Source: Armatimonadetes bacterium DC
GTDB taxonomy: Bacteria; Armatimonadota; Fimbriimonadia; Fimbriimonadales; GBS-DC
Assembly: GCA_001442985.1 (NCBI GenBank)
Contig: LDYB01000011.1
Coordinates: 1-40,871 of the forward strand
Reading direction: 5' to 3'
Length of the DNA: 40,871 bases
Under the pieces are notes generated by a model. The model searched no databases and had not been told where the DNA came from. It saw only the letters and a list, made by a program, of their open reading frames with translations. Of the stretch, positions 1 to 40,871 are shown piece by piece. The first letter of the stretch is position 1; every line of letters starts with the position of its first letter. A program made the position numbers and the translations under genes.

Positions 1-2
1 GT

Positions 3-1340
3 TCGGCGGGGGGCGACCTGAGTGGGAGCTATCCGAACCCGACGGTGGCGCAGTTGCAGGGGCGCGCGGTGTCGTCTACAGCGCCGACAGCGGGTCAGGT
101 GCTGAAGTGGAACGGCAGCGCGTGGGCGCCTGCGAACGACGACATCGGGACGAGCCTCTGGCAGGCGTCGGGAACTAATATCTTTTACACGGCTGGCAGG
201 GTGGGCATCGGCACGAACAGTCCCACCTACGCGCTCGAGGTCAGTGGCGGACTGCTGGTCAACAGCTCTGCAGGGAGCCTGCTGATTGGGTTTCCATCCA
301 GCCCCAACCAGTGGTACTTCAATACCATCGGCGGAGGCGCCAGCCTGCAGCTGTGGGAGAATGCCGCGAATGCCGTCCGAATGTATTTCCGGGCGGGTGG
401 CAATGTCGGCATCGGCACGACCAACCCCGCTGCAAGGCTGGACATCGCAGGCGGCGCGTGGGACACCAGCACCACCGAAGGTGACCTGCGCATCGGCAGC
501 CCCGACTACCGCCTGAAAATAGGCATTGCCACGGGCGGTGGAGGCGCAGGGCACGCCACGATTGCGGCGCAGGGTGGCACGAACCTGCTCTCACTGGGCG
601 CGGGCACCACGCTCGCCACTCAGCGCACGCTCACCATCACTGGCGCGGGCAATGTCGGCATTGGCACGACCAGCCCTGGCGCGAAACTGCATGTCGTAGG
701 GGGCAGCGGCGCTGGTATCCAGAGCGAGAGCACCGGCAACGACGGCGTGGTGGGTGCCAGCTCAGCGGCGAGCCGTTCCGGAGTGTACGCCTACAACAAC
801 AACATTAATGGCTACGGGCTGTTCGCCGCGAACTGGGGCACTGGCTCTGGTCCCAAGTGGGCTGGCTACTTCGTGGGGAATGTGCGAGTGGAGGGCACCG
901 CGCGCGTGAATGTGCTGGAAATCACCGGCGCCGACTTCGCCGAAAAGTTCCCCACTACTGAACCCGTCCAGCCCGGCATGGTCGTGGAGATTGACCCCGA
1001 TCACCCCGGCAACCTTCGCCTCGCGCGCGGTGCCTACAACAAGCGCGTCGCAGGCATCGTCGCAGGCGCGAACGGACTGTCCAGAGGCATCGTGCTGGGC
1101 AATCTGGAAGGCAGCGAGAACCACGCGCCGATTGCCATCAGTGGGCGCGTGTGGGTCTACGCCGACGCCACCGAGCATGCGATTGAACCGGGCGACTTCC
1201 TGACCACAGCGGAGCGCCCCGGCTATGCGATGAAGGCGACCGACCTGCAAAAGGCACAGGGCGCGATTCTGGGCAAGGCGATGACCCGCCTTGAGCAGGG
1301 CAAGACGGGCTTTGTGCTGGTGCTGGTCAATCTGCAGTAA
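3..1340 (+). CDS. GIGTxxP-repeat surface/tail-fibre-like protein (5' partial)
   Basis: The reading frame is open from the first bases of the window, so the gene begins upstream. The first visible residues include a GDLSGSYPNPTV motif, the usual lead-in of tail-fibre-like repeat proteins. Three GIGTxxP repeats (at about residues 54, 122 and 205 counted from the GTG at 45), each followed by a short A-x-L-x-V/I segment, are typical of large bacterial surface or adhesin-like proteins and phage fibres. The last 130 residues form a separate compact domain starting around ADFAEKFPTTEPVQPGMVV, often seen as the C-terminal cap of such proteins. Eight bases separate the stop from the Shine-Dalgarno-led start of a secreted protease, so the two are probably cotranscribed. 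The true function is not recognised; a cell-surface or fibre structural role is inferred. Confidence 0.75.
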   Translation, partial: SAGGDLSGSYPNPTVAQLQGRAVSSTAPTAGQVLKWNGSAWAPANDDIGTSLWQASGTNIFYTAGRVGIGTNSPTYALEVSGGLLVNSSAGSLLIGFPSSPNQWYFNTIGGGASLQLWENAANAVRMYFRAGGNVGIGTTNPAARLDIAGGAWDTSTTEGDLRIGSPDYRLKIGIATGGGGAGHATIAAQGGTNLLSLGAGTTLATQRTLTITGAGNVGIGTTSPGAKLHVVGGSGAGIQSESTGNDGVVGASSAASRSGVYAYNNNINGYGLFAANWGTGSGPKWAGYFVGNVRVEGTARVNVLEITGADFAEKFPTTEPVQPGMVVEIDPDHPGNLRLARGAYNKRVAGIVAGANGLSRGIVLGNLEGSENHAPIAISGRVWVYADATEHAIEPGDFLTTAERPGYAMKATDLQKAQGAILGKAMTRLEQGKTGFVLVLVNLQ

Positions 1341-1353
1341 GGAGGCAAACGCC

Positions 1354-2853
1354 ATGAAAACACCCAGAGGCTTTTGGGCGATTGTGATTCTCAGCACGCT
1401 CTGGCTGGGTGGGCAGTCGCAATCGGCTGCCCCACCCCTCTTTGCGCCAGTGAAGGCGACCGTGCCCCCAGACGCCCCGGCTTTGCGCAACGCGCAAGCC
1501 TACCAGCCGGTGCGCATTCGCTGGCAGGTGGTGCAGAGCCTGCAACCGGGCAGCCGCGTGCTGTTCAACCTGCTGGAAGGGGTCAACCCGATTGGCGTGG
1601 TGGAGCGTGTGGAGCGGCGGGATGAGCAGCGCTACTCCTGCTTCGGACGCCTGGAGGGGCTGGATGGCAGCCACTTTATTCTGGTGGTAGAGGAGGACGC
1701 GCTTGCATTATTCGTTTCCACGCCGATGTACGGGGCGGTGTTTGACCTGCGCTACTACAAAGACGACCTGTATGTGGTAGTGCAGATTGGCGAGGAGCCG
1801 CCCTGCGGGAATCAGGAGAACGAGACGCCACCGCCATTTGATATGACGCCCGAAGACGCCGAGTGGCACGCTCGCTTTGCCAATCAGGATTTTGAGCTGG
1901 CAGGGGGCGATGACTTCGGCACAGCTGCCTGCACCCAGCCGCGAGCCGTGCTGGATATCGCTGTGTACTACACCGTACAGGCGCGTCAGGCGATTGGTGG
2001 GGTCAATCAGATGAACGCGCGCATTCAGCTGTTTATTGACCAGTGCAATCAGGCGTATCAGAACAGTCTGGTGAGCCTGCGAGCGCGTCTGGTACGGCGG
2101 CTGGAAGTGAACTACCCCGGTGAAGGGGACGGAAACAGCATCACGCAGCTGGATCACCTGACCAACCCCAGCGACGGCGTAATGGATGGCATTCACGCCG
2201 ATCGCACCAACTATCGCGCTGATCAGGTTGTTTTGCTGGTGAACGCTTCGGATTACTGCGGGCGTGCTTGGTGTGGGAATGGCAGCGACCCGGAACGCGC
2301 GTTTGGCGTGGTGCGGTACGACTGCACAACCTACACCTTCCCTCACGAGATCGGGCACAACCAGGGTTGCGGGCACGACCGGGAGACAGATGCAGGCTGT
2401 GGCTTCCGTTCGTACGGGTTTGGCTGGCGGTTCTGGGGCAACGATGGTGTGCAGTACCGTACAGTGATGGCGTATGAGCCGGGCACCCGCATTCCCTACT
2501 TCTCGAACCCGGATGTGACCTATCAGGGCGTGGCGACGGGTGTGCCGATAGGACAGCCTAATGAAGCGCATAACGCGATGGTGATTACCGAGACTCGGCG
2601 GTCGCGGGAGACCTTCCGCTTGCTGGACATCTGGGTGGACTTTGGCTACAGTGGAACGGAGGTGGGTACTTTCGCCCAGCCCTTCAACACGGTAGCGGAG
2701 GGAGTAGAGGCGATAACGACCTTTGTGGACACGGCGCTGGTGGAGTTTCCAACGCTCTACATCAAGGCGGGTTCGCGTGCTGAGACTCTCACCATCAGCA
2801 AGCGGATGCGCATCGAGGCGTGCGGTGGGCTGGTGCGCATCGGCGCGCCGTGA
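1354..2853 (+). CDS. Secreted metzincin (M12-like) zinc metalloprotease
   Basis: 499 residues, starting at the ATG with GGAGG 8 bases upstream; an earlier in-frame start would overlap the upstream gene and lacks a ribosome site. The N-terminus is a signal peptide (basic start, hydrophobic stretch IVILSTLWLGG, then SQSAAP). The zinc site HEIGHNQGCGH lies at residues 331-341 and is followed by D. A Met-turn (VMAY, Met372) comes about 30 residues later, together the hallmark of metzincins such as reprolysin/M12 peptidases. The final 80 residues (WVDFGYSGTEVGTFAQPF onwards) resemble the beginning of a right-handed beta-helix passenger of the pectate-lyase type, but the protein stops after one or two turns, so the helix may be truncated. 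It is likely exported and digests extracellular protein. It sits between a surface repeat protein and a dockerin-like protein. Confidence 0.82.
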   Translation: MKTPRGFWAIVILSTLWLGGQSQSAAPPLFAPVKATVPPDAPALRNAQAYQPVRIRWQVVQSLQPGSRVLFNLLEGVNPIGVVERVERRDEQRYSCFGRLEGLDGSHFILVVEEDALALFVSTPMYGAVFDLRYYKDDLYVVVQIGEEPPCGNQENETPPPFDMTPEDAEWHARFANQDFELAGGDDFGTAACTQPRAVLDIAVYYTVQARQAIGGVNQMNARIQLFIDQCNQAYQNSLVSLRARLVRRLEVNYPGEGDGNSITQLDHLTNPSDGVMDGIHADRTNYRADQVVLLVNASDYCGRAWCGNGSDPERAFGVVRYDCTTYTFPHEIGHNQGCGHDRETDAGCGFRSYGFGWRFWGNDGVQYRTVMAYEPGTRIPYFSNPDVTYQGVATGVPIGQPNEAHNAMVITETRRSRETFRLLDIWVDFGYSGTEVGTFAQPFNTVAEGVEAITTFVDTALVEFPTLYIKAGSRAETLTISKRMRIEACGGLVRIGAP

Positions 2854-2863
2854 GACCCTTACC

Positions 2864-2909
2864 CCTCACGCCCTCTCCCCTGCTTGTGGGGGAGAGGGCA
2901 CGGGTGAGA
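2864..2909. repeat. REP-like palindrome
   Basis: Inverted repeat CCCTCTCCCC (2871-2880) / GGGGAGAGGG (2889-2898) with an outer CTCAC/GTGAG pair. It lies just after the protease stop and before the dockerin-like gene. The sequence type (CCTCACnCCCTCTCCC) is a very common dispersed palindrome in bacterial genomes. It could act as a transcription attenuator or mRNA-stabilising hairpin between the two genes. There is no following T-run. Confidence 0.65.
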
Positions 2910-2940
2910 GGACACAACGAAACGATGGAGGAGGACAACG

Positions 2941-3345
2941 ATGAGAACGCTGATGCTGTGTGCGATATTCGCGACGCTGCTGGGCGTCGCCTGCGCCCAG
3001 TCGGGCGGCAACTACGACCTCAGCTGGTGGACGATTGACGGCGGCGGGGTCACCTTCGCCACAGGCGGCACTTTCAACCTCGGCGGTACAATCGGTCAGC
3101 CTGACGCGAGCAGTGCGCTCACAGGGGGCACTTACAGCCTCACGGGGGGCTTCTGGTTCACGCCCGCCTGCATCCCCACGAACGGGGATGTGGACGGCAG
3201 CGGTTGCGTGGACGACGCCGACCTGCTGAATGTGCTGTTCGCGTTTGGCGCGACGGGCGCAAACCCCGCCGATGTGAACTGTGATAACACCGTAGACGAC
3301 GCCGACCTGTTGATTGTGCTGTTCAACTTCGGCAGCGGGTGTTAG
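2941..3345 (+). CDS. Secreted dockerin-type repeat protein
   Basis: 134 residues, start ATG with GGAGGAGG about 7 bases upstream. An N-terminal signal peptide ends near ACAQSGG. The middle (about residues 22-78) is rich in Gly/Thr with the pattern SGGNYDLSWWTIDGGG and GGTYSLTGGFW, a short beta-rich module that often precedes dockerin-like tails. The C-terminus has two EF-hand-like calcium loops, DVDGSGCVDDADLL and DVNCDNTVDDADLL, about 35 residues apart, the layout of a type I dockerin, with a terminal GSGC. In cellulosomal bacteria dockerins bind cohesins; no cohesin is visible here, so the domain may simply anchor or stabilise a surface protein. It is downstream of the protease and on the same strand. 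Confidence 0.75.
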   Translation: MRTLMLCAIFATLLGVACAQSGGNYDLSWWTIDGGGVTFATGGTFNLGGTIGQPDASSALTGGTYSLTGGFWFTPACIPTNGDVDGSGCVDDADLLNVLFAFGATGANPADVNCDNTVDDADLLIVLFNFGSGC

Positions 3346-3485
3346 GGCAGGGCATGGTTCTGGGTGCGAAGCGGCGGGGCGGACAAAGCCAACCCCCACA
3401 ACCTTGACCAGAGCGTGCTGGAAGATATTGACCGCACCGTGCGCTGGGGGCGAGAAATACAAACTCCATGTGCAAAAACTGCAGG

Positions 3486-3491
3486 TATAAT
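3486..3491 (+). promoter_or_regulatory. -10 box TATAAT
   Basis: Perfect TATAAT preceded by GG, 21 bases before the ATG at 3513, which has its own GGAGGTG ribosome site (3501-3507). No -35 match at the usual distance. Confidence 0.6.
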
Positions 3492-3512
3492 ACGCACGCT
3501 GGAGGTGCCAGA

Positions 3513-3566
3513 ATGCGCACAGGAGCGTGGCTCATCGGTTTCTTGCTGAACATGGGAGTATTACGC
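3513..3566 (+). pseudogene. Displaced 5' end (start and signal peptide) of the LolA-TlpA fusion
   Basis: ATG with GGAGGTG upstream and a TATAAT box 21 bases away. It encodes the signal-peptide-like MRTGAWLIGFLLN, but the frame then diverges from the downstream domain. Continuation in this frame (VLRFPDSGQNGAYLRP) looks like non-coding translation. The precise slip site cannot be fixed without a homologue. Confidence 0.5.
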
Positions 3567-3606
3567 TTCCCAGATTCTGGACAAAACGGCGCGTACCTAC
3601 GCCCAG

Positions 3607-4743
3607 ATGCGCTCCCTGCGGGTGGAAAGCCGCTCAACCGCTTCGGGTACATTTCAGAGCCTTCAGGGGGAGATGACCTACACGAACCGCGCGACCCTCC
3701 TGATGATGGTCATGCGTCCCAACAAGGTGCGGATCGACACGCTTCAGACCGATAACCCCACCCTCTCTTCAGGCAAACTCCGCTGCGACGGCGAGGTGCT
3801 GTATATTGAAAGCGCCGCCCTGCGCCAGACCCAATCTCAACCCGCCCCGAAAACCCTCCGCGAAATTTACACCACAGACAACCTGAGTGTGGTAGGGCTG
3901 ATGGTGATCGGACTGGACCCAATACGCCTCTTGATAGACCCCAACTGGCGCACGGTGGCAACTTCGCCCAAACTTATAGGGCGTGAGCGAGTGGGCAACC
4001 GGCAAACCTACAAAGTGCAGGTGCAGCTAAAGGAAGAGTCGCTCAAGGCTTTTGCACAGGGGCAGACCACCCAGACCCTCTGGATTGGCACGAAAGACTC
4101 GCTCATCTGGAAGTCGGAAATCACGATAAACTTTGCGCAAGCAGGCACACGCATGGCGATGCGCCTCACCGAAGTGTTCACGCGCCAGGAGGTGAACCCG
4201 CCCATCAACCCCACCGCCTTCGCCTACCGCTTGCCCGAAGGTTTCAAAATGGTTCAGCAGTTTGAGATGCCCGACTTCACCGAAGAAACGGGCAAGCTCA
4301 AGGGTCAGCCCGCAGGCGATTTCACTCTGAGCGATTTGCAGGGCAAGCCGGTGCGCCTCGCCGACTATAAGGGCAAGGTGGTGGTGCTAAATGTCTTCGC
4401 CCACTGGTGCGGTCCCTGCCGCGCCGAAGCGCCCGAACTGGAAAAAGACCTCTGGCAAGCCTACAAAGACAAAGGCGTGGTGGTGCTGGGCGTGGCGACC
4501 TGGGCGCAGGATAACCCCACCAAGCGCGCTCGGGATTTTGCCAGAGAGTTCAAGCTGACCTTCCCTGTGCTGGTGGACTCTGAGAACAAAGTCGCCGAGC
4601 AGTATCGGGTCAGGGGCGTGCCCACAACTTTCGTGATTGATCAGGAAGGCGTCGTGCGAGAGGTGGTGGTGGGCGCCGATGTGCAGCGGGTCAAAAGGGC
4701 AGTGGAGGCGCTCCTTCAAGGGAGTACCGCAGAGAATAAGTAG
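3607..4743 (+). CDS. LolA/DUF2092-like domain fused to TlpA-type thioredoxin (5' frameshift likely)
   Basis: The frame open here encodes a periplasmic LolA-like/DUF2092-type beta domain (about residues 1-220; RSLRVESRST onward). It is followed by a redoxin domain with WCGPC at 267-271, the cis-Pro motif GVPTTF and the FxxSDLQGKP opening typical of TlpA/ResA. Such proteins are normally secreted. The expected signal peptide is in another frame: a promoter (3486) and ribosome site lead to ATG 3513 encoding MRTGAWLIGFLLN. Around 3550-3565 the sense of the protein switches by +1 to YYASQILDKTARTYAQMRS, which runs into this frame after a TGA at 3547-3549. ATG 3607 has no ribosome site and would lack a signal peptide. 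The gene is therefore either disrupted or carries a sequencing indel. A role in extracytoplasmic thiol-disulfide chemistry is inferred. Confidence 0.7.
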   Translation: MRSLRVESRSTASGTFQSLQGEMTYTNRATLLMMVMRPNKVRIDTLQTDNPTLSSGKLRCDGEVLYIESAALRQTQSQPAPKTLREIYTTDNLSVVGLMVIGLDPIRLLIDPNWRTVATSPKLIGRERVGNRQTYKVQVQLKEESLKAFAQGQTTQTLWIGTKDSLIWKSEITINFAQAGTRMAMRLTEVFTRQEVNPPINPTAFAYRLPEGFKMVQQFEMPDFTEETGKLKGQPAGDFTLSDLQGKPVRLADYKGKVVVLNVFAHWCGPCRAEAPELEKDLWQAYKDKGVVVLGVATWAQDNPTKRARDFAREFKLTFPVLVDSENKVAEQYRVRGVPTTFVIDQEGVVREVVVGADVQRVKRAVEALLQGSTAENK

Positions 4744-4745
4744 CC

Positions 4746-5984
4746 TCAGAAAAAGTCCATCGGGCGCAGACAGGGTTCGCGTGGAGGGAAGAGCGACTCC
4801 AGCAGCCTCAGCGTCTCCTCCGGAATTGCCAGCCTGCGGCGCAGGGCAATCTCGGTGGCAGGCTGGGCGCCAAACACCATCTGCGTGAGCGCCTCTATCG
4901 GCACGCGAACGCTCTCGATAGCCGATTCGGCGCGTGAAACCCGCAGGCGCCCCTCCGACTCGCCCACAACAACGAGTTCGCTCGTATCCCGAAACCGATC
5001 CTGCACCCGCAGACAGAACGGCTGGAAGCCTTCAGGGGCTGGCTGGTCGTGTAGGAGGGTTTCGAGGAGCCTTTGCGTGTCCAGCAGTCGCGCCATAAAG
5101 CCTGCCAGCAGCTCGTAGCGTGCGAGCGGCTCTTCGGGCTGGGAGTGGCGTTCGCTCAGGGGGATAATGCCCAGAGCCTGCAGCTCACTGAGTGTGCCTG
5201 CGAACTCAATCTGGCGCACATGGTCGCCGTTGCGTGCCAGCCAACCCAGCAACGCTCGGCGCGCCCGCTCCGTGCGCCACAAAAACTCGCGTACCCGAAG
5301 CACCCAGCCGCCCTCCAGATAGTCGTGAATGAGATAGCCTTCTATCGCGCCAGCGTGTTCGAAAACCCACTTGTTGCGGAAGTTCCACAGCAGATAGTCC
5401 CAGCGCAGGTCGTCGCGCACCAGCATGCCCGTTTTGCGGGGCGCCAGTTGCCGATGGAGCGCAATGAGCGCCTCATAATCGGCGGACTCGGCGCGTCGCA
5501 CACCCGTGATGAGATAGGCAGGCAATCGGCTCGGCTCAATTCGCAGGCGCGCCAGCGTGCCCACCGTCTCCCAGCCCAGACGGCGATAAAAGTTATGGTC
5601 AAACGCCTGTAGCACCGCCACGGGCACCGCCTGTTCCCTGAGCGTTTCTGCCGCCTGCCTCAACAGATGAGTGGCATAGCCGCGGCGTCGGTAAGCAGGG
5701 TGAGTAGCGACCCCCGCGATCCCCATCAACGGCACGGCACGCTCGCCAATCCACATCTGCAGGGGCACAGCGGTCAGCACGGACACCAGCCTGCGCCGCC
5801 CACTCTCTTCCACCCATAGCCCCCAGCGCTGATTGTGGGGGTAGTAGGGGTCATCGTAAAAGTAAGGGCGCGCTGTCGGCAGATCCACATTAAAACTCTG
5901 GCAGATGATGTGCAGGAACGCCTCTTCCTCTTCGGGTGGGACGAGAGCCACATGCACCGCAGGCTCACGGAAAAGCCATCTCAT
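4746..5984 (-). CDS. GNAT-family N-acetyltransferase, Eis-like
   Basis: 412 residues from the ATG that overlaps the pyrF stop as ATGA. The N-terminal GNAT fold contains the acetyl-CoA loop in GIAGVATHPAYRRRGYATHLL (about residues 90-110), the arrangement typical of the Eis/Acetyltransf_9 family. Around 400 residues is the usual length for Eis-type enzymes: two GNAT-like halves and a C-terminal SCP2-like domain. These enzymes acetylate amines, including lysine side chains and aminoglycosides in some bacteria; the substrate here is unknown. It is the last gene of the tlpA-pyrF-GNAT unit and converges on the LolA-TlpA fusion with a 2-base gap. Confidence 0.82.
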   Translation of the reverse strand: MRWLFREPAVHVALVPPEEEEAFLHIICQSFNVDLPTARPYFYDDPYYPHNQRWGLWVEESGRRRLVSVLTAVPLQMWIGERAVPLMGIAGVATHPAYRRRGYATHLLRQAAETLREQAVPVAVLQAFDHNFYRRLGWETVGTLARLRIEPSRLPAYLITGVRRAESADYEALIALHRQLAPRKTGMLVRDDLRWDYLLWNFRNKWVFEHAGAIEGYLIHDYLEGGWVLRVREFLWRTERARRALLGWLARNGDHVRQIEFAGTLSELQALGIIPLSERHSQPEEPLARYELLAGFMARLLDTQRLLETLLHDQPAPEGFQPFCLRVQDRFRDTSELVVVGESEGRLRVSRAESAIESVRVPIEALTQMVFGAQPATEIALRRRLAIPEETLRLLESLFPPREPCLRPMDFF

Positions 5985-6655
5985 AAACTGGCTCCTGCGC
6001 GGGTCAACGCCCTTCCCATCACCACATAGTCGGCGCCCCACTGGAGTGCCTGCTCCGGGGTCGCCACGCGGCGCTGGTCATCGGGGGCACTCGTGCCTGC
6101 AGGGCGTACCCCCGGCGTCACGATAAGGAAGGGGGGCGGGAAATGCCGTCGGAGCAGCTGGGCTTCATGGGGCGAGGCAATCACGCCGTCCAGACCGCAT
6201 TCATATGCCAGTCGCGCCAGCCGCAGAACCTGCGCTCGGGGCGAGCGCGGTACGCCGACCACCTTCAGCGACTCGGCGTCCATGCTGGTCAGCACCGTAA
6301 CGCCCATAATCAGCGGGCGTGGGCTGAGCGACTGCACTGCCTCCACGCTCGCTCGGAGCATCGCCTCGCCTCCAGATGCATGCACCGTCATCATCCACAC
6401 GCCGAACTGGCTCGCCTGACGGATTGCAAGCCCCACCGCGTGGGGGATGTCGTGGAACTTCATATCCAGAAACAGTCGCTCTGCGCCCTGCGCTCGAAGC
6501 GGCTCCAGCCCCGCCAGCCCATAACGCAACACCAGCCCTGCGCCCACTTTAAAAGCGTGTACCCGTCCGCGATACCGCGCCACCCAGGTACACGCTTCCT
6601 CTATCTCCAGAGTATCTAACGCCAGAATCGTGCGCTGGAGAACCGATTCGTCCAT
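5981..6655 (-). CDS. pyrF: Orotidine 5'-phosphate decarboxylase
   Basis: 224 residues. It catalyses OMP to UMP, the last step of de novo pyrimidine synthesis in the cytoplasm. Diagnostic motifs are ILALD at the start of the barrel and the catalytic FLDMKFHDIP (D64, K66, D69), then MTVHASGG and the phosphate-binding VTPGVRPAG and YVVMGRALT near the end. Length matches the short bacterial PyrF group. The ATG overlaps the tlpA stop by one base (TAATG) and the stop overlaps the GNAT start (ATGA), so translation is coupled. No other pyr gene is in the window. Confidence 0.95.
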   Translation of the reverse strand: MDESVLQRTILALDTLEIEEACTWVARYRGRVHAFKVGAGLVLRYGLAGLEPLRAQGAERLFLDMKFHDIPHAVGLAIRQASQFGVWMMTVHASGGEAMLRASVEAVQSLSPRPLIMGVTVLTSMDAESLKVVGVPRSPRAQVLRLARLAYECGLDGVIASPHEAQLLRRHFPPPFLIVTPGVRPAGTSAPDDQRRVATPEQALQWGADYVVMGRALTRAGASL

Positions 6656-7173
6656 TATCGCCGCGCTGTGTTTTTCGGAAACGCCTCTTTCAGCTTTCGC
6701 TCCAGCTCCTTCTCCACGCCAGGACCGTAGCCGACCTGATTGTGGAAGATTTTGCCCTGCGCGTCAATAATCACGAAGTGGGGAATGCCCCTGACACCGT
6801 ACTTGTGTGCCACTGAGCCGTCGCGATCCAGCAGCACAGGGAAGGTGTAGTTGTTGTTCTCCATGAACGCCCGTACTGTTTCAGGGTCTTCGCGCAGGTT
6901 GACGGTCAGCACATACGCCTGGTCTTTATATCTCTTGGCAAGTTCCTGGGTGTGCGGCAGAGCGCGTCGGCAAGGTCCGCACCATGTCGCCCAGAAATCA
7001 AGCAACACGGGTTTGCCCCTGAGCTTGCTGAGCGTGACGGTTTTGCCATCCAGCGTCTGCAGCTCAAAATCGGGCGCCTGTGTGCCTTTGGGCAAGCCGC
7101 GCTCTTGAAGCGCCAGTGCGCCCACCACGCAACCTATCGCCAGAAGGAACCCAACTGCTTTGGCTATTCTCAT
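6655..7173 (-). CDS. TlpA/ResA-like thiol-disulfide oxidoreductase
   Basis: 172 residues. The N-terminal hydrophobic segment (VGFLLAIGCVVGALAL) is a signal peptide or membrane anchor, so the redox domain is extracytoplasmic. The redoxin fold opens with APDFELQTLDG, has WCGPC at 64-68, and carries the cis-Pro loop RGIPHFVI. The family reduces or isomerises disulfides, for example in cytochrome c maturation, but no cytochrome genes are adjacent. GGAGG precedes the ATG by 5 bases and a TATACT box lies 19 bases upstream. It leads the tlpA-pyrF-GNAT unit. Confidence 0.88.
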   Translation of the reverse strand: MRIAKAVGFLLAIGCVVGALALQERGLPKGTQAPDFELQTLDGKTVTLSKLRGKPVLLDFWATWCGPCRRALPHTQELAKRYKDQAYVLTVNLREDPETVRAFMENNNYTFPVLLDRDGSVAHKYGVRGIPHFVIIDAQGKIFHNQVGYGPGVEKELERKLKEAFPKNTARR

Positions 7174-7192
7174 CGGTGCCTCCTCGGTTCAA

Positions 7193-7198
7193 AGTATA
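7193..7198 (-). promoter_or_regulatory. -10 box TATACT of the tlpA-pyrF-GNAT unit
   Basis: TATACT preceded by GGGG on the minus strand, in the 30-base gap after the O-methyltransferase stop. GGAGG and the tlpA ATG follow. Confidence 0.5.
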
Positions 7199-7203
7199 CC
7201 CCT

Positions 7204-7845
7204 TCAGCGTTCCTTCAAACGCGCCACCAGCACGCCGTCGCGCAGGGGGATGAGACTGCACTCAAAGTCGGGGTCTTCGCTCAGCATCCGATTCAGCGTG
7301 CGGATGGCTTCCGTCTGCGCGGAGTGGTCGTTCGGGTCAAAGATGGCTCCGTGCCAGAGCGTGTTGTCAAAGATTGCCAGCCCACCGGGGCGCAGTTTCG
7401 CCTTAATCAGGGGCACTGAACGGGGATAGTCTTCCTTCTGAATGTCGTTGAAGATGATGTCAAAGGGTCCCTCTGTGCGCTGAAGTTGCTCAATCGCCTC
7501 GCTCACATGGAAGCGCACCAGCGAGTCCAGCCCCAGCTGCGCCAGATAATCGCGTGCTTTCCGGGAGAGTTCCGCGTCCCACACGACATGGTAGACCTCG
7601 CCGCCGCCGTTCGCTTGCACGCCCATCGCGAACCATGCAGTGGAGTAGCCATAGCCGCTGCCCATCTCAAACACGCGCCGCGCCCCGCTGACGCGCGTCA
7701 GCAGATACAGAAACTGCCCCACCACAGGACCCACAATCGGAAAGTTCGTCTGCTGGGCATAAGCCTCCATCGCCTGCATCGCCGCCGGGCGCTCTGGCAC
7801 CAGCGACTCCAGATACGGCATCAGTTGGGGATGATAAAGTTCCAT
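7204..7845 (-). CDS. SAM-dependent O-methyltransferase (family 3 / caffeoyl-CoA type)
   Basis: 213 residues from the ATG that lies 4 bases after the zinc-ribbon gene stop; longer in-frame starts would run deep into that gene. The SAM-binding glycine motif is VFEMGSGYGYSTAWFA. FDIIFNDIQKEDYP supplies the metal/catalytic acidic segment, and LRPGGLAIFDNTLWHG is the post-IV motif characteristic of cation-dependent O-methyltransferases of the CCoAOMT/YrrM group. The protein is cytoplasmic. The substrate (a catechol, RNA wobble base or small metabolite) cannot be told from the sequence. It is probably cotranscribed with the upstream zinc-ribbon protein. Confidence 0.85.
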   Translation of the reverse strand: MELYHPQLMPYLESLVPERPAAMQAMEAYAQQTNFPIVGPVVGQFLYLLTRVSGARRVFEMGSGYGYSTAWFAMGVQANGGGEVYHVVWDAELSRKARDYLAQLGLDSLVRFHVSEAIEQLQRTEGPFDIIFNDIQKEDYPRSVPLIKAKLRPGGLAIFDNTLWHGAIFDPNDHSAQTEAIRTLNRMLSEDPDFECSLIPLRDGVLVARLKER

Positions 7846-7849
7846 CGCC

Positions 7850-8686
7850 TTAGAATCCAAACAGCGTCTCTGGCACGGAAGTGCCGATGCGGAAATCTTT
7901 GCGGATGCCGTATTGCTGACAGACCCGCGCCAGTTCCACATCCGATTCAATGAGCTTCTGGTCTACCTGCGCCTGTGCCGTGCCGCGCATATTCATCAGC
8001 GTGTTGAGGTCCTGCGTCTCCATCGCGTGCTCAATCTGGGTCATCAGGTTCACATAGTTGCTGAGCGCGACAAAATAGGTGTCCGCCAGCACGCGACACT
8101 CCGGGGGCGGCGGCACCGATTGGAAATCCCGCAGCAGTCCCGCCCAGTCCTGACGGTAGGTCTGGTAGCCTTTCCCCAGGTTCTGCATCTTCTGCTGCTG
8201 CCCCTCTTCTTCCATCTCAAACTTGAGGGCGAGTGCGTCCTTGAGCATCTGGAGCGCAGGGTTGAAGTTGCGTTCCATCGCCTGACGGCGCATTTCGATG
8301 CGCTTGAGATGCTCCAGCCAGTCTAAGATATGCTGAGGTGGCTGCTGGGACTTGGGCGCCTGCGTTTCGAGCATGCTGGGACCTTCCACTTTGGGCGGTT
8401 GCGCCTGTAGCACACTGGGACCTTCCACTTTGGGCGCTTCGGCTTCCAGCACGCTGGGCGCCTCGGGCTTTTTCACCCGCGCCTGCGTGAACCACTCCGC
8501 TTGCGTGCCCACCACGAACGCCAGCAACGCCAGCGCCAGCACGCCCAGCACCAGCCCAAGCCACTTCATGCGGGCGTTCCCCGAAGCAGGCTGTGGCAGA
8601 TTGCTCTGCACCACAGGGCGACCACACCCCGAACAGAACCGCGCCCCATCGGGCAATATCTGACCACACTGTACACACTGTGCCAT
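7850..8686 (-). CDS. Zinc-ribbon membrane protein with tandem PSVL repeats
   Basis: 278 residues; the ATG is preceded by TGGAGGTGTC, which decides this start. The N-terminal C4 zinc ribbon (C4-x2-C7 and C18-x2-C21) is of the zinc_ribbon_2 type. A single membrane segment (WLGLVLGVLALALLAFVVG, about residues 40-60) follows. Next come three copies of a 13-residue repeat (PSVLEAEAPKVEG, PSVLQAQPPKVEG, PSMLETQAPKSQQ), then a mainly alpha-helical domain with no recognised family. The zinc ribbon is predicted cytoplasmic and the helical domain external. Function unknown. A GG-TATCAT box (8718-8723, minus) could be its promoter. Confidence 0.72.
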   Translation of the reverse strand: MAQCVQCGQILPDGARFCSGCGRPVVQSNLPQPASGNARMKWLGLVLGVLALALLAFVVGTQAEWFTQARVKKPEAPSVLEAEAPKVEGPSVLQAQPPKVEGPSMLETQAPKSQQPPQHILDWLEHLKRIEMRRQAMERNFNPALQMLKDALALKFEMEEEGQQQKMQNLGKGYQTYRQDWAGLLRDFQSVPPPPECRVLADTYFVALSNYVNLMTQIEHAMETQDLNTLMNMRGTAQAQVDQKLIESDVELARVCQQYGIRKDFRIGTSVPETLFGF

Positions 8687-8717
8687 GAAAGACACCTCCA
8701 ATCGCTTAGACGCCTGC

Positions 8718-8723
8718 ATGATA
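8718..8723 (-). promoter_or_regulatory. -10-like box TATCAT
   Basis: Minus-strand GGTATCAT 31 bases before the zinc-ribbon gene ATG; same GG-prefixed style as the other boxes here, with one mismatch. Confidence 0.35.
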
Positions 8724-8770
8724 CCATGTATTCCGTGTTTTGGGGTGGATTAGCACATCCTGGTCAGAGT

Positions 8771-10078
8771 TCACTCTTTGCGCATAATTAGCAAAAACTC
8801 CGACTCCATACCGCGCGGGTTTTTGTTTTTGCGTTGGCGAAAGAGCTGGCGCGTCTGGATGACGTCTTCAAGCACTCCGCAAAAAGCGAAACCCTGCGGT
8901 GCAAAAAACTCGGCGAGAATGCGCCATGTTTCCACTTGAATTCCGTCCACAGTCGGGCTGCCCACAAACACACAGAGATGCCCCCCTGACTTCAGTGTCG
9001 TTGCGGCGTTCTGGAGGGCGCGTGTGGTGTAGTAGAAATAAGCGTGCATAAGTCTCTTCAAATCCTCGCGTTGCAGCTGGGCGCACACTTGCTCATAGGT
9101 CGGTGTGCTGAATGGCTGATGCGCCTTGCGGTAGGGAATCTCAAGACGCATCAGCTCGCGCACCTTCGCTTCAGGAACACCTGTCCAGAACAAGTCCAGC
9201 TTGAAGGTGCGCAGGTATTCCTGTGCCTGCAGATACGGCGGTGAAGTAATCACCGCCTCTGTACGCGGGCATTCCGTGAGATCGACAGTCGCCGAGTCTA
9301 CGCCCGCGAATGCAATCGCGCGACAGGGGGTCGTTTTAAGTACCTGCGCCAGCGACTGAAGCCTGCCCATAATCTCCAGCGCAGCCTGAATGATGAACTG
9401 ATCCATCTCTTCTTTCCAATCTGGACGCTGAAGCCACTCCGACACCTCCTGCAGCTTACGTTTGGAACGGAACAGCTTCGGAGCCTTATGATCCGTCAGA
9501 GAGAAGCGGCGGTTCGCTCGCATCAGCGCTGCGCGCAGAACCTGAACATATGGGTTTGCTGGATCGTGAGCGTGAATCCAGCCCCAGTAGCGTGCCAGCA
9601 CTTCCAGCACCTGTTCGGGGTACCAGTAGGACAGGTTGCTCCACTGGGGATAGAAGGCAATCTGTGAGGCGAACAGTTGATTGAGCCAGCCCAGCAACTC
9701 ACCTGCTTGTAAATCCGTATAGCGGAAGTTGATTTTCGTCTCCGCATAGATTGCCAGCAAAGGGTTCAGGTCTATCAGGAGTGCATTCCGCTCTGCCAGC
9801 ACTGCCTCTAACCCCACTGTGCCTGAACCTGCAAAGGGGTCAATTACCCAGCCCCCTTCCGAGCAGAATCGGCGCACGCAATAGTGCGGCACATGGGGTA
9901 TGAACTTGGCAGGGTAATAGAAGAGACCATGGGTCAGGTAGTTCGTATCAGGAATCTCCCGCACAATCTCACGAAAGCAAACAGGCGTAACGCGCGACTC
10001 CGCTGCTGGCGAGACTTCCTCACCGAACAGCCTGTATTGATAGGGCAGTCCTTTGACCTCAGCGACTTTAGGCTTCAT
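8771..10078 (-). CDS. DNA methyltransferase of restriction-modification cassette 1
   Basis: 435 residues. SAM-binding motif I is DPFAGSGT at residues 80-87 and the catalytic motif IV is SPPY at 279-282. The roughly 190-residue stretch between them may hold the target recognition region. SPPY points to amino-methylation of cytosine (N4) or adenine (N6). It is cytoplasmic and protects host DNA from the partner nuclease. Its start overlaps the end of the upstream endonuclease by 11 bases on the same strand, so the two are translated as a pair, nuclease first. The target sequence cannot be inferred. Confidence 0.87.
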   Translation of the reverse strand: MKPKVAEVKGLPYQYRLFGEEVSPAAESRVTPVCFREIVREIPDTNYLTHGLFYYPAKFIPHVPHYCVRRFCSEGGWVIDPFAGSGTVGLEAVLAERNALLIDLNPLLAIYAETKINFRYTDLQAGELLGWLNQLFASQIAFYPQWSNLSYWYPEQVLEVLARYWGWIHAHDPANPYVQVLRAALMRANRRFSLTDHKAPKLFRSKRKLQEVSEWLQRPDWKEEMDQFIIQAALEIMGRLQSLAQVLKTTPCRAIAFAGVDSATVDLTECPRTEAVITSPPYLQAQEYLRTFKLDLFWTGVPEAKVRELMRLEIPYRKAHQPFSTPTYEQVCAQLQREDLKRLMHAYFYYTTRALQNAATTLKSGGHLCVFVGSPTVDGIQVETWRILAEFFAPQGFAFCGVLEDVIQTRQLFRQRKNKNPRGMESEFLLIMRKE

Positions 10079-11309
10079 CAGGTTTCTGTGCCTCCCACAG
10101 TGTTGGTTGACTTGTTAGCGAAGGCGAGCGATTTTTGCGCTGCCCTCTTTTTTGGCCAGTCTTACTGTATATGTGGTACATATACAGTAAATCCCTTATG
10201 TAAAGGTAATTATGATGTGCCACTCTGAAAGGCAGTGTATCAGCTTGCCAAGAAGCGAAAATCTTTTGGGCAGCTGTGTCTACCTGCTCGGTAAGTAAAT
10301 CCTCGTTCGAGGCTTCGATGTATGCTTTCAGGTACTCTACATTCGTCTTCCCTGAAGCGCAAGCTTGATTCAACTCCAACGATGCAATTGCGTATGCCAG
10401 CCACAGGTCATCCCATCGCTTGAACCGATCCACACATGCTTGTAGGGTCAGATGAGTTCTCTGATTCTGAAGAGGAGCGAGTAACCTCTCTATCTCGTGA
10501 GTTCCGTATGCGATTTTCAGGTAAATTTTGTCCTGAATCTCCAGACCTGTTGGAGAGCGTGCTTTTTCCTTAAAGGAGCTCAGTAGCTCGTCATCTGATA
10601 TAGGCTCGCCGTCTTCATTAAGCGGTCTAACCTTCAGGGATTGAGCCAATTTCTTCAGGAAGGTCTCATACTGCGCTTCTTCCTGCGACTCCCAAACTAC
10701 TATGGCATACACGACTTGCTGGGCAGGGGTGGAACCAATCTGTAGAACCTCGTTCAGTGCATCAATCAGCGAAGCCTTGGCGGTGGTCCCTCCTGTATCA
10801 TCCCGTGAACGAATCTGAATCAGGATTAACTCGCCCCGTCCCTTTCTGAGCGCCAGATCCAAATCCGAGCCGAGAGATTTCTCGGTTTGAAACAAGGACC
10901 GAATCTCTTCATGTATTGTTTTCTTCTTCGTAAAAACCTGGTAACCCTGCTGTTGGCAATAGGACGCCAAGATTTGCTCCAGCACCTTACCCTGGCGAGC
11001 GCGGTAGGAGCTATGAAACCACTGCTGAAAGCGGAACATCGCTTGATGATAATCCGCAAGAGGATAACTGCCTTTGAGTGATTCGCTTCGTGCAAGCCCT
11101 GCGGCGAAATCGGGGATGTCTGTTGCTCGCTTTTTGCTGAGCTGGCTGAGATTGTCTACGGGCAAGCCGCTGAAGAGCGCGTGTACTATCTCTTTTGCAA
11201 GGGCAAGGGGGCTTTTCAGCACCTGGCGCAGTATTTTTCCCTCCTCCCTGTCGTCCAGCAGGATAAAGTACCGCTCTTCCGAACCTGTCGCTGGCGCGCC
11301 CAATCCCAT
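10068..11309 (-). CDS. Putative type II restriction endonuclease, cassette 1
   Basis: 413 residues, no close family recognised. A plausible PD-(D/E)xK-like core is GSDLDLAL (D149/D151) followed by ELILIQIRSRDDTGG (E160, Q165-I-R167); Q-x-R in place of the common E-x-K is unusual. The flanking protein is helical with charged segments. The functional case rests on context: it overlaps the cassette 1 methyltransferase by 11 bases. Start chosen at the ATG 9 bases after a TACAAT box, implying a leaderless or near-leaderless message. Local base composition is lower in GC than the surrounding housekeeping genes, consistent with acquisition. Confidence 0.7.
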   Translation of the reverse strand: MGLGAPATGSEERYFILLDDREEGKILRQVLKSPLALAKEIVHALFSGLPVDNLSQLSKKRATDIPDFAAGLARSESLKGSYPLADYHQAMFRFQQWFHSSYRARQGKVLEQILASYCQQQGYQVFTKKKTIHEEIRSLFQTEKSLGSDLDLALRKGRGELILIQIRSRDDTGGTTAKASLIDALNEVLQIGSTPAQQVVYAIVVWESQEEAQYETFLKKLAQSLKVRPLNEDGEPISDDELLSSFKEKARSPTGLEIQDKIYLKIAYGTHEIERLLAPLQNQRTHLTLQACVDRFKRWDDLWLAYAIASLELNQACASGKTNVEYLKAYIEASNEDLLTEQVDTAAQKIFASWQADTLPFRVAHHNYLYIRDLLYMYHIYSKTGQKRGQRKNRSPSLTSQPTLWEAQKPDEA

Positions 11310-11318
11310 CCTGACACA

Positions 11319-11324
11319 ATTGTA
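11319..11324 (-). promoter_or_regulatory. -10 box TACAAT of R-M cassette 1
   Basis: Minus-strand TACAAT, 9 bases before the endonuclease ATG. It is arranged back to back with the glyS box 26 bases away. No Shine-Dalgarno fits between box and start. Confidence 0.5.
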
Positions 11325-11350
11325 CCCACACCGACTTTCTTCAAGGCAGG

Positions 11351-11356
11351 TATAAT
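11351..11356 (+). promoter_or_regulatory. -10 box TATAAT of glyS
   Basis: AGG-TATAAT with only 7 bases to the GTG start of glyS, so transcription should begin at or next to the start codon. No -35 match. Confidence 0.6.
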
Positions 11357-11363
11357 ATCCCCC

Positions 11364-13490
11364 GTGAGTACGGTCTTGAAGGAGCGAGCCACCTTTTTGC
11401 TGGAGATTGGGTGCGAGGAGATGCCTGCGGGCTTTATGCGCGGCACGCTCCAGCAGTTAGCCGAGAAACTGAGCCAGATGCTCACCGAACACCGCCTGAG
11501 CTTCGCGCAAATTCGCACACTGGGTACGCCGCGCCGACTGATTGCGTTTGTGGATGACCTCGCTACCCATCAATCACCCGAAGAGCGCACCATTCGCGGA
11601 CCTGCCCGACGCGCCTGTTTTGATGAGCAGGGCAACCCCACGCAAGCACTGATTGGCTTCGCACGCTCGCGCGGGGTGGAACCCGAACAGGTGCAATTTA
11701 TGCAAACCCCGCAGGGCGAGTATGCGTTCGTAACCGAATATGATGCGGGACGCCCCGCCCTTGAGGTGCTGGCGGAAACGCTCCCGAACCTGATTCTTTC
11801 CATGAGCTTTCCCAAGACGCTCCGCTGGGGCGCACGCAAGATGCGCTTCGGACGCCCCATCCGCTGGATTCTCGCCCTGCTGGACACGGAAGTTGTGCCG
11901 TTTGAGATAGAAGGGATCGCCTCTGGGCGCACGAGTCGCGGGCATCGGTTTCTTGCGCCAGAGCCGTTCGAAGTGCCTGCGCCTGAGGCGTTTCTGGATG
12001 CGCTCCGACGCGCCCATGTGATCGCCGACCCCGAAGAGCGCAAAGCCATGATTGTGGACGGCGCGACCCGATTGGCGCACGCCGTCGGCTTGAAGCCCGT
12101 CATCGAGGACGACCTGCTGGAAGAGAATGTGTTTCTGGTGGAGAAGCCACACCTGTTGCGCGGAAGCTTCCCCGAATCGTACCTGCGTCTGCCCGCGCCC
12201 GTGCTGATGTCGGCGATGAAAAAGCACGAGAAGTTTTTCCCCCTCGTGGACTCGCAGGGGAACCTCGCGCCCGGTTTTATCTCCGTTTACAACAACGGCG
12301 ACCCCGACAAGGTGCGCGAGGGCAACGAGTGGGTGCTGATCGCCCGCTTCAACGACGCCAGCTTCTTCTTTGAGGAAGATTTGAAGCGCCCGCTAACAGA
12401 ATTCGTGCCCATGCTGGGGCGAATGCTGTTCCAGCAGAAGCTGGGCACGCTGCTGGATAAGACTCACCGTCTGGAGCGTCTGAGTGAGAAACTGGCGCGC
12501 GCGCTGGACTGGGATAGAGACCAGACCGAATGCCTGCTCCGCGCGGCGCACCTGTGTAAAGCCGACCTCGCCACACAGATGGTGATGGAGTTCCCCGACC
12601 TGCAGGGGGTGATTGGGCGCGAGTATGCCCTGCGTGCGAACGAGCCGCTCTGTGTGGCGGAGGCGATTGCCCAGCATTACGAACCGCGCCACGCAGGCGA
12701 CCCGCCCCCGAATCACCCCATCGGGCGGGCGCTCGCCGTGTTAGACCGCATCGACACGCTGGTGGGCTATGTGGGCTTGGGCTACCTGCCCAAAGGCTCT
12801 TCCGACCCCTTCGGCTTGCGCCGTGCCGCGGCGGCGGTGGTGGAAATCTTAGCTGACGAGCCAGACTACCCCACCTTAGCCGAGCTGGTTCAGCATGCGC
12901 ATGACCAGTATCGCGAGCAGCGGGCGCCCCTCAAGCCACTGGTGGCGGTTCAGCCCGAACTGCGCACGCTGTTTTATGCCCGCATCGAGGCGCTTCTGGA
13001 AGAGAAAGGCGTGCGCTATGACCTGATTCGCGCCGCGCTGGGCGGCGGCTGGGACGATTCGGTCTACGGCTTTGTGCAGCGCGCTCTGCTGTTGCAAAAG
13101 CGTGCGCAAACACCAGAGTTCGCTGCCCGCGCCACGACCGCCATCCGCCCCGCCAACATCCTGCAGGCAGCCGAAAAGCAGGGGCTGAAACCCGTCGCCG
13201 ACCTGAGCCAGATAGACCCCGCGCTCTTTCAGCACGAGAGCGAGCATGCGCTCTACGCCGCCGTGATGCGACTCACCCCGCAGTTCGAAGCCCTCTACAC
13301 CGCGCACCAGTACGAAACGATGGACGCCATGCTCGCCGAACTGGACGAGGCGGTCAATCCCCTGTTTGACCATGTGATGGTGATGACCGACGACGCGGCA
13401 CTGCGCGCGAACCGGCTGAACCTGCTGGCGTGCGCGAATCGGCTCTATCTGGCGCTTGCCGACTGGCGTCAGGTGGTGTTGAGCGACTAA
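11364..13490 (+). CDS. glyS: Glycine--tRNA ligase beta subunit
   Basis: 708 residues. This is the beta subunit of the bacterial alpha2beta2 glycyl-tRNA synthetase; with GlyQ it charges tRNA-Gly, and the beta chain carries tRNA-binding and editing-type domains. Recognisable stretches are TFLLEIGCEEMPAGF at the N-terminus, LGTPRRL, MRFGRPIRWI and, later, DPFGLRRAA. Length is as expected for the family. The GTG start was chosen because it gives the canonical N-terminus and falls 7 bases after TATAAT; there is no ribosome-binding site, so the mRNA is probably leaderless. glyQ is not in the window. The stop overlaps the convergent secreted-protein stop by 3 bases. Confidence 0.95.
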   Translation: MSTVLKERATFLLEIGCEEMPAGFMRGTLQQLAEKLSQMLTEHRLSFAQIRTLGTPRRLIAFVDDLATHQSPEERTIRGPARRACFDEQGNPTQALIGFARSRGVEPEQVQFMQTPQGEYAFVTEYDAGRPALEVLAETLPNLILSMSFPKTLRWGARKMRFGRPIRWILALLDTEVVPFEIEGIASGRTSRGHRFLAPEPFEVPAPEAFLDALRRAHVIADPEERKAMIVDGATRLAHAVGLKPVIEDDLLEENVFLVEKPHLLRGSFPESYLRLPAPVLMSAMKKHEKFFPLVDSQGNLAPGFISVYNNGDPDKVREGNEWVLIARFNDASFFFEEDLKRPLTEFVPMLGRMLFQQKLGTLLDKTHRLERLSEKLARALDWDRDQTECLLRAAHLCKADLATQMVMEFPDLQGVIGREYALRANEPLCVAEAIAQHYEPRHAGDPPPNHPIGRALAVLDRIDTLVGYVGLGYLPKGSSDPFGLRRAAAAVVEILADEPDYPTLAELVQHAHDQYREQRAPLKPLVAVQPELRTLFYARIEALLEEKGVRYDLIRAALGGGWDDSVYGFVQRALLLQKRAQTPEFAARATTAIRPANILQAAEKQGLKPVADLSQIDPALFQHESEHALYAAVMRLTPQFEALYTAHQYETMDAMLAELDEAVNPLFDHVMVMTDDAALRANRLNLLACANRLYLALADWRQVVLSD

Positions 13491-14533
13491 CGGCGTCGTC
13501 GTGGCGGTGTGGTGGGCTTGGGCGCAGGAGCGCTCGGCTTCTCCTCTGCCAGCACCTGACGGAAGGTCGCCTGCACCTCCCATTCTGCCCACGACTCGTC
13601 GGGTTGCCACTCGCGCACGGTCTGTGGGTCGTACTCGGCGCGGAGCTTGAGCCGCTCACTGCCCGACGCCTGCACCAGCGCGCCGTCCGAAAGCGCAAGG
13701 TAATAGTCTATCGTGCCCGTGATCGTGCCCTTGACACGCCCACGGGGGATGTTGCGGTCGCGCAGGCGCACCAGCTCAATCAGCGTGTCGTCCAGCCGAA
13801 TATCGATCTCGGCGTTCGTGACCTGTTGCACATGCAAAGTCGGGCGCCCGCGCACCTCTTTGACGCCAATCACTTTCACGGTGGCGGGATAGGTGTAGAC
13901 CGTCGCCTGCTCAATGCTGAGCTTGCCCCCGCGCGTGTCCAGAAACGGCGTGGGGTAGCGAATCTGCCACTCGTCGCCCTCGCGAACCGCCCCAATCGGC
14001 AGCGGGTAAAACGGTCCGGGCACCACATCCAGCCCAATCCAGAGCAAGAAGACCCCCGCATCAGGCAGGAAATCCAGCCCCGGAAAGCTGGACTCTTTCT
14101 GCTCGCCCTCGTCCGTTTCGCGCTTTTGAGCCTGTCGGAACTTGGAGGTGGTTTCGTCTTCCGCAGGGAAGCCGCCAGGAGTGATGCGAATCGTGTCGGT
14201 AAAGGGCGGCGGCAGGTCTTTCTCGGCGAAGAAGTCCACCTCCTGCTTCACATAGCGGAACGAGTAGCGGATTCGCGCCTGCCCGTTCTCAAACACCTTG
14301 AGCACCTCGGTGTTGATTTCCAGCTGGGCGTCTACTGTGATGGGCAGGCTCTGCTCAAAGGTAGAGGAGCGCACATCGCCGCGCAGGCTGTAGACCACAT
14401 TGAACTTCTGCTTGAGCCCCGGTTCGTAGAGACGACGCACCACATAGCTGCGCACGCCCGCCTGCGACCAGAGCGGGATGAGAAGAAACACACACCCAAA
14501 ACAGAGCCATCCAGATCGTATCCAGCGGTGCAT
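13487..14533 (-). CDS. Secreted protein of unknown function
   Basis: 348 residues. A clear signal peptide (MHRWIRSGWLCFGCVFLLIPLWSQAG) is followed by a beta-strand-rich extracytoplasmic protein with no family I recognise and a basic, Pro-rich tail ending in RRRR. It is the last member of a minus-strand run that includes two FHA proteins, separated from the nearer one by 59 bases, so it may be linked to the same envelope function. No lipobox, so it is predicted soluble or loosely attached. Confidence 0.65.
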   Translation of the reverse strand: MHRWIRSGWLCFGCVFLLIPLWSQAGVRSYVVRRLYEPGLKQKFNVVYSLRGDVRSSTFEQSLPITVDAQLEINTEVLKVFENGQARIRYSFRYVKQEVDFFAEKDLPPPFTDTIRITPGGFPAEDETTSKFRQAQKRETDEGEQKESSFPGLDFLPDAGVFLLWIGLDVVPGPFYPLPIGAVREGDEWQIRYPTPFLDTRGGKLSIEQATVYTYPATVKVIGVKEVRGRPTLHVQQVTNAEIDIRLDDTLIELVRLRDRNIPRGRVKGTITGTIDYYLALSDGALVQASGSERLKLRAEYDPQTVREWQPDESWAEWEVQATFRQVLAEEKPSAPAPKPTTPPRRRR

Positions 14534-14592
14534 AAGCCGTTCACCGGGATTAAAATTTCACAGGCAAGTCAACCTTTCCTGCCGTTTGAAGG

Positions 14593-15945
14593 CTACTCCA
14601 CCCGAAAACTCGTGCCGCCGAGGCGCACCACATCGCCGCGTCGGAGCGCATGGCGTGTGATGCGCATGTTGTTCACGAAAGTGCCGTTCGTGCTGCCCAG
14701 ATCGTACAGCACCACCTCGCCCCCCTCTATGGCAATCCGTGCGTGATGGCGGCTGACCGCAGGGTCAGGGATGATGAGGGTGTTATCCTGCTCGCGCCCG
14801 ATGGTCAGCCCCGTTGGAGGAACGGTGATACGCTGTCCCGCAAGTGCGCCTTCCAACCCCACCAGCGTCGGGGCGCCGCTTTGTGCAGTGGTTGCAGGCG
14901 AGGAGACGGGGGCAGCGACAGGCGTGCAGGCACACGCACCCGTGATGGGGTCAGGGCGCAAGCCGCAGTAGGGACATGCGCCCGCGGGCACAGGGGGCGG
15001 TGGAGGTAAAGGCGAGCGCACCACATCCTTCGGGCGCGAGACCGCCTCGCCCACACGCAACTGAAACACCATACGGAAACTCCCTATCTGTATCTGGTCG
15101 CCGTCGTCCAGCTCCACGGGCGTCTGCACGGGTTGGCCATTCACGCGCGTTTCGGCGTGGGGGACGAGCAGGTACGCGCCGCCTTGAATCTGAATCTCGG
15201 CGTGGCGTGGGGCAACAGTCGGGTCGCCGCGCAGGGGCACATCCGCCAGCTCATCGCGCCCGATGATGGCGCCAGAGCGGTCAATCGGGTAGTCTTTGCC
15301 CTCGCGTGCGCCGTAGAGAACCCGCACCCACGCCTGACGCGCCACCAGCTCGATTAGCCCGATGAACAAGCCAATACCCGCGCCCAGCAGCACCAGCGCC
15401 ACAGCTCGCGACGGCGCGCCCACCTCGCCCTCCGCGCGGAGCGCCAGTCCGAACACGGTGCCGACCGTGAACGCCAGAAAGTCAAACAATGCGCCTCCCA
15501 GCGCGCCCCCAATCGCGCCGCCCAACAGTCCCTGATACATCCGCCGCGGCGAGCGCGCCACCACCCCCTCCGCCAGGCCGACCAGCGCGCCAAACGCGCT
15601 CCAGCCCAGAATGCGCCCCACAATCAGCCCCACCACAGGCAGGCTCTCCACAAGCACGGCATACAGAATTTGCCCGATAACGACCCCAATCGTCCCACCG
15701 AGCAGCCCCACCGCCGCGCCCAGCAGCGCGCCCCGAAGCATGTGCAGCGGCGTGCCCCACGCCAGCCCCGTCGCGAAGCCAATCATCCCACCAATTAGCC
15801 CGCCCGACACCGCGCCATACAGACTCAGCGCCGTCCAGTCTACCGAGCGGCGAATATCGTCCGAAGTGAACGGCTCCGTGACCAGCCACGCCAGAAAGCC
15901 CCCCAGCGCCCCGAACACCATCAGGTAGAGGACTTTGGAAAGCAT
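14593..15945 (-). CDS. Glycine-zipper membrane protein with two FHA domains
   Basis: 450 residues. Residues 1-205 form several Gly/Ala-rich membrane helices (repeated GxxxG, as in GGAIGGALGGALFDFL). FHA domain 1 (about 217-300) has a GRDELADVPLRGD loop and PRHAEI. A linker carries a CPYCG...CAC zinc-ribbon-like pair. FHA domain 2 (about 360-450) is canonical: TIGREQDNTL, SRHHARI and LGSTNGTFVN, all residues needed for phosphothreonine binding. It likely recruits phosphorylated partners to the membrane. Its ATG directly abuts the stop of the upstream FHA gene. No Ser/Thr kinase is in the window. Confidence 0.82.
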   Translation of the reverse strand: MLSKVLYLMVFGALGGFLAWLVTEPFTSDDIRRSVDWTALSLYGAVSGGLIGGMIGFATGLAWGTPLHMLRGALLGAAVGLLGGTIGVVIGQILYAVLVESLPVVGLIVGRILGWSAFGALVGLAEGVVARSPRRMYQGLLGGAIGGALGGALFDFLAFTVGTVFGLALRAEGEVGAPSRAVALVLLGAGIGLFIGLIELVARQAWVRVLYGAREGKDYPIDRSGAIIGRDELADVPLRGDPTVAPRHAEIQIQGGAYLLVPHAETRVNGQPVQTPVELDDGDQIQIGSFRMVFQLRVGEAVSRPKDVVRSPLPPPPPVPAGACPYCGLRPDPITGACACTPVAAPVSSPATTAQSGAPTLVGLEGALAGQRITVPPTGLTIGREQDNTLIIPDPAVSRHHARIAIEGGEVVLYDLGSTNGTFVNNMRITRHALRRGDVVRLGGTSFRVE

Positions 15946-17208
15946 CTATTCCACCCGGAAGGCGCAGGCTCCGAATTGCACCGTATCGCCAGGGCGAATA
16001 GGCGTCGGCGCACTGATGCGCACGCCGTTCACGAAGGTTCCGTTCGTACTACCCAGGTCCTCCACAAACACCGTGTCGCCCTGCTTGAGGAACTGGGCGT
16101 GGCGTCGGCTGACGGTGCTATCCTGATCCAGCACAATACCGTTGCCCGCTTCGCGCCCCACCGTAATCAAATCCGCTTCGATGGAGAAGGAGACCCCCAC
16201 ATAGGCGCCCTGCGTGCCCACGATGCGGGTAGGGGTCCCTGTAGCAACAGGAGCCACAGTCGCCGTTGGGGGAACCCCTGCTGTCTCCAGCGGCGGCAGG
16301 TCGGGTTGAGGTGGAGCAGAAGGTGTTGTGGCTGAGGCTGAAGCGGTCGCCGATGCCGTGTTAGCAGGCAGTTCCACCCCCAGTTTCTGCATCATTTCCG
16401 TGAGCGGCTGCTCTTTCTGTTTGGCGAGTTTCACCAGCAACACAATCACGGCGATTGCCAGCGCGCCGGCAATCACTGCCATAATCAGCGTGCCAATCAG
16501 GCTGGAGGTGGGCGCGGACTCCTGCTGGGTAGCCTCGCCCTTCGCAGGCTCTGGCAGGGTTGCCACCTCGCCCGTGAGGGTCATATCCAGCACAGGCACG
16601 GTCTGCTCGCGCTCGCGTTTGAGAGTCATCTCCTGCGTGGTACTCTGGTCGGTTCCGTATTGCACCCGCACGGAGACCTTGCCCAGCGGCACGCGCTCAA
16701 ACAGCACGATTCCTTCGGCGGTTGGCTCCAGCACCTGCGTGTGGGTTTTGCCCTGCGCGTCGGTCAGCGTAATCAGCGCGCTGGCGACGGGCGCGGTCTC
16801 CTTGCGCACATTCACCTGCACCCGCGCGACATGGCTCCAACGCTCGCTGGTGAGGCTCAGCTTCGGCTCTTTCTGTTCGGCGAGGTCAATCCGCGCGAGG
16901 TTGCCCGTTTTGGGGTCCAGCACCCAGAGCGTGGCGCTCTTTTCGGGCAGTTGCAGGGTGGGCTGCTTGTCGGTGGTTTTCTGGGGGGCGTTCAGGGGCT
17001 TGCCCTGCGCGTCTTCGGTCCACCACCAGCGTTCGCCCTCTTCGGGGAACTCCAGCGTGAGCGTGCGCGCGGGGCTTTCTGCCTGCGGTTTGGGCTTATC
17101 CGTTTCGCGTGGAGCCTGTGGGGCGTCGGGTTGCGCCATCCCCAGCGTTCCTGTCAGAATCGCCAGCGCCAGCCAACAGAGAATTCTCATCAGGAATTTA
17201 GATTGCAT
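15946..17208 (-). CDS. Single-pass membrane FHA-domain protein
   Basis: 420 residues from ATG 17208; the GTG one codon earlier and the ATG at 17190 are alternatives. Signal peptide (ILCWLALAILTGTLGMAQ), an external region of about 200 residues with beta-sandwich-like segments, a membrane helix (about 236-262, SLIGTLIMAVIAGALAIAVIVLLV), an Ala/Thr/Pro-rich linker, then a cytoplasmic FHA domain: TVGREAGNGIVL, SRRHAQFL and LGSTNGTFVNGVRI, with the conserved Arg, Ser, His and Asn present. The layout suggests an external sensor coupled to phosphothreonine recognition inside. Adjacent to the second FHA gene with no intergenic base. Confidence 0.82.
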   Translation of the reverse strand: MQSKFLMRILCWLALAILTGTLGMAQPDAPQAPRETDKPKPQAESPARTLTLEFPEEGERWWWTEDAQGKPLNAPQKTTDKQPTLQLPEKSATLWVLDPKTGNLARIDLAEQKEPKLSLTSERWSHVARVQVNVRKETAPVASALITLTDAQGKTHTQVLEPTAEGIVLFERVPLGKVSVRVQYGTDQSTTQEMTLKREREQTVPVLDMTLTGEVATLPEPAKGEATQQESAPTSSLIGTLIMAVIAGALAIAVIVLLVKLAKQKEQPLTEMMQKLGVELPANTASATASASATTPSAPPQPDLPPLETAGVPPTATVAPVATGTPTRIVGTQGAYVGVSFSIEADLITVGREAGNGIVLDQDSTVSRRHAQFLKQGDTVFVEDLGSTNGTFVNGVRISAPTPIRPGDTVQFGACAFRVE

Positions 17209-17241
17209 CACAGGCGCGAAGTTCCTGCCTTGCGGGGAGCG

Positions 17242-17544
17242 CTACTTCGGCTCGCGCCGCGCAGGCACGGAGGGCTTGAACATCTCCAGCATGCGATGCG
17301 TCACCAGAAAGCCGCCCACCACATTGATTGTGGCGAACACCAGCGCAATCGCGCCCAGCACCGCGCTCAAGGTCGTATGCTGGGAACCTGCCGAGAGTAT
17401 CGCCCCGATAATCGTGATGCCCGAAATCGCGTTGGACCCCGACATCAGCGGCGTGTGAAGCGTGGGCGGCACTTTGGTGATGACCTCAAAGCCCACGAAA
17501 ATCGCCAGCACAAACACCGTCAGCGCACCGATAAAGGTTTCCAT
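17242..17544 (-). CDS. pntAb: NAD(P) transhydrogenase alpha subunit, membrane part (PntAb), orphan
   Basis: 100 residues, three membrane helices, with the family segment VPPTLHTPLMSGSNAISG. In split transhydrogenases this small subunit is encoded between PntAa (NAD-binding) and PntB and helps form the proton channel that drives hydride transfer from NADH to NADP+. Here neither pntAa nor pntB adjoins: upstream is a SelB-tail-like gene (4-base gap) and downstream an FHA protein (33 bases to its start). The remaining subunits must lie elsewhere, or the gene has been separated by rearrangement. Confidence 0.88.
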   Translation of the reverse strand: METFIGALTVFVLAIFVGFEVITKVPPTLHTPLMSGSNAISGITIIGAILSAGSQHTTLSAVLGAIALVFATINVVGGFLVTHRMLEMFKPSVPARREPK

Positions 17545-17548
17545 CGCC

Positions 17549-17893
17549 TTATATATACCCCAGCTGGCGCAGGGCGGTCAGCATCGCGTGGGCGTAGCGC
17601 CGCGAAGTGCCCGTGAGGTCGCGCACCTGTTGCACCTTATAGGGCGGCGTCAGGTTCTGGAGCTGGGCGTGCAGCTGGCGCAGGGCGTCGGTGGCGAAGT
17701 AGAGTCCTTCCGACTCTACAATCTCGCCGCGCTCGATGCCCCAGTTCAGCATGGCGCGGATGGCGTCGGGCGGCGCGCCCAGCGCCCGCGACGCCTCTTG
17801 CGGGCTGGGCGGGGCATACCCCGCCTGCCGATAAAAATCCACCACGCGCCGATAAAACGCTTCCCGACGCTGGGCACGGCTGACTGGGTTCAT
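17549..17893 (-). CDS. Stand-alone winged-helix protein resembling the SelB C-terminus
   Basis: 114 residues from the ATG that overlaps the upstream endonuclease stop (ATGA). Two winged-helix units are visible. The first contains YRQAGYAPPSPQEASRALG and an IERGEIVESEGLYFATDAL segment. The second has PPYKVQQVRDLTGTSRRYAHAML. Both match the style of the C-terminal winged helices of elongation factor SelB (LYFHxxAL and RDxLGTSRK-type motifs), which bind the SECIS hairpin. The usual final G-x-x-R-x-G-D-x-R strand is missing, because the protein stops at RQLGYI. There is no GTPase part and no selA or tRNA-Sec nearby. It could be a SelB remnant or an independent nucleic-acid-binding regulator. Confidence 0.6.
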   Translation of the reverse strand: MNPVSRAQRREAFYRRVVDFYRQAGYAPPSPQEASRALGAPPDAIRAMLNWGIERGEIVESEGLYFATDALRQLHAQLQNLTPPYKVQQVRDLTGTSRRYAHAMLTALRQLGYI

Positions 17894-18975
17894 TTTTCCC
17901 ATAGGGTTTTCTGCGAATAGTCTTCAAACGGCGCCAAAGAAACATTCCCGTTTTCTTGCTTCCATTTCAACATGTGGATACCAATCAGACCGTTTTGTCT
18001 TTCTTCTTCTTTCAGGCGATTTGCATGGTCAAATGAGTCTTGTTCGAATCCACGGGCGATCCAGTAGACCCTTATCTTTTCGTCCCCAACGCGCTGGTAC
18101 GAATTCAGCCACCACACATATCTTCTGGTTTGCTCTACGAGCTTTTCTGTTTCTGGTTTGTCTTTTTTCAGTTCGAGAACTCTATATTCACGGGTGTCAC
18201 CCCGGCTGACGATACATAAAATATCCATCTTTTGGTTGCCAGATCCGGCGTACACTTCGTTTGCAAACCAAACCAAAGAGTCCCTTGGAGCGATTCTGTC
18301 AAGCGTTTCGTTTCGACCAAGGTTCCAGCAAAACCATGCTTGAAGTTCGCATTCGGTTTTTACGGACGCAATTTGATCGTTAGGACTATCGTTGGAACCC
18401 TTGTAATCAAATCTCTCATTAGATTCTTTCAAAGAGATACTCTTTTCTTTTTCTTCATAACATAAGAACTCTTTTTCAGAGAGCTGGCAAGTAAGGACTC
18501 TCCCCTTGTTTCGAATAAGGGAAAGCAGTCCTTCAGCCTCATGAGGGAACATATAAGAACAGCCCCGTTTGCCTGCAAGTTTCCTGTATAGGAGACTCCA
18601 GCGAATGTCTCGACTCTTCTCTGGTAGCTTATCTATCGCTTCCCACTCGGAAACAGGCTTATCGTACACTTCAGCAGGTCTTATTCGAACTCGATAGATT
18701 AGGGGAATATCGAGCTCTTTTTGAAGCCATCCATCGAGAGGCTCATAAAGGGGATAGTCCGAGTCTATTTCGAAGATGCCGAAGAAACCCACTTGTTCGA
18801 CATAAAACACTACCTTATCCCCTTTCCGAGTACGCGCAATGTCCGCAAGAAGCCCGTAGTGCCTCTCTTTGTAGTTACCTGCAGTAGTTTTACCTGCAGT
18901 AGTTCCCGCAAAAAGATACTTCAAGTGATACGAGAAAGTTTTCTCATTAACGACAAACACATGGCATCGACACAT
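17890..18975 (-). CDS. Putative restriction endonuclease, cassette 2 (PD-(D/E)xK)
   Basis: 361 residues. The N-terminal 100 residues (FVVNEKTFSYHLKYLFAG, then KGDKVVFYVEQVGFFGIFEI) look like an EVE/PUA-like small-molecule or modified-base reader. The C-terminal part has a nuclease core: E210, D251 (MDIL) and E268-L-K270, the PD-(D/E)xK pattern. Three bases separate it from the methyltransferase upstream, giving an M-R cassette. The DNA is visibly AT-richer than flanking genes, which suggests transfer. A perfect 15-bp tandem duplication (18875-18904) makes the TTAGK/TTAGN repeat near residue 25-34. Specificity unknown; a modification-reading nuclease is possible given the N-terminal fold, but this is inference. 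Confidence 0.68.
   Translation of the reverse strand: MCRCHVFVVNEKTFSYHLKYLFAGTTAGKTTAGNYKERHYGLLADIARTRKGDKVVFYVEQVGFFGIFEIDSDYPLYEPLDGWLQKELDIPLIYRVRIRPAEVYDKPVSEWEAIDKLPEKSRDIRWSLLYRKLAGKRGCSYMFPHEAEGLLSLIRNKGRVLTCQLSEKEFLCYEEKEKSISLKESNERFDYKGSNDSPNDQIASVKTECELQAWFCWNLGRNETLDRIAPRDSLVWFANEVYAGSGNQKMDILCIVSRGDTREYRVLELKKDKPETEKLVEQTRRYVWWLNSYQRVGDEKIRVYWIARGFEQDSFDHANRLKEEERQNGLIGIHMLKWKQENGNVSLAPFEDYSQKTLWEK
18875..18904. repeat. 15-bp perfect tandem duplication
   Basis: TTACCTGCAGTAGTT at 18875-18889 is repeated exactly at 18890-18904 inside the cassette 2 endonuclease gene. It adds five codons, so frame is kept whether one or two copies are present. Confidence 0.85.
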
Positions 18976-18978
18976 CGG

Positions 18979-19791
18979 TCATCCCACCTTCTCGAAAAAC
19001 ATCACATATTCGTGCTTAAAAATATAGAAGTTGTGCTTTAAAGCACGATATCTCCATAAGTGGTATTGCCCTCGCTTCCCGCGATTTTCCTGAATGTCCT
19101 TGACGCAAATACTCTTCAAGCGAAAACCCTTCTGGCGAACAACATCCATCGTCTGGAAACCAAGAGGAATCCACTCCCCACGAGTGTATTTGTCCCCTAT
19201 TACCAGCACCAAGAAACGCCCTGCCGCTAAAAGAGGTGCGAAGTTGTCTAACACCCTGCCAAAAAGCTGCAGAAATTCTTCTGTCGTCAGAGCATTCGAA
19301 AGGTCCCGTGGATCTTCGCTAAAACGGATAATGTCGTGATATGGAGGATGCAAGATAAGAAGATGCGCGTGAGTAAAGCCCCACTCACCCATAATCTCGC
19401 GAACTGTTTCGACGGTACTGGGAGAAGTACTATCTCCCCATATAGCAGTTGCCAAGACCCCGTCCTTGCCTGTTTCCAGATGCACTCGCCAGCGGGCTTG
19501 CTCTACGCAGTACAGTTGTAAGTCGACGCCGATTGCGTAACGCCCGAGTCGAATCGCTTCAATAAGTGTAGTACCGAAACCAACAAAGGGGTCAATAACC
19601 AGTTCCCCTGGTTTCGTGAAACGACGCATTGCCTGATATGGTATCTGAGGTACAAAATTGCCCCAGTATTCCGCCGTATGCATTCCTGTGCTGTCGCGTT
19701 TTCCTAGCAACCAGAGGCTGTCAGTTATAATATCTTCATGGTCATCCCATCGCTCCAGTTCGATTTCGCCCAGCGTCTCGTTTTTTCGCAT
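18979..19791 (-). CDS. DNA methyltransferase of restriction-modification cassette 2
   Basis: 270 residues from the ATG; a TTG two codons upstream is the only longer start. SAM motif I is DPFVGFGT at residues 67-74. The catalytic tetrapeptide is HPPY at 148-151 (LHPPYHDI), with His where S, N or D is usual. The order and length fit amino-methyltransferases acting on adenine N6 or cytosine N4. It leads a same-strand unit with the cassette 2 endonuclease. Promoter box TATAAT (19815-19820) lies 23 bases upstream. AT-rich composition like its partner. Confidence 0.82.
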   Translation of the reverse strand: MRKNETLGEIELERWDDHEDIITDSLWLLGKRDSTGMHTAEYWGNFVPQIPYQAMRRFTKPGELVIDPFVGFGTTLIEAIRLGRYAIGVDLQLYCVEQARWRVHLETGKDGVLATAIWGDSTSPSTVETVREIMGEWGFTHAHLLILHPPYHDIIRFSEDPRDLSNALTTEEFLQLFGRVLDNFAPLLAAGRFLVLVIGDKYTRGEWIPLGFQTMDVVRQKGFRLKSICVKDIQENRGKRGQYHLWRYRALKHNFYIFKHEYVMFFEKVG

Positions 19792-19814
19792 CGCCAACCC
19801 CTGCGTCGTTTGAA

Positions 19815-19820
19815 ATTATA
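19815..19820 (-). promoter_or_regulatory. -10 box TATAAT of R-M cassette 2
   Basis: Minus-strand GGG-TATAAT, 23 bases before the methyltransferase ATG; no -35 match 16-18 bases further up. Confidence 0.55.
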
Positions 19821-19882
19821 CCCAGATGGCAGGAGAATTCATGCCTCTCGCGAACCTTTATCCCACTTGAGGAGGTTCCGTG

Positions 19883-21661
19883 ATGCGAGTGGTGCTGTTA
19901 CTGATAGCATGGATTGGGGTGATGATGGTGCTGGCGCAGGAGCCAGAGTCTTCGGGACACACCCTCACCATCAAAGTCGTCAACGAGCAGAGTCAACCTG
20001 TGCCCAACGCCGCCGTGAGCGTCTACGAGCCGTTCCCAGGCGGCGGACGCATGCGGATTTTCAAAGAAGAGTGGCAGAGAACAAACGCCGAGGGGATTGC
20101 GGTGCTCCATGCCGACCCGGAACAGCTACGCCTCGAGGAGGAATTGAGGTCTGCAGACAAGCGGCGCACACGCTGGGGCATCACGGTCGCTGCGGCAGGA
20201 TATCTGTCGCACAAAGGATTTCTGGAGAATCCCAAGTTGGATACCACTTACACCATCACGCTGAAGCGCGGTGCGAAAACTCTCGAGCTGATTCTCCGCA
20301 ACGAGACGGGCAAACCGCTTCCCGACGCTCTGGAACCCGCCGTCTTTGAAATCAAAGAGGGCGATGAGACTGCGTCCTTGGTCTTCGACTACTTCGAGGA
20401 CGACCGCGAAATGGAAAAAATGTATCTCTCGCAGGTGCGCCACATTCACAGCCAGTTCGGCGCGGAGCGCGTGGAGGCAGGGCGCTATCGGGTTCCCCTG
20501 CCCGAAGGCTTTGAGAAGCCCCTGCTTGTGCTGATTTACCACAAGGGCTTTTTGCGGGGCTTCGCCGCGCGTATCTCTGAAGAGCAAGTGAAACAGGGGC
20601 GTGCGGAGATTATCTTGCCCAAGCCCATGCGCGCACAGGTGCGCTTCGACGCCACGCAGGCAACGAACCTCAAGGCTAACCTGCTCTACCGACTGGACGC
20701 CATGATTGACTACGGCGGCGACACTCCTTTCGGCGTCACGCTGGAAGGAGGTCCCCTGCCGAAGGGCGAGGTAAAAACCTTCGTGTGGGATGACCTGTAC
20801 GGTGAGATTAGCGCACGGATGGAGACGGACTCCCTCACTCTCGTTGAGAATCGGAGCGAGTTTTTCTCCGTCTCTAAGCGAGTCGAGCCTGATGGTGGGG
20901 ATTCGGAACTGGTGCTGGCGTACACGCCGCCTAACCCCGAAGCGTTCAAGGGCGACCAGACGCATACAGTGCAGGTCTATCGGGCTGATGGCACGCTGGC
21001 GAAGGGCATGCCCTACCGCCTGACCGTGTACGATTCGGGGCGCACGCTTGTGATTGCCGAAGGCACGCTGAATGACGAGGGGCGGGCGACGCTCCCGAAC
21101 CTGCGAGCGGATGTCTACTATCGGCTCGAGGTGGACGGAGAGGAAGTAGGCGGTTTCATGCTGAGCGAGCCAGAATACCGATACGGAACCTTCCGCATTC
21201 CGCCGCGCGTGGGCGAACCAGCACCCGACCTGACGCTCACCGACCTGCGCACGGGCAACAAATTCCGCCTCAGTGACCTCAAGGGCAAGTGGGTCTATAT
21301 CGACTTCTGGGCGACATGGTGTGGTCCGTGTCGGGGCGCGATGGAACAGATTGCCCGCGAAGGCGACCAGGTAGAGAAGGCGTTTGAGGGGAAAGTCGTG
21401 GTGCTGACCATCAGCCTCGACGATACGCAGGAACCGATCAAGCCCTATCTGGAAAAGATGGGGGCATCGGAGAAGGCGCGCCACTGCTGGTCAGGTGAGG
21501 GCGGCTGGCAAAGCCCTGCGGGACAGGCGTTCGTGATACGGAGTATCCCCTTCGCCGTGCTGATAGACCCCGAGGGCAAGATTGCGTGGCGCGGGTATCC
21601 GGGCATATTCGGCTCGCTTGTCAATCAGATTGCGCAGCATGTGAATCCTGCCAAGCCCTGA
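19883..21661 (+). CDS. Secreted carboxypeptidase-regulatory-like/TlpA fusion protein
   Basis: 592 residues; ATG with GGAGG 7 bases upstream, preferred to the GTG one codon earlier. Signal peptide MRVVLLLIAWIGVMMVLAQ. Residues about 30-130 form a carboxypeptidase-regulatory-like beta-sandwich (HTLTIKVVNEQSQPVPNAAV), followed by further beta-rich segments to about residue 430. The C-terminal redoxin domain has PAPDLTLTDL, WCGPC at 479-483 and a cis-Pro loop SIPFAVLIDPEG. It is predicted extracytoplasmic with thiol-disulfide activity. It is the third TlpA-type protein in this window, each with a different N-terminal arrangement. Confidence 0.82.
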   Translation: MRVVLLLIAWIGVMMVLAQEPESSGHTLTIKVVNEQSQPVPNAAVSVYEPFPGGGRMRIFKEEWQRTNAEGIAVLHADPEQLRLEEELRSADKRRTRWGITVAAAGYLSHKGFLENPKLDTTYTITLKRGAKTLELILRNETGKPLPDALEPAVFEIKEGDETASLVFDYFEDDREMEKMYLSQVRHIHSQFGAERVEAGRYRVPLPEGFEKPLLVLIYHKGFLRGFAARISEEQVKQGRAEIILPKPMRAQVRFDATQATNLKANLLYRLDAMIDYGGDTPFGVTLEGGPLPKGEVKTFVWDDLYGEISARMETDSLTLVENRSEFFSVSKRVEPDGGDSELVLAYTPPNPEAFKGDQTHTVQVYRADGTLAKGMPYRLTVYDSGRTLVIAEGTLNDEGRATLPNLRADVYYRLEVDGEEVGGFMLSEPEYRYGTFRIPPRVGEPAPDLTLTDLRTGNKFRLSDLKGKWVYIDFWATWCGPCRGAMEQIAREGDQVEKAFEGKVVVLTISLDDTQEPIKPYLEKMGASEKARHCWSGEGGWQSPAGQAFVIRSIPFAVLIDPEGKIAWRGYPGIFGSLVNQIAQHVNPAKP

Positions 21662-21672
21662 AGCACGCATGG

Positions 21673-21678
21673 TATAAT
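21673..21678 (+). promoter_or_regulatory. -10 box TATAAT of the D12 methyltransferase
   Basis: TGG-TATAAT, 12 bases after the stop of the TlpA fusion. It implies a leader of about 55 bases containing a hairpin GGCGCA (21695-21700) / TGCGCC (21707-21712). Confidence 0.55.
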
Positions 21679-21738
21679 CCCCCAGCGGCGCGTCGGCGCA
21701 AGCCGGTGCGCCCAGCGCCGCGTGCGCACGCCTTATCT

Positions 21739-22782
21739 ATGATAAAATATCTTGGCTCCAAGCGAAGCCTGATTAACTGGATTGTGGACACGGCGCGCCA
21801 GATCCATCAGTTCGCGCCGTTGCACACAGTTGTGGATTTGTTCTCCGGAAGCGCCCGGGTGGCGCACGCCTTCAAAGCGCGCGGCTATTTTGTTTATGCC
21901 AACGACCACAACACCTACGCCTATGTGCTGGCGACCGCGCTCGTGGAAGCCAACCGCGACCGCTACCCCCCTGAAACGGTGCAACCCGTTCTGGACGCGC
22001 TGATGCAGCTGCCCCCTACACACGGCTGGTTCACCCAGCGCTACTGCGAAGAGGCGCGCTACTTTATGCCCGAAAACGGCGCCCGGATTGAAGCCATCCG
22101 CAACGCGATTGAACGCTACACCGACCCCCACCTCAGAGCGATTCTGCTCACCAGCCTGATGCTCGCCGCCGACAAGGTAGACTCCACCACGGGCTTGCAG
22201 ATGGCATACCTCAAGGAGTGGGCGCCCCGCGCCTACAATCCCCTCATGCTCCGCTACCCCCCGCTGTTGCCCGGCGAGGGTAAAGCCTTTCAGGCAGATG
22301 CGCTGGAACTGGCAGGGCAGTTAGAGGCAGACCTGTTTTATCTGGACCCGCCCTACAATCAGCACTCCTATCTGGCGAACTACCATGTGTGGGAGACGCT
22401 GGTGTTGTGGGATAACCCCGAAACTTACGGGGTGGCACGCAAGCGGGTGGATGTGAAATGTCGCAAGAGCGTGTTCAACTCGCGAGCGCAGGCACGGGAC
22501 GCGATGGCGCATCTGGTGCATTCCATTCGGGCGTCGCATCTGCTGGTGTCGTTTAACAACGAGGGCTATCTGACGCGCGAGGAGCTGGAGCAGATTTTGC
22601 GCGAGTGGGGCTATGTGGCGTGTTTTGAGCGTCCGTACCGTCGGTATGTGGGCGCGCTGATTGGTATTTACAACCCGCAGGGCGAGAAGGTGGGTCAGGT
22701 CTCCCACACGCGCAACAAGGAGATGCTGTTCGTCGCCACGAAATCGCGCGCGGTGGCGGAAGGCTTAGGGATTGCGCTCTGA
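21739..22782 (+). CDS. Solitary D12-class N6-adenine DNA methyltransferase
   Basis: 347 residues. It opens with MIKYLGSKRSLINWI, the typical start of D12-class (Dam-like) enzymes, has motif I DLFSGSARVA (33-42) and catalytic DPPY at 203-206 (FYLDPPYNQHSY), then RKSVFNSR and VSFNNEGYL near the recognition region. It transfers methyl from SAM to adenine N6. No nuclease gene is beside it, so it is either an orphan regulatory methyltransferase or a relic of a restriction system. The start ATG has no good ribosome-binding site. The 3' end overlaps the convergent esterase by 18 bases. Confidence 0.88.
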   Translation: MIKYLGSKRSLINWIVDTARQIHQFAPLHTVVDLFSGSARVAHAFKARGYFVYANDHNTYAYVLATALVEANRDRYPPETVQPVLDALMQLPPTHGWFTQRYCEEARYFMPENGARIEAIRNAIERYTDPHLRAILLTSLMLAADKVDSTTGLQMAYLKEWAPRAYNPLMLRYPPLLPGEGKAFQADALELAGQLEADLFYLDPPYNQHSYLANYHVWETLVLWDNPETYGVARKRVDVKCRKSVFNSRAQARDAMAHLVHSIRASHLLVSFNNEGYLTREELEQILREWGYVACFERPYRRYVGALIGIYNPQGEKVGQVSHTRNKEMLFVATKSRAVAEGLGIAL

Positions 22783-24192
22783 GTCGTGGGCGATACGCTC
22801 CAGAAAGGCGAACGCATCGGGGAGCGCCTCACGCACAATCATCAGGTGTTCGCAGCCGTTGTAGCGTCGGAACTCCAGCGTGGCGAGTTTTTTCTCTTTG
22901 AGCGTCTGGTAGGCCCGCTCGATATTGCTCTTGAGGAATGCCAGCTCCTGCTCGCCGACCGCCATGAACACGGGCATCGTTTCGGGCACGCGCTGGGGCT
23001 GTCCCGCCCCCGCGAAGATCGCCACCGCGCGGAACAGTTCGGGCTTTTGACTGACCGCCGCGAAGGTTTGCGCCCCGCCCATCGAGTGCCCGGTGAGGAA
23101 TATGCGCGACTCGTCCACTCGAATCAGTTGCTTCACAGCGTCCAGCGCGCCCCAGAGGTGGTTCAGCCCGCCTGTGGAGCGCGGTGCGACGACTGCCCAG
23201 CCACGCTTCCCAGCCTCCTGAAGCACGCGCCCCAGCCCGTAGCCGTCAAAAAACAGATGCTCGTTCCCGCCCGCGCCATGCAGAGCAATCACCAGCGGAA
23301 TGGGGCGGTCGGGCTGGTAGCCTTTGGGCAGAAACAGCCGAAAATAGACATTCCCCTGCTCGCTGGGCGCGCTCAGCCAGTAGTCGCCCGCTTTCGGTTG
23401 CCAGCCGCGCAGATTCTGTGCCCAGCGCCGCACCATCTCCATCGCGTGATTCATCAGCCGTCCCAGCGGATAGCCGGTCTCCGGATAGGCGCCGCGCTCA
23501 ATTCCGCTCAGCACCTCCACCGTCATCTGCACGGTTGCCCGCTCAATCGGGTTCGCTTCGGGATGTTTCTCCAGGCTCTCTTGAAGGAACGCAACCTTTG
23601 TCGCCAACTGCTCAATCACGGCGAGAGGGGTATACCAGCGACGCAGGGCGCGCTCGCTCTGACGAATCTCAAACTGCAGGCGATAGTCGTCGGGAGGAAT
23701 CGCGTCGGGTAGTTTCAGCGCGGTCGCATCGAGCGAGGCGTCGCCTTTTGCGAGTGTCTTGCCGTCCAGAGTCTGAATCTGCCACGCGAGGGTCAGCCCT
23801 TCGGAGCCTTTTTCCTGCTCGTAGTAGCGAAAAATCTGGATGGGGAGGGCGCGCCCGCGCACGATAATCTCATGGTCTATCACAGGGCGCACTCGCACAC
23901 CGATGGAGCCAGCATAAAACACCGCGTCGGGAGGCGGCTCTGTGGACTGGAGGCTCCAGCAGGCGAGGGTCAGCATCCCCGCCAGCAGGTCTAACCGATT
24001 CGAGAAGAACGCCGTGATGCCGTCGGAGAGCGGCTGGCACGCCCGCAAGCGCGCCGATTCGGATGCGCGATGTTGCTCCCAGCAGGTTTCCACCTCGATC
24101 AATCGCGGCGCGAGGTCGGCACGGCTCAGCGGCTGGGCGTGAAGCACAAGCCCCCCAGCAAGAAGCGCTATCAGGATGGCAATCCGTCGCAT
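22765..24192 (-). CDS. Secreted alpha/beta hydrolase (esterase)
   Basis: 475 residues from ATG 24192, which gives a clean signal peptide (MRRIAILIALLAGGLVLHAQ). An alternative GTG at 24237 overlaps the upstream stop as GTGA and would couple translation. The N-terminal 270 residues are helical/beta with no clear family. The C-terminal catalytic domain begins VYFRLFLPKGYQPDRPIPLV, has the oxyanion LHGAGGNEH, the nucleophile elbow GHSMGG and a late CEHLMI histidine segment. This is the layout of the PHB-depolymerase/esterase D-like group. It likely cleaves esters outside the cytoplasm; substrate unknown. Last gene of the epimerase-GlcE-esterase unit. Confidence 0.8.
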   Translation of the reverse strand: MRRIAILIALLAGGLVLHAQPLSRADLAPRLIEVETCWEQHRASESARLRACQPLSDGITAFFSNRLDLLAGMLTLACWSLQSTEPPPDAVFYAGSIGVRVRPVIDHEIIVRGRALPIQIFRYYEQEKGSEGLTLAWQIQTLDGKTLAKGDASLDATALKLPDAIPPDDYRLQFEIRQSERALRRWYTPLAVIEQLATKVAFLQESLEKHPEANPIERATVQMTVEVLSGIERGAYPETGYPLGRLMNHAMEMVRRWAQNLRGWQPKAGDYWLSAPSEQGNVYFRLFLPKGYQPDRPIPLVIALHGAGGNEHLFFDGYGLGRVLQEAGKRGWAVVAPRSTGGLNHLWGALDAVKQLIRVDESRIFLTGHSMGGAQTFAAVSQKPELFRAVAIFAGAGQPQRVPETMPVFMAVGEQELAFLKSNIERAYQTLKEKKLATLEFRRYNGCEHLMIVREALPDAFAFLERIAHDSERNP

Positions 24193-24233
24193 AGGGGCTG
24201 GATTCAGCGAGGGCGTGCCTTCTCCCTGCCGAA

Positions 24234-25628
24234 TCACACAATTCGCGGCAGCACGCCTGCGGGGTCAAACGCCTGTTTGAGCGCCTGCATCAGCCTGCGT
24301 TCGCCTTCAGAGAGAGGTATTGGGGGCAGGTCAGCGCGGGCGTCTTCTGCCCAGTTCAGCACACGCCAGCGAAACGCCGTGTGGCGCAACCGCTCGGTTA
24401 GAAACGGGATAGGCTCCACGCTCTCACCCCACAGGTAAAGCACCCCACTTCCCGCATGCGCCAGCATCGAGACGCCCGGACGCGACCACTGCACCATCGC
24501 CTCTGCCACCTCGTTGGGGCGCATCAGCAGCTGGAGCATGAACCTGTGCGTGCGCGGCGCTAAGGCATTCTGGAGCGATTTCAGCATCGCGGGTTCCACA
24601 GGCTCGGCTGGGTAGCCCTGAGAGCGTAGCCACTCTATCTGCCAGCGCACGCCTTCGGGGCGTCCTGAAAACTCTATCAGCACAAACGGGCGCGAGGTGG
24701 CAGGCTCCGTTTGCAGGGCAGCTTCGGTCTCTGGCTCAGGGAAAGTTTGCGTGGCTTCCTCGTAAACGACAGGAGGGGGCGGCGTTAGCACGCCCGTCGC
24801 GGACGCTTGAATCAGGGAGGCGCGAGGTGTGATTCCAGTCCCGCTGGGGGCAATCGCCTGCGATTCGTGCGCCACAGCGCCGTAAGCCGTCAGCGACTCC
24901 CCCGCGAAGGCGAGTACTGTCATGCCGTCGGGCTGCAGGGGCGCGCCCATCAGGTGCGCCAGTGTCGGCTCCAGCACGTCCCATGTGCTGAACCAGCCCA
25001 CCACCTCAAACACGGGGGGCAGGGGCGCCACTTTGAGCGTGATTTCGGTCAGGACTGAGAGAGTGCCCCACGCGCCGCAGAGCAGGCGATGAATATCATA
25101 ACCCGCCACGCTTTTGACCACCTTCGCCCCGCTGCGAAACGCCACGCCGTCGCCCCGCACCGCCCGCACCTGCAGGAGCCTATCGCGCGGCGTGCCGTGC
25201 CGATAACGCCACGAGCCAGAACGGTTGCCCGACACAATCCCCCCAATCGTTGCCTGTTCGGGCAGGGGCACATTCCACGGCAGGTACTGCCTGTGCTGGC
25301 TCAGAAGTTGTTGCGCTTCCGCGAGCGTCGTGCCTGCCCGCACGGTCAGCACGAGGTCTTCGGGCGCGTAGTCCACCACGCCTTTCAGCCGTCGCGTGGA
25401 GAGCAGCCACCACGCCTCTGCGGGCGGCTCCAGCATGCTCAGTGCAGTGCCGCCGCCCCCGATGACGAACGGGAAGCGCGCCTTCGCCGCATATTTCACC
25501 AGCGCAGCGACTTCCTCCTCGCTCTGGGGCGCCACGACCGTTGCGGGCGTGCGCCTGCCCAGACAGTAGGCAGGCTCGCAAGCAAGCACGCCCTCACTGC
25601 CCACGATAGCGTGAAGTCCTTCAATCAT
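24234..25628 (-). CDS. FAD-binding oxidoreductase, glycolate oxidase GlcE-like
   Basis: 464 residues. The FAD-binding (PCMH-type) half carries TVVAPQSEEEVAALVKYAA, FVIGGGGTAL, PEQATIGGIVSGNRSG and AWGTLSVLTEITLKVAPLP, characteristic of GlcD/GlcE enzymes that oxidise 2-hydroxy acids such as glycolate. Between residues about 255 and 310 there is a low-complexity Pro/Thr/Glu-rich insertion (starting AIAPSGTGITPRASLI) not usual for the family. The C-terminus ends in the expected FDPAGVLPRIV. GlcD and GlcF partners are not in the window. The ATG overlaps the upstream epimerase stop by 8 bases. Confidence 0.85.
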   Translation of the reverse strand: MIEGLHAIVGSEGVLACEPAYCLGRRTPATVVAPQSEEEVAALVKYAAKARFPFVIGGGGTALSMLEPPAEAWWLLSTRRLKGVVDYAPEDLVLTVRAGTTLAEAQQLLSQHRQYLPWNVPLPEQATIGGIVSGNRSGSWRYRHGTPRDRLLQVRAVRGDGVAFRSGAKVVKSVAGYDIHRLLCGAWGTLSVLTEITLKVAPLPPVFEVVGWFSTWDVLEPTLAHLMGAPLQPDGMTVLAFAGESLTAYGAVAHESQAIAPSGTGITPRASLIQASATGVLTPPPPVVYEEATQTFPEPETEAALQTEPATSRPFVLIEFSGRPEGVRWQIEWLRSQGYPAEPVEPAMLKSLQNALAPRTHRFMLQLLMRPNEVAEAMVQWSRPGVSMLAHAGSGVLYLWGESVEPIPFLTERLRHTAFRWRVLNWAEDARADLPPIPLSEGERRLMQALKQAFDPAGVLPRIV

Positions 25629-26685
25629 CGCCGTTCAGCATCTGGCGCAGGGCGACGCCCAGCCCCGGAGAGTCGTTCGGCACGATGCGCCCTGCCTCCA
25701 GCGAGGCTCCCACAAACGGGTCGTCCACGAGGTTCAGGTGGCTATCTAAGTCCAGATAGTCGGCTAAGGGGCTGATCTGGGCGGCGGCGGTGATGGCTAA
25801 GCTGCTGTCGGAATAGCAGCCGTACATGACCTTCAAGCCGAGCGCCCGCGCGGTATGCACCATCCGTATCGCCTCGCTGATGCCGCCACACTTCATCAGT
25901 TTGATATTAATCCCATGAACGCGGTCGGCGAGCCGCACCACATCGCGTGAATCAAAACAGCTCTCGTCCACGAAAATCGGCAGCGGCGACTGGCGGTAGA
26001 GTTCTGGCAAAAGGTCTTCCTGTCCGCGCGGCAGCGGTTGCTCCACATACTCCACGCCACGTTCCGCCAGCCAGTGGCACATCTCGATTGCGTTCGGCAG
26101 ATTCCAGCCCCCGTTGGCGTCCACGCGGATGGCGACGCCTTCGGGCGTTTCGGCGCGTACTGCTTCGAACATTGCTCTGTCCGCCTCAATCCCCTCCGGG
26201 CTACCGAGCTTGACCTTAAGGGAACGCGCGTGGGTCAGTTCAAGCCAGTCGCGCACGCGCTGGCGTGCCACCTCAGGCGGGTTGATGCCAATTGTTACGG
26301 AGGTGGGCACAATCGGCTCGCGTGCGAGTCCCAGAATCTGCCACACGGGCAGTCCCGCCCGTTTGCCCAGCCAGTCCCATAAGGCAATATTGATGGCGCA
26401 CCGCGCGGCGGAGGGGACATGAGCCTCAATCAAGGCAGCCTCCACTGGCTCGCGCTGGAGGGGGTGATAGGCTTGGAGAATCTCCCGCGCTTGTTCCAAC
26501 CCCTGCAGGATCGTTTCGGTGGTCTGTCGGTGGTCGCCGATACCGAAAGGGGACGCCTCGCCCCATCCCTCTATCCCATCCGCTTCGATGCGCACCCACA
26601 CATTCTGGGTCTGCGCTGTCGTGCCGCGGCTAATGGTGAGGGGAAACCGCTTGTTCACCGTGAAAGTCGCCCACGCCAGTTGCAT
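25621..26685 (-). CDS. Enolase-superfamily dipeptide epimerase (L-Ala-D/L-Glu epimerase type)
   Basis: 354 residues from ATG 26685; a GTG at 26703 is an alternative with a weak AGGAG upstream. The N-terminal capping domain starts with FPLTISRGTTAQ. The barrel has the catalytic K-x-K (LKVKLGS), the metal ligands in DANGGW, VEQP and DES, and the second catalytic lysine in NIKLMKCGG, followed by MYGCYSDSS. The lysine pair on opposite strands and the overall size match muconate-lactonizing-subgroup dipeptide epimerases acting on cell-wall-derived dipeptides. The exact substrate is uncertain. First gene of a tightly overlapping unit with the GlcE-like enzyme and esterase. Confidence 0.85.
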   Translation of the reverse strand: MQLAWATFTVNKRFPLTISRGTTAQTQNVWVRIEADGIEGWGEASPFGIGDHRQTTETILQGLEQAREILQAYHPLQREPVEAALIEAHVPSAARCAINIALWDWLGKRAGLPVWQILGLAREPIVPTSVTIGINPPEVARQRVRDWLELTHARSLKVKLGSPEGIEADRAMFEAVRAETPEGVAIRVDANGGWNLPNAIEMCHWLAERGVEYVEQPLPRGQEDLLPELYRQSPLPIFVDESCFDSRDVVRLADRVHGINIKLMKCGGISEAIRMVHTARALGLKVMYGCYSDSSLAITAAAQISPLADYLDLDSHLNLVDDPFVGASLEAGRIVPNDSPGLGVALRQMLNGDD

Positions 26686-26728
26686 AGTTTGGCAATTCGG
26701 CACACTGCACGGCTCTCCTGCCTCGCGG

Positions 26729-26734
26729 TATAAT
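26729..26734 (+). promoter_or_regulatory. -10 box TATAAT of tRNA-Arg
   Basis: CGG-TATAAT, 9 bases before the first tRNA base; this spacing suits transcription starting just before the mature 5' end. Confidence 0.6.
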
Positions 26735-26743
26735 TTAGGGTGC

Positions 26744-26819
26744 GCCCCCGTAGCTCAATGGATAGAGCAGCGGCCTTCTAAGCCGTTGGTTGTGGGTTCG
26801 AGTCCCGCCGGGGGCGCCA
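26744..26819 (+). tRNA. tRNA-Arg (anticodon TCT)
   Basis: 76 bases with encoded CCA. Acceptor stem GCCCCCG pairs perfectly with CGGGGGC (26809-26815). D stem GCTC/GAGC, anticodon stem GCGGC/GCCGT around loop CTTCTAA (anticodon TCT at 26777-26779), T arm GTGGG-TTCGAGT-CCCGC. It reads AGA/AGG codons. Bases 26750-26820 are repeated exactly at 27661-27731. Confidence 0.95.
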
Positions 26820-26820
26820 G
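26750..26820 (+). repeat. 71-bp direct repeat, left copy
   Basis: Identical to 27661-27731; spans tRNA position 7 to one base beyond the CCA. The two copies are 911 bases apart and bracket a small gene island. Confidence 0.9.
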
Positions 26821-26851
26821 CGACTTCTTGCCTGCTGCGTTCGCCGTGCGG

Positions 26852-27127
26852 TTAAGGGTGCCCTGCAGGCTGATGGAGATGGAACACATTGTCCCAGGGA
26901 TCCTGGAGGGTAGCAAGCCAGCCGAACGGCTCCCGCCACGGCGCCTGTGTTACCCGAAAGCCCACTGTATGCGCTCGCTCAGTGGCAGCGTGGATGTCCG
27001 GAACCCGAAAACTCACAATGGCGCCATGCGGACAGTCGCAACATGGCGCCACCGCGGTCAGGCTCCGAGTAAAATAGAAGCCAAGATACTTACGGTCATG
27101 CTGAAACCTGCAAGCGTGGTTACCGCT
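26852..27127 (-). pseudogene. Truncated VOC (glyoxalase-like) protein remnant
   Basis: The open stretch encodes the C-terminal part of a VOC-fold protein: VSFRVPDIHAATERAHTVGF followed by PFGWLATLQDPWDNVFHLHQP, the usual last two beta strands with the DPxxN motif. The N-terminal half is missing. Reading upstream in frame gives only HDRKYLGFYFTRSLTAVAP before a TGA at 27128-27130, and that runs into the end of the neighbouring small gene. A GTG at 27052 is the only plausible start and has no ribosome site. Best read as a decayed fragment joined by rearrangement inside the tRNA-bounded island. Confidence 0.6.
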
Positions 27128-27350
27128 TCATCATCGACTCCAGCACCTGTCGGGCTTCCTCTGGCAAATCCACCGGCACAAACATCGACGCAGGATAGAG
27201 ATACCCCTCTGGCTCCGACAGGTCTTCGTCGATAATCCGCACCAGGTTGTGGGCTTCAGCGTCCGGATCGGGCAGTCGGCGATAGACCTTGCCCACAATC
27301 AAGCTGGCAGGGTTCGTGTCATTACGAATGCAGAGAACGAACTCGCTCAT
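27120..27350 (-). CDS. Small conserved-looking protein of unknown function
   Basis: 76 residues (MSEFVLCIRNDTNPASLIVG, later GYLYPASMFVPVDLPEE). The composition suggests a small beta-barrel (SH3-like) fold with a helical tail. I recognise the general type (an ~70-residue partner encoded next to a basic ~80-residue protein) but cannot name a family. Its ATG overlaps the stop of the upstream small gene (ATGA), so the two are translated as a pair. It lies inside the tRNA-Arg direct-repeat island. Confidence 0.65.
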   Translation of the reverse strand: MSEFVLCIRNDTNPASLIVGKVYRRLPDPDAEAHNLVRIIDEDLSEPEGYLYPASMFVPVDLPEEARQVLESMMKR

Positions 27351-27586
27351 CGTATCACCCTCTTGATTTTAAAATCTCTCCGACCGATGCCGTGTGCTTC
27401 ATACCAGTGAATTTCTGCTTCGCAGATTGTACCATCCGCCAGCTGTATGATAGCGACCCCCTTCATTTTCCGCCAGCGCCCCTTGCCATGAACCCGATTC
27501 AAACGGTGTCGCATATAGACGCCTCGCCCTGAGGCGATGGTCTCTATATCTCTGATTTCGCCCAGTATCTTGAACCCTGAGTGCAT
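27347..27586 (-). CDS. Small basic protein, coupled to the 27120-27350 gene
   Basis: 79 residues from the ATG at 27586 (AGAGG upstream). The conserved-looking core is RWRKMKGVAIIQLADG and AEIHWYEAHGIGRRDFKIKR; very similar sequences occur in many bacteria as an uncharacterised family, to my recollection, without an assigned role. Basic, probably nucleic-acid or protein binding. A GGG-TATAAT box lies 26 bases upstream. ATGA overlap with the next gene suggests a two-protein unit; a toxin-antitoxin-like role is possible but unsupported. Confidence 0.68.
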   Translation of the reverse strand: MHSGFKILGEIRDIETIASGRGVYMRHRLNRVHGKGRWRKMKGVAIIQLADGTICEAEIHWYEAHGIGRRDFKIKRVIR

Positions 27587-27612
27587 CCATGAACCTCTGC
27601 CTGCCACGAAAG

Positions 27613-27618
27613 ATTATA
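27613..27618 (-). promoter_or_regulatory. -10 box TATAAT of the small gene pair
   Basis: Minus-strand GGG-TATAAT, 26 bases before ATG 27586. Confidence 0.55.
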
Positions 27619-27654
27619 CCCATAGAGCTTGCTGGCTCGTGTTGGGGTATTATA

Positions 27655-27730
27655 GCCCTGGTAGCTCAATGGATAGAGCAGCGGCCTTCTAAGCCGTTGG
27701 TTGTGGGTTCGAGTCCCGCCGGGGGCGCCA
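27655..27730 (+). tRNA. Second tRNA-Arg (TCT) copy with damaged acceptor stem, possible pseudogene
   Basis: Same D, anticodon and T arms and CCA as the copy at 26744, but the first seven bases are GCCCTGG instead of GCCCCCG. Against CGGGGGC this leaves a T-G wobble at 5-68 and a G-G mismatch at 6-67. The nearest -10-like box (TATTAT, 27648-27653) ends one base before the tRNA, so transcription from it would start inside the gene. Likely a duplicated or recombined copy that may not be functional. Confidence 0.7.
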
Positions 27731-27731
27731 G
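27661..27731 (+). repeat. 71-bp direct repeat, right copy
   Basis: Exact match to 26750-26820. The left boundary falls at tRNA position 7, so the bases before it differ between copies. Confidence 0.9.
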
Positions 27732-27746
27732 TTCCCTCAAGTCAGG

Positions 27747-27752
27747 TACAAT
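27747..27752 (+). promoter_or_regulatory. -10 box TACAAT of rlmN
   Basis: AGG-TACAAT, 9 bases before the rlmN ATG, no Shine-Dalgarno in between; near-leaderless transcript predicted. Confidence 0.5.
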
Positions 27753-27761
27753 TCTTCTACC

Positions 27762-28841
27762 ATGCAAAAAATCCCCATCGTTGGCATGCGCACCGAGGCG
27801 TTGCGGGCATGGGTCGTTGAATCGCTCAACGAGCCTGCCTATCGCGGCAACCAGATTGCCGATTGGGTCTACCGCAAGGCAGTGGACTCGTTTGAGGCGA
27901 TGACAAACCTGCCAGCCCGCATGCGCGCCGCGCTTGCCGAAACCGCCGTCGTAACGCCGAATCGCATCGACCAGATTCAACGCTCCAGCGATGGGGTGGT
28001 GAAATGCCTGCTGAAACTGGCAGACGAAAACGAGGTGGAATGCGTCTTATTGCCCTACGAAGATCGTGTTTCGGTGTGTTTGTCTACCCAGGTGGGCTGC
28101 GCGATGGGGTGCCGGTTCTGTGCCACGGCGCAGGGCGGCTACACGCGCAACCTCACGGCAGGCGAGATTGTGGATCAGTTGCTCCATCTGCAGCGGCTCA
28201 GCTCAGAGCGAATCACCCATGTGGTGTTGATGGGAATGGGCGAGCCGTTGCTCAATCTGGAGGCGGTGGTGGAGGCGATTCACCTGATTCACGATGAGGT
28301 GGGGATTAGCATGCGCCGAATCACGCTCTCGACAGTGGGGATTGTGCCCAAAATCTACGCTCTTGCCGAACACCGCCTGCCGATTACGCTGGCAATCTCG
28401 CTCCACGCGCCGGACGACGAGACTCGCAGCCGCATTATGCCTGTCAATCGCAAGTGGGGGGTAGACGCGCTGATTCAGGCGGCGCGCGACTATTTTGAGA
28501 CGACGGGGCGCCGCATCACTTTCGAGTACCTGCTGCTGGAAGGGGTGAACGATACCCCTGCGCATGCGCATCAGCTCGCGGCGAAGCTGAAGGGAATACC
28601 CTGTCTGGTGAACCTGATCCCGTTCAACTATGTGCCGACGCCCGAGAATTTCCGGCGTCCGTCGGCGGAGCGGGTGCGCGCCTTTCGCGAGATTCTGGAG
28701 CGTTCGGGGATTGAAGTAACTCAACGCAAAGAGCGCGGGCACGACATCGACGCGGCGTGCGGTCAGCTACGCGGCAAGCATCGGGGCAAACCCATCCCCC
28801 TACGGCTTGCCAGTCCAGCGACTCACCGCCTCACGGGCTAA
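27762..28841 (+). CDS. rlmN: 23S rRNA (adenine(2503)-C(2))-methyltransferase
   Basis: 359 residues, radical-SAM enzyme that methylates A2503 of 23S rRNA and A37 of some tRNAs. The N-terminal helical domain contains YRGNQIADWVYRK. The [4Fe-4S] motif CAMGCRFCATAQGG follows STQVGCAMG, then MGMGEPLLN, STVGIVP and SLHAPDDE. The ending (NLIPFNYVPTPENFRRPS, then VTQRKERGHDIDAACGQLRG) holds the conserved second catalytic cysteine. Length is standard. Start fixed by the TACAAT box and family N-terminus. The last 42 bases overlap the convergent lipoprotein gene. Confidence 0.95.
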   Translation: MQKIPIVGMRTEALRAWVVESLNEPAYRGNQIADWVYRKAVDSFEAMTNLPARMRAALAETAVVTPNRIDQIQRSSDGVVKCLLKLADENEVECVLLPYEDRVSVCLSTQVGCAMGCRFCATAQGGYTRNLTAGEIVDQLLHLQRLSSERITHVVLMGMGEPLLNLEAVVEAIHLIHDEVGISMRRITLSTVGIVPKIYALAEHRLPITLAISLHAPDDETRSRIMPVNRKWGVDALIQAARDYFETTGRRITFEYLLLEGVNDTPAHAHQLAAKLKGIPCLVNLIPFNYVPTPENFRRPSAERVRAFREILERSGIEVTQRKERGHDIDAACGQLRGKHRGKPIPLRLASPATHRLTG

Positions 28842-29819
28842 TTCGGGCTGAACCTCGCCGACAATCACAATCCCCCACCCGTCAGCGCGACGCGCCGCCA
28901 CCACCACGCCTCGCTTGTCCGAGCCTGCTATGGGTGAGTTGCCCGATGCGGGCAGCAATCCGCATCCGGGCGCGGCGAAAAACACACTGAACTCGTCCAT
29001 GCCGTTGGAATAGAGCGCGACGAGGCTCAGCTGTTTCGAATCGCATGGGCAGGTGCGCCGCGTCGCACTGATGAGCTGATAGCCCTGAGGCGGTTTGAAC
29101 GCTTTCAGGCGTGCCTTGTCCTCTTTCGTGAGGGGCGCATTCACGACACGCTCAATCTGCCAATCGCGGGGTGGCTCGGGCAAGGCAAAGGGCTGGGCAG
29201 TCGGTGCAACGGGTTGAATCTGGGTTCGGGTCTCGTCGCCCATCACGCGCCCCCACATGTCCCGTACCATGATGCGTCCAATCTGCGGCTCGCCCTGTGC
29301 CCGAATCCAGTAGCGGCGCGTGGTGAAACCTCCCGGAACAGACGCCTCCACAATCACCCAATCCTGCCCCTGACTTTGCTCGCGTCCTACCACACGCAGA
29401 CGCGCTTGCTGAGCGAAAAGTTGCGCAATCCGCTCACGCCCTGCCTTATCGGGCGCGCGCGGAACTATCCGACAGCGCGACTGCGAAGGATACCAGTGAA
29501 TAACTTTCTCAGGGGTCAGGAAGGTGGTCGGATAGAACGCCTTACCTCCAATCATGCAGCCTGTGGCGGAGCGCTCGGTCATGCGCACGAAATCGGGGTG
29601 TGGGCGCTCGTACTCAATCACTTTGGGCATCTCGTCGCCTCCTGTGGAGAGCAGGATCTGCATCGTGCATGGGCGTCGGGCGTCGTCAAGGATGGCTTGA
29701 ATCCACCGTTGTTCCTGAGGCGAGCGTGCAGGCGCGCCTGCCTGCTGGGGAGCAGGCTGACAACCCCATAGCCCCACGCTGAGCCAGAACGCCATGAGCC
29801 ACCATCTACCGTGCGCCAT
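28800..29819 (-). CDS. RseB/MucB-like lipoprotein
   Basis: 339 residues; the second of two adjacent ATGs is chosen because GGAGG sits 6 bases upstream. The signal ends in a lipobox-like LWGC. The body reads as a LolA-like half (up to about residue 190, including YWIRAQGEPQIGRIMV) and a C-terminal domain ending DGWGIVIVGEVQPELAREAV, which closely resembles the end of RseB/MucB. RseB binds the anti-sigma factor outside the cytoplasm and senses envelope stress. Context supports this: it overlaps an anti-sigma gene by 14 bases, itself coupled to a sigma factor. Overlaps rlmN at the 3' end. Confidence 0.72.
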   Translation of the reverse strand: MAHGRWWLMAFWLSVGLWGCQPAPQQAGAPARSPQEQRWIQAILDDARRPCTMQILLSTGGDEMPKVIEYERPHPDFVRMTERSATGCMIGGKAFYPTTFLTPEKVIHWYPSQSRCRIVPRAPDKAGRERIAQLFAQQARLRVVGREQSQGQDWVIVEASVPGGFTTRRYWIRAQGEPQIGRIMVRDMWGRVMGDETRTQIQPVAPTAQPFALPEPPRDWQIERVVNAPLTKEDKARLKAFKPPQGYQLISATRRTCPCDSKQLSLVALYSNGMDEFSVFFAAPGCGLLPASGNSPIAGSDKRGVVVAARRADGWGIVIVGEVQPELAREAVSRWTGKP

Positions 29820-30261
29820 CATTCACCTCGCCTCCGCTCGATAACGACAGGTGCAAGTTAACGGCTTCAGTATGGGGCGCCCAGTCGAGGTGAGCGCGGT
29901 AAAACGGTTCCATATCCATCTGGGTTAATGCGGGCGGGGGTGTGGGGCGGCTCCACCACTGCCAGAATGCCACCAGCGCCAGCACCGCCGCTGCCGAACC
30001 GATCAGCGCGTATACTTTTCGGGGCATGAACAGACGCTTCTGGTGCAGGCGCACCTGCACGCCTTGCCAGATCGCTTCGGTAGGCACAGGCGGCGCCCAG
30101 TGCTGCAGCAGTTCAGGAACCCGCGCCAGTCGGTGGCATTCAGCGCGGCACGCTTCACACGCCTCAAGGTGCGCCTCCACCGCCTGTGCCGCCGTCGGCT
30201 CCAGATTTTGCTCCAGGTAGTCTGCCAGCTGTTTTTGGATCGTTTCACACGGATGCTTCAT
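29806..30261 (-). CDS. Zinc-finger anti-sigma factor (membrane)
   Basis: 151 residues. An N-terminal zf-HC2 anti-sigma domain has the zinc motif HLEACEACRAEC (His followed by Cys-x2-Cys). One membrane helix (about 84-102, YALIGSAAAVLALVAFWQWW) and a short external tail follow. It should hold the adjacent sigma factor inactive until the tail is sensed or cut. Its ATG overlaps the sigma factor stop (ATGA) and its 3' end overlaps the RseB-like gene. Confidence 0.87.
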   Translation of the reverse strand: MKHPCETIQKQLADYLEQNLEPTAAQAVEAHLEACEACRAECHRLARVPELLQHWAPPVPTEAIWQGVQVRLHQKRLFMPRKVYALIGSAAAVLALVAFWQWWSRPTPPPALTQMDMEPFYRAHLDWAPHTEAVNLHLSLSSGGEVNDGAR

Positions 30262-30860
30262 TCGTTTTCGCCCTCCACCTCAACAAAGTCTTTCAGCAGG
30301 ATTCGGAGCGCAAGACGCGCCCGCGCCAGACGCGACTTCACCGTGCCCACCGGGATGCCCAGCATCTGAGCCACTTCTTCCACAGGTAAGCCCTCCATGT
30401 AGTGGAGGACCACGACGCTTCGGTGAATCTCGCTCAGTTGACCGAGCGCGCGTTGCACCGCCTCGCTGAGCTCGCTGGACTGCACCGCCGCCAGCACATC
30501 GCCTGCAGGGTCCTCAATCTGCCACTCTACTTCCTCGCCCGTTTCGGTCGTCAGCGGAGCGTCCAGCGAGTCGAAACGGACGCGCTTATTGCGACGCAGC
30601 TTATCGATGGCGAGGTTCGTAGCGGTGCGTCGGAGCCACGCGCCGAGATTCTCGCGGTTCTGCAGGCGTGGCAACTCCTGATACGCCCGCAGGAACACCT
30701 CCTGTGTGAGCTCCTGCGCGTCGTCATGGTTGTTCGTGATGCCCAGCAGGAGGCGGTAGACCGCAGCGTGGTAGCGCTGGAACAGCACCTCAAAGGCGCG
30801 CTCCTCGCCTTCACACGCCCGTGCAATCAGCTCGCTATCGGTCAGCCCATACACGAACAC
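30258..30860 (-). CDS. ECF sigma factor (RpoE-like)
   Basis: 200 residues from a GTG; a second GTG at 30854 with GGGG about 8 bases upstream is equally likely. Region 2 (AFEVLFQRYHAAVYRLLLGI through ELTQEVFLRAYQ and AWLRRTATNLAIDKLRR) binds core polymerase and the -10. Region 4 (LSEIHRSVVVLHYMEGLPVE, then IPVGTVKSRLARAR) is the helix-turn-helix for the -35. There is no region 1.1 or 3, as in group 4 sigma factors. It is the first cytoplasmic component of the sigma/anti-sigma/RseB-like set. Confidence 0.92.
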   Translation of the reverse strand: MFVYGLTDSELIARACEGEERAFEVLFQRYHAAVYRLLLGITNNHDDAQELTQEVFLRAYQELPRLQNRENLGAWLRRTATNLAIDKLRRNKRVRFDSLDAPLTTETGEEVEWQIEDPAGDVLAAVQSSELSEAVQRALGQLSEIHRSVVVLHYMEGLPVEEVAQMLGIPVGTVKSRLARARLALRILLKDFVEVEGENE

Positions 30861-30896
30861 TACCCCAGAAACGATTCAGAACCCCCGTCGGTTCCC

Positions 30897-32123
30897 TCAT
30901 GGGGCGACCTGCAGCCATTCATCCCATCGGGTTGCCCGCGAGAGGGCAGTATTGTTATACCGCCCCAGATACTCCCCCGCGCTGGGGAAGTAGATGGATA
31001 ATCCGTAGGAATAGCGTACCCGATTGTTATTGCCGTGATTATTGGCAATAATTGCCTGCTGGAGCGCGCTCTGAAGGGCGTTCCCACGCTGAATGAGTTC
31101 GGGGTCGTTCGTGTAGAGTTTGATGAGGTCTACCGCATGCCACAGGTCGCGATACTCGGGGTAGCTGGAGTAGCTCTGGGCGTTCTGGCGGGCATTCTGG
31201 AGCGCGTTCAAGTAGAGGGTGCGTTTGTTGATCAGGCTCTCGGCAAACAAATCCAGTGCGCTCGCAACGGCATCCAGTTTGCTGGTGTCCACCGCCGACT
31301 GCGTGATGTTGGTGTAGAAGGGATAGTTTGCGGCGTACCACGCCACAAAGCGGTCGGGAATCTGGCGTGCCCATTCTACGGGTGCCATGTCGCTATCGGC
31401 GACTATCGGCGCCAGAATCTCATGGTAAGGGTAGCCTTCGCCAGGGGGGCTTTCTTCGGAGCCGACGATAATCCGCGCCACATTCCGACACTCATACGCT
31501 ACCTCCAGCATCTGCATCAGCGAGGCGTCAAACAGCAGCACATCCATCATGGGGTCGTTGCTGGTGGGGCGGATGGCGGTGGGTAAATCCCAGATTCGGA
31601 TATAAGTGCCCAGCTGGTCGTCAAACGAGACGCCGCGTCCCAGCGCTGCACGGGAGCGCCAGCCGGAGCCGTGATTCCAGATAACCAGCACATAGCGCTC
31701 GGCAGGGTAGTTTGCTCGCGCCCAGCGAATAAACTCACGGAGCGTGTCGGGGCTGCCCATGTCCACACCGTCGCCCATGTCTTCCACCAGCTCCGAGCGA
31801 ATCTGGTTGGGGTCGTTGTCGGGTTTGATGAGGTAGCGGCGCGTGCCCGTCCAGCTCCCCTGCGGAGCGAAGGGGCGCGCGCGCTTCCACTGCACGACAA
31901 TCCGCACATTCGGGTTGCCCGCCACCTGCTCCATCTGGTTCACATTCATCTCGCTGAACTCGTCCAGATCGTTCGCCGCGTTTAAAAACACCATCACCGT
32001 CCAGCGAACCGTGCCCGTGCCCCCGATAATGCCCCGCGCACGACCGCTACTGCAGCAGCTGGTGAACACAAGGAGCAGGGGAAACAGCACCAGAACGCCC
32101 AGAATCTGTAGCCTGCGTTTCAT
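30897..32123 (-). CDS. Clostripain-like (C11) lipoprotein with catalytic Cys replaced by Ser
   Basis: 408 residues from the ATG with GGAG upstream and a TATACT box. Lipoprotein signal with VFTSC lipobox. The C11 caspase-like fold is seen in VRWTVMVFLNAANDLDEF, the catalytic His in VIWNHGSGW (H151) and the segment LLFDASLMQMLEVAYE, where clostripain-family enzymes have DACLMG. The codon for residue 201 is TCG (Ser), checked on the complementary strand. His and nucleophile position are 50 residues apart, close to active family members. The protein is thus either inactive and used as a binding module, or a Ser variant. It lies 36 bases before the sigma factor gene on the same strand. Confidence 0.82.
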   Translation of the reverse strand: MKRRLQILGVLVLFPLLLVFTSCCSSGRARGIIGGTGTVRWTVMVFLNAANDLDEFSEMNVNQMEQVAGNPNVRIVVQWKRARPFAPQGSWTGTRRYLIKPDNDPNQIRSELVEDMGDGVDMGSPDTLREFIRWARANYPAERYVLVIWNHGSGWRSRAALGRGVSFDDQLGTYIRIWDLPTAIRPTSNDPMMDVLLFDASLMQMLEVAYECRNVARIIVGSEESPPGEGYPYHEILAPIVADSDMAPVEWARQIPDRFVAWYAANYPFYTNITQSAVDTSKLDAVASALDLFAESLINKRTLYLNALQNARQNAQSYSSYPEYRDLWHAVDLIKLYTNDPELIQRGNALQSALQQAIIANNHGNNNRVRYSYGLSIYFPSAGEYLGRYNNTALSRATRWDEWLQVAP

Positions 32124-32135
32124 CGTTGCTCCCGA

Positions 32136-32141
32136 AGTATA
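32136..32141 (-). promoter_or_regulatory. -10 box TATACT of the C11/sigma operon
   Basis: Minus-strand AGG-TATACT, 12 bases before the lipoprotein ATG; no further box is seen in the 36-base gap before the sigma factor. Confidence 0.5.
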
Positions 32142-32187
32142 CCTGAGGGTTAGACGCCTCACTATTCCTTCCGTTTTGCAGGTAGGG

Positions 32188-32193
32188 TACACT
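32188..32193 (+). promoter_or_regulatory. -10-like box TACACT of the cyclophilin-GAF unit
   Basis: GGG-TACACT, 29 bases before ATG 32223, which is preceded by AAGGAGG (32207-32213). Confidence 0.4.
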
Positions 32194-32222
32194 CTATGCA
32201 TTCAGCAAGGAGGACGAAAACG

Positions 32223-32870
32223 ATGCGATATGCCCAACTGTTTGCGGTGTTAGCACTTGGCTGGTGTCTCAGCGCGTGCCAGAGTAGTGCGCTCTCGGAG
32301 CAGGACAACAAGGCGCCCGCGCCCCAGGAAACCCAGAAGAGCGAGCAACCTTCCGCGCAGGAGAAACCGAAGGGCGACTTTGCTTATGTGAAGATGGAAA
32401 TCAAAGACAAGGGCGCGATTATCATTGAGCTCAACCTGAAAGAGGCGCCCAAAACCTCCGAGAACTTCCTGAAACTGGTGCGCGAAGGCTTCTATGACGG
32501 GATTCGTTTTCACCGCGTGGTGCCCAAATTTGTTGCGCAGGCTGGCGACCCGCAGTCCAAAACGATGGACCTGGATGACCCGCGCATGGGCACGGGCGGA
32601 CCCGGCTACACCATCAAGTTTGAACCCAACTCGCTGAAGCATAAGCGCGGCGCGATTGGCATGGCACGCACCCTCGACCCCGACAGCGCAGGCAGCCAGT
32701 TTTATATCTGCCTGGAAGACCTGCCCCAGCTGGACGGCAACTATGTGATTTTCGGGCGCGTCGTGGAAGGAATGGATGTGGTGGATCGGATTGTGATGGG
32801 CGACACAATCCTCAAAGCGGAGATTCTCAAAGAGTGGAAGCCGAAATCGGAGGGTGGTCAGAGTCCATGA
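32223..32870 (+). CDS. Cyclophilin-type peptidyl-prolyl isomerase lipoprotein
   Basis: 215 residues; AAGGAGG 9 bases before the ATG decides the start. Signal peptide with LSAC lipobox, then a charged linker of about 35 residues. The cyclophilin domain has KTSENFLKLVREGFYDGIRF, FHRVVPKFVAQAGDP (catalytic Arg in FHRV), GAIGMAR, DSAGSQFYI and DGNYVIFGRVVEGMDVV. It accelerates proline isomerisation in exported proteins at the membrane. The stop overlaps the GAF gene start (ATGA). Confidence 0.93.
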   Translation: MRYAQLFAVLALGWCLSACQSSALSEQDNKAPAPQETQKSEQPSAQEKPKGDFAYVKMEIKDKGAIIIELNLKEAPKTSENFLKLVREGFYDGIRFHRVVPKFVAQAGDPQSKTMDLDDPRMGTGGPGYTIKFEPNSLKHKRGAIGMARTLDPDSAGSQFYICLEDLPQLDGNYVIFGRVVEGMDVVDRIVMGDTILKAEILKEWKPKSEGGQSP

Positions 32871-33361
32871 TAGACGATGCGATTGCGACTGAAGTGCTGA
32901 TGGAATGTGAGGCGCTTCTGGAGCAAGAAGGGAGTGTTGAGGAGCGGCTCCAGCGCCTGATGCAACTTCTGCACGACCGCCTGCCCCATTTTCACTGGGT
33001 AGGCATCTACTGGCTCCGGGGCAACGAGCTGGTGCTGGGTCCGTATGTGGGACCGCCCACCGAACATGTGCGCATCCCCGTGGGGCGCGGAGTGTGCGGC
33101 ACGGCGGTCGCGGAGCGGATGAATCAGATTGTGTATGATGTGCGCGAGCGGGAGAACTATCTGGCGTGTAATCTGGAGACCCGTTCCGAGATTGTGGTGC
33201 TGATACGCCACCCGCAGACGGGCAAGATTATCGGTCAGATTGATGTGGACGGCACTGAGGTGGGCGCGTTCGACATCACCGATGAGGCGCTGCTGGAGGC
33301 GATTGGCGAGCGGATTGCCCGCCTGGTATGTGCTTCGCCTCCAGCGCCTCAAGGGTCTTAG
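32867..33361 (+). CDS. GAF-domain protein, free-methionine-(R)-sulfoxide reductase-like
   Basis: 164 residues; ATG within the cyclophilin stop (ATGA). A single GAF domain with RIPVGRGVCGTAV and YLACNLETRSEIVV, the two segments that hold Cys94 and Cys118 in E. coli fRMsr (MsrC). The third family cysteine (Cys84, just before RIPVGRG) is His here (EHVRIPVG). The remaining two cysteines could still run the reduction with another thiol. Otherwise a plain ligand-binding GAF protein. Cytoplasmic. The stop overlaps the convergent FadN-like gene by 4 bases. Confidence 0.8.
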   Translation: MIDDAIATEVLMECEALLEQEGSVEERLQRLMQLLHDRLPHFHWVGIYWLRGNELVLGPYVGPPTEHVRIPVGRGVCGTAVAERMNQIVYDVRERENYLACNLETRSEIVVLIRHPQTGKIIGQIDVDGTEVGAFDITDEALLEAIGERIARLVCASPPAPQGS

Positions 33362-35688
33362 TTGCGCAGCGGCTTGCCCGTCTCCAGCATGTGGCGGATG
33401 CGCTCCGCGCTCCTGGGGTGCTGGCAGAGTTCAATAAACACCTCGCGCTCCAGCGCGTGGAAATGCTCTTCGGGCAGGGGCGTTGCGCTCTTGAGGTTGC
33501 CGCCCGTCATCACGAAAGCAATCTTTTCGGCAATCAGGCGGTCGTGGTCGCTGATTTGCCCTGCCTGATGCGCCCAGTGAACCTCCATCATGAGTCGGCT
33601 GTAGCCATTTTCGCCGACGGCAAGGATGGGCGTCGGTTCGGGTGGGCGGTAGCCTGCCCGCGAGAGCGCCAGCACATGCTGTTTGGCTTCGTAGAGCAGG
33701 CGGTCGATATTCCAGCAGAGGGTATCGTGCGGGCGCAGGAAGCCCAGCGTGTAGCCCTCAAACGCATTGCTGGAGCGCTTGCCCCACGCCAGCGTCTGGA
33801 ACACTGCCCGCAGGTGGGGCAAGGGGTCGTCGTCGGGCGGCAGGTTCTCAAGGGCGCGGCGCGTCATCAGCGTCGTGCCCCCGCCTGCAGGAATCAAGCC
33901 CACCAGCGCCTCGGGCAAGCCCACGCTGGCGTCCACATGCGCATGCACATGGGCGCAGGGCAGCACCACCTCCATCCCGCCGCCCAGTGCGTAGCCATGC
34001 ACCGCCGCCACCACGGGCACACCACAGTAGCGAATCCGCTGGCTCAGAGTCTGAAGCAGCTGGAGACCTGCGTCCAGTCCCTGCCAGTCCTCGCGGGCGA
34101 TATAGTCCAGAAAGAGGTTCAGGTTGAACCCCGCCGAGAACATGCGCCCCTGATTGCCAATCACCACGCCTGAGAATTCGCGTTCGGCGCGCTCCAGCAC
34201 GCGATGCATGAACTCCATCAGGCTGGGCGTCAGCACATTCGCTTTGGTGCGAAACTCGATACACGCCACATTATCGCCGAGGTCCATCACGCGGCATTCG
34301 GGCGTCTCGTCGATCACCTTGCCTGCGCGCGCGAGGTCGTCGAGGCGCACGAAAAAGTGCGGCACGGCAAGCGGGGCGTAGTCGCCCTCTTCCTCGTGGG
34401 GTTCAAAGTAGAATCGGGTCGCGCCGTGCGTGGCGTAGAAGGTTTCCAGCCCGGCGTTGCGCAGGGCGCGCAGGGCGTAGGGTTCGCCAGGCAGGTTCAG
34501 GCTCTGAAGGGCGTTCCGACCTGCCTCACCCAGCGCGTCCCAGGTTTCGAACACGCCCAGCTCCCAGTTGTAGCCCAGCCGCATCGCCATATCGAGCGAG
34601 GGAATATCATAGGCGACTTCAGGCATCACTTCAGCGCCGTATGCCAGCGGCATCAGGAACGCCTCCCGGAAGAACGCGCCGTAGGGGTCGGGCAGGTTGA
34701 GCATGGCAATCAGTCGCTCGCCGAGGGGGGCGCGTTCGGGGACCTGTTTCAGAATCTCGCTTGGCTCGCGGCGCGGGCGATACTGCCCTGTGGCGAAGTC
34801 CAGCGTCCAGATGTCCTTGCCCTCGCGTTTATAGAAGCCCTGCCCGCTCTTTTCGCCCAGCCGCCCTTCGGCAATCAGTTGATGCCAGAGAGGCGGTAGC
34901 TCCAGCGCCTGCACATAGGCGTCTTCGGGCAGGCGTTCCTTCTGATTGCGGATGATGTTGTGGGCGACATCCAGCCCCACGAGGTCCGCCAGCCGAAACA
35001 CGCCACTGCGGGGGCGTCCTGCCAGCGGTCCGAGCATCAGGTCGGCGTCTTCGGGGGCAATCCCGTACTTGATGGCAGCCGCGAGCGCCTGCAGCAGGGC
35101 ATAGATGCCGATTCGGGTCGTGATAAAGCCAGGGCGGTCTTTCGCCAGCACCACGCGCTTGCCCAGCAGGCGCTCGGCGAAGGCGGTGAACTGATGGGTC
35201 AAATCGGGGTCGGTGTCGGCAGTGGGGATCAGCTCCAGCAGGTGCATCACTTTGGGCGGGTTGAAAAAGTGCGTGCCCAGAAATCGGGCACGAAGCGATT
35301 CGGGGAGCGCCTGCGCAATCTCGGCAATCCCCAGCCCCGAAGTGTTGGAGCTCAGCACGGCGTTCGGGTTCACCCGCTCCGCCACCTGACGCCACAGCGC
35401 GCGTTTCGGCTCAATCTGCTCCACAATCGCCTCCACCACCCAGTCCGCTTCCGCCACGGAGCCCAGATGTTCGGCGACGGTGCCCGTTGTGACACGCTGA
35501 ATGTCTTCGGGGCGGTAGACGGCGTTGGTTTTTTGAATACGCTCTAAAGCCTGCTTTGCGATTTCGGGGGATTCATCCAGAAGCGTGACGCGCCAGCCAA
35601 TACTTGCTAAAAGTCCTGCAATTCCAGTGCCCATCGTGCCCGCGCCCAGCACAACGGCGTGCCCTTTGCGACGGTTTCCGTTTACCAT
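33358..35688 (-). CDS. 3-hydroxyacyl-CoA dehydrogenase/enoyl-CoA hydratase fusion (FadN-like)
   Basis: 776 residues, the size of the FadN family. N-terminal NAD-binding dehydrogenase: VVLGAGTMGTGIAGLLASIG, SSNTSGL, GTHFFNPPKVMHLLELIP and KDRPGFITTRIG. A second 3HCDH C-terminal stretch follows, then a C-terminal enoyl-CoA hydratase (about 480-700) with GNQGRMFSAGFNLN and the oxyanion loop HGYALGGGMEVVLPC. It hydrates trans-2-enoyl-CoA and oxidises 3-hydroxyacyl-CoA in fatty-acid beta-oxidation. No thiolase or acyl-CoA dehydrogenase is adjacent. ATG with AGGAG upstream and a TATAAT box 26 bases away. Confidence 0.93.
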   Translation of the reverse strand: MVNGNRRKGHAVVLGAGTMGTGIAGLLASIGWRVTLLDESPEIAKQALERIQKTNAVYRPEDIQRVTTGTVAEHLGSVAEADWVVEAIVEQIEPKRALWRQVAERVNPNAVLSSNTSGLGIAEIAQALPESLRARFLGTHFFNPPKVMHLLELIPTADTDPDLTHQFTAFAERLLGKRVVLAKDRPGFITTRIGIYALLQALAAAIKYGIAPEDADLMLGPLAGRPRSGVFRLADLVGLDVAHNIIRNQKERLPEDAYVQALELPPLWHQLIAEGRLGEKSGQGFYKREGKDIWTLDFATGQYRPRREPSEILKQVPERAPLGERLIAMLNLPDPYGAFFREAFLMPLAYGAEVMPEVAYDIPSLDMAMRLGYNWELGVFETWDALGEAGRNALQSLNLPGEPYALRALRNAGLETFYATHGATRFYFEPHEEEGDYAPLAVPHFFVRLDDLARAGKVIDETPECRVMDLGDNVACIEFRTKANVLTPSLMEFMHRVLERAEREFSGVVIGNQGRMFSAGFNLNLFLDYIAREDWQGLDAGLQLLQTLSQRIRYCGVPVVAAVHGYALGGGMEVVLPCAHVHAHVDASVGLPEALVGLIPAGGGTTLMTRRALENLPPDDDPLPHLRAVFQTLAWGKRSSNAFEGYTLGFLRPHDTLCWNIDRLLYEAKQHVLALSRAGYRPPEPTPILAVGENGYSRLMMEVHWAHQAGQISDHDRLIAEKIAFVMTGGNLKSATPLPEEHFHALEREVFIELCQHPRSAERIRHMLETGKPLRN

Positions 35689-35714
35689 CTCCTGTTTGCC
35701 TCCAGTACGGGGAG

Positions 35715-35720
35715 ATTATA
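35715..35720 (-). promoter_or_regulatory. -10 box TATAAT of the FadN-like gene
   Basis: Minus-strand AGG-TATAAT, 26 bases before the ATG. Confidence 0.55.
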
Positions 35721-35758
35721 CCTGTTGAGCGCAGTGGACGATTTGTGTTCAGGCAGAC

Positions 35759-35923
35759 CTAATCTTCGGTTAACAGCTTGGCATGTTCACGCAAGCGATC
35801 CCAGAGGGGGTTCTCTGAGCGGGGGAGCGAGATCAGCTCCACTTCCACCTGTGTACCGTCGGGCAGGGGCGGCTCCTGCACCAGTTGAATTATGCGTCCG
35901 CGTACCGCGCCGCGCAAACCCAT
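35759..35923 (-). CDS. Small antitoxin-like protein
   Basis: 54 residues (MGLRGAVRGRIIQLVQEPPL, then DGTQVEVELISL). The PDGTxVEVE pattern resembles the short beta-strand proteins often annotated as DUF104/DUF2281-type antitoxins, but no toxin gene is adjacent on the same strand. It is divergent from the GIY-YIG gene across a nearly symmetric GGTATAATACC element, so both genes may share one promoter region. Family assignment is tentative. Confidence 0.5.
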   Translation of the reverse strand: MGLRGAVRGRIIQLVQEPPLPDGTQVEVELISLPRSENPLWDRLREHAKLLTED

Positions 35924-35943
35924 CACGCTCACCTGCAAAAGGG

Positions 35944-35949
35944 TATAAT
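35944..35949 (+). promoter_or_regulatory. -10 box TATAAT (near-palindromic, two-directional)
   Basis: GGGTATAATACC. On the plus strand it lies 24 bases before the GIY-YIG start; on the minus strand it reads GGTATTATACC and could serve the small antitoxin-like gene. Confidence 0.5.
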
Positions 35950-35973
35950 ACCACATAGAAGGGGCAGAAACCG

Positions 35974-36846
35974 ATGACGGAGAAGGGGTTTTGCGTGAAG
36001 ATTTTCATTCCCTCTGGAGATCCAGCAGGACTCCGGATAATAGAGAAGTCTAATTGGATTGGTCTGGGAATGGTTTTTCCACGAGTTCTCTTCAACGAGG
36101 TCTCCAAGCGTGAAGAGCTGAAGCAAGCAGGCGTGTATATCCTCTGGGGACCGAGTGAGTCTGAAATACTACCCAGAGTATACATAGGTGAAAGCGACTG
36201 CGTTGTCGAGAGACTCAGATTACATGTAAAAGAAAAAGAATTTTGGACTCATGCCATAGTTTTCACTACGAATTGTTCTCCAAAACTAACAAAGGCTCAT
36301 TTCAAGTACATCGAGTATAGACTTCACTCCCTTGCTTCACAAGCGAAACTTGCAGAGATAGAAAACAGCAATGCTCCAACACCATATCAGTTATCTGAGT
36401 CAGATAGGGCGGAAGCAGAGCTGTTTCTCCAAGACATTCTACTTTGCTTACCTCTAGCAGGCGTAAACTTTTTCGAGGTTTCCCAAGCACCTCAGACGGC
36501 TTCCCCCAGTGGAAATCTGTGTCTTCGAAGGGACAACGACATTATTGCTTGGGGTACGGAAACCAGTAAGGGATTTGTCGTACTAAAAGGAGCGCGGGCA
36601 CTAAAAGAAACACAAAAATCCATTCACCCTTATCTATACCAACTTCGCAACGAACTTATCAGTCAAGGTGTTTTGTTGGACAAAGGCACTCACTTTGAGC
36701 TGACACAGGATTACCTATTTAACTCGCCATCTATGGCTGCAGGTGTCCTTTTAGGCAGGTCTGCAAATGGGCTTCGAGAGTGGAGGGAATGTGATGGCGA
36801 GCGAACCCTGAAAGAGTTGAGAAAAGGAATGGTAAGTGCGCCATGA
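35974..36846 (+). CDS. GIY-YIG nuclease-domain protein with DUF4357-like tail
   Basis: 290 residues; AAGGGG lies upstream of the ATG. GIY-YIG core: GVYILWG (53-59) and VYIGES (69-74), then an Arg (R80/R82) and H84, the usual active-site set. The C-terminus (LYQLRNELISQGVLL through SPSMAAGVLLGRSANGLREW) matches the DUF4357 type often fused to GIY-YIG or found with restriction genes. A role as a DNA endonuclease in defence or mobile DNA is inferred. The gene is clearly AT-richer than its neighbours and is flanked by short antitoxin- and toxin-like genes. Confidence 0.8.
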   Translation: MTEKGFCVKIFIPSGDPAGLRIIEKSNWIGLGMVFPRVLFNEVSKREELKQAGVYILWGPSESEILPRVYIGESDCVVERLRLHVKEKEFWTHAIVFTTNCSPKLTKAHFKYIEYRLHSLASQAKLAEIENSNAPTPYQLSESDRAEAELFLQDILLCLPLAGVNFFEVSQAPQTASPSGNLCLRRDNDIIAWGTETSKGFVVLKGARALKETQKSIHPYLYQLRNELISQGVLLDKGTHFELTQDYLFNSPSMAAGVLLGRSANGLREWRECDGERTLKELRKGMVSAP

Positions 36847-36874
36847 GAAGCTCTCTCTGGGATTGATTCTCACC

Positions 36875-37366
36875 TTACAGCCTTGCGTCAAACAGCGCTT
36901 GCACCTGCGACGCCGCGCTCCGCTCCACATCCAGACATGCCAGCCCCTCCGACTGCGCCGCCCTTAACAAACGCCGATCTGCGGACACGAAACACATCGA
37001 TTCCATCCCCTGCTCTCGCTGTGCCAGAGCCACCTGCAAGTGGAGTGCATCGGTTGCGTTCAGATTGTGCTTCACAATCCACACGACCGACGCCTGTACT
37101 TGCTCCCACGAGAGAGCAAGCCACTTGACCTGCTCACAGTCGTGCTGAAACTGTTGATAGACTGTGCTAAAGGCGCGCTGTTCCAGTACCCCTGCGTTAC
37201 GCCGCCGCTGTAGCACCCACACAAGCTCGGTGAGGCCCAGCCAGTGGCAAAACGCCTGTCCACGCCTCAAGCCCAGCTCCGCCCACAGAATATCCATTAC
37301 TTCACTGCCTGTCTCTGCTACATAGCGCTTGACCCATGCACTGGGGTCTAAGTAAACATATCTCAT
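36875..37366 (-). CDS. PIN-domain toxin (VapC-like)
   Basis: 163 residues. Acidic PIN residues are visible: D7 in YLDPSAWVKRY, E47 in LTELVWVL, Asp in NATDALHLQVAL and Asp in FVSADRRLL. VapC-type PIN proteins cut RNA, often tRNA or rRNA. The ATG overlaps the upstream small gene stop (ATGA), the usual arrangement of antitoxin before toxin. Target unknown. Confidence 0.85.
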   Translation of the reverse strand: MRYVYLDPSAWVKRYVAETGSEVMDILWAELGLRRGQAFCHWLGLTELVWVLQRRRNAGVLEQRAFSTVYQQFQHDCEQVKWLALSWEQVQASVVWIVKHNLNATDALHLQVALAQREQGMESMCFVSADRRLLRAAQSEGLACLDVERSAASQVQALFDARL

Positions 37367-37611
37367 CGCCGTCTTCGCTGACGCTTGATTAAGCGGCTCC
37401 CCCAGTTCGGCGGCAAACCTCGAGCCAGCCGCTCCCGCGCTTCGGGGAGAGGCAGAGGGGAAGGCTCAGAGGCTTCAAGCCCCCAGAGTTCGGCAAGCTT
37501 CTGGAGCGCCTCAGTCGGTGGCTGCTGGGTCATCAGGGCACGAAGCTGTTGCTTGACAACGCCCAGCTCCTGTTCAAGGCGTGCCACGCGTTCTTCGATA
37601 TCGGCTTTCAT
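37363..37611 (-). CDS. Putative antitoxin partner of the PIN toxin
   Basis: 82 residues from ATG 37611; a GTG lies one codon earlier. Begins with a coiled-coil (IEERVARLEQELGVVKQQLR), then a Pro-rich stretch and a strongly basic tail ending KRQRRRR. No ribbon-helix-helix or AbrB motif is recognised, so the call rests on ATGA coupling to the PIN gene. A TACACT box 7 bases before the GTG suggests a leaderless message. Confidence 0.62.
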   Translation of the reverse strand: MKADIEERVARLEQELGVVKQQLRALMTQQPPTEALQKLAELWGLEASEPSPLPLPEARERLARGLPPNWGSRLIKRQRRRR

Positions 37612-37618
37612 CACAATA

Positions 37619-37624
37619 AGTGTA
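37619..37624 (-). promoter_or_regulatory. -10-like box TACACT of the toxin-antitoxin pair
   Basis: Minus-strand AGG-TACACT, 7 bases before ATG 37611. Confidence 0.4.
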
Positions 37625-37910
37625 CCTTATCTTGGGATGATGCCACGCCCCGTTTCATCCCACGCCTCGCTGTCCAGACTCGTGAAAGCCGTCCGTTTGT
37701 ATGTGCGTATCACCCTGCGTGAACCTATCGCGCTCACCTGTGAAAAAGATACCCTATTCCACCTGGTCCGGGAGAAACACCATCACCTATAGCGCCTCAA
37801 AGACGCCGTTGTAAAAGGGGCGGGGAGGCAAATCGGGGTTGGCTTTTGTGGGCAGATCCGCCATCGCGTGTGCAGGGAGGGGTGCAAGGTGGTGGCAGCG
37901 AACGATTGTG
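37625..37910. other. Gene-poor stretch between the antitoxin and lysA
   Basis: No coding region with a ribosome site or recognisable protein on either strand. The plus strand is open for about 50 codons (37635-37792) but the product looks random. The rest is GC-rich with no clear hairpin until the palindrome at 37913. Confidence 0.5.
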
Positions 37911-37937
37911 GTGGGGCGACGCATGCCTCGCCCCTAC
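37911..37937. repeat. Dispersed-type palindrome at the lysA 3' end
   Basis: GGGGCGA (37913-37919) / TCGCCCC (37928-37934) around CGCATGCC, within GGTGGGGCGACGCATGCC. It includes the last base of the lysA stop codon. The sequence resembles a widely dispersed GTAGGGGCGAGGCATGCC-type element; it may act as a 3' hairpin for lysA. Confidence 0.5.
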
Positions 37938-39247
37938 CGTGCAGGCAGGTCGTGCTGAATCACCGCTTCGAGCGTTTCGCGTTGCACAATCAGGCGCGCC
38001 TGACCTTCGCGAACCAGCACCATCGCAGGGCGGGGATAGCGGTTGTAGTTGCTACTCATGGAATAGGCATACGCGCCTGTGGTCAGCACGGCAATCACAT
38101 CGCCCACACGGGTTTCGGGCAGCTCCGCCCACTCGATAATAGGGTCGGTCTCGCAGTGCTTGCCGAGGATGCGATAGGGCTGGCGCGGCAGGTGGGGATG
38201 GGCGCGGCTGGCGTTGAGCGCCGTGTAGCAGGCGCCGTACATCTGCGGTCGGGGGTTATCGGAGACGCCGCCATCCACAATTAGATAGGTCTGGGGAATA
38301 TCCCTGCGCTCGTGGGGCACATGCTTGACTGCGCCCACACGGTAGAGCGTGATGCCTGCTTCGGCAATCAGTGAGCGCCCTGGCTCCACCACCAGCGCGG
38401 GTTCGGGGTAGCCATAACGGGCGCATTCCGCGCGGAGCGTTTGCACCATCACTTCCGCGAGCGCGCCTACCGAAGGGGGCGCGTCGTCGGGCGTGTAGCG
38501 CACTGCCAGCCCGCCGCCGAGATTCAGCACAGGCGCCGCATAGCCATACCGCTGGCGAATCGTTTCGGCGAACGCCACCATCGCGCGCGTGGCTTCGGCG
38601 AAGGCGTCCAGCTCGCTAATCTGGGAGCCGATATGGCAGTGGAACCCCTTCAGCTGAAAGCGCGGCTCCGTTAGCACCTGCGCCGTCGCCCGCTCCGCGT
38701 CGCCGTTCATCAGGTGAAACCCGAACTTACTGTCGCGCTGACCCGTGCGTATCAGCGGATGGGTGGACGCCTCCACTTCGGGGGCAACCCGAATCATCAC
38801 GCGAACCGTCTCGTGGGGCGCGAGCAGGCTCTGAAGGCGCGCGATTTCGTCGAAGTTATCCAGCACAATCGTGCCGATACGGGCGTCCAGCGCCTGACGC
38901 AGCTCGGCTTCGGTTTTGTAGACGCCGTGCATGTGAATCTGTTCAGGGGGGTAGCCCGCACGCAGGGCGGTATAGAGCTCGCCGCCTGAGGCGACATCCA
39001 GCGCCAGCCCCTCTTCGGCGATAATCTGGCACACGGCGAGGTTCAACAGCGCCTTGCCGGCGTAAGCAATCTGGGTATCAGGCTTGCGGCTCTGAAACGC
39101 TTCCCGATAGGCGCGGCAGCGTTCCCGAAACGCCGCCTCGTCCAGCACATAGAGGGGCGTGCCGAACTGCTCTGCCAGTTGCACCGCGTCGCACCCGCCA
39201 ATCGTGAGATGCCCCAACTCGTTCACCGACTGCGTGCCCAACCACAT
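37934..39247 (-). CDS. lysA: Diaminopimelate decarboxylase
   Basis: 437 residues. It converts meso-diaminopimelate to L-lysine with pyridoxal phosphate. Alanine-racemase-like barrel: IAYAGKALLNLAV (PLP Lys; the family more often has KAN), LDVASGGEL, LKGFHCHIGSQ, VLNLGGGLAVRY and VEPGRSLI. The C-terminal domain has ILGKHCETDPI, where CESxD is the common form, and TTGAYAYSMSSNYN. ATG chosen 8 bases after TATAAT (39256-39261); a TTG three codons earlier lies within the box. The upstream dap genes are not in the window. Confidence 0.93.
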   Translation of the reverse strand: MWLGTQSVNELGHLTIGGCDAVQLAEQFGTPLYVLDEAAFRERCRAYREAFQSRKPDTQIAYAGKALLNLAVCQIIAEEGLALDVASGGELYTALRAGYPPEQIHMHGVYKTEAELRQALDARIGTIVLDNFDEIARLQSLLAPHETVRVMIRVAPEVEASTHPLIRTGQRDSKFGFHLMNGDAERATAQVLTEPRFQLKGFHCHIGSQISELDAFAEATRAMVAFAETIRQRYGYAAPVLNLGGGLAVRYTPDDAPPSVGALAEVMVQTLRAECARYGYPEPALVVEPGRSLIAEAGITLYRVGAVKHVPHERRDIPQTYLIVDGGVSDNPRPQMYGACYTALNASRAHPHLPRQPYRILGKHCETDPIIEWAELPETRVGDVIAVLTTGAYAYSMSSNYNRYPRPAMVLVREGQARLIVQRETLEAVIQHDLPAR

Positions 39248-39255
39248 AGCTCCCA

Positions 39256-39261
39256 ATTATA
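39256..39261 (-). promoter_or_regulatory. -10 box TATAAT of lysA
   Basis: Minus-strand GC-TATAAT, 8 bases before the ATG; near-leaderless transcript predicted. Back to back with the lspA box. Confidence 0.55.
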
Positions 39262-39281
39262 GCGCATGGCACGGCGTCGGG

Positions 39282-39287
39282 TATCCT
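39282..39287 (+). promoter_or_regulatory. -10-like box TATCCT of lspA-lgt
   Basis: GGG-TATCCT. It is only one base before ATG 39289 but 10 bases before ATG 39298, which hints that translation may begin at the second ATG. Confidence 0.35.
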
Positions 39288-39288
39288 C

Positions 39289-39765
39289 ATGTTGACGATG
39301 TTCTGGTGGACGGCTTTTGTTGTGTTGCTGATTGACCAGCTGACCAAGCTCTGGGCGCTCGCTTCGCTGGAATGGGATAGACCGCTCCCGGTGATACCCG
39401 GCTATTTTTATCTGACCCTGACCCCCAACACGGGGATTGCGTTTGGAATGCTATCAGGCAAGGGGTGGCTGACGATTCCGCTCACGCTGGTGGTGGCGGG
39501 GTTTCTGATTATTTATCAGCTGCGGGCGCGCCCACCGCGGGGCATCAGCCTGTTGACAGGGATGTTGCTGGGCGGCGCGCTGGGCAATTTTGTGGATCGC
39601 CTGCGGCTGGGGTTTGTGGTGGATATGTTCGATTTTGTCATCTGGCCCGTGTTTAATGTGGCGGATGTCGCGATTACGGTGAGTCTGGTGGGCTTGATGG
39701 CGGTGCAGTTGTTTGCCCGTGAAGAGCCGGCTCAGAGCGAGTCGGCGGAGGAACCGCGCTCATGA
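39289..39765 (+). CDS. lspA: Lipoprotein signal peptidase II
   Basis: 158 residues (155 if started at ATG 39298). It cleaves signal peptides of diacylglyceryl-modified prolipoproteins. Four membrane helices. Motifs: IDQLTKLWA, NTGIAFGM, GGALGNFVDRLRLGFVVD (catalytic Asp in NFVDR) and VFNVADVAI (second catalytic Asp). The stop overlaps the lgt start (ATGA), so the two lipoprotein-processing enzymes are coupled. Confidence 0.94.
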   Translation: MLTMFWWTAFVVLLIDQLTKLWALASLEWDRPLPVIPGYFYLTLTPNTGIAFGMLSGKGWLTIPLTLVVAGFLIIYQLRARPPRGISLLTGMLLGGALGNFVDRLRLGFVVDMFDFVIWPVFNVADVAITVSLVGLMAVQLFAREEPAQSESAEEPRS

Positions 39766-40571
39766 TGCCCGAACTGTTTCGTATCGGTCCCATTCCCGTT
39801 CACACCTACGGGCTGATGTGGATGGTGGGCATCTGGCTGGCGGTGTGGCGAGCGTTGCGAGTCGCGCGGCGTTATGGCGTTGACCCCGACGATGTGTTTG
39901 ACCTGGCGTTCTGGGCGATTCTGGTGGGCGTGATTGGGGGGCGGCTGGGTTATGTGCTGATTTTCTGGCGTTCCTACGCGGAAGACCCGCTTGCAATTCT
40001 GCGCGTGTGGGAGGGGGGAATGTCCTACTTTGGGGGCTTCGGGCTGGCGATTCTGGCGGCGTGGTGGTTTGTACGCCGGCGCAGGCTGGATGCGTGGCGG
40101 ATTGCCGACTTAGCCGCGCCTTCCATCGCGCTCGGCTATGCGATTGCCCGAATTGGCTGTTTCGGCGCGGGCTGCTGCTATGGCGCGCCGACCGATTTGC
40201 CATGGGGCGTGCTGTTTCCGGGGCATTCGCATCCTGTGCATCCCACCCAGCTCTACTCGACGGTGATGAATCTGGCGATTTTCGTGATTCTGACGCGCCT
40301 TGAGAAGCGAGGCTGGGCGAGGGGGCAGCTGTTCGCGAGCTTTTTGATTCTGCACGGGGCGTATCGGTTCATCAACGAGTTCTTCCGTGCGGGCGCGACC
40401 TCGCTCACGGTGCTGGGCGTGGGCGTTTTTACCTACGGGCATCTGGTGGCGTTGCTGGTGATGGGCGTCGGCTGGTATCTGTTCCGTTTGCGGGGGCGGA
40501 GGCAGTATCAGCAACAAAAGGAAACCTGCAGGAGTCTGCACCTTGACGACGAATGCAGGAATTGGAGGTGA
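39762..40571 (+). CDS. lgt: Prolipoprotein diacylglyceryl transferase
   Basis: 269 residues. It attaches diacylglycerol from phosphatidylglycerol to the lipobox cysteine, the step before LspA. Multi-pass membrane protein with HTYGLMW, GGMSYFGGFG, the signature ARIGCFGAGCCYG, HPTQLYS and YRFINEFFR. The last 20 residues (from RRQYQQQKETCRSLHLDD) are unlike the family and coincide with a repeat-like DNA segment (TGCAGGA at 40528 and 40554), so the natural stop may have been extended. The start is the ATG in the lspA stop; a second ATG follows immediately. Confidence 0.94.
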   Translation: MMPELFRIGPIPVHTYGLMWMVGIWLAVWRALRVARRYGVDPDDVFDLAFWAILVGVIGGRLGYVLIFWRSYAEDPLAILRVWEGGMSYFGGFGLAILAAWWFVRRRRLDAWRIADLAAPSIALGYAIARIGCFGAGCCYGAPTDLPWGVLFPGHSHPVHPTQLYSTVMNLAIFVILTRLEKRGWARGQLFASFLILHGAYRFINEFFRAGATSLTVLGVGVFTYGHLVALLVMGVGWYLFRLRGRRQYQQQKETCRSLHLDDECRNWR

Positions 40572-40857
40572 GACTGAGCCGTTTTGTGCGTAGACCATGG
40601 CTGAGTCGGAAAGCTGCTGATGCCTGCACAGGGTGATTTCTTGCGCGGGTGGCGCTTTGTGATGAGTTTGCTGTGGGGCTGAAGCGGTGCTGCTGCGAGG
40701 TTGGGGTCTGTGCCGTTTGGGTCAGGGGTGTCAAAAAAGGAGTGGCTCCTGCAGCAGGGTTTGTCGTGTCGTCAACAGTCTGAACCTGATTTGAACTCAA
40801 AATGCTGTGGCGTTCGTAGGGGGTATGGGGAAGGAAGGTTGCTGCGATTGGTTGTTG
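40572..40857. other. Non-coding stretch after lgt
   Basis: No convincing gene on either strand. A nearly perfect hairpin GACTGAGCC (40572-40580) / GGCTGAGTC (40599-40607) with one central mismatch follows the lgt stop directly, and a second short hairpin AGGAG/CTCCT lies near 40739-40751. Could be a transcript end, a leader of the gene beyond the window, or an RNA gene; I recognise no known RNA family. Confidence 0.4.
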
Positions 40858-40863
40858 TATAAT
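40858..40863 (+). promoter_or_regulatory. -10 box TATAAT of a gene beyond the window
   Basis: TG-TATAAT, 8 bases from the window end; by the local pattern a start codon would follow almost at once. Confidence 0.5.
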
Positions 40864-40871
40864 CAGGACAT

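Follow-up and report, generated by a model that had tools for sequence, protein, structure and literature searches.

The window, i.e. the whole analysed stretch of 40,871 nucleotides, carries a gene for a lipoprotein of the clostripain family (peptidase family C11), followed downstream by genes for an extracytoplasmic function (ECF) sigma factor, an anti-sigma factor and a MucB/RseB-like lipoprotein (Table 1). The C11 gene starts with ATG at position 32123, its last codon ends at 30900 and the stop codon occupies 30897-30899. The Pfam model Peptidase_C11 (PF03415) matches residues 45-404 with an E-value of 5.9e-51 and 174.5 bits against a cut-off of 25.8. Homology to family C11 thus extends over the catalytic domain, and the family assignment made in the initial annotation holds. 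Among solved C11 structures, 6n9j (E 2e-15) and clostripain 9cip (E 1.4e-12) are matched by sequence. The gene is the only one of its family in the 2.85-Mb source genome, and the closest named relatives are metagenome genomes of Fimbriimonadales, Armatimonadota. The lipobox of the window protein is weak (FTSC at residues 20-23, then C24); the closest relatives have a typical one, e.g. LAGCGGG. Two longer C11 homologs carry their additional length at the N-terminus.

Table 1. Features of the C11 gene and its downstream neighbors (positions in the window).
Feature	Position	Strand	Evidence
C11 (clostripain-family) lipoprotein gene, 408 aa, Ser201 at nucleophile position	30897..32123	-	PF03415; fold match to clostripain 9cip
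Signal peptide and lipobox cysteine (C23/C24)	32052..32123	-	Sequence; typical lipobox in orthologs
His151 codon, catalytic His position (PmC11 His133)	31671..31673	-	Invariant: 143/143 Ser forms, 46/46 Cys forms
Arg163 codon at the PmC11 Lys147/clostripain Arg190 autocleavage position	31635..31637	-	Alignment; PmC11 site PMC4850288
Asp199 codon, S1-pocket Asp (PmC11 Asp177)	31527..31529	-	Invariant in all Ser and Cys forms; PMC4850288
Ser201 codon TCG (PmC11 Cys179)	31521..31523	-	Codon read; orthologs all TCG
Loop S222-EESPPGEGYP-Y233; Ser225-Pro226 vary with Ser201	31425..31460	-	Alignment, contrasts; Pro226 = PmC11 Thr204
ECF sigma factor (neighbor, next gene downstream)	30258..30860	-	Pfam search
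Anti-sigma factor with zf-HC2 domain (neighbor)	29806..30261	-	Pfam search
MucB/RseB-like lipoprotein (neighbor)	28800..29822	-	Sub-threshold Pfam match

The predicted structure agrees with the family assignment. An AlphaFold2 model from 10 sequences is of moderate confidence (pLDDT 65, catalytic loops below 50) and aligns in VIA-align with Z 26.2 to 9cip (334 aligned), 25.2 to 6mzo and 24.2 to 6n9j. Four C11 structures score Z 23-26, and other clan CD folds score 8-9. In the model, three strands (143-150, 193-199 and 216-222) lead into His151, Ser201 and the 222-233 loop, a predicted placement like that of clan CD active sites.

The nucleophile segment of the window protein reads LLFDASLMQMLEVAYE. 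The initial annotation had described Ser in place of the catalytic Cys within DASLM, together with a retained His at family-like spacing. Both readings are borne out, with the TCG codon of Ser201 located 50 residues after His151 in WNHGSGW. The protein therefore has the His of the C11 catalytic dyad and Ser201 instead of the Cys. The S1-pocket Asp that C11 enzymes carry two residues ahead of the nucleophile is present as Asp199. Arg163, five residues before the conserved Asp168, lies in the loop that follows the His strand and aligns with the basic residue used there for autoprocessing, which in PmC11 is the autocleavage residue Lys147 (PMC4850288). The surrounding loop is otherwise variable in length and sequence. 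The window protein resembles PmC11 and clostripain (PMC4850288) in the match to PF03415 over the whole domain, the caspase-like sheet with a C-terminal domain, the placement of the His and the S1 Asp, a basic residue at the site corresponding to autocleavage, and the spacing between His and nucleophile. It differs in the Ser at the site of the nucleophilic Cys and in Ser225-Pro226 of the pocket loop, where PmC11 has Glu203-Thr204. We class the window protein as a Ser-type variant within the C11 fold family. As it lacks the defining Cys, we do not list it among the C11 cysteine peptidases.

The Ser form is widespread in the phylum. Matches to C11 were found in 219 of 291 Armatimonadota genomes, and 170 C11 domains were fetched and aligned, with about 50 weaker matches left out. 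The nucleophile position holds Ser in 143 domains (137 genomes, 19 families), Cys in 26 and Pro in one; Ala, Gly and Thr never occur. The initial annotation had proposed such an alignment and named relatives with Cys only as the case against its reading; Ser is instead the conserved state in the phylum. C11 domains from other phyla have Cys in 20 of 20 cases (15 whole genomes, five plasmid records), a sample too small to confine the Ser form to Armatimonadota. The family includes 17 further genomes; 12 carry an ortholog, and all 12 read DASLMQM with the Ser codon TCG. A sequencing or assembly error at Ser201 is thereby discounted, as these are independent assemblies, and a recent inactivating mutation confined to this genome conflicts with the presence of Ser in 19 families; together we regard such explanations as having a negligible chance of being correct. 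A pseudo-enzyme limited to one genome is ruled out by the phylum-wide count.

His151, Gly152 and Asp199 are invariant in all 143 Ser forms. At the autocleavage position, 135/143 Ser forms and 25/26 Cys forms of the phylum have a basic residue. The position before the nucleophile, 200, is Cys in 28 Ser forms (D-C-S) and Ser in nine (D-S-S), and is neither in any of the 46 Cys forms. Cys200 was considered as a substitute nucleophile and rejected, as it is absent from 115/143 Ser forms including the window protein. The single domain with Pro belongs to a degenerate paralog directly downstream of a Ser-type C11 gene (L178, G213:C458, ORF 2659-4101, + strand), in which His has become Thr, the nucleophile has become Pro and the loop motif is lost. 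Judged from its sequence, this paralog is a true pseudo-peptidase and shows how loss of function looks among C11 proteins. The basic residue at its cleavage position is still present, so that this residue taken by itself is weak evidence.

A second site changes together with the nucleophile. Position 226 of the pocket loop is Pro in 142/143 Ser forms versus 1/26 Cys forms of the phylum, the other 25 having Glu, Thr, Val, Ile or Ser. Every Ser form has Ser at position 225, which is variable among Cys forms. By column, the difference between Ser and Cys forms amounts to 0.96 for Pro226 and 0.83 for Ser225, with the next column at 0.55. In the ungapped alignment, positions 225 and 226 correspond to Glu203 and Thr204 of PmC11, and Thr204 is among the residues lining the pocket around the dyad (PMC4850288). 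Of seven independent contrasts, about six show Pro226 and Ser225 switching along with the nucleophile, and almost none is opposed (sign test p 0.031, uncorrected because the loop sites were picked after inspection). Clear contrasts are provided by a tandem pair in genome G101, the pairs in f21 and f12, the Cys clade of f3, and f33/34 versus f35. The G101 pair and the f21 pair (sister genera) are each about 66% identical. The G101 paralogs (L118, G101:C6:1909500-1915300, ORFs 816-2579 and 2632-4392, + strand) differ at both sites. The Cys-type copy has an LTP loop and has lost the cleavage-site Arg; the Ser-type copy has an SPP loop and keeps it. The two constitute a natural test pair.

The exchange between Ser and Cys occurred repeatedly. 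A tree of 100 rows (IQ-TREE, LG+C20), from which the nucleophile and loop columns were left out, requires about eight Ser/Cys changes, at least seven of them on well-supported branches. A single Ser clade with one change was recovered in 0% of 200 bootstrap trees, and forcing the Ser rows together on the same reduced alignment cost 600 log units (AU p 5e-8). Both results rule out a history in which Cys changed to Ser once, in an ancestor, with no later change. Cys rows sit within Ser clades, a position opposite to the one expected from long-branch attraction to the Cys outgroup. The nested Cys rows have long branches, and may therefore be diverged paralogs with new roles. Gene conversion of a short segment could transfer both sites at once; a single donor is argued against by the differing loop sequences of the Cys rows.

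Codons at the nucleophile add a further layer to this history. Ser is encoded by TCN in 67 and by AGY in 75 of 142 sequences (the query row apart), and Cys always by TGY. By parsimony, the root is assigned TGY, the family of the window and most others TCN, and the ancestor of f2-f4 AGY, with at least five later changes from AGY to TCN within f3. Passing between TCN and AGY takes either two substitutions at once or an intermediate codon for Cys or Thr. Thr was seen in none of 190 domains and Cys lineages with TGY are nested between TCN and AGY Ser lineages in the same part of the tree, which makes a route through Cys plausible. An old proposal connects the two kinds of active-site serine codon through a cysteine intermediate. 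If the Ser forms are catalytic, the co-occurrence of TCN-Ser, TGY-Cys and AGY-Ser codons in one lineage would be a living case of it.

We suggest that the window protein is a lipid-anchored protease of clostripain fold at the cell surface or in the periplasm, with Ser201 as a nucleophile activated by His151 (probability roughly 0.57). The protein would be secreted and then lipidated. Self-cleavage after Arg163, in a loop blocking the active site, might follow as in PmC11 and clostripain. The processed enzyme would cut Arg/Lys-Xaa bonds through an acyl-Ser201 ester, with Asp199 holding the basic P1 side chain. The Ser form could thus represent a long-lived state of the C11 family in Armatimonadota, its active site re-tuned by Ser225-Pro226, with Ser and Cys forms interconverted several times. 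The initial annotation had offered a pseudo-enzyme or a Ser-type variant as alternatives. We favor a working Ser nucleophile over decay, as a prediction, because Ser and Cys alternate to the exclusion of other residues, His and S1 Asp are intact and invariant, the activation-site Arg is retained, and the pocket change recurs. Arg163 could also be kept as an internal ligand of the pocket, without any cleavage.

C11 and papain-like enzymes usually lose their activity when the Cys is mutated to Ser. The mutant PNT1-C136S did not support viability (PMC4850289), and SERA5, with a natural and family-wide Ser at the papain Cys site, is non-enzymatic (PMC4671257); our estimate for catalysis is set with these cases in mind. 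They are also what lends weight to a conserved pseudo-protease, which we consider a possible explanation, if a less probable one. The fold, the pocket and the dyad geometry would then have been preserved for the binding of basic peptides or of a partner protein, and Ser201 would merely fill the space of the lost thiol in a surface receptor, inhibitor or scaffold. SERA5 keeps peptide binding with no detectable activity, and its S596A mutant has no phenotype (PMC4671257); a conserved His and S1 Asp can serve binding too. The near-complete restriction of the site to Ser or Cys (169/170 phylum domains) argues against such a role, as does the recurrence of the exchange across several lineages, accompanied by a change at one pocket residue. 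The sole clearly decayed paralog, moreover, lost His, nucleophile and loop motif together. Were the Ser forms inactive after all, they would constitute a phylum-wide, strictly conserved pseudo-protease family, now named peptidases by annotation pipelines.

Chemistry at Ser201 might also serve another end than proteolysis of substrates, such as that of an esterase, a transpeptidase or a single-turnover maturase cleaving itself at Arg163. Retention of the zymogen-site Arg in most Ser forms would fit such a maturase, and clan CD includes legumain-type peptide ligases, which are among the structural matches of the model. We found no sequence feature indicating another acceptor or substrate, however, and the S1 Asp of proteolytic members is invariant, making this explanation improbable. 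About equally doubtful, or slightly more so, is the idea that the protein works in envelope-stress signaling together with the adjacent ECF sigma, anti-sigma and RseB-like genes, for instance by making the site-1 cut in the anti-sigma factor. The initial annotation had placed the C11 gene at the head of this set, and its position is indeed such, with the sigma gene starting at a GTG at 30860 on the same strand after a gap of 36 bp and an RseB-like gene included. The implied functional link fails on synteny: the sigma/anti-sigma set does not adjoin C11 in the other family members or in the more distant genomes examined. Only 3/18 family genomes have the RseB-like gene, versus 13 with C11, and in G015, a near-complete genome, it is present while C11 is not. 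A conserved association of C11 with the RseB/anti-sigma/ECF module is thus absent, and we rejected a tie to these genes. Apart from C11 and genes shared by small sets of 3-4 loci, a survey of 20 loci and the window found no conserved gene in the neighborhood. The C11 protein probably acts alone, on the cell surface or within the periplasm.

To our knowledge, caspase-like proteases of clan CD are classed as purely cysteine peptidases. Trypanosoma MCA4, one of the catalytically impaired members of clan CD, has a caspase-like fold with Ser at the Cys site and is described as a pseudopeptidase in a few species. Unlike the Armatimonadota proteins, MCA4 is not known to belong to a phylum-wide family with repeated switching. 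A search of the open literature, subscription papers apart, found no described Ser-type C11 protein. Plasmodium SERA5 and other Ser-type SERA proteins of the papain-like group (PMC4671257) share with the Armatimonadota C11 proteins a natural, family-wide Ser at the Cys position, a retained His and Cys-type members in the same family. The differences are the clan CA fold and the demonstrated lack of activity of SERA5, whereas the exchange in Armatimonadota recurs and is tied to a pocket substitution. The chymotrypsin-like PA clan likewise shows that one fold can take either nucleophile, and TEV protease with Ser regained near-wild-type activity in the laboratory after mutations at other positions (PMC4576821). 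The PA fold is unrelated, and its natural switch is ancient, in contrast to recurrent switching within one bacterial phylum. We see about even odds that true serine peptidases of caspase/clostripain fold make up a large and ancient group in Armatimonadota, their nucleophile having switched between Ser and Cys several times together with the pocket dipeptide. A natural Ser-type branch would turn clan CD into a mixed clan and would reveal a second site that lets a cysteine protease use serine. Since Ser and Cys forms occur as close paralogs, the evolution of nucleophile switches becomes directly testable with natural proteins.

Other parts of the window contain further features. Two tRNA-Arg genes with the same anticodon (TCT) lie about 900 bases apart on the + strand (26744-26819 and 27655-27730), and the open reading frames across them contain a spurious translation of tRNA. 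At 8771-11309 on the - strand, a DNA methylase gene (N6_N4_Mtase) overlaps the end of a gene for a 413-residue protein in a lower-GC stretch. The 413-residue protein has no Pfam or PADLOC match, and the two possibly form a type II restriction-modification pair. A second DNA methylase at 17890-19797 on the - strand (PADLOC MTase_II, E 6e-105) sits in the lowest-GC stretch of the window (47%) and adjoins a 361-residue protein, also without a Pfam or PADLOC match; this is likely another restriction-modification cassette. At 35974-36846 on the + strand, a DUF4357 protein matches the PADLOC candidate defence family PDC-S14 (E 1e-87).
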